Positions 1-64,000 of a stretch of DNA of 64,000 bases are shown here, piece by piece. Each line of letters begins with the position of its first letter. Position 1 is the stretch's first letter. The translations under genes were made by a program, and so were the position numbers. The stretch covers positions 114,510 through 178,509 of the forward strand of contig JBAMJV010001372.1 of the NCBI GenBank assembly GCA_037951105.1, read 5' to 3'. The notes beneath the pieces were generated by a model. That model was given only the letters and a program-made list of their open reading frames with translations. It was not told where the DNA came from and did no database searches. Source of the DNA: Echinarachnius parma (Eukaryota; Echinodermata; Echinoidea; Clypeasteroida; Echinarachniidae).

Positions 1-110
1 TAAGATGCAAACATTATTAAATATGGTCAGTATAAATTGCCGATTTCATATTTGTGTGTACTATTGAGGGAACAGGACATAGTACTCTGTTCTTATTCAG
101 TTGTACACTC

Positions 111-532
111 AGGGTGGAATTCTCATTAAAAGGTTAAATTTAGCACCAGACTAAAACGCGTCATACGCGTCGTTTTACGTCAGAAATTAAACCCACTGTT
201 TTGTGCTTTCTACACTCGGTTCTGACAGCCGAGGTATAGGTTTCCCCGCAAGATGAGCCCATATAATTTAGATAAAAAGTCAAATAAATCTGGCAAAATC
301 AACAATATTGTCAAGTTTTCTCATATTTTTGTATACTTTCTTCCTGCCAGTTTAGCGTAAAAAAATAAGCATCAGGCGCAATGGTTTATTCATAGGTTAT
401 GTGTGGCGTTTGTGTAGGATGAGTGCGCATCTAGCAACAAGCGCGCATTTAGAAATAAACGTGCATCGTTCGCCATGCGGCGCTCCATAAAGTGGTGGGT
501 TAAATTTAACCTTTTGATGAGAATTCCACCCT
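111..532. mobile_element. TIR element, family with GGGTGGAATTC ends
   Basis: AGGGTGGAATTCTCAT at 111 and its inverse ATGAGAATTCCACCCT ending at 532 form long terminal inverted repeats (also AAGGTTAAATTTA/TAAATTTAACCTT). Flanks (TACACTCA, TACGTTCA) could be a decayed 8-bp duplication. A related copy in the opposite orientation lies at about 15310-15795. Confidence 0.65.
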
Positions 533-1078
533 TACGTTCAGCATGGCTATAAGATGCATACATTAATACCACTATAGCAAATACGTTTGGTGTAAATAAA
601 CAAATATTGTATAAATGTATGCACAGGAAAGCAAAATCAAGACTCCCTTATATGCATTTTTCTGGTTAGATTATCACTTCATTGTTGGTTTGAAAAAAAG
701 GTATGAATTGAAAGAAAATTAATTGGGTGATGTAATATTCCAAAACATAACTTCCATGTATGATTGAAACTTATGGAGCTATGAATGTATCACATGCTTC
801 AATTTCAGCAAAATGTTTGATTAAATGTAGTATACTGTACTATGCATTTTTGTTAATATATCTACTAAAAGAGTATCAATATTTCCTGTTTATTCTTTTT
901 GCAATTTATGAAATGCAGAAATTCAATATGATGGTTTTCAAGATGAAATATGATGCACATGGAATACCAAAGTATGATATCACAGCCATTCATTGCCATT
1001 TATTTGTGTTCGTTTGAAATAATCTCTGGCAACCAAAACAAATAAATAGGTGACCCAACGGTTGCTAAGAACTTATGG

Positions 1079-1567
1079 CCTAGTCCCACTATAGCGTATC
1101 TCCTACCGTTTCCTATCTCACCCCGGAATGTACTCTGCCGTAATCTGACAAAAGGAAGCAACTGACAATTGGTAGTTTTCTTGTAAATGAGGATTTTTCT
1201 TATGATATTTGTGTAGTTACTTCCTTTTGAACTATTCATTTCTCGTAAATGGATTGTCAGGTGACTTGTTTACCATCAATTGTGAAGAGCATAATTATCT
1301 CAGATTCTCAATTACCCCAAAACAAGTCAAAAAAGACTATCCATACAATTGTCAGTTGCTTCCTTTTGTCAGATTACGGCAGTACTAGCAGAAAACTTGC
1401 AGGAAGCGAAATGCGAACCAAGGTCGGAATGGACTAGTGTCTATTAATTCGGCTCCATTTCACACGAAATGAAAGGTCATGGATCCTCAACAGTTGCTAG
1501 ATACTGACCGTCTGCCACATTTTGGTCGGATAGAACGCAGAAGGAGATACACTATAATGGGACTAGG
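1079..1567. mobile_element. Fold-back element with CCTAGTCCCACTATAG ends
   Basis: CCTAGTCCCACTATAGCGTA at 1079 pairs with the inverse ending GGGACTAGG at 1567. A second inverted pair inside (1131-1175 with 1343-1385, core CCGTAATCTGACAAAAGG) shows that most of the 489 bp folds back. No transposase. Confidence 0.65.
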
Positions 1568-3598
1568 GGATTAAAAGAATATGATGTCATTAATTTGGTT
1601 GTCTATACATTTGAATGACATTGATTACTTGATAAGTGTTTCTGTTTTGTGGTTGTCAGTAAAAAGATGCACGAAAAAAAAAAAAAGGTCCATTCCTATT
1701 TAAAGTGATGCATTATTAACTTTGTTAAATTCAACCAAAATGACTTGAAGCTTTCACATTTCCCTTGTACATGTACCTTGTGATTTGGCTTAAATGGTAA
1801 CAGAAGAATGAAATGGGTTTTGATTTGTCAAATGTCTTCCTTATTATGAAGATATTTATGATTTAATTGAAAACCATTCTGGAATGCTTTGATTGTAGTC
1901 AAAATCAATGGGTAGTACGTGATGAAATATGAAATAAATTTGCAATTTTTTTTACTAGGTAAACAGTGTTCTTTTCCTATGAAACTCTCACACATTAAAA
2001 AAAAAAGTATCTTCCGATGATATTGGTTGACGTCTCAGATGTCACTTTTGGAAACATCTTAATCTTATACAGTTAATGAATCACTTTAAGATTTGACATG
2101 TTATAATATATAAGTTGTTTCGCCAGTATGTATATTATTTGTTGCCATCCATCTAGTTACTCTTCAGGTTTGATTTTGATTTTGATTTGATTTGATTTAT
2201 TTATTTTTCAATGTAATGTACCATTTAATCGATCTGCCCTTTTCAGCTCATAAATGATGCAGGTTCATTCTTTGTTTATTTCTAGATTGATGGCGCAATA
2301 TAAATGCTGTTGTATTATTATCAGTTTGTTTTTTATTACCATTTCTATGAAAGTTCATGGAAAAGTATTAGTATCCCCTCATTTCATCTCAGCCTGTTTT
2401 ATTTATCTATATATTGTTTGTTTCTTTTGAGTTTTGTTTCGTCTCTTTTTATAATGTATTTATTATATATCCATGAAGGTGCATGATTGGGTATTGTATC
2501 GACCTCTTGTTTTCATTCAAGTTATTTTGGGTTAATGGTCTAAATTGCCTTTCATTTTATTTGATTTATTATTACTCTCATCTTAAATGCATAAAATAGT
2601 CTTTAAGTCTTGGAACACAGTCACTATTGACATAATTCTTATAAATTTGTGCTAAACTTTATTAATGAGGTGTGAGAGAAATAAGAAATAATTGTCTTCC
2701 AAATTCGGTATGAGTACAAATAATTTGTCAAAGTATGCAACTTATCCCTATAATTTTGCATGATTTCATGATTATTATTTTTTTTTACAATTAAGTTTGA
2801 GAACTCTTTATTTGTAATGGTGTAAAGATGTTTATGTTCAACTTCCTTTATACTGGAGTTCCAAGTTCACTATAATATACAGTATGTCACGATATTTCGC
2901 ATGATTTCACGATTGTGTAGTTCGTTTTTAAAATGAAACTTGAATGTTGTATAGATTTAATGGTGTAAAGATATTTAATATGTTATTCTCATCAAAGTGT
3001 GCGTTATAGCAATGGCGACTTCCTTTGTGGCAGAGTTCCAAGCTCGTGACATACAGTAGGAAGTCACGCGCTTCCTAATTCAAAATAAATAATTTATCTT
3101 TGCACGGTGTTATGCAAAACCCAAAAATTTGAACTTTGGAATACATTTAATAATACAATATTGCAAGTGAATTGCTGATTTATTTATGAAATGTTAAGAT
3201 AAGTCGGGTCAGTCGTAGAATATATGAAGCTTTTTGTACATAGAACGATTTTTTATTATAATCATTGAACGTGAAATGATTGAAATTAAATGAAAGCGAT
3301 AATTCTGTAAATTCTGTGAATGAAAAAAGATGTAAAAATCTATTATTATGTTTAATCCAAAGAAAATACAACTTTATACATTTCACATATATTGTAGATA
3401 TTGCATTTTATAAAATACTTTCATGTACATTGTATATAGACAACTCGGTTGTACATATATGTTTCAGTTGGGCATATTTTTTTTTTCAGGCGCACATCAT
3501 ATTAGTTGTATTATTTGCTGTTCGTAATACACTTAGAAACATCAGTATGAAGCTCTATATAAATATTATGTATTATTATTTTTTATTATTATTATTAT
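1568..3598. other. AT-rich stretch with no recognised gene
   Basis: Nothing coding is recognised. A SINE/LINE-like 3' tail (GGCGCAATATAAATGCTG with TTATTAT) is at about 2292-2325, a short TTGATTTTGATT simple repeat at 2168-2200, and A-runs at 1675 and 1997. Short ORFs here have no motif. Confidence 0.5.
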
Positions 3599-3604
3599 TA
3601 TTGT

Positions 3605-3650
3605 TATGCCTCTGCCAACGAAGTGGCAGCTAGGAGGCATTATGCTTCAT
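3605..3650 (+). repeat. Solo 5' hairpin of repeat family A
   Basis: ATGCCTCTGCC-AACGAAGT-GGCAG...GGAGGCAT matches the 5' hairpin of the family A elements at 14230-14265, 31553-31590 and 42131-42164. It stands alone after a (TTA)n tract, so it is a truncated copy. Confidence 0.55.
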
Positions 3651-3798
3651 GCTATTGTTTGATGATTTTTGTGCAATCTTTCAAATTCTGAACATGAGCT
3701 CATTGCACTATTCTAACAATGGTTTGTAGTGTTACATTAACAAAACAAAACAATGAAAGAATTTAAGTGTTGTTTTCAGAACCAAGTACTAAGGTTAA

Positions 3799-4214
3799 AG
3801 GGGTAGTTCAGTTTTGGTATAGAGGGTGCTTCAAGAAATAATTTTTTTGTGAGGTAATGAAAAACTGAGTGTCAAATTTGAAAGAGCATACAATTTTAAT
3901 GACAGAATAAACTTTGATTTTGATCAAAATCGGTTCAGAAACAGCTGAAATATCAATAAATATATCCGATCGGAATAAACCTTGGGCCCCAGGTTTATTC
4001 AATGATTTAAACAAATAAAAAATAAAATACTTTCTCTCTATCTCATCTCTCTATTTAATCATTATTTTAAAAAATCACATACAATTTTTGTATAAAAAAT
4101 GGTTTAAACCAAGAGCATGGTGGAGTTATAACAATTAGTTTGTAACCCGTTTGTAATGTTATGGTGCAGGTTTTGGTTACTAAAATTTAGTTTGACCAAA
4201 ACTGTACTACCCCT
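3799..4214. mobile_element. TTAA-flanked MITE (AGGGGTAGT ends)
   Basis: TTAA at 3795-3798 and 4215-4218 flank inverted ends AGGGGTAGTTCAGTTTTGG and CCAAAACTGTACTACCCCT. 416 bp with no coding capacity. Fits a piggyBac- or Kolobok-type non-autonomous element. Related copies: 28720-29226 and a decayed one ending at 53927. Confidence 0.75.
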
Positions 4215-4268
4215 TTAAAGGTGATCCATTCACTAATTATTGGTTGTTTTATTTCAATATTCTGAACA

Positions 4269-4486
4269 GGGCCCTAGCTGTTTTGTGAAACTTTTCAAAT
4301 TGTAAATCTGCTACCATTATGATGTAGATGTTGTCATAATAGTTACTTGAACATTTACAGCAAATTACAAAATTACAATTGATTGTAACTACTTCGGCAA
4401 CGCTGCGTGCTGGTGACGTAGTAGTTTGACATACCGTAATAATTTGACTTTAACAACAACTTGAAAAGTTTCACAAAACGAACCCA
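4269..4486. mobile_element. MITE with GGGCCCT...TTTTGTGAAACTTTTCAA ends
   Basis: TTTTGTGAAACTTTTCAA near 4280 and its inverse TTGAAAAGTTTCACAAAA near 4461-4478 are followed outwards by GGGCCC/GGGTTC. A related 160-bp copy is at 36035-36196. Confidence 0.6.
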
Positions 4487-4579
4487 TAACCGTTTGTTCG
4501 TGTTATTTCTTTTTAGCAAACTGATTGAAAAGTAATACTATATGATTTGTATTTACTGCCATTCAGTATTTTAGTTTGT

Positions 4580-5710
4580 CAAGGGTCCTTCTAATAATGA
4601 ACATTTGACATGAAACTCTTACCTCCATATCAGTCAATACAAACTTAGCCAAAGTGACATGTTATTTAAGCAAGCTACCTGACGTTGTCTACGAGTTTAT
4701 TCACTTTTCTGTTTACTTTGTATTTATATCTTAATTTCTTAATAACTTTCATATCAATTGTTTGAAACTTAGCCAACATGTTATTTAAACAAGCTACCTG
4801 AATTATTGTATGAGCTTATTCACTTTTCTGTTTTCTTTGTTTTATATCTTCATTTCTCATCTTCATTTCTCAACAATCTCCATATTACTTGTTTAAAACT
4901 TAGCCAACATGACAGAATAATTCAGGTAGTTAATAGCTTTTCTGTTTTCTTTTTAAAAATCTTCATTTCTTAATAACCTCCATATCGCTTGTTTAAAACT
5001 TGGCCAACATGTCATGATATTTAAACACTGAGGGCTATTTGAAGTAGTAGTAATGAGTTCATTCACTTTTCTATCTATATATTTCTTAATAACCTTCATA
5101 TCACTTGTTTAAAATCTTAGCCAACATGACATGTTATAAACTACATGTAGCTACCTGAATTATTCTGAGTTTATTCACTATTTTTGTTTTCTTAAAAAAA
5201 AAAATTTCTGAGTAACCTCCATATTACTTGTTTAAAACTTAGCCAACATGACATATTTAAAGAAGCTATTTGAAGTAGTATGAGTTTATGTAATAGCTTT
5301 TCTGTTTTCTTTTTTATATCTTTATTTCTTGATAACCTTCATATCAATTGTTTAAAATCTTAGCCAACTTGTCATGTTATTTAAACAAGCTACCTGAAGA
5401 AGTCTGAGTTTATGTAATAGCTTTTCTGTTTTCTTTTTTATATCTTTATTTCTTGATAACCTTCATATCAATTGTTTAAAATCTTAGCCAACTTGTCATG
5501 TTATTTAAACAAGCTACCTGAAGAAGTCTGAGTTTATTTAATAGCTTTTCTGTTTTCTTTTTTATATCTTTATTTCTTAATAACCTTCATATCAAGTTTA
5601 ATTAAAACCTTAGCCAACTTGAAATGTTATTTAAACAAGCTACCTGAAGTAGTAGTAGTGAGTTTATTCACTTTTCTGTTTTATTTTTTCATATCTTTAT
5701 TTCTGAAGGT
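4580..5710. repeat. Tandem array, about 10 units of roughly 110-120 bp
   Basis: Each unit contains CTTAGCCAACATGACATGTT, then AAACAAGCTACCTGAA, GAGTTTATTCACTTTTCTG and TTTATTTCTTAATAACC. Units vary by small indels; 5340-5560 holds two nearly identical neighbours. No coding sense was found. Confidence 0.75.
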
Positions 5711-6228
5711 TCATGATCTGTTGTTTTCAGCATTTCCATCTCCATCTGATTTTGTTCTAGTTTTATAAAAAAAAAACACATACCTACACAATAGTGTCAT
5801 CTATGTACCGTGAATAAACTTCATATATTACATGTACTACTGAACAGAACGTTTTGTCAAGTGTTTGTTGTTTGTGATCTTTGGGCATTCTCCTCGAAGA
5901 CGTGCCCACGACTTGGCACGCATGACTAAAAGAACAGATGCGCAAATTGCATAGAACATGGGATCTTTTACAAAAGTTTTAGTCATGCATACCAAGACGT
6001 GGGCTGAATACCGCCCCTGGAGGGCTGAGGAGCGGTAGTGATTTTTGAGCACTCAAGCTTGCATCCAGTACATTTTATCAGGGTTGGCACTTCTTATCTG
6101 TAGCCCCCCCCCCCCCCCCCCCCCCCCCCTGCTGATGTATCAGCAGAGGATTAGCAGAGAGTAGAGAGAATGAACTGCATAATCTACTAAAGGAGGAGAA
6201 TAGTCTATCAGGTTCTGTAAAGCAGCAA
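5711..6228. other. Intergenic, poly-C tract
   Basis: No gene recognised. A run of about 24 C lies at 6106-6129. Confidence 0.45.
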
Positions 6229-7705
6229 TTTTTGTTGCTATAATCTTGGAAACAGTTTTTAATTTGGTCTAAATACATTACTGATGAGAAAAAGTGATGT
6301 TTCCATTTTCTATTTTTGGTCCCAGGGTGCATTTTGGCGATTTTAAAGATAATTAGCTAATTTGCATATTTGTAAAATAAGGTCAGGGTCATTTTCTATC
6401 TAGGAATAGTACAATATTGATAAAAACTAGTATTCTATGGTATTTTGGGGCAAGGATTCCATTTCCGGTGCTTGTTTGTAAGTGCTGTATGGGAAACACT
6501 CTGAAATCCAAGATGGCTTCCCTAATTTGCATATTTTATGAATATTGTTGATTTTCAGTGACTACAACCCCTAATAAGCAATAATTCTGGATTATTATTT
6601 GTCAGTTATGTTCTAAGTATGTATTTAAGATATCAAAGATGAGTTGCCATCGTGGCAACCTCTAGCAATGCATATTATTTGCATAATTATGTATTTTACC
6701 TAATTTGCATATTCCCCCAAATCGAGTATATTGGGAACCCGGCAAGTAAAAAAGACAAGTAATACCACTTTTCCAAGGTTTTAAAGGGCAACGAATCCAT
6801 TTATGATACCTATTTACCTGTATCACCTCGGCAACCCGCATAAATCCAAGATGGCCGCCTTTGTCATTTTAAAGTAAATAATGCTATTATTTTGCTACTT
6901 TAATTGCATTTAATTTATAAAAGTATGATTTGTTTACTGTAAGCAAACACCTACATTGTGATTCAATTATTCTAGTTGCTCATTCCAATAATTAAAAGTC
7001 AAAACATTATAATATCAATCTAATATAACCAAAATAATATAGTCGTGTATCATAACATGTGTAATTTAGGGAGCAGTCATCTTGGATTTGAGATGGATGC
7101 CATGGTGATACAGGTAAATAAGTATCAAAAATGGATCTGCTGCCCCCAAAAACCTTGGAAAAGTGGTATTACTTGTCTTTTTTACTTGCCGGGTTCCCAA
7201 TATACTCGATTTCGGGGAATATGGAAATTAGGTAAAATACATAATTATGCAAATAATATGCATTGCTAGAGGTTGCCACGATGGCAACTCATATTTGATA
7301 TCTTAAATACATACTTAGAACATAACTGACAAATAATAATCAGGAATTATTGCTTATTAGGGGCTGTAGCCACTGAAAATCAATAATATTCATAAATATG
7401 CAAATTAGGGGCAGTCATCTTGGATTTCAGAGTGTTTCCCATACAGCACTTACAAACGAGCACCGGAAATGGAATCCTTGCCCTAAAATACCATAGAATA
7501 CTAGTTTTTTTATCAATATTGCACTATTCCTAGATAGAAAATGACCCCTGACCTTATTTCACAAATATGCAAATAAGCTAATTATCTTTAAAATCGCCAA
7601 AATGCACACTGGGACCAAAAATAAAAAATGGAAACATCACTTTTTCTCATCAGTAATGTATTTAGACCAAATTAAAAACTGTTTCCAAGATTATAGCAAA
7701 AAATT
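6229..7705. mobile_element. Large fold-back element, arms of about 700 bp
   Basis: The left arm from about 6229 and the right arm to about 7705 are near-complete inverse copies (for example AGGAATAGTACAATATTGAT with the inverse at 7518-7537; GTTGCCATCGTGGCAACC at 6642-6659 with the inverse at 7271-7288). The centre is near 6960. No transposase; outer ends are not sharply defined. Confidence 0.75.
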
Positions 7706-8634
7706 TCACAACATTTATTTGTACTACATTAGGGGATATACTAGAAGGGGAGACCATGGTGAAGCCCTGGCTCTGGAATGTCTTATCAGTTGGTTGCCAT
7801 GCCAACTGAGATATGAGCAGAGCAGAGGGGGCAGGAACCAGGGCAGTTAATCTCTCTGGGCCTTGAGGGAAGTAAACACAGCATGGGATTGTTGACAGTA
7901 GTAATAAAACTGATAAGAATGTGGTCGATATGGAAACAAAAATGATAAGAATGTGGTCGATATGGAAACAAAAATGATAAAATTGATCACCACGATGGTG
8001 GAAGACAAGCTAATGGGACAATCACGTCATGCATATTAATAAAACCTTGATAGCTTTAATAGTTGCATGCCAAGTCTATTTTGGATGGCGCGGTAAGAAT
8101 TAAACGCATGATCTTTTTAGTTGATAACTAGGGTTAATTTAGTGGGTACCTAAAGCTTACCCAGCTAACCCTAGTTGAGGGCCCTAGGAAAAGTGCTTGT
8201 TACTCACTATTCTGTATCTGACTAAGCATGGAACTAAGCTAGCAGGGTTTTATTAATATATGGGCCCTGCATGGTCCTTGTGAAACCATTGTGAAAATAA
8301 ATTTAATAAAAGGGGAAGGAAACGCGGTACATTTTTACTTACTGTTACTGACTGTAAGTGCTGAATTCCTGTCACTTCTAGTCGTATACTAATAATTTCT
8401 ATTTCTGTATGTAAAGCGGAATGACAATTATCTTTTTAAATTTTAGATTATGCCGAATGTTGAATCGTACAAATGTAAGTCTGTTGATATTTCAATGGTA
8501 TTGGTGAAGGCTATACCTGCTTGTTTTTTATAACTTTACACAGCTCAACCAGTACTCTTGTATTATTTGAACAAATAGCCCGAACCAATTCCGAACTATG
8601 TACAGCACTCTTTAAAATATATATGCCCATATCT
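7706..8634. other. Intergenic with a 38-bp tandem duplication
   Basis: No gene. GATAAGAATGTGGTCGATAT plus GGAAACAAAAAT is duplicated in tandem at 7912-7978. Imperfect short inverted repeats around 8110-8260. Confidence 0.45.
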
Positions 8635-9206
8635 GGGCCCCTTTGCAGAAAGAATCGCAATTGAATGTAAGGTGATCCGTTCGGAAAACAAAATGCATTG
8701 GGGGGGGGGGGGGGGGGGGTGGCGAGCATTGTTCACAAACAATGCACATTTGAACTAATCAGATTTGCGCATTTAGTCACATGATCCGACTTGCAATTAA
8801 TAGACCGCTTCTGTAATGTATGCAAATGATATGCGTATGACATAAGACTCTCCGTTGGCAAGCTTAACAATAGTAACTAGGTCCGGCAAGCTAAGTTTGC
8901 CGGAGCTTGCCGGACATAGTTACTATTGTTAAGCTTGCCAACGGGGAGTCTGACGTCATACGCATAATATTTGCATACATTACAGAAGCGATCTATTGCA
9001 ACTTTATAATCGAATGGCAACCAAGGAAGGGAAAGAGAAGAAAAGATAGAGCGATGAAATAACATCATACGTGGGAACGGCCGCATGGCCCAGGATAGAC
9101 AGAAGAGAATGGAAATGTCATGAGGAGGGCTTTGTCCAACGTCTGGATGAACTATGGCCTGATAGATAGATAGAATCGATTGCAATGCTTTCTGCAACAA
9201 GGCCCT
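8635..9206. mobile_element. Fold-back element with GGGCCC..TTGCAGAAAG ends
   Basis: GGGCCCCTTTGCAGAAAG at 8635 pairs with CTTTCTGCAACAAGGCCCTC near 9188-9207. Inside, 8802-8989 is an almost perfect palindrome (GTAATGTATGCAAAT and AAGCTTAACAATAGTAACTA with their inverses). A short relative is at 38426-38580. A poly-G run of about 19 lies at 8701-8719. Confidence 0.65.
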
Positions 9207-10386
9207 CCTAATATAAAGTTTGTACATTATCAATTTTGGCAAATCACCATTTTTCATACACAGTTAATTGCACAAATCACAAGGTAAAATTGTACATAAT
9301 AGTACTAAAAGTATTTATTTCAAGGTGTTCGTATATTTTAGCATGAAAATCACATGTAGATAATCATATATGCAATACATCTTTTAATTTTGTCCAATAA
9401 TAACCTTTGAATACTCAGTCATAAAAACTTTGGAAATAGGAACAATATAATATCAATAATGGCAAATCACCATTTTTCAAATACAATAAATGAAACAAAT
9501 CACAAGGTAAAAGTATTTATTTCAAGGTGTTCATATATTTGAGCATGAAATCATACTACACACAGCAACATATGAAAATTATTAAGACATGTATGTATAT
9601 AAATAGAGGCAATTTGTCTTCTTGCTAATGCATTATGCCAATGATCAAGCTGAATGGAATACATATATATTTCCTGAGGGTTTTATTTTCATGAATATAT
9701 CGCAAATCACTTGTGAATCACGAAATTAACAACACGCTAGAATATTGACAACAAATGCAAAGCAATTACACGCATTGCATGCATTACTGCACTATAGCAT
9801 CTCTCTCAAGACAGTCATACACAATATGTATACTGTAAACGTTGTTATTTTCGCGCGATTAATATTTCGCGCTGAGCGACACAAAAAACACATTCGCGGA
9901 ATTTTAATTTCGCGGCCGAGCAAGTGTTCACACCTTTTACAAATCACGCATTTATATTCACGGAGGCCGACTTCAGCGAGAAATCCGCGAAAATAAATGC
10001 ACCGCGAACATTACCACGTTTACAGTACACATGCAGTGGGCTACATGTAAACTGCGCTAGCCCGCTGAATGCATGTAACAGCCAAACGCGAATATAACCA
10101 CTCGCAAAATTGGCGTAAAGTCCCGATTCTCAATAATGTATGTATGCAAAATATATGGTGTATACAGTACTTAATTGGTATTTTTTCAGCACATAATAAT
10201 TGGTCTCAGAAATCGAGAACTCTACATGGAAAATGTCAATAGCTGAGCCTCATAGTTTCATAGTACATTTCCAATTGTTTTAAATATCAAATCAATGTAA
10301 CTACTAGCTACGTCACCAGTCAATCAGTATGGAGTATGATAGGTGTTGCCATGGTAGTTACACTTACAATAAGCGGAAATGTTTAA
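9207..10386. other. Intergenic, no gene recognised
   Basis: A ~45-bp sequence (GGCAAATCACCATTTTTCA) recurs at 9238 and 9459. A CpG-containing inverted repeat (TGTAAACG...CGTTTACAG, 9834-10026) brackets a possible MITE. Confidence 0.4.
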
Positions 10387-10817
10387 AGGGTACCACCACC
10401 CCAAAATAATAATCTTTTTATAGAAAGGTAACATCTTTAGTATTCCATTCCTTCAATAAGTTCACAAAAATATGTTTTCAGAAAAAATATATAATTGGAA
10501 AACGCATCACCAGTCTCAGCCATGCGGTCATGCGGTCTGAATGCGCAGACTATTATGCGAGCAGAGCCAGCGGCGCTCTATGCAGAGCGAACGAATCATC
10601 CAGGATTCTATTGACGTACGTGTGAATTACATTGGCGAACTCGCAAATGCCTGGCCCGTGTGGAACCACGAGATAGCCGTGGTTCCGTAAGTGGTGGAAA
10701 TTAATTGCTTTGTTTATGAATTACACAACCCTTTGCAAAATGTTGGGTATCTATTTGATATCACAAAACGGTACCAAAACATATAATAATGTGTTGTCCT
10801 TTGCCTGGTGGTCCCCT
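10387..10817. mobile_element. TTAA-flanked MITE (AGGGTACCACCACC ends)
   Basis: TTAA at 10383-10386 and 10818-10821 flank AGGGTACCACCACC and GGTGGTCCCCT. 431 bp, non-coding. Same target preference and AGG...CCT termini as the elements at 3799, 28101, 28720 and 48702. Confidence 0.65.
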
Positions 10818-11265
10818 TTAATGAAACATGGAGCCCGTAATTATATTACATATTTACTATCTTTGTACAGGACGGATATATAATTATTGCACTTCATATT
10901 GCAAAAATGAGTTGGTTTGTGTTGTAATCACAAACACTTTGGTCCACTTCAAATGTATTTTGAACATTATACTCACAAAATAACTCAATTGACAATTTAC
11001 ATAATGAACGACCAAATTAAGTAGAATATGAAGACACAGTGAAAACACATTTGTGGAGACTCTTTTTCACAGATAAACAGTCTGTATAAATATAAGTACT
11101 ATGTATATGATCTTGCATAATAATTAAAACAATAAATTTCAACAACAGTAATCAGGCAATGATGAAAATAAGTTTGATCTGAAAAGGAACAAAGATAGGG
11201 AGAAATAATCCCAAATGTAATCCACACTCCTGCTCTCAACAAGGGAGCATGAATGGATATATACC

Positions 11266-11500
11266 AATGGTCTGGTAAAAATTAGCCTGGTGCACCTATA
11301 GGTATGTGGCTGCCTGTGTCTAGTATGCTCCCCAGGGAGTTAAGAAGGTGCACAACATAAGTGTGCAGATCTGAACGGTACCTAACGACCAGGGATTTAA
11401 ATAATCCAAGGTCTTGAATGTTCAGCGTTAGGCACTCTTATGTCACATTATCGTTGTGTATGAACCTGGCTATTGCACTTCTAGGTTCCCGTGAAGTTCT
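11266..11500 (+). repeat. SINE-like fragment
   Basis: Shares TAGTATGCTCCCCAGGGAG and a following GTGCACAA...TGAAC..TACC..A..GACCA/AAAGG arrangement with 23145-23295, which ends in a GCCCTATAAATGCTATATATTATTATT tail typical of tRNA-type SINEs. Fragments also at 51395-51480 and 52866-52920. Confidence 0.45.
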
Positions 11501-11576
11501 CAAATAAGGTCGAGGAGGAGGTAGAAGCAGATATTAAAAGGGAATGATACTGCGAGTCAAGTTTCTTTCTTGCCAT

Positions 11577-12470
11577 TCAATAGCGAGTTCCGAATCATTC
11601 ATTGACGGTCATCACAGCTATGTCGAAGTTGACTGCCATGATGATGAGCTGTTCTCTCTCTGTCTATGTCTTACCATTCAATAGTGAGTCCCAAACCATT
11701 CATTGACAGTCTTCACAGCTATGTCAATGTTGACTGCCACGATGATGTGCTGTTCTCTCTCTGTCTATGTCTTGCCATTCAATAGCGAGTTCCGAACCAT
11801 TCATTGACGGTCATCACAGCTATGTCGATGTTGACTGCCACGATGATGAGCTGTTCTCTCTCTGTCTTACCATTCAATAGCGAGTTCCAAACCATTCATT
11901 GACGGTCTTCACAGCTATGTCAATGTTGACTGCCACGATGATGTGCTGTTCTCTCTCTGTCTATGTCTTGCCATTCAAAAGTGAGTTACAAACCATTCAT
12001 TGACAGTCTTCACAGCTATGTCGATGTTGACTGCCACGATGATGTGCTGTTCTCTCTCTGTCTCTATCTGTCTTGCCATATAATAGCGAGTTCCGAACCA
12101 TTCATTGATGGTCATCACAGCTATGTCGATGTTGACTGCCACGATGATGAGCTGTTCTCTCTCTGTCTTACCATTCAATAGCGAGTTCCAAACCATTCAT
12201 TGACGGTCTTCACAGCTATGTCAATGTTGACTGCCACGATGAAGTGCTGTTCTCTCTCTGTCTCTATCTGTCTTGCCATTCAATAGTGAGTTCCTAACCA
12301 TTCATTGACGGTCATCACAGCTATGTCGATGTTGACTGCCACAATGATGAGCTGTTCTCTCTCTGTCTATGTCTTACCATTCAATAGCGAGTTCCGAACC
12401 ATTCATTGACGGTCATCACAGCTATGTCGATGTTGACTGCCACGATGATGTGCTGTTCTCTGTCTGGGAT
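11577..12470 (-). repeat. Nine-copy tandem array of the FBXO15 last coding exon
   Basis: Units repeat at 95, 101 or 105 bp. On the plus strand the complement of the stop codon falls at 11577, 11678, 11779, 11874, 11975, about 12080, 12175, 12280 and 12381. Read on the minus strand, each unit encodes a version of REQ-IIVAVNIDIAV-TVNEWFGTRY followed by a stop. The copy at 12381-12470 is the functional exon: it alone has a polypyrimidine-AG acceptor (TTTCTTTCAG at 12471 and above), followed by IPDREQ in phase 0 with exon 14. Length differences are confined to the CT-rich spacer. Two types alternate imperfectly (AVMTV versus AVKTV). The sixth copy has lost its stop and the fifth ends WFVTHF. The eight extra copies lie downstream of the stop and would be 3' UTR or intergenic. 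Confidence 0.88.
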
Positions 12471-15400
12471 CTGAAAGAAACAGAAAGAAAAAAACACTGT
12501 ACACCGTGTCCCAGAAAAAACGAAACCGGGTTTCATGGCAGAAATTTTCTGTCATAATGAATAATTTAATTAATGATATATATATGCCTAGAAAGCTCTG
12601 TGTCTCTTCTTTCATTTGATGTGCAACTTATGGCACATACTTCAAGCATGACTGAATTAGAACAATGGAAAGTGGTGTTACCAATATTCAATTTGCGCGC
12701 ATAAATTTGAAGTTTGGGTGAGTTTTAAGAGTTGTAAACGTACTTATTTTAAAAAAGGACAAACACCACATAAAAGTTCACATTTTTATCTTTTACATGA
12801 CACCTCATGCTAAAAAAATAAATGATTTATGCCAGAGAACGAGTACAATGAAAACATGCCTGATTTCTGCCCGAATGAGTGAAAGTTGAGTAAGAAGTCG
12901 CTCAGCTTTCCTGACTAGCAGCTGACAATGGACGTTGATGCATGAGTGAATTCACACAAACATGGGGATCAGGAAACAGGCAAGTTACAGGAAAGTTACT
13001 CATTTGGGCTGGAATCAAGCATGTTTTCATTGTATTCGTTCTCTGGCATATATAATTTATTTTTTAATCATGAGGTGTCATATTAAAGATAAAATTATGA
13101 ATTTTCATGCGGTGTCTGTCCTTTTTCAAAATAAGTACGTTTACTACTCTTAAAACTCTCCCCAAAACCTCACCCAAACTTGCAATTTCTGCGCGCAAAT
13201 TGAATTTTGGTAACACCACTTTCTATCGTTCTAATTCAGTCATGCGTGAATTATGTGCCATAAGTTGTATATCAAATAAAAGAAGAGACACGTAGCTTTT
13301 CAGACATATATATATCATCAAGGAAATTATTCATTATAACATAAAATTTCTGCCATGAAACCCGGTTTCGTTTTTTCTGGGACACGGTGTATAGAGTCTT
13401 AGAGAATTGAACAGTGGAAAAATCAATAGCAAAACATTTCATATGGTACAGTTGGAAAACCTGGCAGCCTCCAGTGTTATAGTGGTTTCAAAAACATTGA
13501 TTATTTCCATTATTAATGATAGGTACCCAAGAGGAAATATATGACTAGAAGTGATTGGACAAATGCACCTATCAGTAACAGTAAGCAAAAATAATAGTGG
13601 TTGGCTCCCCTGTAACATGTATTCTCCATAGACCCTAGCCCAAGTATTTCCAGGACCAGTCCTGAATGGGTAAACATCAAGTTAAATTTGCTTTTACCCT
13701 TGACTTCTGAATGTTCAATGAAAATGTGACAAAGATAAAATAATATGAGAAGAAACTAGATGGATCTTCGACTGCGCGCAGTCGAAAATGATGCCTCCGC
13801 CATTACGAAATTTATTTATATCAAGCCCAAATCAACATGTACACTGAATTAATTCTGTCAACTCAATTTTGATGGAACTCTGTCTTTTAGATCTTGACGT
13901 ATCACAATTATGAGCTATAAGTGACCTTGACCTTTTGCCCTCATGACCCCAAAATCTAATGACTACAATTGTTCTCTAAGATACATTCATGTATCAAGTT
14001 GGATTGAAATCTGATATTCAGTTCTTGAGATTTCCAATCTCAAGCTACTTTTACATATAATGAGCCCTGTGACCTTTGACCTCATAACCCCAAAATCTAA
14101 TCAGATCACTGGCTCCCCAAGATACATACATGACCCAAGTTTGGTGAAAATCCGTCAATCAGTTCTTGAGATAAAGCGATCACGAGAACGGGACGTACGT
14201 ACGTACGTACATACGGACGGATAACCCGAAAACACAATGCCTCCGGCTACTTTGTTGCGGAGGCATAAAAACATATGCTGTCAACTTGTCAGAAACAGTT
14301 TTTTAGAAGTTATTTAAAAGGGGTAATGAAGAGATGCCATACAGAGAAAAGAGACATGGAGAAACAAGAAAACTAACTAAGCCGTTCCATCAAACAATAC
14401 ATGTTATACCATCTTTTAAGGCACTGAAACAGAACATAACTTTATTTCACAAAACTGTTCTTCGTCTTAAGAAAAGTGTATCTATATCAATCAATTAACA
14501 ACTAACTTTGGTTTAAACGTTCATCAATAGTAAAATCATTATTAGTCTACAAATAAATGACATTCCCCTGAGGAATATTAAGGACAGCGAAAGCAGATCA
14601 AGAATAAATTGTTACGACAAAGCAGCTAACGGCTTACCCAAAACATTCTGACTTCCAATTCTCCCTTGAGATCTTTGTACTTGATAACGCAGGGGTCTCC
14701 ATCATACTCCATGGTGACTGCATAGGGAAGAGATCGAAAATCACATACCATTCCAGACCTTCTGTACTATATGTGACCGGCTATAGCAAAACCCGGCACT
14801 TGTCGGTAATTCATGTTTTGAAGAAAGGGGCATTTTAAGTTCACACAATGTGTGTAAAAGACCTATGATTTTAAAATTGAAACAATCATATCTTCACCAC
14901 CTATTGACCAATTAGTAAGAACAAAGCATCAAATGAAAGCTAGTGATAAGGGTTTTTAAGGGTATGAAAATCTACATTTTGATTTTTACCGACAAGTGCT
15001 GGGTTTTGCTAAAGCCGGTCACCTATATTCTTACACAAAGATTACTAGGATTTGTTGCCCTGACAAAGATACTGCTAGGATTGAAAGCTAGGCTCTTCAC
15101 GACTTTCATTTTATCACATTGGCGATTTTAGTACATTTAGTAGATCATTTACAGACTTTCTGTAGGCTACTATATTCTTACACAATGATTACTAAATACA
15201 TTCTCATTTTTGTACATTATTAATATAGGCAGTCGACAAATCACAAAATATGCCTTATCTGACTACACAGAGTGTCTATTGGCATCTCGTTCAATTAGTA
15301 TGGGTTAAATTTAACCTGGGTTAAATTCAACCCACCACTTTATTGAACGCCGCGAGGCAAACAATGTGCGTGTATTTCTAAATGCGCGCTTTTTGCTAGA

Positions 15401-18400
15401 TGCGCACTCATCCTTCACAAAGTCCACACAAAACCTATGGTTGAACTATTGTGCCTGACACTTATTTTTATGCTTAATTGTTGGGAAGAAAGTATTTAAG
15501 TATTAAGAAAATTGTTGATTATTCTCAATTTTTCCAGATTTATTTGACTTTTCATCTTGATGATATTGACTCATCTTGCAGGAAAACATCCATACCTCCG
15601 CTGTTAACACAGAGTGTAGGAAGTGCTTCCTACATGAAGAAAACATTAAGACAAATTCCAAGAGAGACCATAGTGGCAAAATGTAATTTACCCGGCCTTC
15701 CATACAACAGTCGGCTAAAATTAACCCACTGATGATGTCAAACGACGCATTTTAGTACGTGCTAAATGGAACCTTTTGATGTGAATTCCTCCCTATATGT
15801 TCAACAATGAAGTCCACTTACCTGGGGCTTTATCATCAGGAATTACTGTTATTGGAGAGCTAAAGGAGTAAAAGAGAGAAGAAAATTAAAACTTTGAGAG
15901 GAAAAGATAAAATCTTGGAATGACATGTAATTAATTCAGGCAATTTATATCCTCTAAATTAAAGATGAATAACAGTTTTGGGAAAGTTACAGAAAACATT
16001 TATTATTGATCAATATTGTTGAATAAGTATCTAAAAAGGGTTTGTGTGGTAAAATCTGAACCTAATGATGCGTTAAATGCAGAAATATCGGAAGAAATCC
16101 AATACCCGCCCGTGAAATGTATAAATCCACCGCCCGTTCGCACCTGTCCGCGCCGCTAGCGCTGAACTGGAGATATCGACAAGCTGGGGACAAGCCCGTA
16201 TAGCGAACGCACGTGGTCAAATTGCACGTAGCGCATGCGCGATTCCGCATTGGCGATATCTATCCGCAACAGATCAATTAATAATTTTGCAAATATATCA
16301 ATTAGTAGGCGGTTTCTTGGCCAAATTTGTATAATCCCATATTAGTAAAACTATATTCTTTCACATGGTTGGTAATAAGAGCGTACATTTCATTTTTAGG
16401 GGGTGGGGCGTTTCCCACTACTGTCATTCACCTTTAAGCAAAGATTTAAGCTACAAGAAATGTGTTTATCTGTGTTAGAGAATAAAATAATTGTAATTTT
16501 CAATAAATTAAAAAAGATTTTCCTGTCTACTGGCTGGTACAAGATTGTTCATACGAAAACAAGTCTGTAAATAACCAATCTTCAATTCATTTTCTTACAC
16601 TATACAAATAAAGTGTTCTGGTTCCTACCATACAATCAATCACCCAGAAAATATATCTATTCAAACAAATTAAGGAAATGTAGTTTCAATAAAAAGCTGA
16701 ACTGGAATGACAAACAACAATGTTAACAACCCCTGGGGCTTTTTGCCTTAAAATTGTCCGGCGCAGATACAATGGGTGATTTCAAGTATGGTGTTTAAGG
16801 CCAGTGTTAGTGTTTATTACACACAAACACCAGTTTGATAAACACTAACACCAGCCCTAAACACCATACTTGAAATCACCCAATGCAAATTTTCTCTGCG
16901 TTCATACCCTAAAGCTTATGAATTTACAGCGGCTATGATAGGCTAGTGACACTCTGTGCGAAATGCGAAGATAATATTGCACCCTAGCTCCGCGCCAAAC
17001 AACCTACATAGCTAAGGCCCTTTCACGAAACAAGTCCCTGGATCTTACCTTATGCACCAGATGGGCTGCTGGAATTCATCATACAATGTGCAGTCCATTA
17101 TTGCAAAGTCCTGGAGTTGGGAGAATAATAAAAAAGGATTGATCGATTATAAAGCACCAGATATGACAATAATACATTAGGTTTGATTTGCTATACAGCA
17201 TCAAATATGACAGAGAACGTACCAACTCTATCTGTTAGTAAGGGCTTTTCATCATTTTACCACAATCATCAGATACAATGCTAGTCTGTACACTGTGAAA
17301 TTATCCCATATCTAGTTATTTTCACCAAAACAAATGCAGTTTACATTTCATTTATGGTTATCCAACACCCACCATCAAACAATACTTGTTAATGACAATT
17401 AACAACTAAAAAAAACAAGGTTAAACTTAGATTTATCTGCAATGTAAACCTTAAAAGAGTTCCATTCACTTCCATGTTTAAGAGGTAAAAATGATAGGAA
17501 CTATAACAAAAAAATGATCCAGCATATTACGGTACTAAGAAGTGAAGGTAGATAAACATTTAAATAATTGAACAAAAACAGAACCAGAGATATCTTAGAC
17601 TTGGGTCTTGGGGAATGCACAACATGAAAAGTCAAACTGTCTTCAATGGGAACAGACAACATAAACATTGTTACCTAAATATTTTCAGATAAAGAAAATA
17701 AACTCTTACTTTGATGATGCCTTTGAATACGTCCGTCTTCCAAGGAAAGTGCAGTTTGGCCGTGGTGTAGGAATGGTCCGTCACTACATCCCCTCTCACA
17801 GCAGTTAACCTTACAAAGCCTTCAACTGAAAATAAAACAAAAATACACAGCTGAAAAGAAATGATACATTCCAACTACAACAAGAATAGTAATAATTATA
17901 CAGTTAATCTTAAACAAATTGAAATATCAAAATCAACCCCATTTTCCTGGGGGCCAAGTTTGGATTAGGTATTGGAATGGTCCGTCACTAATATGTCCCC
18001 TCTCACAGCAGTTAACCTTACAGAACCGTCAACTGAAAAGGATAATGAAATAAGCCACTAAAAATAATAAAGATGACTTATGACCATTATGACACCTCAA
18101 AAACAACACTCTTTTGCCCCTGAAGGCCCGGATGGGCAATAGTACAGCTCACTTTATTTAAATATAAATGTATGCTTCTTGACTGCTGGCCTGGATACAA
18201 GCTGGTAAATCAAACGTTTTTCAAAACAATTGTCAATACCTGGAATCCACATTGCATCTACACATCTGTACTACCATGCAACCACCCCTCCCCCCTCCCA
18301 CCCCCACTCCCATTACAAAATGGAACATTTAAAAGTCTTAGTTGAAATTTTGCATAAATACAAGTTGGGTAATTGTCATAATTATTGTGATTGTCATCAT

Positions 18401-19691
18401 CAGTACAATGTCATGACTATGAGTTTCATTGGGTTGCGACTTAGTTTCTAATATAACAATTTTATCACTAATGAGTATACTTGTCACTTGTTACCATGGG
18501 CGTTGATCCTTACATTGTACCTATTCATCAGGGGGGAAGAATGAATAGATCATCCCCCCCTGATGAATAGGTATCAATTACAGATCGACGCCCATGCTTG
18601 TTACACTATGTCTTGTTACTGTATTTCTCATCTTGGAAAGGTGATGAGGAAACAAAAATGCTCACCATGTTCGTGCTTGTTTGCATGAAGTCTCTGAAAC
18701 TGCTGGCTCCAGGCCACTGTCCGTTGATGTCTCAGCTCCAAAATGCAAGAGTAGTCATGTTGTCCTATAGATATCAAACAGATGATTTCAAAACATTGCA
18801 AAGATTTTAATTTAAAATGCTGAATTCAACGCAAATGAGTTGTATATTTAGCTCGACAAAACAATGAATTGAATTCCTAGCACTTAAAATACTATAAATC
18901 TAGTACTTATACTTATTTCCTCAGCAATGTCATGATATATCAAATACAAACATTTTCATCGGAAGATGACAATTCTTGTTTCTTAAATTAACCTTTCCCT
19001 ATAGAAACAGTTCTGGGTTACGGTAATCCGAGGCTCAGTTGGTAGAGCACTGGTCTAGCAATCCAGAGGTCTTGACTCTTGCCTTGCAAGAGCATATATC
19101 ATTGCCTTTGTTTCTTTGATCAATTCCATAAATTAAATTCACAATATCTCACGTACCATACTCAGGATCAATATCATCAGGTCTTGGTTTGATGGGAGTT
19201 GGTATGTGCACTCTGAATAATAGAGCAGAGAGAAAGAGATAATATAGTATTGGTAAATTGTTTAAAGGATGTTCTCATATATCAATGAATTGAATCATTT
19301 GCAAAATAAAAAATAAACATAAAGGAAATTGACCAGAAAAGTAAATTAATTAAATCAATATAAGCACATAAATTAGGCTTTGAATAGTTATTTATTTAAA
19401 CAAGGGGATAGCCGTAATGCATAGCTGCCAACATTTGGAATTTTAAATTAGTAACATTTAAGCAAAACTGAATATCATGTGCGCGAAGCACACATCACGA
19501 GCGGGAAGTCCCTTTAGCCAGGGTCCAGGGGTCGCATTAGGGCTCTGGAGCGTGAAGCGCGGAGTCCATTGCGGCCGGCATCCATGGCCCTATTTTTTAT
19601 CATTTTTGCACAATTACTAGGTATGATTTGGTCAGATTTACGTTTAAACGTTGTCTCTATACGTTTAAAAACGTGAAAACGAAAAAAAAAA

Positions 19692-19749
<58 letters not shown>

Positions 19750-22700
19750 ATTTTTTTTTTTTTTTTTTTTTTTTCTTCAAAATTCGTAATTATAGAAGGA
19801 ATATTCGTAATTTTGTAAAGAGGGTGGGAAATTCGTAACAATTACGAATTTTTCGTAACAGTTGGCAGCTATGGTAATGTGTCTCGCCCACTTGCGCGCG
19901 CATTCATGCCAACGAAGTTTGGTTACAAACAGATGCAGGGTTGGAAAGCTACCAACCCTAATAGAGTCTTGCAGGTAAACTTTCACATTTTTACCTCATT
20001 TGACCTTTGACCTACTTATGTGACCGCTGACCCCAGAATATCATGGAGGCTAATATAGGGCATCTACCAATCAAGTTTGGTAACAAACAGATGCAGGGTT
20101 GGAAAGTTATTCTTTAGGTCACAGACGGACGGACGGACGCAATTTGGATCCCTTAGTCTCCCTCCACCTCGGTGGGCTCAACAAAAATACATTCAACAAA
20201 ATGTCAAGTAGGCTTGGGCGTCAGAACCGATTACCCGATTCTACTCGACTCCAGAAATGGGAATCGGCCCTCAATTCCTGAATAGCGTAGAACCGAGTAC
20301 TCAAAATATAGACTAGACGTGTACATGTACTGTACAGTACATGTACACGCATATATAGAAGTATGACTCCAACATGCACAGAACATACAGCCACGGCGAG
20401 CATGTACGTTCGTGTATGCAGCATAGCATTGCAAGCGAAGCAAAACTCCTGTGCATGCGATATGCTGCATGCATGCAATGCTCGCGCTGGCTCCGATATG
20501 GATATACATGGCGGCAATGTGCTGTTTATGTCGCTATGTTTGCGAACTTTTTGATATTTCAGGTAAGAAAATTAAATTTGAATGTCGAGTGAAATTGTAC
20601 CTGCCTTATGCGGTATAGCGCTACTAGAAACCAGCACCATTGTAATGGTTATCTCTCGGAACCGATGTACTTCCCATGTACACAGAGGGTATGATTGTGT
20701 GATTTTGCAGGTATGAATTATGTGTACGATGATTAACGATCTCAGAACCGATTCCTCTCAGAACCGAGACATGGGTATAGAATCGGAATCGACTCCAAGC
20801 TGGGGCAGAACCGCCCAAGCCTAATGTCAAGCGCTCATTGACATGGGCATTTTGTCATCAGCTTTTCCAGAGAAAAGCATGTCTGGCAACAATATACATT
20901 TGTTCCCAGTCTAAGTGGTGCTATAAACTCATGGTGGGGTTGCTTAAAGCTTGATTTTTAAATATTTTGTTTTAAACCTGTGCATTTATTTGTCATCAAA
21001 CACATTTTCTATACAAGTATGTGCAGCCACCGTGTGATTTTCAGCATACAGTGTCAGACCATCTTCACATATTTGGGAGGTATTTTTCTATGATTTTTTG
21101 TAACAAATTAATATTTTGCTCTCTGTATAACAGGGTCCTTATTGACAAACTTATACGCTTTTAAAGGATCCTAACCATATACGACTTTATTGTATTATAT
21201 CATTTTTACTATTATTGCTGTATATGTGTTGTTTTTAATCAATCTATCAATCAAATCAAATTGTATTTTTAGAATGTGTAATGATAGGTGAGTGAGCTTG
21301 TGTATTTTCAGTGCTGCTATTTTTGTACAAGACACTTGTAATTTGTATTAATTTGTTTTGTTTTTTATTTGGTATGCCTTCATTGAGTTTGGTTGCACTA
21401 AATTACATTTACATTTTATAAGTGATTTCTTTAATACCTATCTGATGTTCCTCTGGTTGCTCTTTGTAGAATGTTGTGGTGATGTATGCAGAGAGACACA
21501 AATGCAATTTCCCCTCCTTCCTATCATGAAAAAGGAATTAACAAAATCTTACATAAATTCATTGTAGACACATTTAAAGAGGATATAAAACTCAGAAATA
21601 GGGTTTTATAACGAAAGTAAAATATATCATAGTATATATCATTTTTTAATTGTCTCCATAAGAACCAAAATCCTCATCATCTGAGTTGGCTACAACTTAA
21701 ACAGTAAATTGTTAGTATTCTTATTTATATTTAAAATGTGAACCCATACATACATATTGTAAAAAAGAACTAGTTGGCAGCTCTCCATGGTAAACATTTC
21801 TAGACACACAAATCTTCAAAGGGTTTCAAGGTCGATGTTTACCTTCCACGTCGCAATGATGATTCCTCCATGCAGTGTGTAGATGTTGACAGCATCACTC
21901 GGAATGGCTGGATCTCCCGTCAGCTGACTTGTCTTGATCTGCTGGTCTAGCATCAAGGCTCTCTGACAGGGACTAGATGCAAGCAAATTATAACACATCT
22001 TCAGTCTAATTTATGCAGGTACCGAGTAGTTTTACAATGCTGACAAAAGCTGTACACGACAAGAAAATACTTTGGAGGTTTAATGCTTATAGTGATTACA
22101 AGTTTAAAAGGGTCAGAAAAACTTTTTAAATAGTCATGTTTAGAATAAGAAGCGAGTGATCAGTACAAATTTGAGCAGAAACTTTGACAAATTCACAAGT
22201 GAAAATTCATAAATATGCAAAGAAAAGTAAAGTAATTTTTATAACCATGGCAAAGGCTGCAGATGACAGAAAAACATTATTGCAGAGAAGTATGTATGAA
22301 TCGGCCAGCAAAATTGGGTAAGAAATATAATGTAAGTTGCTATTTTCAGGACCAATTTTTGACTAACCTATCTTTGAAAGCGAACCCATCTCTGTTGAAG
22401 AACACGGGTGCAAGAGCATAGATGGCCAGACGGCGCAGTGACCAGACGGCGCAGTGACCAGACAGGTGGGGTGGGGGGGGGGGGGGGGGGGGTCAAGTTT
22501 CTATTTTCCAAGACAACTTTTTGACTAACGTATATTTGAAAGCTGACCCATCTTTGTTGAAGAACACGGGTGCGAGAGCGTAGATAAGACGGCGTAGTGA
22601 CTGGACAGGTGGGGGTCAATTTGTTGACTGGTTTTACATATTATTCAAGAGGAAAATATGTGTGAATCAGTGAAGGACATTTAGTATGACAAATTCATTT

Positions 22701-25700
22701 CTACTTTTAGAACAGATGTTGGACTTACCTATCTTTGAAAGCCGACCCATCTTTGTTGAAGAACATGGGCGCAAGAGCGTAGATGGCCAGACAGTGACCA
22801 GATAGTCAGATAGCCAGATGGCCAAATAGTGACCGGACAGGTGGGGGGGTCTAGTTTCTATTTTCCAAGACAAATTTTTTACTAACCTATCTTTGAAAGC
22901 CGACCCATCTTTGTTAAAGAACACGGGTGCGAGAGCGTAGATGGCCAGACGGCGCAGTGACCGGACAGGTGGAGGGTCAAGGCTGTACCATCTGACCGAG
23001 GATGAGGTGTGGTGGTGGAAAGCATCCGAGTGGACGAAGGAATGCTCCGTCTTGTTCGCGTCTACAAGTACAAGCTCCCACTTGATGCCAAGCTTCCTGG
23101 AGTGAGCAAAGAGAATATAAATATACTACTATATAGTAGAGCAGCTTGGGCTAGTATGCTCCCCAGGGAGATGAGATAGTGCACAAGATAATTGTGTGGG
23201 TTTGAACTGTACCTTATGACAAAGGGTAATAATGCGCCTCTGAATAGGGCACCTAGATACGTGACGCCCTATAAATGCTATATATTATTATTATTAACGG
23301 TTTATCCATCAAGTACCATAAAGGTGTTGCCACTCGCTCACTTCTTTGATTGAATGAAAACACAGCTAAAAGTTGACATTTTCATGGACTGATTTATGCA
23401 ATAATCGAACGCCCCAATACTTGTTTACATAATATTTTGAAGGCACTGGTCATTGGGATGAAATTATACGATTTTAAGCGCCACGAAAATTGGCCTTTTC
23501 TATGCCTGTGTCCGCTCGGTTAGGCTCGCCATTGACTTTGTACATGTGTGACCTCTCTCGCGTTTTCTGTCGATTACGTGCAAAGTCAATTACTGAGCGG
23601 ATACCAGAAAACATAGCAACTACGCAAGCCTCCCTCAAAATCATTAGTTGTCCTGTTTCCGGGATTATTTGTTATAAACGATACTTACTAGTGTCGTGCT
23701 AAGATCCTGAGCTACCACGCCGTGATTCCATTCCGCCTCTAAAATCAATAGGTGATATTTCCGACACAAATCAGAAGATGGGTCTAAAAAAGTGACGCAA
23801 ATTTCTAAAAACAAGATATCCGCGAGCTACATTCATCTTGGTGCAAAGAACTGTCTTTTTTCCCCTTAAAATTTAACGTAATGACTTGAAATGTTGGGAT
23901 TGCATTCCGAAAATAGGAAACATCGCGCATACGCTTGCACAGCGCGCGTACTGTGGCAGTAAGGAAGTAGGTCACTTTTCAGGGGTGAATGTTGTGCATA
24001 ATCTGCCTCGGGATGGGAGAAAAGGGCGCGCGGATGCCAAAACTTGTATGGTACTATAAAGGATTGTCTACATTTTTTAATCAATTATGTTCCTGCGTAA
24101 TAATGCCGTTCTAAATCTTTCTGATGAATATCAACGTAATACTCCAATGAGTTAAAATAGAAATAGCTGCTGTATTATTTGTTGTCGTTATAGTTCTTCA
24201 GATACATGATCAGAAGGAGAGATTTGAAATTCAGGCATGATCAAGATACATTCAAGTAAACAGACAATTAGTAGAGGGAGAATTTCATAGAAGTACTAGA
24301 TATAGAAAGCCATGGCATAACATGATTTCAAATGTCCCTATGAACCTAAAGACAGTTTATTCCTTTATTTCTTGTTGGTGTGGAAAATCCGTTAGTCCTG
24401 AATGGGTAAAAACACATCAATCCCAGTCAATTTATATAATGGGTCTTACTCTTTTTAAGGTTACAATTAGATACAAATTTAACTTGAAAGTTGTGCTACA
24501 TTTAAGGAACTTACTGAATGGTCTTGATCGTGTTGGCTGGGAGTAAAGAATAAGGATCTTTCTTCTTGAGGAGTGTTGTTAAACGGACGTTTCTTTTACT
24601 GATGCACCTGTTCAGTGATTATAGACAATAAAATTAAAGAACATTGATTTTGTTAATGGAGAGATCATACATATACATACAAAGTTCAATGATTGGAAAT
24701 AGAATTAAAGAAGATAGATTTTGTTAATGGAGAGATCATACATATATACATACAGAGTTCAATGATTGGAAATATAATTAAAGAACATAGATTTTGTTAA
24801 TGGAGAGATCATACATATACATACAGAGTTCAATGATTGGAAATAGAATTAAAGAACATAGATTTTGTTGAAGGGAGAGATCATGCATACATCAATTTAC
24901 AAGTACAGTCAAACTTGAATACAAAGACTCCAATAAAAAGTCGTCTTAATGAGCAGGTAGAAGTAGGCATTTATAAACGGGTTATTTTCATGTGAATTGC
25001 TTTTTTTAGGGATATAGCGGTCTTTTAATGTATGTAGACAGTCTTTAAATCCATGGGTTACTGGAGCAGGTTTAATCGTAACTTGAAAATGTGCATATCT
25101 CATACAGAGAATGGGATTAAGGAGTTGTTTAAATAAAGCAAAATATTTCTCAGACATCATTACCTCTATTATGTGCCAAGCTGTGTCATCACATCTCAGT
25201 TTGAACCCAGATATATTTGACATGGACAAATTACATTAATCCTTTTCATTTCAAATCGGGCAATGATTCACAATAACTTTACCATTCTATAAGGAAGCTT
25301 AAAGGAATTAGGAAATCCCCAGAATTCATTATCATTATATTGCATAATATCAACATCTGTTCACAATAGCACTATAATCAATGAATGGAAGGTGTTGAAT
25401 ATTGTGATATGAAAGAGCTTCGACCAACAACTTTACCTTGTAATACAAGTTTGTTAAAAAAGAGTTTAGTTTTATCAGAGCTTGTGTTAATGAGGTTCCA
25501 CTGTAATTCAATTTATTTATCTTATTGATCTCACTCTTTAATGCAGGCCTTCTTCCACTTGACATCTGCATGTAAGGAGTACACCGGATGAGGTTTGGCA
25601 GGCTTCTCCTTCTCCTTGGTCGAGGCAGCCTTTGATTTCCCTCCAGGCTGGGAGGCGTACAGCTCATACAGGGGCTGCCATAATACACTGTGGAGATGAG

Positions 25701-27729
25701 ATATGTTTGCGTTATCAATAACAATTGATGTGAATATTGATAACCATGATAGTACATGTTTAAAATGCAACCTATCGTCTACATTATAATATTATCATAT
25801 TTTTGACAAAGACCCCTTCCCACCCCTGAAATCAGGTTTTGTCTAAAAAGTGATATTCCTGACAATGGTCAAAGATTAATTTTGCATATATCCCCAACTT
25901 GATTTCTATTCTCCAGGTTTGTATCAAGTTAACAAAGCTTTTGAATAGTATGAGCATTGAGGTATGAGCTTTCGAGCTCCGTTGGTATAGCACCAGTCTA
26001 GCAATCCAAAAATCTCTGAATCGATTACCAGGAAAGCTCAACTTTCTTACCCATCATTTGCTCATCATTCATTTATTTTTGTAAACATTGATGGATCTTC
26101 TTACTTGTCACTTGCCAATGCCAGCCACTCTCTGTTCAAACAGGCGCATATCAGCAGGACGTTCGGAGGGAGGAAGCCAAGAAGGTGCAAGAGCAGCTCT
26201 GTGGGTAAACTGAGAACAGAAGAAAAAATACAAAATTCATGTTACTGAATTAATGAATGTCTTCATCTGTTTTGCAAAAACTCTTTGTTAGGAAGACTTT
26301 TGTTATATATTGTCTTACTAATATGTGCACACATCTATTGGCTCATTTCAGTATTTTCAGCAGTATATTTTGTGAAACAAAAACAATCTAAGAGTTTGGA
26401 GATCTATAAGTAAAATGAGACTTTATAAGCAAGTGAAAAGAGAAACATCAAATATAATGAGCATAACATAATCACTAGACAAAAGCAAACCTTAGTTTGA
26501 ATCAACTCATAGTTAAAGGAAAATACAGGAAATAGTAAATTAAAAATGTCTCAACTATAAACCTTCTTTAATAACAGTGTGCTACTAGAGGGTTCCATCT
26601 GTTATCACTATTTGTTTAACTTTAAATTTAAAATTGTTAGCCTGTTAAACAGGGTAGACTTCTGCAATCAGAGATATTGGAAGACTTTTCTCTTTGACTG
26701 TACTATACACCTTTTGAAAAATGTTCCTTATTTTGTAAAATGTTAGAACAAAATGTGTGAATGTGTTCTAATGAGATGAGTCTCTCCAATGTATACTCCC
26801 TTCATTGCAAATTATTTAATAAGGTACATCAACAGGACTCTTCAAGTAGTGAATAAATAAGCAAGAGTGCTGCTGAAAAATGTGGTAATTATAATAATTA
26901 AAATGTTTATGTGTTGTGTGAACAGTAACAAAATATGATGAAATACTTACTCGTTGATTGTTGCTTTTCTTCCCGATATCTTCACAGGACGGAATTTAGG
27001 AGCCAGTCTGGCGCTCTTTTCCTGACCTTTTGTAGAAACAGACTGCACTTGGACGCTCCTCTTTGCACGAGATGAAACGTGATTGGACTTTCCGGCAGAC
27101 TGCGGTTTGGGGTAATCTTCTTTTATTTGGAGAGCTTGAAGATCAGGCATTCCACTGGGTTGACTAGAAAGGGAAAAGAAAATAATGTTCATTCATCAGC
27201 GCTTTTGAACATTTGCAATGACAAATGCATGTTATAATTTATAAATTTGACTAAGAGTACATCAAAATTACAAGCTCTAGATGTATCTTTGCTTTGAAAA
27301 GGCAGTACTTTCCTTAACTTAAAATTGGATGCTTTAGTTTGATTGTGTTTGATGAAAACAGACAAGCAGAGTTCCCCCAAGAGGAAAATTATACAGATTG
27401 GTGAAAGTTGAAAAGATTACTAGAACACAGAGACATTCATCAACATTTTAAAGTTTTAAATAGTTGTAATGTCTTTCATAATTTAAAAAATGTTATAGTT
27501 TGAATAAGAGAAAAAGATTGAACATGATTGTTTTTCCACACTTTTAATAAGACTGCAAATGAAGAATTCACTAGCAAAGATAAGTTTGTTTGTTTTGTAA
27601 GTCATAAAATAAAGATTACCTCGATGGTTCAGCTCTCTTATTTGGAGAGCTATATCCTTGCTTTTGCTGCCTTCGATGTTTCCCCAAATAATCAGACAAA
27701 TCCCTCTTGTGTTTACCTGCATCTGCCAT
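12381..27729 (-). CDS. FBXO15: F-box only protein 15 (15 coding exons)
   Basis: Seen: coding exons on the minus strand at 27620-27729 (ATG at 27729), 26951-27163, 26105-26209, 25535-25687, 24515-24598, 22887-23096, 21843-21972, 21438-21520, 19157-19212, 18666-18764, 17710-17825, 17049-17110, 15822-15859, 14638-14761 and 12381-12470 (TGA). Each has AG/GT borders, and phases agree at every junction except 13-14. The product is about 550 residues. The F-box lies across exons 3-4 (DLPTELLLHLLGFLPPN, then SDNVLWQPLYELY). Later stretches resemble vertebrate FBXO15: IKWELVLVD, WYSLDPPPVRSL, IYTLHGGIIIATWKEGGEIAF, DPEYGQHDYS, FPWKTDVFKGIIK, WCISSP and the C-terminus VNEWFGTRY. Family knowledge: F-box proteins bind SKP1 and recruit substrates to the SCF ubiquitin ligase. 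Odd points: the terminal exon is amplified, exons 6 and 11 have local partial copies, and a MITE touches the exon 14 acceptor. At junction 13-14 the consensus donor (15821) gives phase 1 while exon 14 needs phase 2, so either the weaker GTGGAC donor four bases on or an unseen small exon is used. Confidence 0.85.
12502..13389. mobile_element. TA-flanked fold-back element (mariner-like), arms about 400 bp
   Basis: CACCGTGTCCCAGAAAAAAC at 12502 and its inverse ending CTGGGACACGGTG at 13389, each flanked by TA (12500-12501, 13390-13391). Almost the whole 888 bp folds back (for example TTTGCGCGCATAAATT with AATTTCTGCGCGCAAA). It abuts the acceptor side of the FBXO15 terminal exon (12470). Confidence 0.8.
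13756..14268 (-). mobile_element. Helitron-like non-autonomous element, family A (copy 1)
   Basis: Read on the minus strand: 5' hairpin ATGCCTCCGC...GCCGGAGGCAT (near 14265), a CCGT/ACGT simple repeat, a body with AGGTCA-containing subunits, then a 3' hairpin GACTGCGCGCAGTC, GAAGATCCAT and CTAG at 13756-13759, followed by T. This is the arrangement expected of Helitron/Helentron-related short elements. No Rep/helicase coding. Confidence 0.65.
14773..15022. mobile_element. MITE with GTGACCGGC ends touching FBXO15 exon 14
   Basis: GTGACCGGCTATAGCAAAAC at 14773 and inverse GTTTTGCTAAAGCCGGTCAC ending at 15022. CTATAT at 14767-14772 and 15023-15028 is a 6-bp target-site duplication. The element begins 11 bp upstream (in the gene) of the exon 14 acceptor at 14762. 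Confidence 0.75.
15310..15795. mobile_element. TIR element related to the one at 111-532
   Basis: GGGTTAAATTTAACC...CCACCACTTTATTGAACGCCGCG and AAATGCGCGC...AGATGCGCACTCATCC match the inverse strand of 420-530; the far end (ACCTTTTGATGTGAATTCC) matches its other terminus. Located in FBXO15 intron 13. Confidence 0.6.
16770..16885. mobile_element. Small palindromic MITE, copy 1
   Basis: GGGTGATTTCAAGTATGGTG...CACCATACTTGAAATCACCC is a near-perfect hairpin with AATG-type borders. Two more copies are at 38626-38720 and 38748-38834. About 90-115 bp, no coding. Confidence 0.7.
17968..18032 (-). pseudogene. Duplicated 5' half of FBXO15 exon 11
   Basis: A second copy of the start of exon 11 (true exon 17710-17825) lies about 207 bp upstream in the gene, complete with a TTTTCAG acceptor at 18033. 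It reads VDGSVRLTAVRGD, then an insertion, then VTDHS and an in-frame stop. It lacks the second half of the exon and has no donor. It cannot serve as a mutually exclusive exon in this state and is best read as a local partial duplication left in the intron. Confidence 0.7.
18495..18596. mobile_element. 102-bp palindromic MITE
   Basis: CATGGGCGTTGATC...CCTATTCATCAGGGGGG and its inverse form one hairpin. In FBXO15 intron 10. Confidence 0.65.
19023..19080 (+). repeat. tRNA-Ala-like sequence, probably a SINE head
   Basis: GAGGCTCAGTTGGTAGAGCA resembles a box A D-arm and CTGGTCTAGCAATCCAG an anticodon arm with AGC in the loop. The T-arm is degenerate and there is no proper acceptor pairing, so this is not a functional tRNA. 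A worse copy is at about 25970-26030. Confidence 0.45.
19420..19873. mobile_element. TIR element with CATAGCTGCCAAC ends and 6-bp duplication
   Basis: CATAGCTGCCAAC at 19420-19432 and its inverse at 19861-19873, flanked by GTAATG on both sides (19414-19419, 19874-19879). The interior holds a long A-run and a T-run (19681-19774). It has split a family C repeat. Confidence 0.75.
19880..20182 (-). repeat. Repeat family C (5' hairpin plus CCGT repeat)
   Basis: On the minus strand: hairpin-like GAGCCCACCGAGGTGGAGGG (near 20160-20180), then (CCGT)n, then a body with AGGTCAAAGGTCA (complement around 20005-20017). Resembles families A and B but no CTAG 3' end was found; it is interrupted by the element at 19420-19873. 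Confidence 0.5.
20209..20823. mobile_element. Non-autonomous hAT element
   Basis: TAGGCTTGGGCG at 20209 and its inverse CGCCCAAGCCTA ending at 20823, with the 8-bp duplication ATGTCAAG at 20201-20208 and 20824-20831. It contains a perfect 32-bp palindrome at 20318-20349. No transposase; the two-frame ORFs inside are incidental. Confidence 0.85.
22368..22970 (-). repeat. Tandem copies of the 3' half of FBXO15 exon 6 with its splice donor
   Basis: The true exon 6 ends at 22887 (ATAG|GTTAGT). Copies of its last ~70-80 bases plus the start of the intron recur with donor positions near 22729 (ATAG|GTAAGT), 22530 (ATAC|GTTAGT) and 22368 (ATAG|GTTAGT), spaced 158, 199 and 162 bp. Each retains the stretch encoding part of LRRLAIYALAPVFFNKDGSAFKD, with substitutions and small indels. 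None has the upstream half of the exon or an acceptor. Reading through from exon 6 to the second donor is open, but the extra 158 bp would shift the frame relative to exon 7. C- and G-runs (22473-22492) separate the copies. Confidence 0.75.
23145..23297 (+). repeat. SINE 3' part
   Basis: TAGTATGCTCCCCAGGGAG leads to a tail GCCCTATAAATGCTATATATTATTATTATTA. Shared with 11266-11500. Lies just upstream (in the gene) of FBXO15 exon 6. Confidence 0.5.
24640..24885. repeat. Tandem repeat, about 3.5 units of ~72 bp
   Basis: ATTTTGTTAATGGAGAGATC, then ATACATA, GTTCAATGATTGGAAATA and AATTAAAGAA recur with few changes. In FBXO15 intron 4. Confidence 0.75.
24906..25503. mobile_element. TA-flanked TIR element (CAGT-AAC ends)
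   Basis: CAGTCAAACTTG at 24906 and inverse GAGGTTCCACTG ending at 25503, flanked by TA. Related to the CAGTGGAAC elements at 37610 and 38846. The AT-rich interior shows no transposase. Confidence 0.5.
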
Positions 27730-28100
27730 GTTGGTTTACTAAAGAAAATTTACAAGAAATACACAATTAAATGACAATGGTAGAAATTTCAGTAAAACCA
27801 ACACTTTTCACATTTTGGTGGCTCAAAAGGAGAATTGGATAGCCCCAAAGCAAAGACAAACTTTGAAAAGACTGAGCTGATTTAGGTTGCCGGCCAATCA
27901 GACATGAGAGCAACAAGAAGTTACCCGAAGCTCAATTTGGTGGCCTCATCTATCTCTGGACAGCAGGTTTTTGTCCACAAAAGGGCACTATGAAGACACT
28001 TGAGAGTTTCAACCCTTCTTCCCCAAAAATATAAATGTGATTATTTTTCCTATTATTCATTGTACAGAGATAGACCCAACTATAAACTAATGAGAATTAA

Positions 28101-28658
28101 AGGACAATGAAATCCAGACAAATTGTTGTATGCACTATAAGACACTAAATATAATGAATAGTCTCTGAAAATTTGAGCACAATTGGTCAAGAAATAAGAA
28201 AACTATGGCTCTTTGAAAAGAGCCATGTATTTCTTCGAGTGACTCAAATTGGCAACGCACTCATGGCAAAGTTGTGGACAACTCCCCATACATTTTGTAC
28301 ACAAAATTTCAGTTTTGTTCAATTTTCTCAAAATGTATGTTTACCCTTCGTTCGAGTTCAACATATGTTTTGTAGAATGCTTTTATACATAACATATCAT
28401 GAGTTGGGGGAATGGAAAAATGTGACTATGAAGAAAACTGTAAAAATGGGAACATTTGTGTACAAAACATATGGGGAGTTGTCCACACACTTATCAGAGT
28501 GCGTTGCCAATTTGAGTTTCCCATAGGAATAAATGGACATCTTCAAAGAGCCGTAGTTTTCTTGTTTCTTACCCGATTATGCTCTAACTTTCAGAGATTA
28601 TTTTTCTTAATCTCTCCAAGACTATGAAAGCAACATTTTGCTTGGGTTGCATTGCCCT
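28101..28658. mobile_element. TTAA-flanked fold-back MITE (AGGACAATG ends)
   Basis: TTAA at 28097-28100 and 28659-28662. AGGACAATG and CATTGCCCT termini; long internal arms (CAACGCACTC / GAGTGCGTTG, GACAACTCCCCATA / TATGGGGAGTTGTC). 558 bp. Confidence 0.7.
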
Positions 28659-28719
28659 TTAATATAAAAGTTGCTTTCAAATTCATAATGTTCATGAATG
28701 TGTAGGTCTTATTATTTAA

Positions 28720-29226
28720 AGGTACACTTGAGTATTGGTACTTCCCGAAATGCCCCTTGACACTAAATTGGTTGGTTTTAATTCCATTTGAAAGATCATT
28801 GAATAAAACATGTGAAATGAGAATCATTCCCTTTCGAATGCTCTCATAGTTGTAAAATTTGATTTCAAAATATTTTATTTATATATCGTCTAAGCCAGAC
28901 GATATCTCAACTTTTTAAAGAAATACATTAAATGCTTAAAATACACTTCTTTCAAAAAATAGTTGTTGATGATATCTCTATTTTTCATTATCTTAACAAA
29001 ACATCACATGCACAATTTTGTATGGAAAATTGGTTGAAACCAATAAGCTTAAATAGAGAGCGCCCTCTTGAGTTGTAACAGCTCTTTTTGAATGATAACC
29101 GGGTTTTAAATTAGTCGTTTGTAATTGTGTAAACCTTTCGAGCATGGTGGAGATAGTATTAGTTTGTACTATTTGGTGCAGGTTTTGGTTACTGAAATTC
29201 AGTTTGACCAAAACTCAACTATCCCT
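28720..29226. mobile_element. TTAA-flanked MITE, relative of 3799-4214
   Basis: TTAA at 28716-28719 and 29227-29230; termini AGGTACACTTGAGTATTGG and CCAAAACTCAACTATCCCT. Shares interior blocks with 3799-4214 (GAGCATGGTGGAG, GGTGCAGGTTTTGGTTACT). Confidence 0.65.
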
Positions 29227-29919
29227 TTAATACCAGGGAAATAAATTATAACAGTTTTTTTAACATTTTAAAATGGGATTCACCAGGCAAAGGAAAACAT
29301 CTTTTATTTTAAATAGATAGACCTATGTCAACCATTTCGCTGAACGGATTTCAATCAAACATTGGAATTGGAACAAAATTAATGCAATGTCCAGTGGCAA
29401 TGCGAATAGAACAAATTCCAATGCTTGTTTAGTTTTTAAAATTGTGTGCTTTTGTCATTCCTTCACAATGCATTTTGAATCAGTGTTCCACTGGCACTGG
29501 CACTGTTCCACCCCCCCCCCCCCCCCCTTGCTTGAGCTCTCTCGAGCTTCGAGATCTCTCTCTCTCTCTCTTTCACTCTCTCAGTCTCATCATATGTTGT
29601 TCTTGTTCATATGTTCATAATTATATTATCACATGTTTACCATTGTTCAGCTCATGTTTTTTTTTTCATTGTTTATATTACCATGATTATGTTTATCATT
29701 GTTCATATTATCACATGTTTATCATTGTTATACTATTGTTATATTTATACTATGTAAATATGTTTGTACTCTCATACCCCGAGAGGGGGTCGATAGAGTC
29801 AATAAAAATCTTACAAATCTTACAAATGTTTTTATTTTATGGCAATCATTCAAACTTGACTATTGACTTGTTGCCAATCATGATCATGCTCTCTTCAACT
29901 TGAATTATTTATTTGCATT

Positions 29920-30360
29920 ATTCATGCTCGTGTGGCCATGCCTCACACTGCCCGCGGGACTGGGATGCGGATACGCCGGCCAAAGTTGTCGTCGCATTAA
30001 GCCGCGGCGTTACTGTTAGGCTTAGCAGCCAACAGCGCAACGTCAGCTTGAACTGTGCCTGGCCTGACCCGTTGGGATCCGATCAGCTTACCGATGCATC
30101 CACCCTAATTTCGAGGAGTTCATTTGCGCTTGCGACGACGTGATCAATCGGATCGGGGGCTGTTGTTCGACTTTGATCGTACAAAACAAAACATACATAT
30201 CATCTGGAAAACTATACTTCTATAACTTCGATAATTTAGCAAAACTAAATACATTTCACATAGTAGAGGAGAGAATAAACAAAATAAGGAACTCACAAAG
30301 CTCGAGCTCGCGATAGCAGTAGCGTCTGCATCTCCAGGCACTTTCAAGGCCCTCAATTCA
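29920..30360. promoter_or_regulatory. CpG-rich patch between divergent FBXO15 and HSBP1
   Basis: This stretch is clearly richer in C, G and CpG than the surrounding AT-rich DNA and lies between two divergently transcribed genes (FBXO15 ATG at 27729 minus, HSBP1 ATG at 30886 plus). On the minus strand a donor-like GTGAGT starts at 30296 and an acceptor-like CTTTAG stands just before the FBXO15 ATG, so a non-coding first exon of FBXO15 could end at 30297. No core promoter motif was recognised. Promoter function is inferred from composition and position only. Confidence 0.3.
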
Positions 30361-30885
30361 GATATTGTATATTTAATTTTTTTAAATGTATTTTTCTTCT
30401 AGATTTCATTGGAAATATTCAATATTATATATTCATTAATATAAATGATCACGTGAGCTAACCAATATATTTATTTCACGGTAAAATTACATTCAAATCA
30501 TAAAAGATTGGCAACTTGACCGCAATTACAATCCTATTAACTTCCAATTGACAAACAATAGCCAATCAACATCCGCATTCTAGCTACAGCACGTCTGTAC
30601 AAAATATACAAAATCACAAACTCGAAGAAATATTCTTATTCCGATTCAACAAGGTCTTACTGTGGATTCCATTATACCTCCTAGCTTAAATTGTTTTGTT
30701 CTCAGTCTGGTCTTCCTACTTTGCAGTCAAGAATCCGTTCCTGATCCATCCTGTTCATCTCGACATCTGCATCTGTTGACTTCTGAATTCATTCAATTCA
30801 TTTTTTTACTTCAAAGTTCTTTGCACTGTCAGTGTCATTGACTTGAGTTGAGATCTATTTACATATTTCAATTTCATTTTCAATC

Positions 30886-33800
30886 ATGGCTGACACAAAA
30901 ACAGACATCACAGATGCTGCTGATGGGAAGAACGCACAAGATTTGACACAATTTGTGAGTATTTTGTACAATAAAATTAAAATAAAGGATCCATCGATCC
31001 GTAATCCGTCTTACTTGACCCGACTTTTCATGACAGTCATTGACATTGACGTAAACTTGATCGACAATGCGTAATGGATGCTTGACAAACAGTCATGACA
31101 AATAAATAACCACCTGTCCTAATTCATGCCAGTAATTTTTGAAATATACTTTTCTCAATGCTCGGGCTGGTGTTTAATTTGAGTAAGTGTTGATTAATTG
31201 TAATTATAAAAAGCTTGATTTTCTTTCTTTGTTTCTGTTTTTTATCATCCAGGTTCAGCAACTTCTGGAACAGATGCAGAACAATTTCCAGTCGATGTCT
31301 GACAGAATAATTGGAAGAAATATCCTTTTTACAAGTTGTTAAAGTTTCTGTTTTCACTTCCTGATTCGTATATAAATTATAACTTCACGCAATATGTTAG
31401 ATCGACAAATCTATCGCTTTCATGGCCTTTTTTACATTATTATTGTTATTTTCACTGTCGGCATTCTAGCGATAGACGCAATCTATACACTGTGCCTTGC
31501 GCAGTAAGAACACCGTAACTCGAGAGTAAAAGTTAGTTACGGAAAATGATTTTTTTATGCCTCCGCCAACGAAGTGGCCGGAGGCATTATGTTTTCGGGT
31601 TGTCCGTCCGTCCGTCCGTCCGTCCGTCCGTCCGTCCGTACGTACGTCCGTCCGTACGTACGTCCGTCCGTCCCGTTTTCGTTCTCGCGATATCTCAAGA
31701 ACCAGTTGACGGATCAATTTCAAACTTGGTATGAGTGTACATATTGGGATGACAATGATCTGATTAGATTTTAGGGGTCATGAGGTCAAAGGTCAAGGTC
31801 ACAGGACTCAATATATATGCAAAAATGCCTCGTTCTCGCGATATCTCAAGAACTGGTTGACGGATCAAATTCAAACTTGATATTAGTGTAGATATTGTGC
31901 TGGCAATGATCTGATTAGATTTTGGGGTTCACGAGGTCAAAGGTCAAGGTCACAGGACTCAATGTATGTGCAAAAATGCTTCGTTCTTGCGATATCTCAA
32001 GAACCGGTTGACGGATCAATTTCAAACTTGGTATGAGTGTACATATTGGGGTGCCACTGATCTGATTAGATTTGGGGGGTCATGAGGTCAAAGGTCAAGG
32101 TCACAGGACTCAATATGTATGCTAAAATGGCTTGTAATGGCAAAATTTAAAGAACTGAATGTCAGATTTCAATCAAACTCGGTACCTGAATGTATCATAA
32201 AGAGTCAACGTAGCCATAAATTGTTGGGGTCATGAGGTTGAGGTCAAGGTCACGGGACTCATTATACATGCAAAAAAGCTTGTAATGCCAAAATCTCAAG
32301 AACTAAATGTCAGATTTCAATCAAACTTGGTACCTGAATGTTTTTTAGGGAGCCATCAAAGATTGGGGTCATATGGTCAAGGTCACAGGACTTGAGCGCG
32401 CCAAGTTGATTATAGCAGCTTTGCGGCGCGCGCGCTGTACCGTACCTAGCTGCCTAAGTTTCTGAAAAAGTGTTCGCGCATACGGATGCACGTTATATTT
32501 TTTTTTTTTTGCAGTTTGAACAAAAAGTACCGCGAAAGACCGAAGAAGAGGCATGGAAAATTGTGGAAAATCTCACAATTCGCCGTAATTATAGAATGAC
32601 ATGTATAGCGACACACGAGATCGGTGAGTGAAAATATTATAGCAGCCCTAAATGTATTGATAGTGAGAATGTGGTGTTTTATATGAACAAAAAAAATCAT
32701 TTTCCGTAACTAACTTTTACTCTCGAGTTACGGTGTTCTTACTGCGCAAGGCACAGTGTATAGATTGCGTCTATCGCTAGAATGCCGACAGTGAAAATAA
32801 CAATAATAATGTAAAAAAGGCCATGAAAGCGATAGATTTGTCGATCTAGCAATATGTAGGCTATGTTTTGTGCATTATGATTTTGCAGCATGCATATTGC
32901 TAGATCGACCAATCTATCGCTTTCATGGCCTTTTTGACATTATTACCCACGCCGATGAAATCGGCAGGGGGTTATGTAAAGGGTTCCGTATGTTTGTTTG
33001 TTTGTTTTTTTTTTTGTTTTTTTTTTTGTTTGTTTGTTTGTGTACAAGATAACTAGAGAACGGGTGAACGGATTTGCACCAAATTTTCAGGGAATGTTTG
33101 GATAGTGACATGGAAGAATCGATTAGATTTTGGTGATGATTGGTTGACCCCTGCAAATTCTGTGGAACCTTGAAGTTTGAGTATGTATTTATTGGTACGG
33201 AAATTGACAACAATTACGGGAGTACGGAATGGCGCTGAAATGTTACGGATTTTGGGAAATCCGATAATGCACTACCGTCTATGCATTTCTATTTGTGCTC
33301 CGTGCGATCGCGATGGATATGGCACACACGCACTAATGTACTTATCACACACACACAGTCTCTCTTCTCCTCTCCCTTCTCACACTAGTCTCTCCTCGTC
33401 TCTCCCGTCTCAAATCATTTCAAGAAAACAACGTGGCGCACACGCCATGCCAATAGATGTACCTTACACATAGTACACACCCGCATGTAATGTGTTGTGC
33501 ATATTGCAATGCATAAATATTAGGCATATCTATACTACACAGGCAGCTAGTAAAAACACGTGCGAATCGGCAGATAGCTGTCATGAAAAGATCTAAAATC
33601 ATATTTATGCAAGAGAAATGGACATAAAAGTTTGCAGAATCAGGAAGATAAGGTATCTGTTATTGTTTGTAATAGTTTATTTTGTTTGAATTCATGATTT
33701 ATGTTACATTTATCGCCAATAAATTGGACAGATGTCGGCATTTTCAAGCCCTCCCTGCAGGCATACCCAGTCAGCATAGTTTACTATGCCTGGAGTTGTG

Positions 33801-35492
33801 GGGGATTCTGTTCAACGGTTGATCACTATGTTTTTAGGATGCATCGGTAAGCAAAACAGGGTTGAGGCCGACGAAGGGGTAGAACAGGGCTAATGGGAGG
33901 CGTGGGTATGCTGACTTTGTCGGCCTTCTAGTTATTGTTATTTTCACTGTCGGCATTCTAGCGATAGACGCAACCCATACACTTTGCCTTAAGAGGCAAG
34001 AACACCGTAACTCTGCAGTAAAAGTTACTTACGGAAAATCAGTTGCATTCAAATACAAAACACCACATTCTCACACTTTGAGCGACATTTGTAGCCCTAT
34101 CAATACATTTAGGGCTACTATAATACTTGAACTCACCGATCTCGTGTGTCGCTATACATGTCATTCTATAATTATGGCGATTTGCGAGATTTTACAACGA
34201 TTTTCCATCACTCTTCGTCGGTCTTTCGCCGTTCAAACTGCCGTTACGACACAGATGCAATAATTACGTCATCGTACGGTATCGCTAGCGTGCACACAAA
34301 AAAAATAAATAAAAAACAACGCAAAATTAAAATGAGTTATTTGACTTGACAAACTGTTAGTGCTACATTTTTAGCAAATAATTGTGGGCCAGTGATTCCA
34401 ATAATTATTCGGTAGCGGTAACAGTTTGTCCAGTCAAACAACTCATTTTAATTTTGAGTCGTTTTTTTTTTTTTTTTTTTTTTTGTGTGCATGCTAGCGA
34501 TACCGTACGATGACGTAATTATTGCATCTGTGTACGATAACGGCAGTTTGAACGGCGAAAGACCGACGAAGAGTGATGGAAAATCGTTGTAAAATCTCGC
34601 AAATCGCCGTAATTATAGAATGACATGTATAGCGACACACAAGATCGGTGAGTTAAAGTATTATAGTAGCCCTAAATGTATTGATAGGGCTACAAATGTC
34701 GCTCAAAGTGTGAGAATGTGGTGTTTTGTATTTGAATGCAACTGATTTTCCGTAAGTAACTTTTACTGCAGAGTTACGGTGTTCTTGCCTCTTAAGGCAA
34801 AGTGTATGGGTTGCGTCTATCGCTAGAATGCCGACAGTGAAAATAACAATAATAATGTCAAAAAGGCCATGAAAGCGATAGATTTGTCTAAACAAATGCC
34901 TTCCCACTAAGGCTGTTGACGAGTCCCGGGTACCCGGGTCCCGCCGAAAAATGTCGAGTCCCGGGCGCAAAAATCGATACTCGATATCCCGAAAAAAAAG
35001 CAAACAATCAATTTACAAATTTGCTGTATTTTATAAGATGATTTATTGTCATAAATGCGCTGCATTTTTGTCACTTGAATGAACATGTTTCCCAGCGGCG
35101 TGACATGCCTATAGCGAAATCAACAAATTGATAAATTTCGGGTACCCGGGACTCGCCCGAAAAATTATCGCGAGTCCCGGGTAGTAAATATACCCGAAAT
35201 CGACAGCCTTACTTCCCACTTGATGACTGATAATCGTGCTGCTGCTTTTGTAAATCCATTGACATTGGTTCAGGATGAAATTAATAATCTTTATTGTTGT
35301 ATTTAAACTCATCTTGTAATTGTTTTTCAAATTTGCATATATTTGCATATATATTTGTCCTTAATTGTTTTTCCCCGTTTACTTGATGAGATGGGAAACC
35401 GAATTGATGATCTGGAGAAGAGCGTCGCCGACCTGATGATGCAAGCAGGAGTGGATGAAACGGAGAAGGCAGACAACATTCACAACAATTAG
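30886..35492 (+). CDS. HSBP1: Heat shock factor-binding protein 1 (3 exons)
   Basis: Exons: 30886-30954 (MADTKTDIT...LTQF), 31253-31319 (VQQLLEQMQNNFQSMSDRIIGR) and 35383-35492 (IDEMGNRIDDLEKSVADL, ending DNIHNN and TAG). The product is about 81 residues, close to the ~76 usual for the family. The heptad pattern of hydrophobic residues across exons 2-3 is the coiled-coil core; QMQ-F-SMSDRIIGRID and NRIDDLEKSVADLM are hallmark segments. Family knowledge: HSBP1 is a small oligomeric coiled coil that binds the HSF1 trimerisation region and dampens the heat-shock response; a WASH-complex assembly role is also known. Intron 1 is GT-AG. Intron 2 (31320-35382) joins only as AT-AC: the codon for I of RID is split A|TT. 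It is a 4-kb intron filled with fold-back and Helitron-like elements. Upstream neighbour FBXO15 is divergent; USB1 is tail-to-tail downstream. Confidence 0.93.
31320..31330 (+). other. U12-type (AT-AC) 5' splice site of HSBP1 intron 2
   Basis: The intron begins ATATCCTTTTT directly after AGA A of the codon pair for R-I. This matches the minor-spliceosome 5' consensus (A/G)TATCCTTT base for base. No GT donor near this point restores the conserved RIID/GRID reading frame, whereas AT-AC excision gives it exactly. Confidence 0.88.
31398..32848. mobile_element. Mutator-like fold-back element with 9-bp duplication, in HSBP1 intron 2
   Basis: TAGATCGACAAATCTATCGC at 31398 and its inverse ending GATTTGTCGATCTA at 32848. 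The 9-mer GCAATATGT is duplicated at 31389-31397 and 32849-32857, the length typical of Mutator-like elements. The left arm is cut at 31552, where a family A element begins; the right arm (32394-32848) is intact. Confidence 0.8.
31553..32393 (+). mobile_element. Helitron-like element, family A (copy 2, 3' truncated)
   Basis: 5' hairpin ATGCCTCCGCC-AACGAAGT-GGCCGGAGGCAT, then (CCGT)n/(ACGT)n at 31609-31674, then about five ~150-bp subunits, each starting near CTCGCGATATCTCAAGAAC and ending AAGGTCACAGGACTCA. The body stops inside a subunit at about 32393, where the fold-back arm resumes, so the family's usual hairpin-CTAG end is missing. Confidence 0.7.
32880..34890. mobile_element. Second copy of the Mutator-like fold-back element, interrupted
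   Basis: The left arm (from TAGATCGACCAATCTATCGC near 32900) and right arm (34490-34890) are inverse copies centred near 34390, sharing sequence with 31398-32848. The left arm is split by the 989-bp element at 32943-33931. The right terminus is damaged, and no 9-bp duplication can be matched. Confidence 0.75.
32943..33931 (+). mobile_element. Helitron-like element, family B, with internal empty-site proof
   Basis: Starts TTACCCACGCC with a 5' hairpin GCCGATGAAATCGGC, then a T/GTTT-rich simple tract, a non-coding body, and a 3' inverted pair GGCCGACGAAG ... CTTTGTCGGCC followed by TT and CTAG (33928-33931), then T. The other arm of the surrounding fold-back reads GACATTATTATTGTTATTTT uninterrupted, matching GACATTA + TTATTGTTATTTT here, so insertion was between A and T with no duplication. 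Confidence 0.72.
34908..35211. mobile_element. Non-autonomous hAT element with CCCGGG-rich interior
   Basis: TAAGGCTGTTGACGAG and its inverse end ...GACAGCCTTA; the 8-bp duplication CTTCCCAC is at 34900-34907 and 35212-35219. Repeats of GAGTCCCGGG inside. In HSBP1 intron 2. Confidence 0.82.
35358..35382 (+). other. U12-type branch site and AC 3' splice site of HSBP1 intron 2
   Basis: TCCTTAAT at 35358-35365 differs by one base from the U12 branch consensus TCCTTAAC. It is followed by a short pyrimidine stretch and the intron end AC at 35381-35382. The branch A is about 18 nt from the exon, slightly long but plausible for the minor class. The next AG (35390) would delete conserved residues. 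Confidence 0.8.
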
Positions 35493-37609
35493 CGATTTTA
35501 CGTAGCATTAGCAAATTGGCATGTATCATAGATCTGCTGCAATATATCCCTCTCTCTCACTCATTCTTCCTGCCAAATGGCCGTACAACTAGGAGGTGTG
35601 CAGCAATGGCTAATTACTAGTTTTGTTTTTTACAATCAAATCACAAGGAATAGAAATTACAGTTTAAAAGGTTTACAAATTCAGAGCAATAAATGAGGAG
35701 CAAATGTACAGTTAATTTAGTACATATAGTTGACAATTAGGAATCTACAAAGACTGCAAAGATGCAAGCTACATACAGAACTGTACATTTAAATTTTAAT
35801 GTTCAGTTTTTCAGTTGATAGGATGCCAGAGTGTTCATCCGAAAGTAGCTGGTTCAAATCAGACCACAGTCTGAGTCAACTTTATTTTGCTTCCCATTTA
35901 TTGTTTTTTATTAGTGGAATTTACTTGTTGAAAATCATGACCAAGATTTATTGTGATGAAGTTTTAATGTAACCTAATGTGATGTCTCTATATTTGATCT
36001 AGCTGTCTTTTCTGTGTTAATTGGACATCGATCTGGGTCCTGTTTCATAAAACTTGTTCAATCATTGTAATTTTAATGTCCAATTATTGTAACTTAACAG
36101 CTGCAGTGCTATTGGCTGTTTACCTACATGTACTGGGTACATTACTTAGATATTTACAACAATTTAAGGAGAAAAAAGTTTCATGAAACAGGGCCCAGAA
36201 ACTTCCATTACTTCCAAAATGGAATCAACTACTTATTTAATTGAGAAGATATCAATTTAGTAAACAAAAACAGGGCAGGGTTTATTTTGTATTATCCATT
36301 GTTAATACATGAGCGTATCTGATGAATGCAAGTGCCTTATAGGAGGCATAGCCACACAATTTCCAGAAGATAAATGTTAATCATGTAAATTGAATGACTT
36401 CAATAATCAATATTTTCTTTTAATAAGAGGAATCATCATTTGTAGCATAAAAAGCAGAGTGGAGCACAATTTTGCAGAAAGTCGGCTTTAAAGTATGCCA
36501 TAAAAAGAATGTGTTTCTTTGAGAGTTAAAGGGTAACATCAGAAACATGATTTAATGAATGTGTAGAAATGGTAATGCCAATTTTTTGTTTTACCTAATG
36601 AAAACATTTCCCACCATTTTGTAACTTCCATTATCCATTTATCCTTGTTTGCATGTAGTTAATAGATTGTGGGAGATATATGTCGAGATGAAGTCTAAAA
36701 GGAGCAAGATAATTGCGTAATGATAATATCATGATTTACACAGTAATTGTTGCATGTGTTGTTTGTTATCTCTAGTGTGTGTGATTGTGTACGAGTTATA
36801 AGGGTAGTTACAATCAGTGAAATTGTATTTTCTACAGTTTATTTCATACTTTCTTGAAATGTATTATAAGCTTTTAAGCAATTTCCTTCTTCATGCATTC
36901 AAAAAGTTTATCTTTCTGACACGTCCCCCAATGCCCCCCAAATTTCCCCAATAAGTAGCACAAGCAGATTATTTCATGATCTCTAGAAAAGTATGCAAAT
37001 TTAATGTGAGTTATAATAACATTTATATAATCAATATGTTCATCTCATCCAGAGTTTCAAGTTCATGTAAAATGACGATTACAAATCCTTACAGGTCTTT
37101 AAAATAATAATTCAAATTTCAATGTCGAGTCAAGTCTGGTATTAATACAGACACAAGTTCTTACATGGTCAGATTTTAGCTATCAATTCTAATATATTGA
37201 GTTCGCCTTGAAAATATAATTAATCCGTACATTATAAGAATGCCACCATAAAGAATTATATAAACATAAATTATGTTAAACGTGTGTTCCTTCTTTACAC
37301 AATACATGTAATACATATGTCCATGTCCTGAACAAGAACTTGACTCACTCTTGAGTAATCTCTTTGTCTCAACTCTCAACAAACTGTACATACATTGTAT
37401 GTGTTTTCATGATGATGAATGTACAATAATTATAATTATTTTCTATTTTCTGTTTTATAATGTATATTCTTTTGTAGATAGTGTATGATGGAGTGCATGA
37501 ATGTATCTATAGATCAAATTCTTTAGTTCAAGAATAAATGTCTATGACAACATATATGATTTAGTTTGTGCAATTTTATTTCATGATACTGGATGAAACA
37601 TTCAAAATA
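35493..37609. other. HSBP1 3' UTR and intergenic DNA
   Basis: An AATAAA at 35685-35690 could be the HSBP1 polyadenylation signal. A MITE (GGGTCCTGTTTCATAAAAC and inverse) is at 36035-36196. No other gene recognised up to 37609. Confidence 0.45.
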
Positions 37610-37786
37610 CAGTGAAACTTCATTATAACGATCACCTTGGGCCCATTAAATTTACCTAGATATATCAGATATCCTGTTGTATTAGCCTATTAGGACTTTA
37701 AAATAATACAATACATGGAACCTGAACTTACCTCGCCATATCAGGCAACTATTTATACCAGAGCTCGCTATAAAGAGGTTTCACTG
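37610..37786. mobile_element. TA-flanked MITE (CAGTGAAAC ends)
   Basis: CAGTGAAACTTCATTATAAC at 37610 and AAAGAGGTTTCACTG ending at 37786, TA on both sides. Member of a widespread CAGTGGAACCTCGTTATAAC-type mariner-like group. Confidence 0.7.
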
Positions 37787-38425
37787 TACGTGTACACAAT
37801 TTGTCATGATTTTAGCATAATACTTTCTTTGGCTTTCTGGTTCTGCTTTTTTTTCAAAAGGTACATTGCTCTGTGCTAGAAAATTCATTGGATGGGCAAG
37901 TTATATATAAACCCCTCACAAAAGGTTCAGAAATGCAAGTTTGAGCATTCATATCTCTCTTGACCCTATATTATTTACATGAATTTGGCATCATTGAAAA
38001 AAAAGCCTGTTTCCTCTCCTTTACATTGATGCCCCATTTGTTTTGGTTATGTAAGTATGGAATGTACTTAACACCAGAATATGGGGCCAAGTAAATATTG
38101 AAATATATCAAAGTTCATTGTTCTTGTGTGACCGCCTCAACACCATTCACAAATGGAGAATTCACATTGACAGTAACATATTTTGCAAAATTACATTTTT
38201 GACATGCATCCATTATTACATAATCATTACATATGAGGCATCAGTGTAAATTTTGACTAAGACAAAAGCAAGAATGAAATAAAGAAAACAAAAACACAAG
38301 CTTTGGAGTGTTACAGGAGTGTAGCATGTAGTTTTTTTGATTTATTAAAAATATATTGCAAAACTATATTTTGTACAAAAATGTCTGCATCAATCAGACC
38401 ATTAAACATACACTCGCATATGACT

Positions 38426-38580
38426 ACAGGGCTCCGTTGCACAAAGATGTACAATCGATTGGAAGTAACAATTCATTGCAAGTCGGATCATGTGTTCTAG
38501 ATGCGCGAATCTGATTGGTTGAAATGCACACAATTTCTGACTAACAAGCGATTGTATCTCTTTCTGCAACAGGGCCCCAG
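38426..38580. mobile_element. Short MITE with GGGC.CCGTTGCACAAAG ends
   Basis: GGGCTCCGTTGCACAAAG and inverse CTTTCTGCAACAGGGCCCC. Relative of 8635-9206. Confidence 0.6.
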
Positions 38581-38625
38581 ATGTTTTACCTCTGACAGAG
38601 AACAGTTCTGCAGTTTGTCCTATGA

Positions 38626-38834
38626 CAATTGGGTGATTTCAAGTATGGTGTTTAAGGTTGGTGTTAGTGTTTATTAAACACTAACACCGGCCTTAAACAC
38701 CATATTTGCAATCACACAATGTCACTGTACACCATCCTAACACGAAGTCATCTCAAGTATGGTGTTTAAGGCCGGTGTTTGTGTTTAATAAACACTAACA
38801 CCAGCCATAAACACCATACTTGAAATCACCCATT
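38626..38834. mobile_element. Two adjacent palindromic MITEs (copies 2 and 3)
   Basis: Hairpins at 38626-38720 and 38748-38834, both with TCAAGTATGGTGTTTAAGG and its inverse, separated by 27 bp. Same family as 16770-16885. Confidence 0.7.
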
Positions 38835-38845
38835 GTTGCCAAGTA

Positions 38846-39193
38846 CAGTGAAACCAAGCATGTCGGGTCTATTGAATTTACCTGGTTATACAGTGGAAAC
38901 TCGTTATAACGAGGTCCTTGGGACTATGAAAATCACCTTGTTATATCAGGTTTCTCATTATATCAGAGTCAACAAAACAAAGAAATATAAAGAGCTGGGA
39001 CCAGCAAAACTACCTTGTTATAAGGTTTTGTTATATCCAACCTCTTTATAACGAGGTTCCACTGTATCAGATATCTTTTTGTATCAGGGCTTTAAAAACG
39101 TCAAAATACATAGAACTTGGACCTTTGAAATAACCTTGCTATATCTGGTACCTCGTTATTCAGTACAGAGTTTGTTCTAAATAGTTTCCACTG
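38846..39193. mobile_element. Mariner-like MITE nested inside another of its own kind
   Basis: Outer element: CAGTGAAACC at 38846 to TTTCCACTG at 39193, flanked by TA. Inner: CAGTGGAAACTCGTTATAAC at 38891 to AACGAGGTTCCACTG at 39064, flanked by TA. Removing the inner copy restores CTGGTTATATCAGATATC, matching the copy at 37660-37675. Confidence 0.7.
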
Positions 39194-39590
39194 TACGTTT
39201 TCCAAAAGAGGACACGTACCCTGAACATTTAAACGGAGAAAACAGCCTTGGATATGACCGAGTACTGACTGTGTTATACTGAACTAAATCATGTTAATAT
39301 TACCAAATTACTTTAATAATTACTATTAAATTACAATTAATCACTTTTAAAATAAGATTTCCAGATACTCTTTGTCACAATCCTTTAACCCGACATGTCT
39401 CGCATAAAAAAACCCTCACAAAAAGTTCCACAATTCAAGTTTGAGCATTGGTATCTATTTTGTTATCTGAATTTTGTAAAATTCATGTATGATAATATAA
39501 AGACAAGAAATTTATGAACGCTCAAACATGAATTGCAGAACTCTACTGAGGGGTTTAGTTAAAAACATCCTATTCTTTAATCCACAGACA

Positions 39591-39937
39591 GGGTCCTACT
39601 AATTAGCGCGAACAAGTGCGAAGTATTGCGAACAAGTGCGAAGTATTGCGAACAAGCGCAAAGCTATTTACTGCGAACAAATTTCCCATTCGCATAGCAA
39701 TCAATTACCAATTACTGCGAACAAGCGCGAAATGGATTTACTGCGAACAAATTTGTTCGCATATGAAATCCTGTTCGTGCTTGTTCGCAGTAATTAGTAA
39801 TTGAGCGCAGCAATTACTAATTACTGCGAACAAGTGCATGCTATGCGAATGGGAAATTTGTTCGCAGTAAATAGCTTCCCACTTCTTCGCGCTTGTTCGC
39901 AGTACTTCACACTTCTTCGGGCTAATTAGTAGGACCG
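39591..39937. mobile_element. TIR element with 8-bp duplication and GCGAACAAG repeats
   Basis: GGGTCCTACTAATTAGC and inverse GCTAATTAGTAGGACCG; CACAGACA at 39583-39590 and 39938-39945. The interior is built of GCGAACAAGTGCGAAGT-type units in both orientations. A decayed relative starts near 56738. Confidence 0.75.
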
Positions 39938-40283
39938 CACAGACATCTTCTTGATAGAATTCTCAGGGTCAAAATTCAAACATCCCAGAATGACCGACAT
40001 TAGACTTTTGCACAAAACGGTTCCATGGATTTTGCTCTGCTGACAATTGCTCCAATTTAAATTTTTCATAAATGCAAGCCCACAAGCCTTACCCAAACTG
40101 TAAAGGGATCTAGTAGTAACATTGTTAAAATCCACAAAACTTACTTAGAAATCTAGCAGTTCTCCTTGTTGTACATGTATTTGTATTCCAGGGAACACGT
40201 TTTGGTGCTCCAACTATCCCTTTTGTTAGAAAGATATTTATGATTGAAGTGCTCAAATTTGAAGTACCAAGGTAATTAGAATG

Positions 40284-40560
40284 TCAAACCTGTCTAAAAG
40301 CGGCCCTCTGTCTATAGCAGCCAATCGTTTCTATAGTGGCCATCAATATCGACAACACTGGTCACTTTTCTTGTTTCCATTTGGTTGGTTGGTTCGTTCG
40401 TTCGTGTCTCCTTAATTAGATCAAGATAAAAGATACAGTTCTTAAATAAAGTTTGTCCATCTCTCGATGGCTGCGATGGCTGTCTCATTAATGAGGGACA
40501 GGTCGTCATCCGTGCAAGCCATATTTAAAAGCCATTTGGTTGTCACTATACACAGGTTTG
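40284..40560. mobile_element. MITE with CAAACCTGTCTA ends
   Basis: CAAACCTGTCTAAAAG near 40284 and inverse CTATACACAGGTTTG near 40545-40560. Just downstream of the USB1 stop. Confidence 0.5.
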
Positions 40561-40868
40561 ACTATACTTATACTTCAATGCTTTCCTCACATCTAAATAA
40601 AGGCACTTCCTAACAGTGATTGTCCTATTGCACCTTCATTGCTCCTGCCATTTTCACGATTTGCTGCTGCGTTCGATTACAAACATTTTTCAGTCTGTAT
40701 GACTTTCTTTTGCGTTTTCTTTTGAAAAAGTTCCATAGATACATTCCTTCTTGGGCACTTTCTATAAGAGAAAGTCCTGTTGCATCATTCTTCATTCTGT
40801 CTGCCACTTTCAAGAGTTGAAACTGTGTTCAATTTTATTACCAACATTTTAGACTTGATGATGTGCTG

Positions 40869-43800
40869 TCACCTCAGAGGGAAGACAAATTTCTTGCATC
40901 CGCTCTTGCAGTGGACCTCTTTGACCCTGATCGTCAGGCCGGCCGAGTGCTGGTACAGTTTTTCCTGTAGCGATTAAACAAATATAGGAATTAAGCAAAA
41001 TTGGATAGACAATGAGCTTTAAAAAAAAAAAAAAAGATTGGAGAAAAAGCGGAAATCCGCGGAAACGCAGAAATTGTTCATGTCTGACATTAATTTGTTT
41101 TGGCTTGTGACCCAGTCGGACAAGTCAAAACAAGATTTTTCAAATTCTAGTGGCCCCAAACTAAGAAAAAAAAGATCTTGTTATATTTGGTTGCCCATTT
41201 GGGCCAGAGGAATTTAGGATCAATGATATTTAGCAGCCCTGGGCCAGTGGGCTTGCTCCTAATTTCAAAAGAACTAGGTATATAATTTATTCAAACATAT
41301 CTATAAGCAAGGAAAACTGACCAGAAATGTATAATATGAATGAACTAGATGGATCTTCGACTGCGCGCAGTAAAAAATTATGCCTCCGCTATGACGCAAT
41401 TTTCAATATCAAGCCCAAAATAACGTGCACTGAAATTTTGTTTTTTTCATATATATATTTTGAGTTCTGTGACCTTGACCTATGTAGACCCCAAACTTTG
41501 ATGGCTACATTGGCTCCCAAGAATATTCAGGTACCAAGTTAGATTGAAATCTGACATTCAGGTCTTGAGATTTTGCCATTACAAGCCATTTTTGCATATA
41601 TATTGAGTCATGTGACCTTGACCTTTGACCTCATGGCCCCCCAAACCTAATCCAATCATTGCCACCCGATGGGTATGCAACTCCTTCCAAGTTTGAAATT
41701 GATCCATCAACCGGTTCTAGAGATATCGCGAGAATAAGGCATTTTTGCACATATATCGAGTCCTGTGACCTTGACCTTTGACCTCATGAACCCCAAAATC
41801 TAATCAGATCATTGTCTCCCCAATATATACACTCATACCAAGTTTGAATTTGATCTGTCAACTGGTTCTGGAGATATCGCGAGAACGAGGCATTTAAAAA
41901 CATATATTGAGTCATGTGACCTTGACCTTTGACCTCATGAACCCCAAAATCTAATCAGATCATTGTCACCCCAATATGTACACTCATACCAAGTTTGAAA
42001 TTGATCCGTCAACCGGTTCTTGAGATATCGCGAGAACGAAAACGGGACGGACGGACGGACGGATGGACGTACGTACGGACGGACGGACGTACGTACGGAC
42101 GGACGGACGGACGGACAACTCGAAAACATAATGCCTCCGGCCACTTCGTTGGCGGGCGGAGGCATAAAAATAGCAAACGGGATCCTGTTGGAATCCCATT
42201 TTCTTCATTCAAGAACTATATAAATGAAATCATAAATGAATGATAATATATTATGCAGATTGAGAATGTAAGGGTGGTGGAAATTTGCCTCACCTCCAGT
42301 GGATTTCTTGCCCCCTTCCCACCTTTAGGTTAAAGTGATCCATTAACATTATATTTTTTCCCAAAAGTGATATTTGAGACTTCAATCATATACCAATATC
42401 ATCGGAAGATTATTGAGAATGATATCCGAGATTTTCATAGAAAAGGCATGTTCACCAGGTGAAAACAAAAGTAAATGATTTTATCCTGATCGTTCGCTTG
42501 AAGTATCAAAATTTTGATACTCTTCAAATTCTGATACTCTTGAAATTTCAATCTAAAATATCTCCATAATTAGGGAGACATTTGAAAAATCGAAACCCAT
42601 TTCATTCTTCTGTTACCATAAGCCAAACAACAAGGTACAAGAAAAGTGTGAAAGCTCCCAAGTGATTTGGGTTGAATTTTCACAAAGTGAAGGGATCAAT
42701 TTAAAAAAGATAATTAAAATACACAAAACATGAATAATAACAATTTTTAAAAATACAACAACCAATCTTATTCCTGTTTTTGACATGTATACTGTAGGCT
42801 GCCCTCTCCCTCTTTCCTGCCTTATGGGAGCTGGTTGACCTTTGACCTCCACTACAGTAGATGTACTAAAATATCTGCTCCCTCCCAATTAACCACTCTC
42901 ATCTCAACATACCTTGAGGAGCTGAAGCACGGTCTCGTCAATCCTAGCTGAAACGTCCCCCACACTCCAGCAGAAGCTTACGTGAAACGATGGATCCTGT
43001 TTAAAAGAGTTTAATGAGTAGCGATAAATTAATAAATTCAAACATTGTCAAAACATAGTATTAACAAAAATCCTAATTTTAGAAGTATATTGGCCCTTCA
43101 ATCTTGGCTGAAAAGTTGCCAGCACACTATTCATTACTCCGCCATATGATATAACATCCATTTTACGTGAAATTTTCACAAATTACTTAGTGGACATATC
43201 AGCTTATGTAAATAAACATTTTATCAACCATTCATCACTTTTGCACCTGTCAGCAAAGTTACTAGATCGTTTGCAGCACTGGCCAAACAAACACACATTG
43301 CACAATTACATCATTGAGGATATCTGATATTTATTCCTATTAAATCCTATATATACAAAAATAATAGTTTGTTTTTATTCAAGGAGGAATGATTTTCTAA
43401 CCTTGTAGAAAGTTGGCAGAGCAAACTCCGAGAGACATTCATCTGTCAGCTTCACAAGATCGCAGAGACTCTCGTGACCAGCACCAATTTTCAGACCTAA
43501 AAAAGTTCTGCAAAAGAAAATGATATGTACATGTATATCGATATTAATTAATTAATTAACTAAGTTATTATTATAAACCATCATATTCCTACATGTTTCA
43601 CAACAAAACACACATTTTGAGAATGAGACAGCTAGATTTTGAACAACATTTTCAAATAATAAATAAAAACATTTTTAAAGGCTTTTTAAAAATTGATTTG
43701 ATTTGTACATGGTTCCCAATTTAAACCATATCATCTCCTACTTACGAATGGTGAATTCGGCTTTAATAGCCCCTATTGATTTCTCAACTAATTATATGAA

Positions 43801-46463
43801 ATCCTGGGAAATAGAGACCTTATCTACTGTGCTATTTAAATCATATAACAGTGTACCTTGTCTTTTCATCATTCGTGTAGACATCAACCTGCTGCATTTG
43901 ACAGTGAAAAGACTGCAATCCGCTCATCCTCTCCGACAGAGACTGTTGGAAGATATCGATCCAGTGAAACTGAAGACACACGGTTCTCGACAGGCTCAAG
44001 TGGAGGTCATCGTTAAAGTTAAAGGTCAAATCTGCCGGTAGACAGTCCATCAGAATCTCTACAAGGTTGGACAGGCTGCTGCTCTCGGCTGTAATAAACA
44101 ATGACAAATTCAGATGGACAAAATTTCATAAGCCCATGTCTTAGGGGCTCGAAAGTTGAAGCCAGCCAAGCCCAATAACAATAAGTAATTTGAATCATTG
44201 GCCTGCCCTGAATTCTCATTGACCAGTGGCCCAAATTAACTGCAGCTGCAGGTTGAACTTTGTTTAAAGGAACCAGTAAATGGTTAAACCATCTCACACC
44301 CAAGTGGAATTTGACTAGATGTTCTTTTTAGTTGGGCCACTGTAATAAGTCTGATATAACTTCAGTCTACACAATCTTAATGATAGCTCTGGAATCAGTT
44401 TTGATATTTGTGTAAAATCATTCTGGGCAAGTTTGCTCCAACCCCTTGCTACATAAACCACCAACCTTAATTATTACACTTAGTTATAGATTAAATTTCC
44501 TTTTCCCCTCAAAGTCAAAGTAGTTAAATTATTAATTTAACAAGTTTTGTCATTTTTCAATTTAAAAAACCCACAATGTGAATCTTGGTATAAATTTGAT
44601 CAGGCTAACTACACTGCAGGAAGACACGTCAATCTCTACCAAGAATGGATGCTTGATACAATTGCATCAAACATCCATTCGTTTAGTCATGCTGTAGGCT
44701 GTCTGATAAAGCTACTGGTCCAGATGGAATCCCAGGCCAATTTCTGAAGAGTTTCGCCAAGGATCTAGCACCAGTTTTGTGTTTCATCTTCCAGCAGTCA
44801 CTGAACACTGGACAAGTACCTTCAGACTGGCGCCTGGCGAACATCACACCAATTTTTAAAAAGGGAGACAAAAGCACCCCTTCAAACTATCGTCCTGTTT
44901 CCGTAACATCGATATGCAGTAAGTTGATAGAACATATCATCTTCAGTCAGATAATGCACCACTACGATACCAACAACGTACTACACGACTCTCAACATGG
45001 TTTCCGAGCAGGCCGCTCATGTGAGACCCAGTTAATTATGACAGCCGAAGATCTGGCACGTTCACTGGACCAAAAAGACCAGGTTGATGCGATTGCTCTG
45101 GATTTTTCGAAAGCTTTCGACCGTGTCCCCCATGAGCGCCTCTTACTCAAACTCAGACACTACGGCATCCGAGGCGAACTACAGCAATGGATCAGATCAT
45201 TCCTCACAGACCGATCCCAGCGGGTGGTTGTAGATGGACAAGCATCTGACACGATCCATGTGTCATCTGGTGTTCCCCAAGGAACGGTACTGGGCCCCCT
45301 ATTGTTCATCACATTTATAAATGACATCTCCCATGGTATCACGTCCAAGCTAAGGCTGTTTGCAGATGACTGTCTCATATACAATCCTATTCATGACATC
45401 TCGGACCACCATGCGCTTCAGCGGGACCTTGACCGCCTTCATCAATGGTCTCTTACCTGGCAGATGAAATTCAACACAGAGAAATGTCATCTTCTACGGT
45501 TCTCACTCCGCCGAAACAACATTGAAGGCAATTACCTACTGGGCAATACTCAACTTACAGCAGTTCAAAACTACAAATACCTGGGTCTTACTTTTTCTCA
45601 CAACCTATCCTGGCAAAAACACATTGATGGAATTGCATCGAAATCCAACCAAATGCTCGGGCTTATCAATAGGAATCTACGACGCTCTTCCCAGAAGATC
45701 CGACAACAAGCCTTCTTCTCCCTGGTTAGACCTCGCTTGGAATATTGTGCAACAGTCTGGAATCCATCTACAAAGAAGAGCATCTCAAAGATTGAAGCTG
45801 TACAGAGGCGAGCAGCAAGATTCGTTCTTCAACAATACCGCCATTCTGAGAGTGTGTCTGCTATGATTCAACAACTTCAATGGACTACACTGGAAAGGCG
45901 CAGACACATCTCCTGCCTTAGCCTCCTCTACAAAATTCAGAATGGCATGGTAGCAATTACACCTGACCAACTCCTCACACCAATGGCCCCAAGCATAACC
46001 AGACAATACCACCCAAATAAGCTCAAGCATATACATACTCGAACTCAGCTTTACCAGAACTCCTACTTCCCACAAACTGTAACAGCATGGAATGCGCTCC
46101 CCAATAATATCTTGGCTTCTACATCACTAGGAGCCTTTGCGGGAGCAGTTGCCTCAATCGGCAATTAATGGGACACCTCACCGGTTCCCCTCGACTCTAC
46201 GTCCTGACTGATGGACCCTGTCGAGTACCCAAGTAGAAGAAGTAGAAGTGTAGTCACAATAAACTCACCAGGAACATACACAAATGTTGCCCAGTTCCCT
46301 GGCACATGAGCAAAGCTGCGTATTTTGCCTTGATGCTGGGTTGGGTCGCTCAACTCTTCTGAAGGGGAAGACTTGGTGAACATGGAGAGTATCTCACTCG
46401 GAAGAGGTAGTTCTAGCTGCCGAGTCTTCTCTTTATGTTGCTCGTTTAGTACTTCCGACTCAT
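40869..46463 (-). CDS. USB1: U6 snRNA 3'-5' exonuclease/phosphodiesterase USB1 (N-terminal exon not found)
   Basis: Coding exons on the minus strand: 46269-46463, 43857-44088, 43402-43507, 42913-42996 and 40869-40964 (TGA at 40869). All have GT-AG borders and matching phases, giving about 237 residues. Exon 1 seen here starts mid-codon (phase 1), so an upstream exon of perhaps 25-40 residues is missing. Marks of the family: RSFAHVPGNWATFVYVP; the first HxS motif HLSLSR in the second exon; VYTNDEKTRTFLGLKIGAGH; the second HxS motif FHVSFCWSVGD; and the C-terminus VHCKSGCKKFVFPLR. Family knowledge: USB1 is a 2H phosphoesterase that trims the oligo-U tail of U6 and leaves a terminal phosphate, protecting U6 in the nucleus. 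Both catalytic His/Ser pairs are present, so the enzyme should be active. The 46268-44089 intron contains an antisense LINE. Confidence 0.92.
41345..42168 (-). mobile_element. Helitron-like element, family A (copy 3, full structure)
   Basis: On the minus strand: 5' hairpin (42131-42164, TGCCTCCG..CGGAGGCAT), (CCGT)n/(ACGT)n at 42048-42117, five to six ~150-bp subunits with AAGGTCACA, then ACTGCGCGCAGTC, GAAGATCCAT and CTAG at 41345-41348, followed by T. In a USB1 intron. Confidence 0.72.
44690..46250 (+). mobile_element. 5'-truncated non-LTR retrotransposon (CR1/L2/jockey-like) in a USB1 intron
   Basis: Coding similarity starts abruptly at about 44692 (CRLSDKATGPDGI) and runs to a stop at 46168, followed by a short 3' UTR ending in a GTAGAA-type tail near 46250. 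The hexamer TAGTCA flanks both ends (44684-44689 and 46251-46256), a possible short target-site duplication. The endonuclease half is missing, as expected for 5' truncation during target-primed reverse transcription. The element is antisense to USB1 and ends about 18 bp from the donor of the 46269-46463 exon. Clade placement within CR1/L2/Rex1/jockey is uncertain. Confidence 0.85.
44692..46168 (+). CDS. Reverse transcriptase of non-LTR retrotransposon (partial ORF2)
   Basis: The frame is open without interruption for about 490 codons; the first ATG inside it is at 44777. RT blocks appear in order: KATGPDGIPG, PIFKKGD and NYRPVSVTS, HGFRAGRSCETQL, ALDFSKAFDRVPH, SGVPQGTVLGPLLF, FADDCLIY (the catalytic D-D pair), and KYLGLTFS, then a C-terminal region with LEYCATVWNP. 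The lack of stops suggests a recent insertion. Without the APE endonuclease domain and 5' region it cannot be autonomous. Confidence 0.9.
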
Positions 46464-46664
46464 CTAAAAAGTAATAAGAAAATTATCATCTGTTTATTAA
46501 GCAAGAACTAAAATTAGAACCTGACTGGAAAGTGTTAAAATAACTAATTTTCCTTCAGTTTTTAAGAGTTTAGTCTTTAGTTATAGTCTTTGGGAATCAA
46601 AACCCAACCAACTAAACGAGATGTAATTTATAATTTGATAAAAAAAACAAAAGTGGGGAAGCTG

Positions 46665-47061
46665 TAGATCGCCAAATCTATCGTTTTCATGGCCTCTTTT
46701 ACATTTAATTGCAATATTTTACTGTCGGCCCTTAGAAGGGCAGACAGTCATTTCACTATGGCAAATCACTGCACACAGATAGAGCAAATCCTGGCAAAAA
46801 AAAGTGGCATACCTTTTGTACAAGGCAATTTTTATATTTGGCTGTAACTTTTTTTCTGCAAAAAGATGAATGGTGGACGGTATAGTATACCAGCTTGTTT
46901 GTAATCCTACAAAGAATCAATTAAAACATATTTCAGTGCCATATCTTGTTCATGTAAAAATGGACACTTCAGACCATTTTCCCATGGAGTGCATTTGCCA
47001 TAATGCATATATTGCTCAAGAGACGAGAGGAAAACGGAGAAAACAATAGATTTGTCGATCT
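46665..47061. mobile_element. Short Mutator-like element, third copy of the TAGATCG family
   Basis: TAGATCGCCAAATCTATCG at 46665 and inverse GATTTGTCGATCTA ending at 47061. Flanking 9-mers GGGAAGCTG (46656-46664) and GTGAAGCTG (47062-47070) differ by one base, consistent with a 9-bp duplication. Upstream of the first USB1 exon found. Confidence 0.7.
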
Positions 47062-47364
47062 AGTGAAGCTGAAGTCACTGACTAATAATCGTTTCGTAAT
47101 TATAATTTTAGGAATTTTGCTTTTTATACATTGCTATTGATAAACTAGAAATTGCGCGCTCGGCGGGTCGCGCAGCCGAGCACATGTATCCCCCGAACCA
47201 ATTGCATTGCACTTTTGTGGGTTGTAATATTGTGAACTGAACAAGTTTGGTGGTGTACGTTGTTCTACTAGGCTGGCAGTAGCCTTTGGGCAAGGCCTCG
47301 CGCGCTGTTTGTCCTCCGAGCAGGGTCTGATTAATAGACAAGGCGATGTGCGCTTACAGCAGTG

Positions 47365-49212
47365 ATCTTAACTATTTCTTTATATCATGGTTACCATGGC
47401 AACCAGGACTCCGCCCCACACCAAAATCAAAAGGCTTCATCCTCTTTCCTTAATACACCTTCATACCAAATTAGAAAATGATCGGACAAGAACTCGGACC
47501 TGTAGAGCGTTCACAAGGTAATCTTAACTATTTCTTTATATCATGGTTACCATGGCAACCAGGACTCCGCCCCACACCAAAATCAATAGGCTTCATCCTC
47601 TTTCCTTAAGACACCTTCATACCAAATTAGAAAATGATCGGACAAGAACTCGGACCTGTAGAGCGTTCACAAGGTAATCTTAACTATTTCTTTATATCAT
47701 GGTTACCATGGCAACCAGGACTCCGCCCCACACCAAAATCTAAAGGCTTCATCCTCTTTCCTTAAGACACCTTCATACCAAATTAGAAAATGATCAGACA
47801 AGAACTCGGACCTGTAGAGCGTTCACAAGGTAATATTAACTATTTATTTATATCATGGTTACCATGGCAACCAGGACCGCGCCCCACACCAAAATCAATA
47901 GGCTTCATCCTCTTTCCTTAATACACCTTCATACCAAATTAGAAAATGATCGGACAAGAACTCGGACCTGTAGAGCGTTCACAAGGTAATCTTAACTATT
48001 TCTTTATATCATGGTTACCATGGCAACCAGGGCTCCGCCCCACACCAATATCAATAGGCTTCATCCTCTTTCCTTAATACACCTTCATACCAAATTAGAA
48101 AATGATCGGACAAGAACTCGGACCTGTAGAGCGTTCACAAGGTAATCTTAACTATTTCTTTATATCATGGTTACCATGGCAACCAGGACTCCGCCCCACA
48201 CCAAAATCAAAAGGCTTCATCCTCTTTCCTTAATACACCTTCATACCAAATTAGAAAATGATCGGACAAGAACTCGGACCTGTAGAGCGTTCACAAGGTA
48301 ATCTTAACTATTTCTTTATATCATGGTTACCATGGCAACCAGGACTCCGCCCCACACCAAAATCAATAGGCTTCATCCTCTTTCCTTAATACACCTTCAT
48401 ACCAAATTAGAAAATGATCGGACAAGAACTCGGACCTGTAGAGCGTTCACAAGGTAATCTTAACTATTTCTTTATATCATGGTTACCATGGCAACCAGGA
48501 CTCCGCCCCACACCAAAATCAATAGGCTTCATCCTCTTTCCTTAATACACCTTCATACCAAATTAGAAAATGATCGGACAAGAACTCGGACCTGTAGAGC
48601 GTTCACAAGGTAATCTTAACTATTTCTTTATATCATGGTTACCATGGCAACCAGGACTCCGCCCCACACCAAAATCAATAGGCTTCATCCTCTTTCCTTA
48701 AAGGCATATATGCGTGGGTTATTAGACGCGTGGATCCATCTTGCGCACTTTTACGCACGGTACGTAATCCCCATTGGCTCAGTTATAAGTAGCGATCGCA
48801 AACTGTCCCTTTCCGAATACCCGAGTAAAAAATGCATCAGAAATAGTCGCGTTCGGAATGTTTGTATTAGTCGAATGGAGATCCATCAGAGATGTTTACG
48901 AGCGAAAATATCACGTAACACGATTAACCGCAACCGACTTCAAAGCGCCGCCGTGTGATGCCTAGGTGATAGCGTGAGAAATTTGTTTGCTGCATGCAAT
49001 TTCATAAGAAGGCCTGTGTTCAGATATTTCGAAGCACCTCTCTTCGATCGATCCAACACATATCGTGAGTTTACCTCGAGAGATTACGGTGGAGTCGAGT
49101 TGGAATTTGCTGACTACCCTTTATAACCCACGCATATATGCCTTTAATACACCTTCATACCAAATTAGAAAATGATCGGACAAGAACTCGGACCTGTAGA
49201 GCGTTCACAAGA
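47365..49212 (+). repeat. 156-bp tandem array, nine units, each with an RFX X-box
   Basis: Units start at 47365, 47521, 47677, 47833, 47989, 48145, 48301, 48457 and 48613, exactly 156 bp apart. Each contains GTTACCATGGCAAC (47390-47403 and every 156 bp to 48638-48651). Units differ by only a few bases, so the array is young or homogenised. The ninth is split by a TTAA element (48702-49143) and finishes at about 49212. Confidence 0.92.
48702..49143. mobile_element. TTAA-targeting MITE inserted in the 156-bp array
   Basis: Perfect 21-bp inverted ends starting AGGCATATATGCGTGGG; TTAA at 48698-48701 and 49144-49147. Neighbouring array units carry the single TTAA (CTTTCCTTAATACACC), so the empty site is visible eight times. 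442 bp with no transposase. Confidence 0.9.
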
Positions 49213-49325
49213 AAATCTCTGCGGCGGACGCGGCGGACGCGGCGGACGCGGCGGCGGCGGCGGCGGCGGCGGCGCGACGAGGCCAAATCCATAGTATCCC
49301 CCGAAGTGGTTCGGGGGATACAATT

Positions 49326-50605
49326 AGCACAAGACCAATGCCAAAGGCAATGGAACTGCATGCACTAATAATGACAAGTAGTAATATAGTAATGACCAGT
49401 TTCATTTGTAATCACAATTGTTTAAGTTTTAACTAAAATATATATATAGATTTCAAACTTGGTAAATTGGTCATATCACATTCTCTGCCAAAATGTGCCC
49501 ACGACTAGACTTGCAATTGCTAAAATAACTTTCATTTCATTCACATCAATCAGTACTATTATGACATAATTTATTTGTTATACATCATACATGTTTGTTT
49601 ATTTTCAGTATTCAATGAATGGATTTCTTTCTTGATTATTTGGATACGGTAAGTATTTTGTATAATGTGATTATGTTGACAATAAAATGAATCAAATCAA
49701 ATTCAGGCAATTCGTGTCATACTTGGGCAAACCGTGTCATTCTCTGACAAAACCATGTCATATTCAGGCAAGTCCATGCCACATTCGAGCAAAACCACGT
49801 CATATTCATGCAATTCCATGCCACATTCGGGCAAAACAAAACGTGATATTCAGCTAAATATGGGGCCAAGTCAAAAGTGAAATCTTGCAGAAAATTAGAA
49901 TACAGCATTGGCATTCATGCATGACCTCCCAACATCATTCAGAACAAACAAAAGGGGAATCCACTGCCGACACTACCACAGAAATTTGCAACATTTAACT
50001 TCTCGCTTATAAACAAAACAAAACATGACCGCGATAATATTTCATTTGTGTTTATTAATCAAACACATTTAATGGATAGTCTTAATCAAATCAAAATGAC
50101 GATTTACTCATGACAATTATAATTGTGATTATAACATGACAAGCTTTTTAAAAATGCATTACTTACAACAACACCAGCGCTAATGAGCTAACAATATCAA
50201 TCTAACTAATAATCTGGCATATAGTTAAAATAATAGCATTGTTTTTGTAAAAAAATTCAACAACTTACAATATAATAGTTATGCTGTAATGAGGACTTAT
50301 ATCCGATAACTATGATAAAAGTATTGATGTTTGTCAACTTATATGGTGCTTTTGGAAAATTATGATGAATACATATTTAAATCATACATTGTATACAAAA
50401 TTGTGACAATGAAGATACTTATTGAATGCAGAGTAGATCAATGTAAGAATTATATCTTACTAGAATAATACAATAAAAAAGACTAAGACATACATGTACA
50501 ATCTAAATGAGCTCACATTACCAAACAATAATTATATCACATATTCTGTACAATCAATACACATGTTTATATAAAATATCATAAGCGAAATGTCAAATAT
50601 ATGTA
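49326..50605. other. No gene; short degenerate tandem repeat
   Basis: About five imperfect ~30-bp units (TCATATTC.GGCAA..C.ATG.CA) at 49715-49860, and a LINE-like tail ending ATGAATCAAATCAAATTC near 49705. Otherwise AT-rich with nothing recognised; the missing USB1 first exon could be here. Confidence 0.45.
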
Positions 50606-51118
50606 AACTGGGCTCCAAAAGAAACTTATCACTTCTTCAGAGCGACACACATTAAAATCCAAAGCCTAAAAAGTAATCATAATCGGGCATAGAATAGATA
50701 TAATACTCCTTAGCAAGCTCATCTAAAAAAATTATGTTTGCTTTTGTCAAAGAATAAAATAAGGTGAAATCGCAAGAGGTCATTTTAAAAAAATCACAGA
50801 CTCTGCTCGCTTTCCGTGCACAGAGCTCGATACGGACAATAGCCCGCTTTGAAGTTGAATGAATAGCTATTGAAAGTTCTGAATAGACCCCCTTTCGTGG
50901 AGGTTCGCAGCGAGCAGTTTCTGCGATTTTTGAAAAGTGACATGTAGTGATTCCATGGCATTTTCCTCTTTTTTGGCAAAAGCAAACTTGTCATTTTTGA
51001 GATATGCTTCATAATGAGAATAATAGCTTATCTGTGTCTAAATATGAATCAATTTGGTGCTATTGATTTTAGTGAGCGTCGCTCTGAAAAGGTGATAAGT
51101 TTCTTTTGGAGCCCAGTT
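50606..51118. mobile_element. TA-flanked TIR element (AACTGGGCTCC ends)
   Basis: AACTGGGCTCCAAAAGAAAC at 50606 and exact inverse ending GGAGCCCAGTT at 51118; TA at 50604-50605 and 51119-51120. 513 bp with further inverted subterminal GTCGCTCTGA/TCAGAGCGAC. Mariner-like, no transposase. Confidence 0.82.
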
Positions 51119-52031
51119 TATAAGATTCCAATGTTTGAAATCAACTCACAATGAGTAAGGATGATGTATTGAATGTATAATTGCAAGTACATGCACAGAA
51201 TGATATAAACCGTTCTACAACAAACAGAGCGATATTTGCATGATCACTCACATTCTTCAAGCAAACCTATTAAATATTTTGAAAGTATTGCAGGTCCACA
51301 CAGGATTTGACTACATGGTGTGATTTGAACCCGAGCCATTATACACCAGGTCGTTATGAAATGAGGGACTCGAATCCATATCACCAACGTAAGTTAGAAT
51401 TGTTGATGGTGCACCAGATAATTGTGCAAGTTTGAACTGCACATCATGACAATGGATATAAAACTAACACAAAAGTAAGTCCCCCCAAACAACTCCTCAT
51501 AATTGTTTCATTATATTTGCCAACATATTACTATCTAAGTTAGGAAACGTGTTACAGTATGTAAAATTATAGGTTCACAAACCATAATATTATTAATTAT
51601 ATTCACATACTAAGAATCTTGCTCTACGATTGGTCAAAAGTTAATCACGTGATGAATGATAGTTTTCTTCTCTCATCAATGATGCGTGAAACTTTGTTAC
51701 ACTCTGTATATATCGGGTGAAAGTGCGTTGCACTCACTAGATAAAAAGTACTATCTACACTCCGCGGTTGCATTGACTTGACTGTGGAGCTTGTGTGTGG
51801 CCACTCACATTCCGTACCGAAATGATGTGGCGTGATAACTCTATGCGCGCGAATTACAAATTTAATTGTATTCGTTGTGCATGCATACGTAGCACACTGA
51901 AGCTGCATGCATACACTATGCACTATGCACTGTAGTACCATATGATACGTATCGTACATACCACCGTTTGCTGCACTGTTAATTGCTTGTTCTGTTGTTC
52001 GACGTAAGATTTGAGCTCTAACGAAGCTGAA

Positions 52032-52214
52032 ATGGACATTTTTTTTCTTGAGAGTGAAAGTAAAAATACAAAGGGACAACTTAAGTTCAGCCTGAAAGTG
52101 TTCCAAGATTATTGCGATGCTGGAAGCATACATTTGGACAAACTGTCCGACATGGACTTGAAAGCCGCGCTAGACCAAGTGTTGGGGAGACTCTATTTTC
52201 GTGTTCAGTGTTGA
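52032..52214 (+). other. Short ORF resembling the N-terminal part of a Crypton-type tyrosine recombinase
   Basis: Sixty codons from ATG at 52032 to TGA. The peptide SKNTKGQLKFSLKVFQDYC followed by LDKLSDMDLKAALDQVLGRLYF recalls the SAM-like core-binding start of Crypton or KIAA1958/DUF3504-type proteins (NTK...VF..Y..., then LS...L...L..FY). Nothing downstream continues the domain, so this is a fragment, a first exon or a chance match. Memory-based similarity only. Confidence 0.3.
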
Positions 52215-52462
52215 CTTTTGAACTGTTTTGGGGGTGAGTTTACATTTCGCGTTTTAACTGTTGGAATTTTCAAGGAGTTATAATATAATGGAATTATCAT
52301 GGACTTACCCTGTTACCGAAATTGGAATAACATTGTTGGTAAGTAGATCAAACCTAGTAACACTAACAGTACTTAGACTAGAGTTAGACTAGGCCTGCTT
52401 AGACTTATAGATCTAGAAGTTTGATGTGGAATATAAAGCAAATAATCACCTTTTGGTTTCAG

Positions 52463-52590
52463 GCGATGGCAAACTATCACTTCCTCGGCGATCTGAATGT
52501 ATACACTATCTTTCCTCAGCTGCGCTTCGGAAAGATAGCTACATCCAGCTCGCCTCGGAAGTGATAGTTTGTCCCATCACCTTCACCAAC
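52463..52590. repeat. Nested hairpin (two concentric inverted repeats)
   Basis: Outer: GGCAAACTATCACTTCC with GGAAGTGATAGTTTGTC. Inner: ACTATCTTTCC with GGAAAGATAGCT around a CAGCTGCG centre. Boundaries GCGATGG / CCATCACC. Likely a small MITE; no duplication defined. Confidence 0.55.
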
Positions 52591-52626
52591 GGTAATTATT
52601 TGCTTATTATTCAACGTCCCGTTTGA

Positions 52627-53494
52627 TAACAGTTACATGGACAAACATGCGCAAGTACTTGTGAAACTTGAAATTTTGGCCAATCTGTGATCTGCGCTTA
52701 TTCAGTCATAAAGTGATCGATATCTCTGATTTTCACACAAAGTGCACGTTGCAATCATGGCAACTGTATAAATATGTTTGTCAGAGCAGAGTTGTTAAAA
52801 CGTCTTCATTAAGAACTCGTGATACATTGAGGGACTTACTTTGTTGTGTTATATGGTAAACATATACATAATGCATCTCTGAACAGGGCACCTAGATACA
52901 CGCCGCATTGTGTGAATTACATTATACGGTATATGAAAAATATAATTCAGTGTAGGAACTAGTATGATGAAACTATTCAAGAAGTTATACTATACATGCA
53001 ATTATTATGTATTTACTATGCATAATTACAAGTACTTATTTAAAATGCCAACGATTATTACACCTGTGTAAATTAAGTATTATATCCCTCATCTAAAATG
53101 TGCTTTTCATCATTTAGTGGTCGAGAGAACACCATGTGACCAAACACAGTTTCACCAGATATTTTGCATGACGTAATTTTACTATTTCCCTAGGGAAAAT
53201 AATATGTGTTCTATCTCCCCTGTAGGTATTGAGCATATCGATTTCGATAATCGGTATCGCCATATCATTTATCTCATCCAGATGACACACAAAAGATTAA
53301 TAAGCCTATGATTTATTTCTTAGAATAAAACAAAGGTATCTTTGATAAGGGGTATAAAACTATTACACCAACCTTTGTTCAAGGCACAATTTGAATGTAT
53401 GGGCCTTCAGTGACTCTAATACAACTATTTTCTCTGGGGCTGCGCCCCTTAGAACAATATTACTACATGTATTTGCGTAACCTCAAAGCCCATA
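52627..53494. other. No gene recognised
   Basis: A SINE tail fragment (CTCTGAACAGGGCACCTAGATAC) is at 52875-52900. Otherwise AT-rich without motifs. Confidence 0.4.
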
Positions 53495-53927
53495 CTAGAG
53501 CATACAATTTTAATGACCAAATAAATACAAAATCGGTTCAGAAACGGCCAAAATATCCATAAACATTTTTTTATTCAAAAATTCTTCACCAGGGGACATT
53601 TTGACTTTTTAGAAAACAATTTTAAAATGCTTAAAGACTACTTTGAAAAAAATCTGAATAGGTTTTTAAAAAGTTGTTGATGATATCTCTATTGAATCAT
53701 TATTTTAACAAAACATTAAATGCACAATTTTGTATGAAAAATGGCTACAACCAATTTTTTTTTTTAGAGAGCGCCCTCTTGAGTTGTAACGGCTCTTTTT
53801 GAATGATAACAGGGGTTTTACTTAGTCGTTTGTAATTGTGTATACTTCGAGCATGGTGAAGTTATAACTATTATTTTGTACCGTTTAGGTTACTAAAGTT
53901 ATGTTTGACCAATACTCAACTATCCCT
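53495..53927. mobile_element. Decayed TTAA element related to 28720-29226
   Basis: Shares GAGAGCGCCCTCTTGAGTTG, GTCGTTTGTAATTGTGTA and the 3' end ACTCAACTATCCCT + TTAA (53928-53931). The 5' terminus is eroded. Confidence 0.55.
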
Positions 53928-54188
53928 TTAATCAAAGCATGTTTCAAATAACATACGTTTACAAAAAATGAACAATTGAACAATTGAGATACAAAACGTA
54001 TGAAGTGGTATACATAATATATATTCATTTTAAAATAACAGTATTTAATACGCCACCTTGCAATGTTTTATAAGATACTTGATTCAAACCACTTTGGATG
54101 AAAATAAGTGGCTATAAAATTGTGACGATTACGTAAATAACTTTGAACAAACAATATACATAAATTAAAAGGGATAGTTAAGTTCTGA

Positions 54189-54384
54189 CAGTGGCGTAGC
54201 GACGGGGAGGGGGGGGCAGGTCGGGGGAGGGGAGGCACGTGCACCCCAATAAATTGATAATAAAAAACAATAGAAAACATAAGGAGACATTTTTTAAAAA
54301 AACAACAAAATACATAAGGTGTGCCCCCAATAATTTAAGTTGCCCACCCCCCCCCCCCCCAAGTCCGACCACGCTACGCCACTG
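54189..54384. mobile_element. Short MITE with CAGTGGCGTAGC ends and poly-G/C
   Basis: CAGTGGCGTAGC at 54189 and inverse GCTACGCCACTG ending at 54384; G-run and C-run tracts inside. A terminus type common in animal non-autonomous DNA elements. It lies about 180 bp downstream of the KCTD-like stop. Confidence 0.7.
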
Positions 54385-54566
54385 GACAAAGGATTCAAAC
54401 AATGTGTATTCCTGTTATTCAGTATCTCCACTGAGTGATATTCGAGATTCCATGGTAATGTCATATAACCAGGTAATGAGCAAAACTGCAAAGTGAAATC
54501 TACTATAAAGTCACCTCTATTGTCCACTGACATAAGCCGTGTGTTTGACCATCCTGAAGTAGGTCA

Positions 54567-55547
54567 TTAATAGTGAGCGTAAAACTGATAATCTTCTTCA
54601 AATTCGGCTTTTTTACAACCGGCGCACACGTCAGTAGTATGGCTGTGTAGACTTCCAGTTATTTTTGACATCAATGCGATCATTTCTTCCCAATTGGAGG
54701 GAATATGGTGGCCGTCGTCATTTTCAATCAGGTGTTGAACGTCCGTTCCTGCGCGGTCTTTATTCAATGAGAAGGTGGCACCGTGCACACCTCCCAGGTC
54801 GCGTAAGGTCAGGCGTGACAAGGCAGATGAAACGAATATGCCCAAGAAGGTGCAATACACTGTATACACACCATCGCTGGAATCATAGTATAAGTCTAGT
54901 AGGACAGGCGTAGGGGGACCAGAGTCAGAGTAGATTTTTCCCTCCATGCGTTGGACACTACTCACATGCGCCTGCAGAATGTCCAAACCAAATATGTCCG
55001 CTGCCTTTGATAACGAAGGGCAAATATTTGAGTTGCCAAGCATGGACCGCGTCGTGGAAAAGAGGTTGTTCCCCGGTTTCAGGTATTCCCGCAGATACCG
55101 GAAGTGGTCTTGTGGAATATCCAATAGCACATTCCCATCGGCGTCCAAAGGGGTCAATTTCTCCCCGCTCAAAATATCCAGCAGACACGAGGTGGGTTCC
55201 CTGTCAAAATCTGATCTGGGTATTTGAAAAATTGCGCCAGAACAGTTGATTCCGACTGGTATTTCCTTCTTAAGTGATTCGATCATGAAGAAATCGGCCT
55301 CGCGCTCGAGTAAGGAAAAATCTTTGAAACCGTGAGGTAGCAAAAGCGTCCCGTTCCTCAGGAAGTTGAGAATATGGCGGAAAACCTCTCCATCCCGGTC
55401 GATCAGGTAGTTCCCCTGTTCGTCTTTCTCTGATGGGATATCTCCACTGATTAGCGTAGAGAAGAAACTGCCCGGCGTGCTCCCAAGGGTGGTTCGCGAT
55501 GTCCTGTATATCGTCCCACCAACATTGAGGCCCACATAGTTAGCCAT
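54567..55547 (-). CDS. KCTD-like BTB/POZ (potassium channel T1-type) domain protein, intronless
   Basis: One uninterrupted frame of 326 codons starts MANYVGLNVGGTIYRTSR. Residues about 4-100 form a T1-type BTB domain: LNVGGTIY, TLGSTPGSFFSTL, GNYLIDRDGEVFRHILNFLR, and LLEREADFFMIESLKKEI. Residues about 105-200 look like a second, degenerate T1-like unit (GAIFQIPRSDFDREP, LLDIPQDHFRYLREYLKPG, KAADIFGLDIL). The rest (to EEDYQFYAHY) has no motif I recognise; CAGCKKAEF near the end has a CxxC. Family knowledge: KCTD proteins form oligomers, many being cullin-3 adaptors. The frame has no transmembrane segment, so it is not a channel. It may be an intronless gene or a retrocopy; the frame is intact, favouring a functional gene. 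Closest family member undetermined. Confidence 0.85.
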   Translation of the reverse strand: MANYVGLNVGGTIYRTSRTTLGSTPGSFFSTLISGDIPSEKDEQGNYLIDRDGEVFRHILNFLRNGTLLLPHGFKDFSLLEREADFFMIESLKKEIPVGINCSGAIFQIPRSDFDREPTSCLLDILSGEKLTPLDADGNVLLDIPQDHFRYLREYLKPGNNLFSTTRSMLGNSNICPSLSKAADIFGLDILQAHVSSVQRMEGKIYSDSGPPTPVLLDLYYDSSDGVYTVYCTFLGIFVSSALSRLTLRDLGGVHGATFSLNKDRAGTDVQHLIENDDGHHIPSNWEEMIALMSKITGSLHSHTTDVCAGCKKAEFEEDYQFYAHY

Positions 55548-56737
55548 TCTGAATTCACATATATAGTTGAGTTGCTTGTCATTAATGTTGCCCAGATGAT
55601 AATCTGCTAGTAGGTCCGAAAGTTTGTTATATTTGATTAGTTTAGGCTCTTATTCACCGGTTAATTCCTTTCCGGTTTCCTCTAGTTATAATTGAATCAT
55701 TGAGCCTGACGACCATATTGTTGAAATTATTAAATCAACCGAACTGGATGTATTTATTCAATCTGTAAAGACAGGAAAAAGATTAGGTAAGAATCATAAG
55801 TCTTCATGCCTTATTTGTGTCAACTCTATATAAATGCATTTATAATTAATTTCCAAATAAATGTACCCGACTCGAATATCTCTACCTGTGTCCTTTTTTC
55901 ATACTGGTTTTATCTCTTTAAACCTCTTATTCTCTAAAAATTATATTTAAAGAACTTCTATTTCTTCACATTAATTTGAGCTTTCAACACATAGTTATTG
56001 CTTCTATTACAAACAGTAGGTATGATTGAGTGACCCCCGCAACGGCACCCTAAAACATTTCCGACAGTTTAAGACTTAAAAATCATTCAAATTTCTTGAA
56101 ATTGTACTCACATATTGAGAAAATAGTGCATATTCCGATGCGATGATCAGATTTGCGATACATTAATTATATTTAGAGATATCGCCTTCGAACGCGCGCG
56201 TTGTTTTTTGGCTTCACGAGTAAGAAGTGTTTTTAATACCGGCACCCCCTCAACCCTCATTGACAATGCACGCAACTGAACATTTCTTGTGCGATGTTGG
56301 TATTATTTATCGTATTTACTTGTATTACTCGTAGCGGATGATCTACGCATTATTTCTCCTCAATATTTCGACCAGTTCAGTTTCTAAGGGTAGCGCGCAT
56401 CATCTCATGCGCGATTTTTTACAACACGCGCAAAAACAAATATTACGCGGGGTGCCGATATTAAAAACAGTGCCGATGTGTAGTACACCTACCATACATG
56501 TATTTAAGTACAACCTCTGACCTACTTTCATGAACCTAAAATTGATATATTTCACATTCTCTATTGTTCAAGTTTCACTGCATTGATCAGTGCATCTAAA
56601 CTCTAAATTCTTGTTCTTCAATAATTGACAATGATTAATCAAGACTTCAATCATTAAAATGACTACATGAGCATGATGAGCGATAGTGTCGTATTTGGAA
56701 AAGTCACTCATGCCTTCAGTCATTCCTAAAAGACGGC
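55548..56737. other. Upstream region of the KCTD-like gene, no gene recognised
   Basis: Contains AT-rich DNA; no clear TATA or initiator could be assigned. GGCACCCC blocks near 56045 and 56240 recur inverted at about 56449-56455 (GGGGTGCC), hinting at another fold-back element at about 56030-56470. Confidence 0.35.
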
Positions 56738-58310
56738 CCTACTAATTGCCGCGAACAAGTGCCAAGTAGGGCCGCGAACAAGTGCCAAGTAGTGCCAAGT
56801 AGTGCTAACTGTGCCAAGTACCATGTCTCAGCCAAATTAGCCTGTGTGTACTGTGCTGTCCGTGAATTGAAAAGTTCGTTGTTGAAAATGTTGTATTTCA
56901 AACTTTTTAAAAATGTGAATACAAAATTGTAAAGACTAATTTTCGGATAAAATTTAATAAAAATCTGTTGAAATATATTTATTTTGATGAAAAGACGGAA
57001 GAGACGTAATATTAAATAACACTTTTTTACTTTGCAGTTTTAACAGTCATTGAGCCTAATTTGCGGGGGCTGCATTGCATGCACATAGGGAATGCCATTT
57101 TCACGTGTAAAGTGATGCAAGATCGACGTTTAGACGGACCATCAAACTTTCCAATTTTCAAAAATGGGATCACTCGGGCCAACATGACGCCAGATGTTAA
57201 CAAGGCATTAAGCAAGATCTGCAAACTTGGGTAAGAAAAGAAAAAATACGGGTAGATCAGTTTGGAAAGGAAAACATACATAATTTTCAAAAAGCAAAGT
57301 GATGCCAGTTCGGTTTGACGGCAGTGGTTATGTGCCCTGTACTGCCTATACGCTGTCTAATTGAACCGTGTACAGACCCCGTCAGGAGTGATTTGAGCCA
57401 CCTTAGGAGGTTCTTTGCACTGCTAAGACTGCCACGTAAAAGTACAATAAGGAGCATCAATCCTGAACTATTTGCTAAGAAGAGCAATTAAATCTTAGAA
57501 GCCAGCCAGCAGAAGTAGTTCCAACAGTAAAATTTGTCATCTCATCCTGCAACAAGAAACGTTCATGATGAAGACATGTTACCTGTATCTTGGTAAGCAG
57601 CACATAGTGATTGAGTGTTCTCATTGGGCAGCCAGCAGAAGTACTTCCCACAGCAAAGTTTGTCATCTCATCCTGCAACAAGAAACATTTATGATCAAGA
57701 CATGTTACCTGTATGTTGGTAAGCAGAACATAGTGACTTAGGGTGTTTAATGACTATTATTATATGAAATGTTATTTTACCTCATTAGGTATGCATCAGA
57801 TTGCACGATTTCAAGTTCAAAATTGCCACTAACCCTATAGCGCACATAACCACTGCCGTCAAACAGAACTGACTGCACTATATGTTCTGAAATTTATGTT
57901 AGATTAAGCTAATGAAATAAAGGTAGCTTTATTTTTTATTTTCTTACCTAACTTTACAGATTTGTGTAGATCGTTTGCTAAAAATTTGGCGTCTTGTTGT
58001 CCATGGTGATCATGTAATCAGCTGCAGGAATTTTTGATGGTCCATCTACCTGCATCACTTTACACGTGAAAAGGGCATTCCCTATATGTGCATGCAATGC
58101 AGCCAGCGCAAAATTAGGCTCATCAATGACTGTTAAAACTGCAAAGTAAAAACGTGTTATTTAATGTTATGTCTCTTCGTTTTTTTTATCAAAATAAATA
58201 TATTTCAATAGATTTTATTTTACCCGAAAATTAGTCCCAATTTTTTATTCACATTTTTAAACATTTTGAAATACAACATTTTCAACAACTAACTTTTCAA
58301 TTCACGGCAC
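56738..58310. mobile_element. Large fold-back element, arms about 300-500 bp, tandem loop
   Basis: Arms 56846-57170 and 58030-58310 are inverse copies (GAAAATGTTGTATTTCAAA / TTTGAAATACAACATTTTC; GGGAATGCCATTTTCACGTG and its near-inverse). Inner arms at 57297-57345 and 57833-57880 (GACGGCAGTGGTTATGTGC). The loop holds a ~120-bp duplication (57505-57735, CATCTCATCCTGCAACAAGA twice). The left edge is linked to the GCGAACAAGTGC family. Confidence 0.65.
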
Positions 58311-59885
58311 TGCACTCCCGTTGCGCGCGAGCATGCAAGAACGTTGTGCGATGATCATCACAAGCGCATGATATGGCATGGCAGAAGAACGGGATTTATC
58401 GGCCGATTCATAGCAAGAAAAGTAGGCAAGTATCAAAATTGACACTTTATAAGTTGCCATATTAACCTCAAATATTATAGATCATGATTTTTAAAATTTA
58501 TTCTGAAAAGATTAGGACTTGACGATGTATTTTCGCGGAGTTATGAGTTTATATGACTTTTATGGTTTTTCTTATTACCTATAGATTAATAAAATGTTGG
58601 ACGACGGTTTAATAACCGAACCTCACAATAATCTGTCTAGCTCCCTCTACGTTCGCTGTTGGATATTGTATGTGGTATGAATGTGATGCAGGTCAGTGGT
58701 CGCATCACCTCTAATAAATCCCACCACCCATAATAGATAGCACCACCGAGAGAGATCTGCACAACAGCAGTGATCGCTATGAATGATGGCACCTACGGCT
58801 ATGAAATTTCATATGCAGCATAATACAAGTATTATACAGATCTGTACCAAATTTGAAGCATTTTGGCATTTTTGGTAAAGAGGGGCACTCCCTTTAAACA
58901 AGAGTTTATATTAATATTTATTTTGTGGGCACTCTATTTGTCCCAGAGAAAACACATGGGAAAAGGTTGCACCCATTTTGCTGTAGATATGCAATGTGGG
59001 TACCTGTATAGGTACCCACATGTTATGCCTAATGGGGATGCTCCCTACCGTGGAAGCACTAGCAGGAACACATGTACACATTACATACCCTAACTTACGT
59101 GGAATTTTCGCTTTTGGAGTTTTCCACGCTCCAAAATTTGAAACACCCGTTCCGGGTGTTTTTCCTATATTTCCTTTTTCATTTTTAGATTATTTTTACT
59201 GTATATTACTTAGATGTTGAGATCCTATTAAAACTATTCTGAAAGAAAGAAGATTTCATACCTTTTTTTGTGATTCCTTATGATAAATCCTCGTCTTTCG
59301 CACGCGCTCGTATTCCATCATGTGCACTGATTTTTTACCGTGCATTGTCGACAGATGACGCACAGAAAAATCCATCTCGTTCTTGAGGGATTCTTTTATG
59401 GCTTGATAATATCCCTTCTATCGAGCAGGTAAATCGTCAGAGAACCCTAGAAACATTGGCAAATTTGTTCGGACTAGTTAATATATGCACACGACATTGG
59501 GTGACCCGTTGTCCATATCAACGCTAAATAATGGCATGAATGCCAAAGGACGCGATTTTATGATGATTCTTGCCGGGATAGTCTCTTTTCCGTGATTTTG
59601 TAATAAAATCATTTTATTTGATGTTTCGTTGGCTTTTATTTGAACATGTATAGTATGGCGATATAAAGATACCGATACTAGGCACAAGGGATGTCTCTTT
59701 TGAAGGGGCCGGGGGGGGCTCTTCATAAAAAAATATATATTTGGGGTGCGGGTCATATATATATTTTTCGGGAATGCCATCATGACACAGCAGGTGCAAG
59801 TTTTCCATGAGGCGCACTAGAGCTAGTTAGGGGGATGGAGGTATTTGTTTCCCATTGGGGCAGGTACCCCCTCCCCACTTAACCG
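58311..59885. other. No gene recognised
   Basis: AT-rich with a hairpin AACACCCGTTCCGGGTGTTT at 59143-59162, and no coding motif. A G-run (59712-59718) and AT repeats near 59755. Confidence 0.4.
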
Positions 59886-60715
59886 GTGTGGTAACCTAAC
59901 CAGGCGCCGTCCGTAGGACGGCGCCTGGCATTCTGAGCTGTGCATACCGTGATGGAAACACTTTTAGCTTTAACGGCAAACACACTTGTACAAAACCATA
60001 AAATATCATACTTTAAATAACATATCTCGGTTCATACTTACGAATTATGTTATGCACGGACATCAATGCTCCAACTGGTAAAACGTCTGATGCTCCATTC
60101 GTTTGATTTATCCTGAAATTTACTATAAAACTGGCAAGATTACAGAAGTGACGAAAATGGTATCCGAATTTGTTCGCTGCATGCAATATCAGGTGATCGA
60201 AAACTTGTCGGCAATGCGCGAGGTCGCAGGTCAAACTTTGGCGTACGAGCCTGGATGTGCGCGCGTTCTGTACAGCGATTGATCTATATATTTCTGCGTG
60301 CGCGATACACTCCTATCGATCCTGTACACGGTATGCGACATGTCAGTCCCTGGCTTATTGTCAACCGATCGCCACTTACGTGGGATCACCTCCTATCCCG
60401 CGCATGTGCTATGCATTGCCGACGAGTTTTCGGTCACCTGACATTGCATGCAGCGAACAAAGACGAAGGAAATAACAGTCATCATCATCATCATCATCAA
60501 TTTGAGCTAAGTTATCATTCTTTTGCAACAAATTAAATATCAAGCAAGTTAGGTTGAATGTTTAATTAATGTCTAGAACTAAAAAAAAAAAAAATAATAA
60601 TAATAGATGGAAAGTTCTTGAAACCACCAGTCGGCAAATTTCCTACAAATTTTTTAACGTTTCGTCTTCACAGCGCCGTCCTACGGACGGCGCTGATCAC
60701 AGTTACCGGTGTGGG
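59886..60715. mobile_element. Inverted-repeat element with GCGCCGTCC palindromes at both ends
   Basis: ACCGGTGTGG...GGCGCCGTCCGTAGGACGGCGCC at the left and AGCGCCGTCCTACGGACGGCGCT...TTACCGGTGTGG at the right. Inside, GTTCGCTGCATGCAATATCAG (part) and TTGTCGGCAATGC at 60172-60218 pair with 60411-60460. No transposase. Confidence 0.55.
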
Positions 60716-60959
60716 AGATATTTGATATTTGATGGGCGTTGCTTCATTTATTCATTTTGTAAAATTTATTTTAGTGATTTATTTAATTTACAAGTATTTG
60801 TAAATTTCCGTTCATGCAGAATAATCGGAAGATCGGATCGGCCAAAAAAAAAAAAAAAAAAAAAAAAAAATGTTTTTTTTTCTTTGGTAAATGATCCCAA
60901 AAAACATTTTGGGAAAATAAATTAACACCAAAGGGCAATTCCAAGGTAACAGCGTGACG

Positions 60960-63900
60960 GTCGGAATGGAATGGAAATAATGTTTAACGACACTTCAACA
61001 CTAAGTGTGTTATATCGTGTCATGTAGGTAAGCTTTACCCCAAATAGAGCAAAGCTAGTTTTCAATTAAGGCAATAATGCCACAGTAGCAATGCCTGTTT
61101 AACTAAGCTGAACCACGCACTGTTATTTAAATGTGTAAACACCCACCGGGATTTCTCCCTGCTCTTTACGAAAAAATGAGGTGCGTTCTTTAGCGTGCAC
61201 GAGGATTTGTCCTCCCATACACGGGACCGACGACTTAAAGTCTCCTCCGAAAGACTAGGCAAATGAGGGTAAAGCACCTTACCCAAGGGTACAACTGCCG
61301 AAGCAGCCCCTCCTTATATATACTAACAACGTACATTTCAAAAATGTCTATAAAGATCTATCTCCTTCAAAAACTGCAGTATTGTACTACGAGGCACGGT
61401 CTGAAACAAGACCCGTAAATCTGGGGCATCAAAGTGCCGCCCACGGATATGGGCGTATTCGACACAATCCACAAGAATGTGCCGAACAGTGAGCCGACAA
61501 TCGCAAGGAATACAGTAAGGTACGTCTTCTGCCTTTAACAAATATGCATGAGTATAGTATGAGTGGCCGATGCGAGCTCGGGTCAATACAATGTCCTCCC
61601 TGCGCTTAGCTAGGGGGTTCGTACTATTCAGTCCAACTACCGGCTCATGGGTATGTAGTTTATTTTCAGATTGAGCGTCCCATATTGTCTGCCATTTATT
61701 TCTTATGTAACTATTTATATTGGCCTTATAGTCTGTGTAAGGTATTCTTATGTTCGCGACATCCCCATGAAGGGCTTCCTTTGCCAATGCATCAGCCTTG
61801 TCATTTCCCCTGATACCGGTGTGGCTTGGTATCCAAGCCAGAACAACAAACTTCTCACATTCTATCAACTCTGTGTAAGCATCCAACAATTCAAATATAT
61901 ATGGGTGATTAAGTCTCCGACCTCGCAAGGCAAGTAGACTGGACAAAGAATCTGTAAATATAACAAAGTGATCACCATCCAAACTATAAATCAAGTTAAA
62001 TGCCATCTTAAGTGCAAACAACTCCGCTGTATATATGGACGCATTGTCAGGCAATCTAGCCTGTCGGCGAATGTGACCGCTTGTGGCTGCTGCTGCCACC
62101 CTCTCCAAGACTTTGGACCCATCCGTATACACGGCACAATACTGACTGTATTTTTCCCGTAGTTCCCCAAATTTAAACTGAAACACAAGGTCGCTAGTCA
62201 GCCCTTTCTTAAACTCTCTTAACGTAAAGTCTATACTCACTTCACCAAGCGTCCACACTGGTGTACTAGGGAGCTCAAATGGCGCTATATGTTCGGGGGC
62301 AGGGCATATTTGAGCGAAGGCACCCTTAATACGCAACCCAAAGGGAGGTATAGCCGAAGGCTTACTAGCATAGAAGGTAGAGTATCGGGGCTGGAATGTT
62401 CTGTCATATGTTGGATTATTATGATTATTTCGAAGTTTAAGTGCATACTGAAGTGATAACTTTTCCCACCTAAGGTGGAGGGGAGGTTCATTGGCTTCGA
62501 CATACAGACTTTGCATCGGGGAAGTGCGGAAAGCTCCCAGACAGAGTCGGAGTCCGTGATTCTGAATGGGCAAGAGCTTTTTAAGGTAGGACTTACGAGC
62601 AGAGCTATAGACGGTACAACCATAATCCAATTTGGATCTCACAAAAGCCCTATAAAGACGTAGTAAGACCACACGATCCGCGCCCCAGTCCATCTTTGAT
62701 ACAACCTTCAGAAAATTCAAGGCCTGCCGGCATTTCTGCCACAAGTAGTCAATGTGGGCCTTAAAGTTCAACTTACTGTCAAATACCAAACCAAGATAGC
62801 GTGTCTGCTGAACAACAGGGATAAGAGAACCGTTTATCTTCAACTGAGGGTCAGGGTGGAGTACTCGTTTATTACAAAAATGCATACACACAGTCTTTGT
62901 TTTAGAGAAACGAAACCCATTCTCATTTGACCACCGCTCAACCCTATCGAGACACCCTTGCATCCGAGCCTCTATGGCAGCCATACACGGCGACGAGTAC
63001 GTGATCGAGAAGTCATCTACGAATAGGGACTTATCAAACCCAAAATTAACTGCCTCAGTGATGCTATTAATCTTCAAGACAAACAAGGTGACTGACAGAA
63101 TGCTACCCTGTGGCACACCCATTTCCTGACTGTGTAGCTCGGACAGGACAGTCCCAAGGCGGACCCTGAAAACCCGGTCCAACAGGAAGTTTTGAATAAA
63201 TAAAGTCAGTCTGCCGCGCAGGCCAGAATCGTATAAGTCCCTCAGGACACCGTGTTTCCAAGTAGTATCATACGCCTTTTCAAGGTCGAAAAAGACAGAC
63301 ACCACATGGTGTCCACGGACGAGGCCATCCCGAATAAACGATTCCAGACGAACAATTTGATCTGTCGTACTACGATTCTGCCGAAAACCACTCTGATGTT
63401 TAGAAAACAGTCCATTCCTCTCCAGAAACCACACTAGACGAGCATTAACCATCCTTTCCATGGTCTTACATAGACAACTAGTTAACGATATAGGACGATA
63501 ATTGGTTGGGTTTGTGGCATCCTTGCCAGGCTTCGGTATCGGGATAATCACAGCCTCTCTCCATGAATCGGGGAAGTCACCAGAGCTCCATATCTTATTA
63601 AAAATTCCTAACAGCACTTGGAGGGATACCTCGGGTAAATGTTTCAAAAACTGGTAATGAATTTCATCAGGCCCTGTAGCAGTGTCATGACATCTGCCGA
63701 GAGAGTCCTTTAATTCACTAAGAACAAAAGGGTTATTATAATCTTCTGTATTATCTGATAGGAAGTCAAGTTTCTGCTTCTCTGCCAAGTCTTTAAATGC
63801 CCGAAACGCAGGCGAATAATGACTGCTAGACGAGTTATACTCAAATTCATCCGCTAACAAGTTAGCAATGCCCTGCCTTTCTGTACATTTTGTTCCATCA

Positions 63901-64000
63901 CGTTTACTTAAGTGTACAGTAGTGCTAGTCTGTTGTTTTCCACTTATTTTCCTAATCATTTCCCATGCGTGTTTAACGTGTGTGCGAGTAGTGAGTTTAG
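60960..64000 (-). mobile_element. I/Nimb-like LINE with RNase H, runs off the window
   Basis: The coding part (61338 to the window end) is followed on the minus strand by a ~370-bp 3' UTR ending near 60960 with GTGTCGTTAAACATTATTT and a TTCCA-type tail. This ending style (GTGTCGTTAAA) is typical of Nimb/I-clade LINEs in marine invertebrates. The UTR has a conserved-looking block around 61170-61330. The 5' part with endonuclease lies beyond the window. Confidence 0.8.
61338..64000 (-). CDS. LINE ORF2: reverse transcriptase plus RNase H (5' part outside window)
   Basis: The frame ends at 61338 and is still open at base 64000 (reading THVKHAWEM upstream of the first internal ATG at 63959), so it is cut by the window edge. 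RT motifs: TGPDEIHYQFLK, IPIPKPGKD, NYRPISLTSC, QSGFRQNRSTTDQ, FFDLEKAYDTTW, MGVPQGSILSVTLF, LFVDDFSITY (catalytic DD, with V in place of the usual A) and TRYLGLVFD. The RNase H domain follows: VYTDGSKV, IYTAELFALKMA, FTDSLSSLLAL, and WIPSHTGIRGNDKADALAKEA, containing the D-E-D-D set. A C-terminal CIPCDCRLTVRHILVDC segment is the usual cysteine/histidine tail. No stop or frameshift in over 880 codons, so the copy is young. Confidence 0.93.
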   Translation of the reverse strand, partial: KLTTRTHVKHAWEMIRKISGKQQTSTTVHLSKRDGTKCTERQGIANLLADEFEYNSSSSHYSPAFRAFKDLAEKQKLDFLSDNTEDYNNPFVLSELKDSLGRCHDTATGPDEIHYQFLKHLPEVSLQVLLGIFNKIWSSGDFPDSWREAVIIPIPKPGKDATNPTNYRPISLTSCLCKTMERMVNARLVWFLERNGLFSKHQSGFRQNRSTTDQIVRLESFIRDGLVRGHHVVSVFFDLEKAYDTTWKHGVLRDLYDSGLRGRLTLFIQNFLLDRVFRVRLGTVLSELHSQEMGVPQGSILSVTLFVLKINSITEAVNFGFDKSLFVDDFSITYSSPCMAAIEARMQGCLDRVERWSNENGFRFSKTKTVCMHFCNKRVLHPDPQLKINGSLIPVVQQTRYLGLVFDSKLNFKAHIDYLWQKCRQALNFLKVVSKMDWGADRVVLLRLYRAFVRSKLDYGCTVYSSARKSYLKKLLPIQNHGLRLCLGAFRTSPMQSLYVEANEPPLHLRWEKLSLQYALKLRNNHNNPTYDRTFQPRYSTFYASKPSAIPPFGLRIKGAFAQICPAPEHIAPFELPSTPVWTLGEVSIDFTLREFKKGLTSDLVFQFKFGELREKYSQYCAVYTDGSKVLERVAAAATSGHIRRQARLPDNASIYTAELFALKMAFNLIYSLDGDHFVIFTDSLSSLLALRGRRLNHPYIFELLDAYTELIECEKFVVLAWIPSHTGIRGNDKADALAKEALHGDVANIRIPYTDYKANINSYIRNKWQTIWDAQSENKLHTHEPVVGLNSTNPLAKRREDIVLTRARIGHSYYTHAYLLKAEDVPYCIPCDCRLTVRHILVDCVEYAHIRGRHFDAPDLRVLFQTVPRSTILQFLKEIDLYRHF

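Follow-up and report, generated by a model that had tools for sequence, protein, structure and literature searches.

A minisatellite very probably formed from part of the last coding exon in an FBXO15-like gene of Echinarachnius parma

The window, a stretch of 64,000 nucleotides from Echinarachnius parma, corresponds to C1371:114510-178509 in an assembly of 1.2 Gb and 14790 contigs, and its copy of the locus is referred to below as haplotype A. An approximate human FBXO15 sequence was used as a tblastn query and matched the minus strand in order from an F-box to a tandem array: at 26232-26107 (E 0.026), 24615 (E 5.9), 23098-22883 (E 5e-5), 21929 (E 0.68), 17820 (E 0.045), 17116 (E 0.10) and 14685 (E 13), followed by eight of the nine array copies (E 0.009-0.30). 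These matches were picked by hand from 61 with E values of 50 or less, and the remainder are mostly due to chance. An F-box domain is thus followed by an FBXO15-like body and C-terminus in the order characteristic of FBXO15, and the query aligns over the same W-I step at which the penultimate coding exon (exon 14) is joined to the terminal exon. No FBXO15-named database entry was matched, and a comparison with the PDB gave five weak matches, four to FBXW7 (best E 0.016) and one to CTC1; the name therefore depends on the approximate query together with the order of the matches, the F-box and the W-I exon joint, and is best taken as a good guess and not as a database result. On this basis the original prediction that the array units are FBXO15 C-terminal coding sequence looks right. 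The coordinates of the features are collected in Table 1.

Table 1. Features of the FBXO15-like gene and its terminal array in the window (haplotype A)
Feature	Position	Strand	Remarks
F-box exon	26107..26232	-	Pfam PF12937, E 5.1e-6, above its cutoff
FBXO15 internal exon	22887..23095	-	Strongest match to the approximate human FBXO15 query, E 5e-5
Penultimate coding exon (exon 14)	14638..14717	-	Ends with a whole codon, ...MFW/GT, phase 0
Palindromic foldback element, MITE-like, ends CACCGTGTCCCAG...CTGGGACACGGTG	12500..13391	.	In intron 14, TA on each side
Acceptor of terminal exon	12471..12492	-	CAG preceded by a polypyrimidine tract; no other such site at the haplotype A array
Terminal coding segment, IPDREQHIIVAVNIDIAVMTVNEWFGTRY-stop	12381..12470	-	Copy 1 lies within, from 12458
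Distal copies 2-9, presumed 3' UTR	11577..12357	-	Behind the stop, without an acceptor of their own
Starts of distal copies 2 to 9	12357, 12252, 12157, 12052, 11951, 11856, 11755, 11654	-	
Stop codon lost in copy 4 (TAT)	12080..12082	-	Haplotype A
Nonsense codon in copy 9 (TGA for conserved Trp)	11595..11597	-	Haplotype A
Distal array edge ATGGCAAGAAAGAAACT	11560..11576	-	Common to haplotype B

Tandem Repeats Finder (TRF) places the array on the minus strand at 11568-12466, with periods of 101, 196 and 301 and scores of 1383, 1310 and 1552 respectively. It consists in haplotype A of nine head-to-tail units of 95-105 bp, as had been predicted, with start-to-start steps of 101, 105, 95, 105, 101, 95, 101 and 101 bp. 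In each unit a coding part of 75 nt is followed by a stop position and then by a spacer rich in purines, and the unit extends from approximately 5-12 bases into the terminal exon to some 17-28 bases beyond the stop; the tandem units of about 10-100+ bp, sequence variants and turnover by which a minisatellite is recognised are all found here. The accompanying claim that every unit ends in VNEWFGTRY-stop did not hold, as the exact ending is present in four of the nine units (1, 3, 6 and 7); in unit 4 V is replaced by I and the stop codon has become TAT, unit 9 has TGA in place of the Trp codon, and the endings of units 2, 5 and 8 carry missense changes to L/H, V/H/F and H respectively. All nine coding parts are 75 nt long and free of indels, which are concentrated in the AGACAGAGAG spacer, and the predicted confinement of length changes to the spacer is therefore borne out in the window copy.

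One other match to the array was found in the assembly, at C5431:15728-16646; it is 90% identical and also comprises nine units, the two arrays being 894 and 919 bp long. C5431 (26.8 kb) is collinear with the window from 24.9 to 0.5 kb, over base 1 to 26484 of its 26778 bases, and its matching pieces (those longer than 300 bp and outside a tandem repeat) are 84-97% identical, with unmatched stretches between them. The window at approximately 40-59 kb is matched in the same way by a second contig, C5393, in ten pieces of 91.5-98% identity when pieces longer than 400 bp and above 88% identity are considered. It is this collinearity, together with the similar behaviour of C5393, that leads us to regard C5431 as probably the other haplotype (haplotype B) of a very heterozygous animal. 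If C5431 were instead a diverged paralogous segment, the two arrays would belong to two genes; intron 14 is hardly alignable between the window and C5431, the largest unmatched stretch of C5431 (3135-10801, of which 799 bases were not fetched) is without a match longer than 300 bp in the window, an upstream FBXO15 exon has a +2 gap near the contig end (C5431 ~274-368 against window 24607-24516), and the F-box exon region has a single full-length match in the assembly. However, C5431 stops short of the F-box exon, so this single occurrence is not informative, and the collinearity from end to end, the existence of C5393 and the mostly silent differences in the other exons make a paralogue unlikely. 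The +2 gap itself could be either an assembly error or a real lesion, and because of it the small insertions in the coding parts of haplotype B (+4 in unit 4, +1 in unit 7 and +1 in unit 9, which frameshift three of the nine units) are possibly assembly errors as well. Both copies of the locus come from one assembly, in which mis-assembly of the array is possible.

Intron 14 is 2.2 kb long in the window (12471-14637) and about 0.6 kb in C5431 (15087-15727); even outside the insertions the alignment is poor, and the intron has diverged much further than the exons on either side of it or the 3' region. In the window it contains the foldback element, whose arms (12491-12726 with 13165-13400, and 12713-12880 with 12998-13165) are 88-89% complementary; in the C5431 counterpart of this intron the element was not found. 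Scores were obtained for 40 places, one of them that in the window itself, and identity among them is 99-100% over 859-863 bp; they are the top 40 of 1873 first-look candidates, of which the others were left unscored. Such identity among the scored copies points to a recent burst. As the element lies about 30 bp before the FBXO15 acceptor, it could affect the choice of branch site. Other tandem repeats occur elsewhere in the window: an array of 156-bp units, with 8.6 copies and 98% matches, at 47365-48701, and two similar-looking arrays on opposite strands, at 31602-32332 and 41598-42116, with 151-bp units in about 3-4 copies, each next to a run of (GTCC)n or (GGAC)n. The latter pair perhaps represents an internally repeated mobile element.

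At the exon joint, exon 14 ends TTT TGG/GTAAGC and the terminal exon is joined at CAG/ATC CCA, the frame running on in phase 0, and the acceptor context TTTCTTTCTGTTTCTTTCAG/ATC stands directly before the terminal coding segment. A scan of haplotype A from 12520 to 11540, with at least 12 pyrimidines required in the 20 bases before AG, found pyrimidine-rich AGs at 12472-12459 only, that is at the start of copy 1, and none deeper in the array; this agrees with the prediction that the proximal copy alone has an acceptor and phase 0 continuity with exon 14. Alternatively spliced tandem exons, each copy with its own acceptor, were rejected for haplotype A on the same grounds. Downstream, a search of haplotype A from 12400 to 10960 for eight kinds of polyadenylation-like hexamer found none, and the nearest canonical AATAAA kept in both copies of the locus is at 9687 in haplotype A and 18087 in C5431, so that the 3' UTR would be at least about 1.4 kb long. 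The 3' UTR length alleles that had been suggested are possible; the two haplotypes have different array lengths and the same number of units.

The array might be thought to encode a product of its own, either a repeat protein on one or other strand or a noncoding RNA. Short open stretches, of up to 75 aa, do occur around single matches, but no stop-to-stop ORF of at least 90 aa overlaps the array in any frame, and the unit steps of 101 and 95 bp are not multiples of three; a new repeat protein was discarded as a candidate on the absence of such an ORF. Neither is there any excess of RNA structure. The RNA of the haplotype A array folds more weakly than its shuffled versions (z +1.82), all 20 of 20 shuffles being at least as good, and no Rfam match was obtained within 10000-15000 at gathering scores, on which a structured RNA was also set aside. 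A separate product, whether protein or RNA, is thus extremely improbable, and the same two RNA results speak against a regulatory use of the distal copies, to which we return below.

The variants within the units were compared with those expected without selection. When the coding parts of the 18 units from both haplotypes were set against their consensus, 25 events were counted, of which 19 were missense, five silent and one nonsense (two or three of the missense events adjoin haplotype B insertions), and these were spread over codon positions 1, 2 and 3 as 9/7/9. Neutral fractions of ~0.75/0.21/0.04 give expected numbers of 18.7 missense, 5.3 silent and 1 nonsense. Exclusion of the events carried by either copy 1 leaves 17 missense, three silent and one nonsense, and the private events (n=17) divide into 15 missense, one nonsense and one silent. 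Constraint on the coding content of the copies, which the original prediction had offered as an explanation for their intact frame, was rejected on this neutral spectrum together with the frameshifts of haplotype B. The intact frame was itself half right, being found in all nine window units and lost in three of the nine haplotype B units, and in haplotype A it calls for no constraint because the indels are concentrated in the spacer.

The rest of the gene presents a different picture. Between the haplotypes, five other exons differ by 25 silent and five missense codons in 190, the exon at 22887..23095 contributing nine silent and no missense changes in 69 codons, and exon 14 six silent and two missense in 26 when read in the frame that joins the terminal exon (read in its second open frame, it would have 1 and 7). 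The tblastn match at 19944-19867, of which only 15 nt are matched in C5431, and the exon at 24608, which has the +2 gap in C5431, were left out of this count. The terminal segment has three missense and two silent changes in 29 codons, a missense excess over the other exons which is not significant (Fisher p 0.067, or 0.074 by residues). From these comparisons the gene looks to be under purifying selection and the distal copies do not. Five of the 16 distal copies are disrupted (A4, A9, B4, B7 and B9) and neither of the two proximal copies is; copy 1 is intact in both haplotypes. The proximal copies carry no private or disruptive change (n=2), an outcome with a chance of 0.135, or of 0.084 when indels and stop loss are included, and their intactness could therefore be luck.

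These results also bear on the proposal that the distal copies are themselves used, through alternative splicing or polyadenylation, as alternative C-termini or a regulated 3' UTR, with all copies under constraint. The uniform 75-nt coding parts of the window would accord with such use, as would the donor-like GGTAAGA that follows the stop in haplotype A units 1, 3, 6 and 8. However, the donor-like site is not kept in unit 1 of haplotype B, which has GGCAAG in its place, the scan of haplotype A found no distal acceptor, and the neutral spectrum and the three frameshifted haplotype B copies are at odds with constraint. We therefore consider use of the distal copies very unlikely, and the alternative C-termini that had been envisaged are without support.

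The units of the array do seem to exchange sequence with one another. Variants are shuffled among the units, with all four gametes found at 22 of the 28 pairs of informative sites, in agreement with the predicted homogenisation; four gametes can also arise by recurrent mutation. Mean unit divergence is 0.069 within haplotype A, 0.066 within haplotype B and 0.0665 between them (permutation p 0.56), and both haplotypes share nine units and the distal edge, which does not fit the suggestion that the array is very young. At eight sites the same two bases are common to the distal copies of both haplotypes. Copy 1 differs between haplotypes A and B at four positions within the unit, and in all four cases both bases are found in the distal copies of both haplotypes, where the chance of four random substitutions all matching a distal variant is about 1.5e-4. 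Beyond the clean unit there is a fifth difference in copy 1 (Asp/Glu), which does no more than resemble the GAGAGA of the distal spacers. The match at the four positions calls for exchange or shared descent involving copy 1, the direction of which the match does not give, and the unselected distal copies thus probably exchange amino-acid variants with the coding copy.

A longer-range pattern within the array is less clear. The AVMTV/AVKTV alternation from which a dimeric unit had been proposed is not strict, the order over haplotype A units 1-9 being M M K M K K M K M, and a strict dimeric higher-order unit was rejected, a period of three units (301) having the highest TRF score. Haplotype A units 3/6, 4/7 and 5/8 differ by only 1, 1 and 4 of 75 positions and so units 3-5 and 6-8 resemble the two products of a trimer duplication. 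However, the test by lag is not clean, as the mean differences in haplotype A at lags 1-6 are 6.88, 5.14, 4.33, 7.4, 4.0 and 5.33, with lag 5 slightly below lag 3, and haplotype B has no clear pattern.

Several known systems bear comparison with this array. Tandemly duplicated exons can serve as alternatives, for example as mutually exclusive exons, and the array resembles these in having tandem exon copies within one gene; it differs in that the distal copies of haplotype A lack acceptors and thus cannot be chosen by splicing. In silent-cassette systems, unexpressed copies feed one expressed copy by gene conversion, and here too there would be one expressed copy, many unexpressed ones and shared variants. 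However, there is no sign of benefit, regulation or directed conversion, and the exchange looks like ordinary array turnover. In PRDM9, a single stop follows the whole array, every unit of which is read in one and the same frame. The units of the FBXO15 array differ in that each brings its own stop, no single open frame running through them, and as a consequence only copy 1 would be translated and the rest would evolve neutrally. The two are alike in other respects: the zinc-finger coding minisatellite of PRDM9 is also a 3'-end array, with variable units that are subject to turnover through duplication, deletion and conversion (PMC3890296). Minisatellites in general share with the FBXO15 array the unit length, the copy number, a purine-rich spacer of variable length and signs of multi-unit duplication (PMC6947457). 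The FBXO15 array differs from them in that its unit comes from a terminal coding exon and includes the stop codon. The model of minisatellite birth has resembling edges at the array ends, to which AGACAGA at the proximal and AGAAAGA at the distal edge may be compared (PMC6947457). As this likeness is no better than that of shuffled letters (2767/5000), a founding microhomology is only a suggestion. No title or opening of an abstract dealing with an FBXO15 repeat or a stop-bearing minisatellite of a terminal exon was found in the open-licence literature of PubMed Central, outside which most subscription journals fall.

The reading which we favour, and consider highly probable, is that of a minisatellite derived from part of the terminal exon, in which copy 1 is translated and the distal copies lie behind its stop, neutral and recombining. 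The founding segment would have run from ~5-12 bases inside the terminal coding exon, through the stop, to 17-28 bases into the 3' UTR, and would have been tandemly duplicated to nine copies by slippage or unequal exchange. Since this segment begins downstream of the acceptor, only copy 1 would be joined to exon 14 and translated, and copies 2-9, to which the acceptor was not copied, would be untranslated by construction; the stop of copy 1 ends the reading frame ahead of them, which presumably leaves them in a long 3' UTR. Free of constraint at the protein level, the distal copies would gather missense, nonsense, stop-loss and frameshift changes, which unequal crossing-over or gene conversion would then shuffle among copies and haplotypes, reaching copy 1. 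The coding C-terminus would hence differ between haplotypes at sites that vary in the distal copies, and selection presumably purges those exchanges that would break copy 1. The sequences themselves show the anatomy of the array, the neutral spectrum, the shuffling of variants among units and an intact copy 1 in both haplotypes; we infer that copies 2-9 are transcribed, in which direction variants move and that copy 1 is under selection. A stronger version, which we put forward tentatively and hold to be possible although on balance doubtful, is that the copies left untranslated serve as a store of variants not exposed to selection, which are repeatedly copied into the FBXO15 C-terminus by conversion or unequal exchange, such that its last 25 residues evolve by cassette-like replacement and not by point mutation.

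A slice of a terminal exon that carries its own stop thus makes for an odd but explicable minisatellite. Its two haplotypes also illustrate that constraint does not follow from a frame kept in every copy of a single haplotype, a question that can be decided by looking at a second one. With eight apparently unselected copies behind its own stop, the gene would provide a natural test of exchange from an array into a working gene, one in which neutral or broken sequence may be moving into that gene, with 5/16 distal copies disrupted and both coding copies intact.
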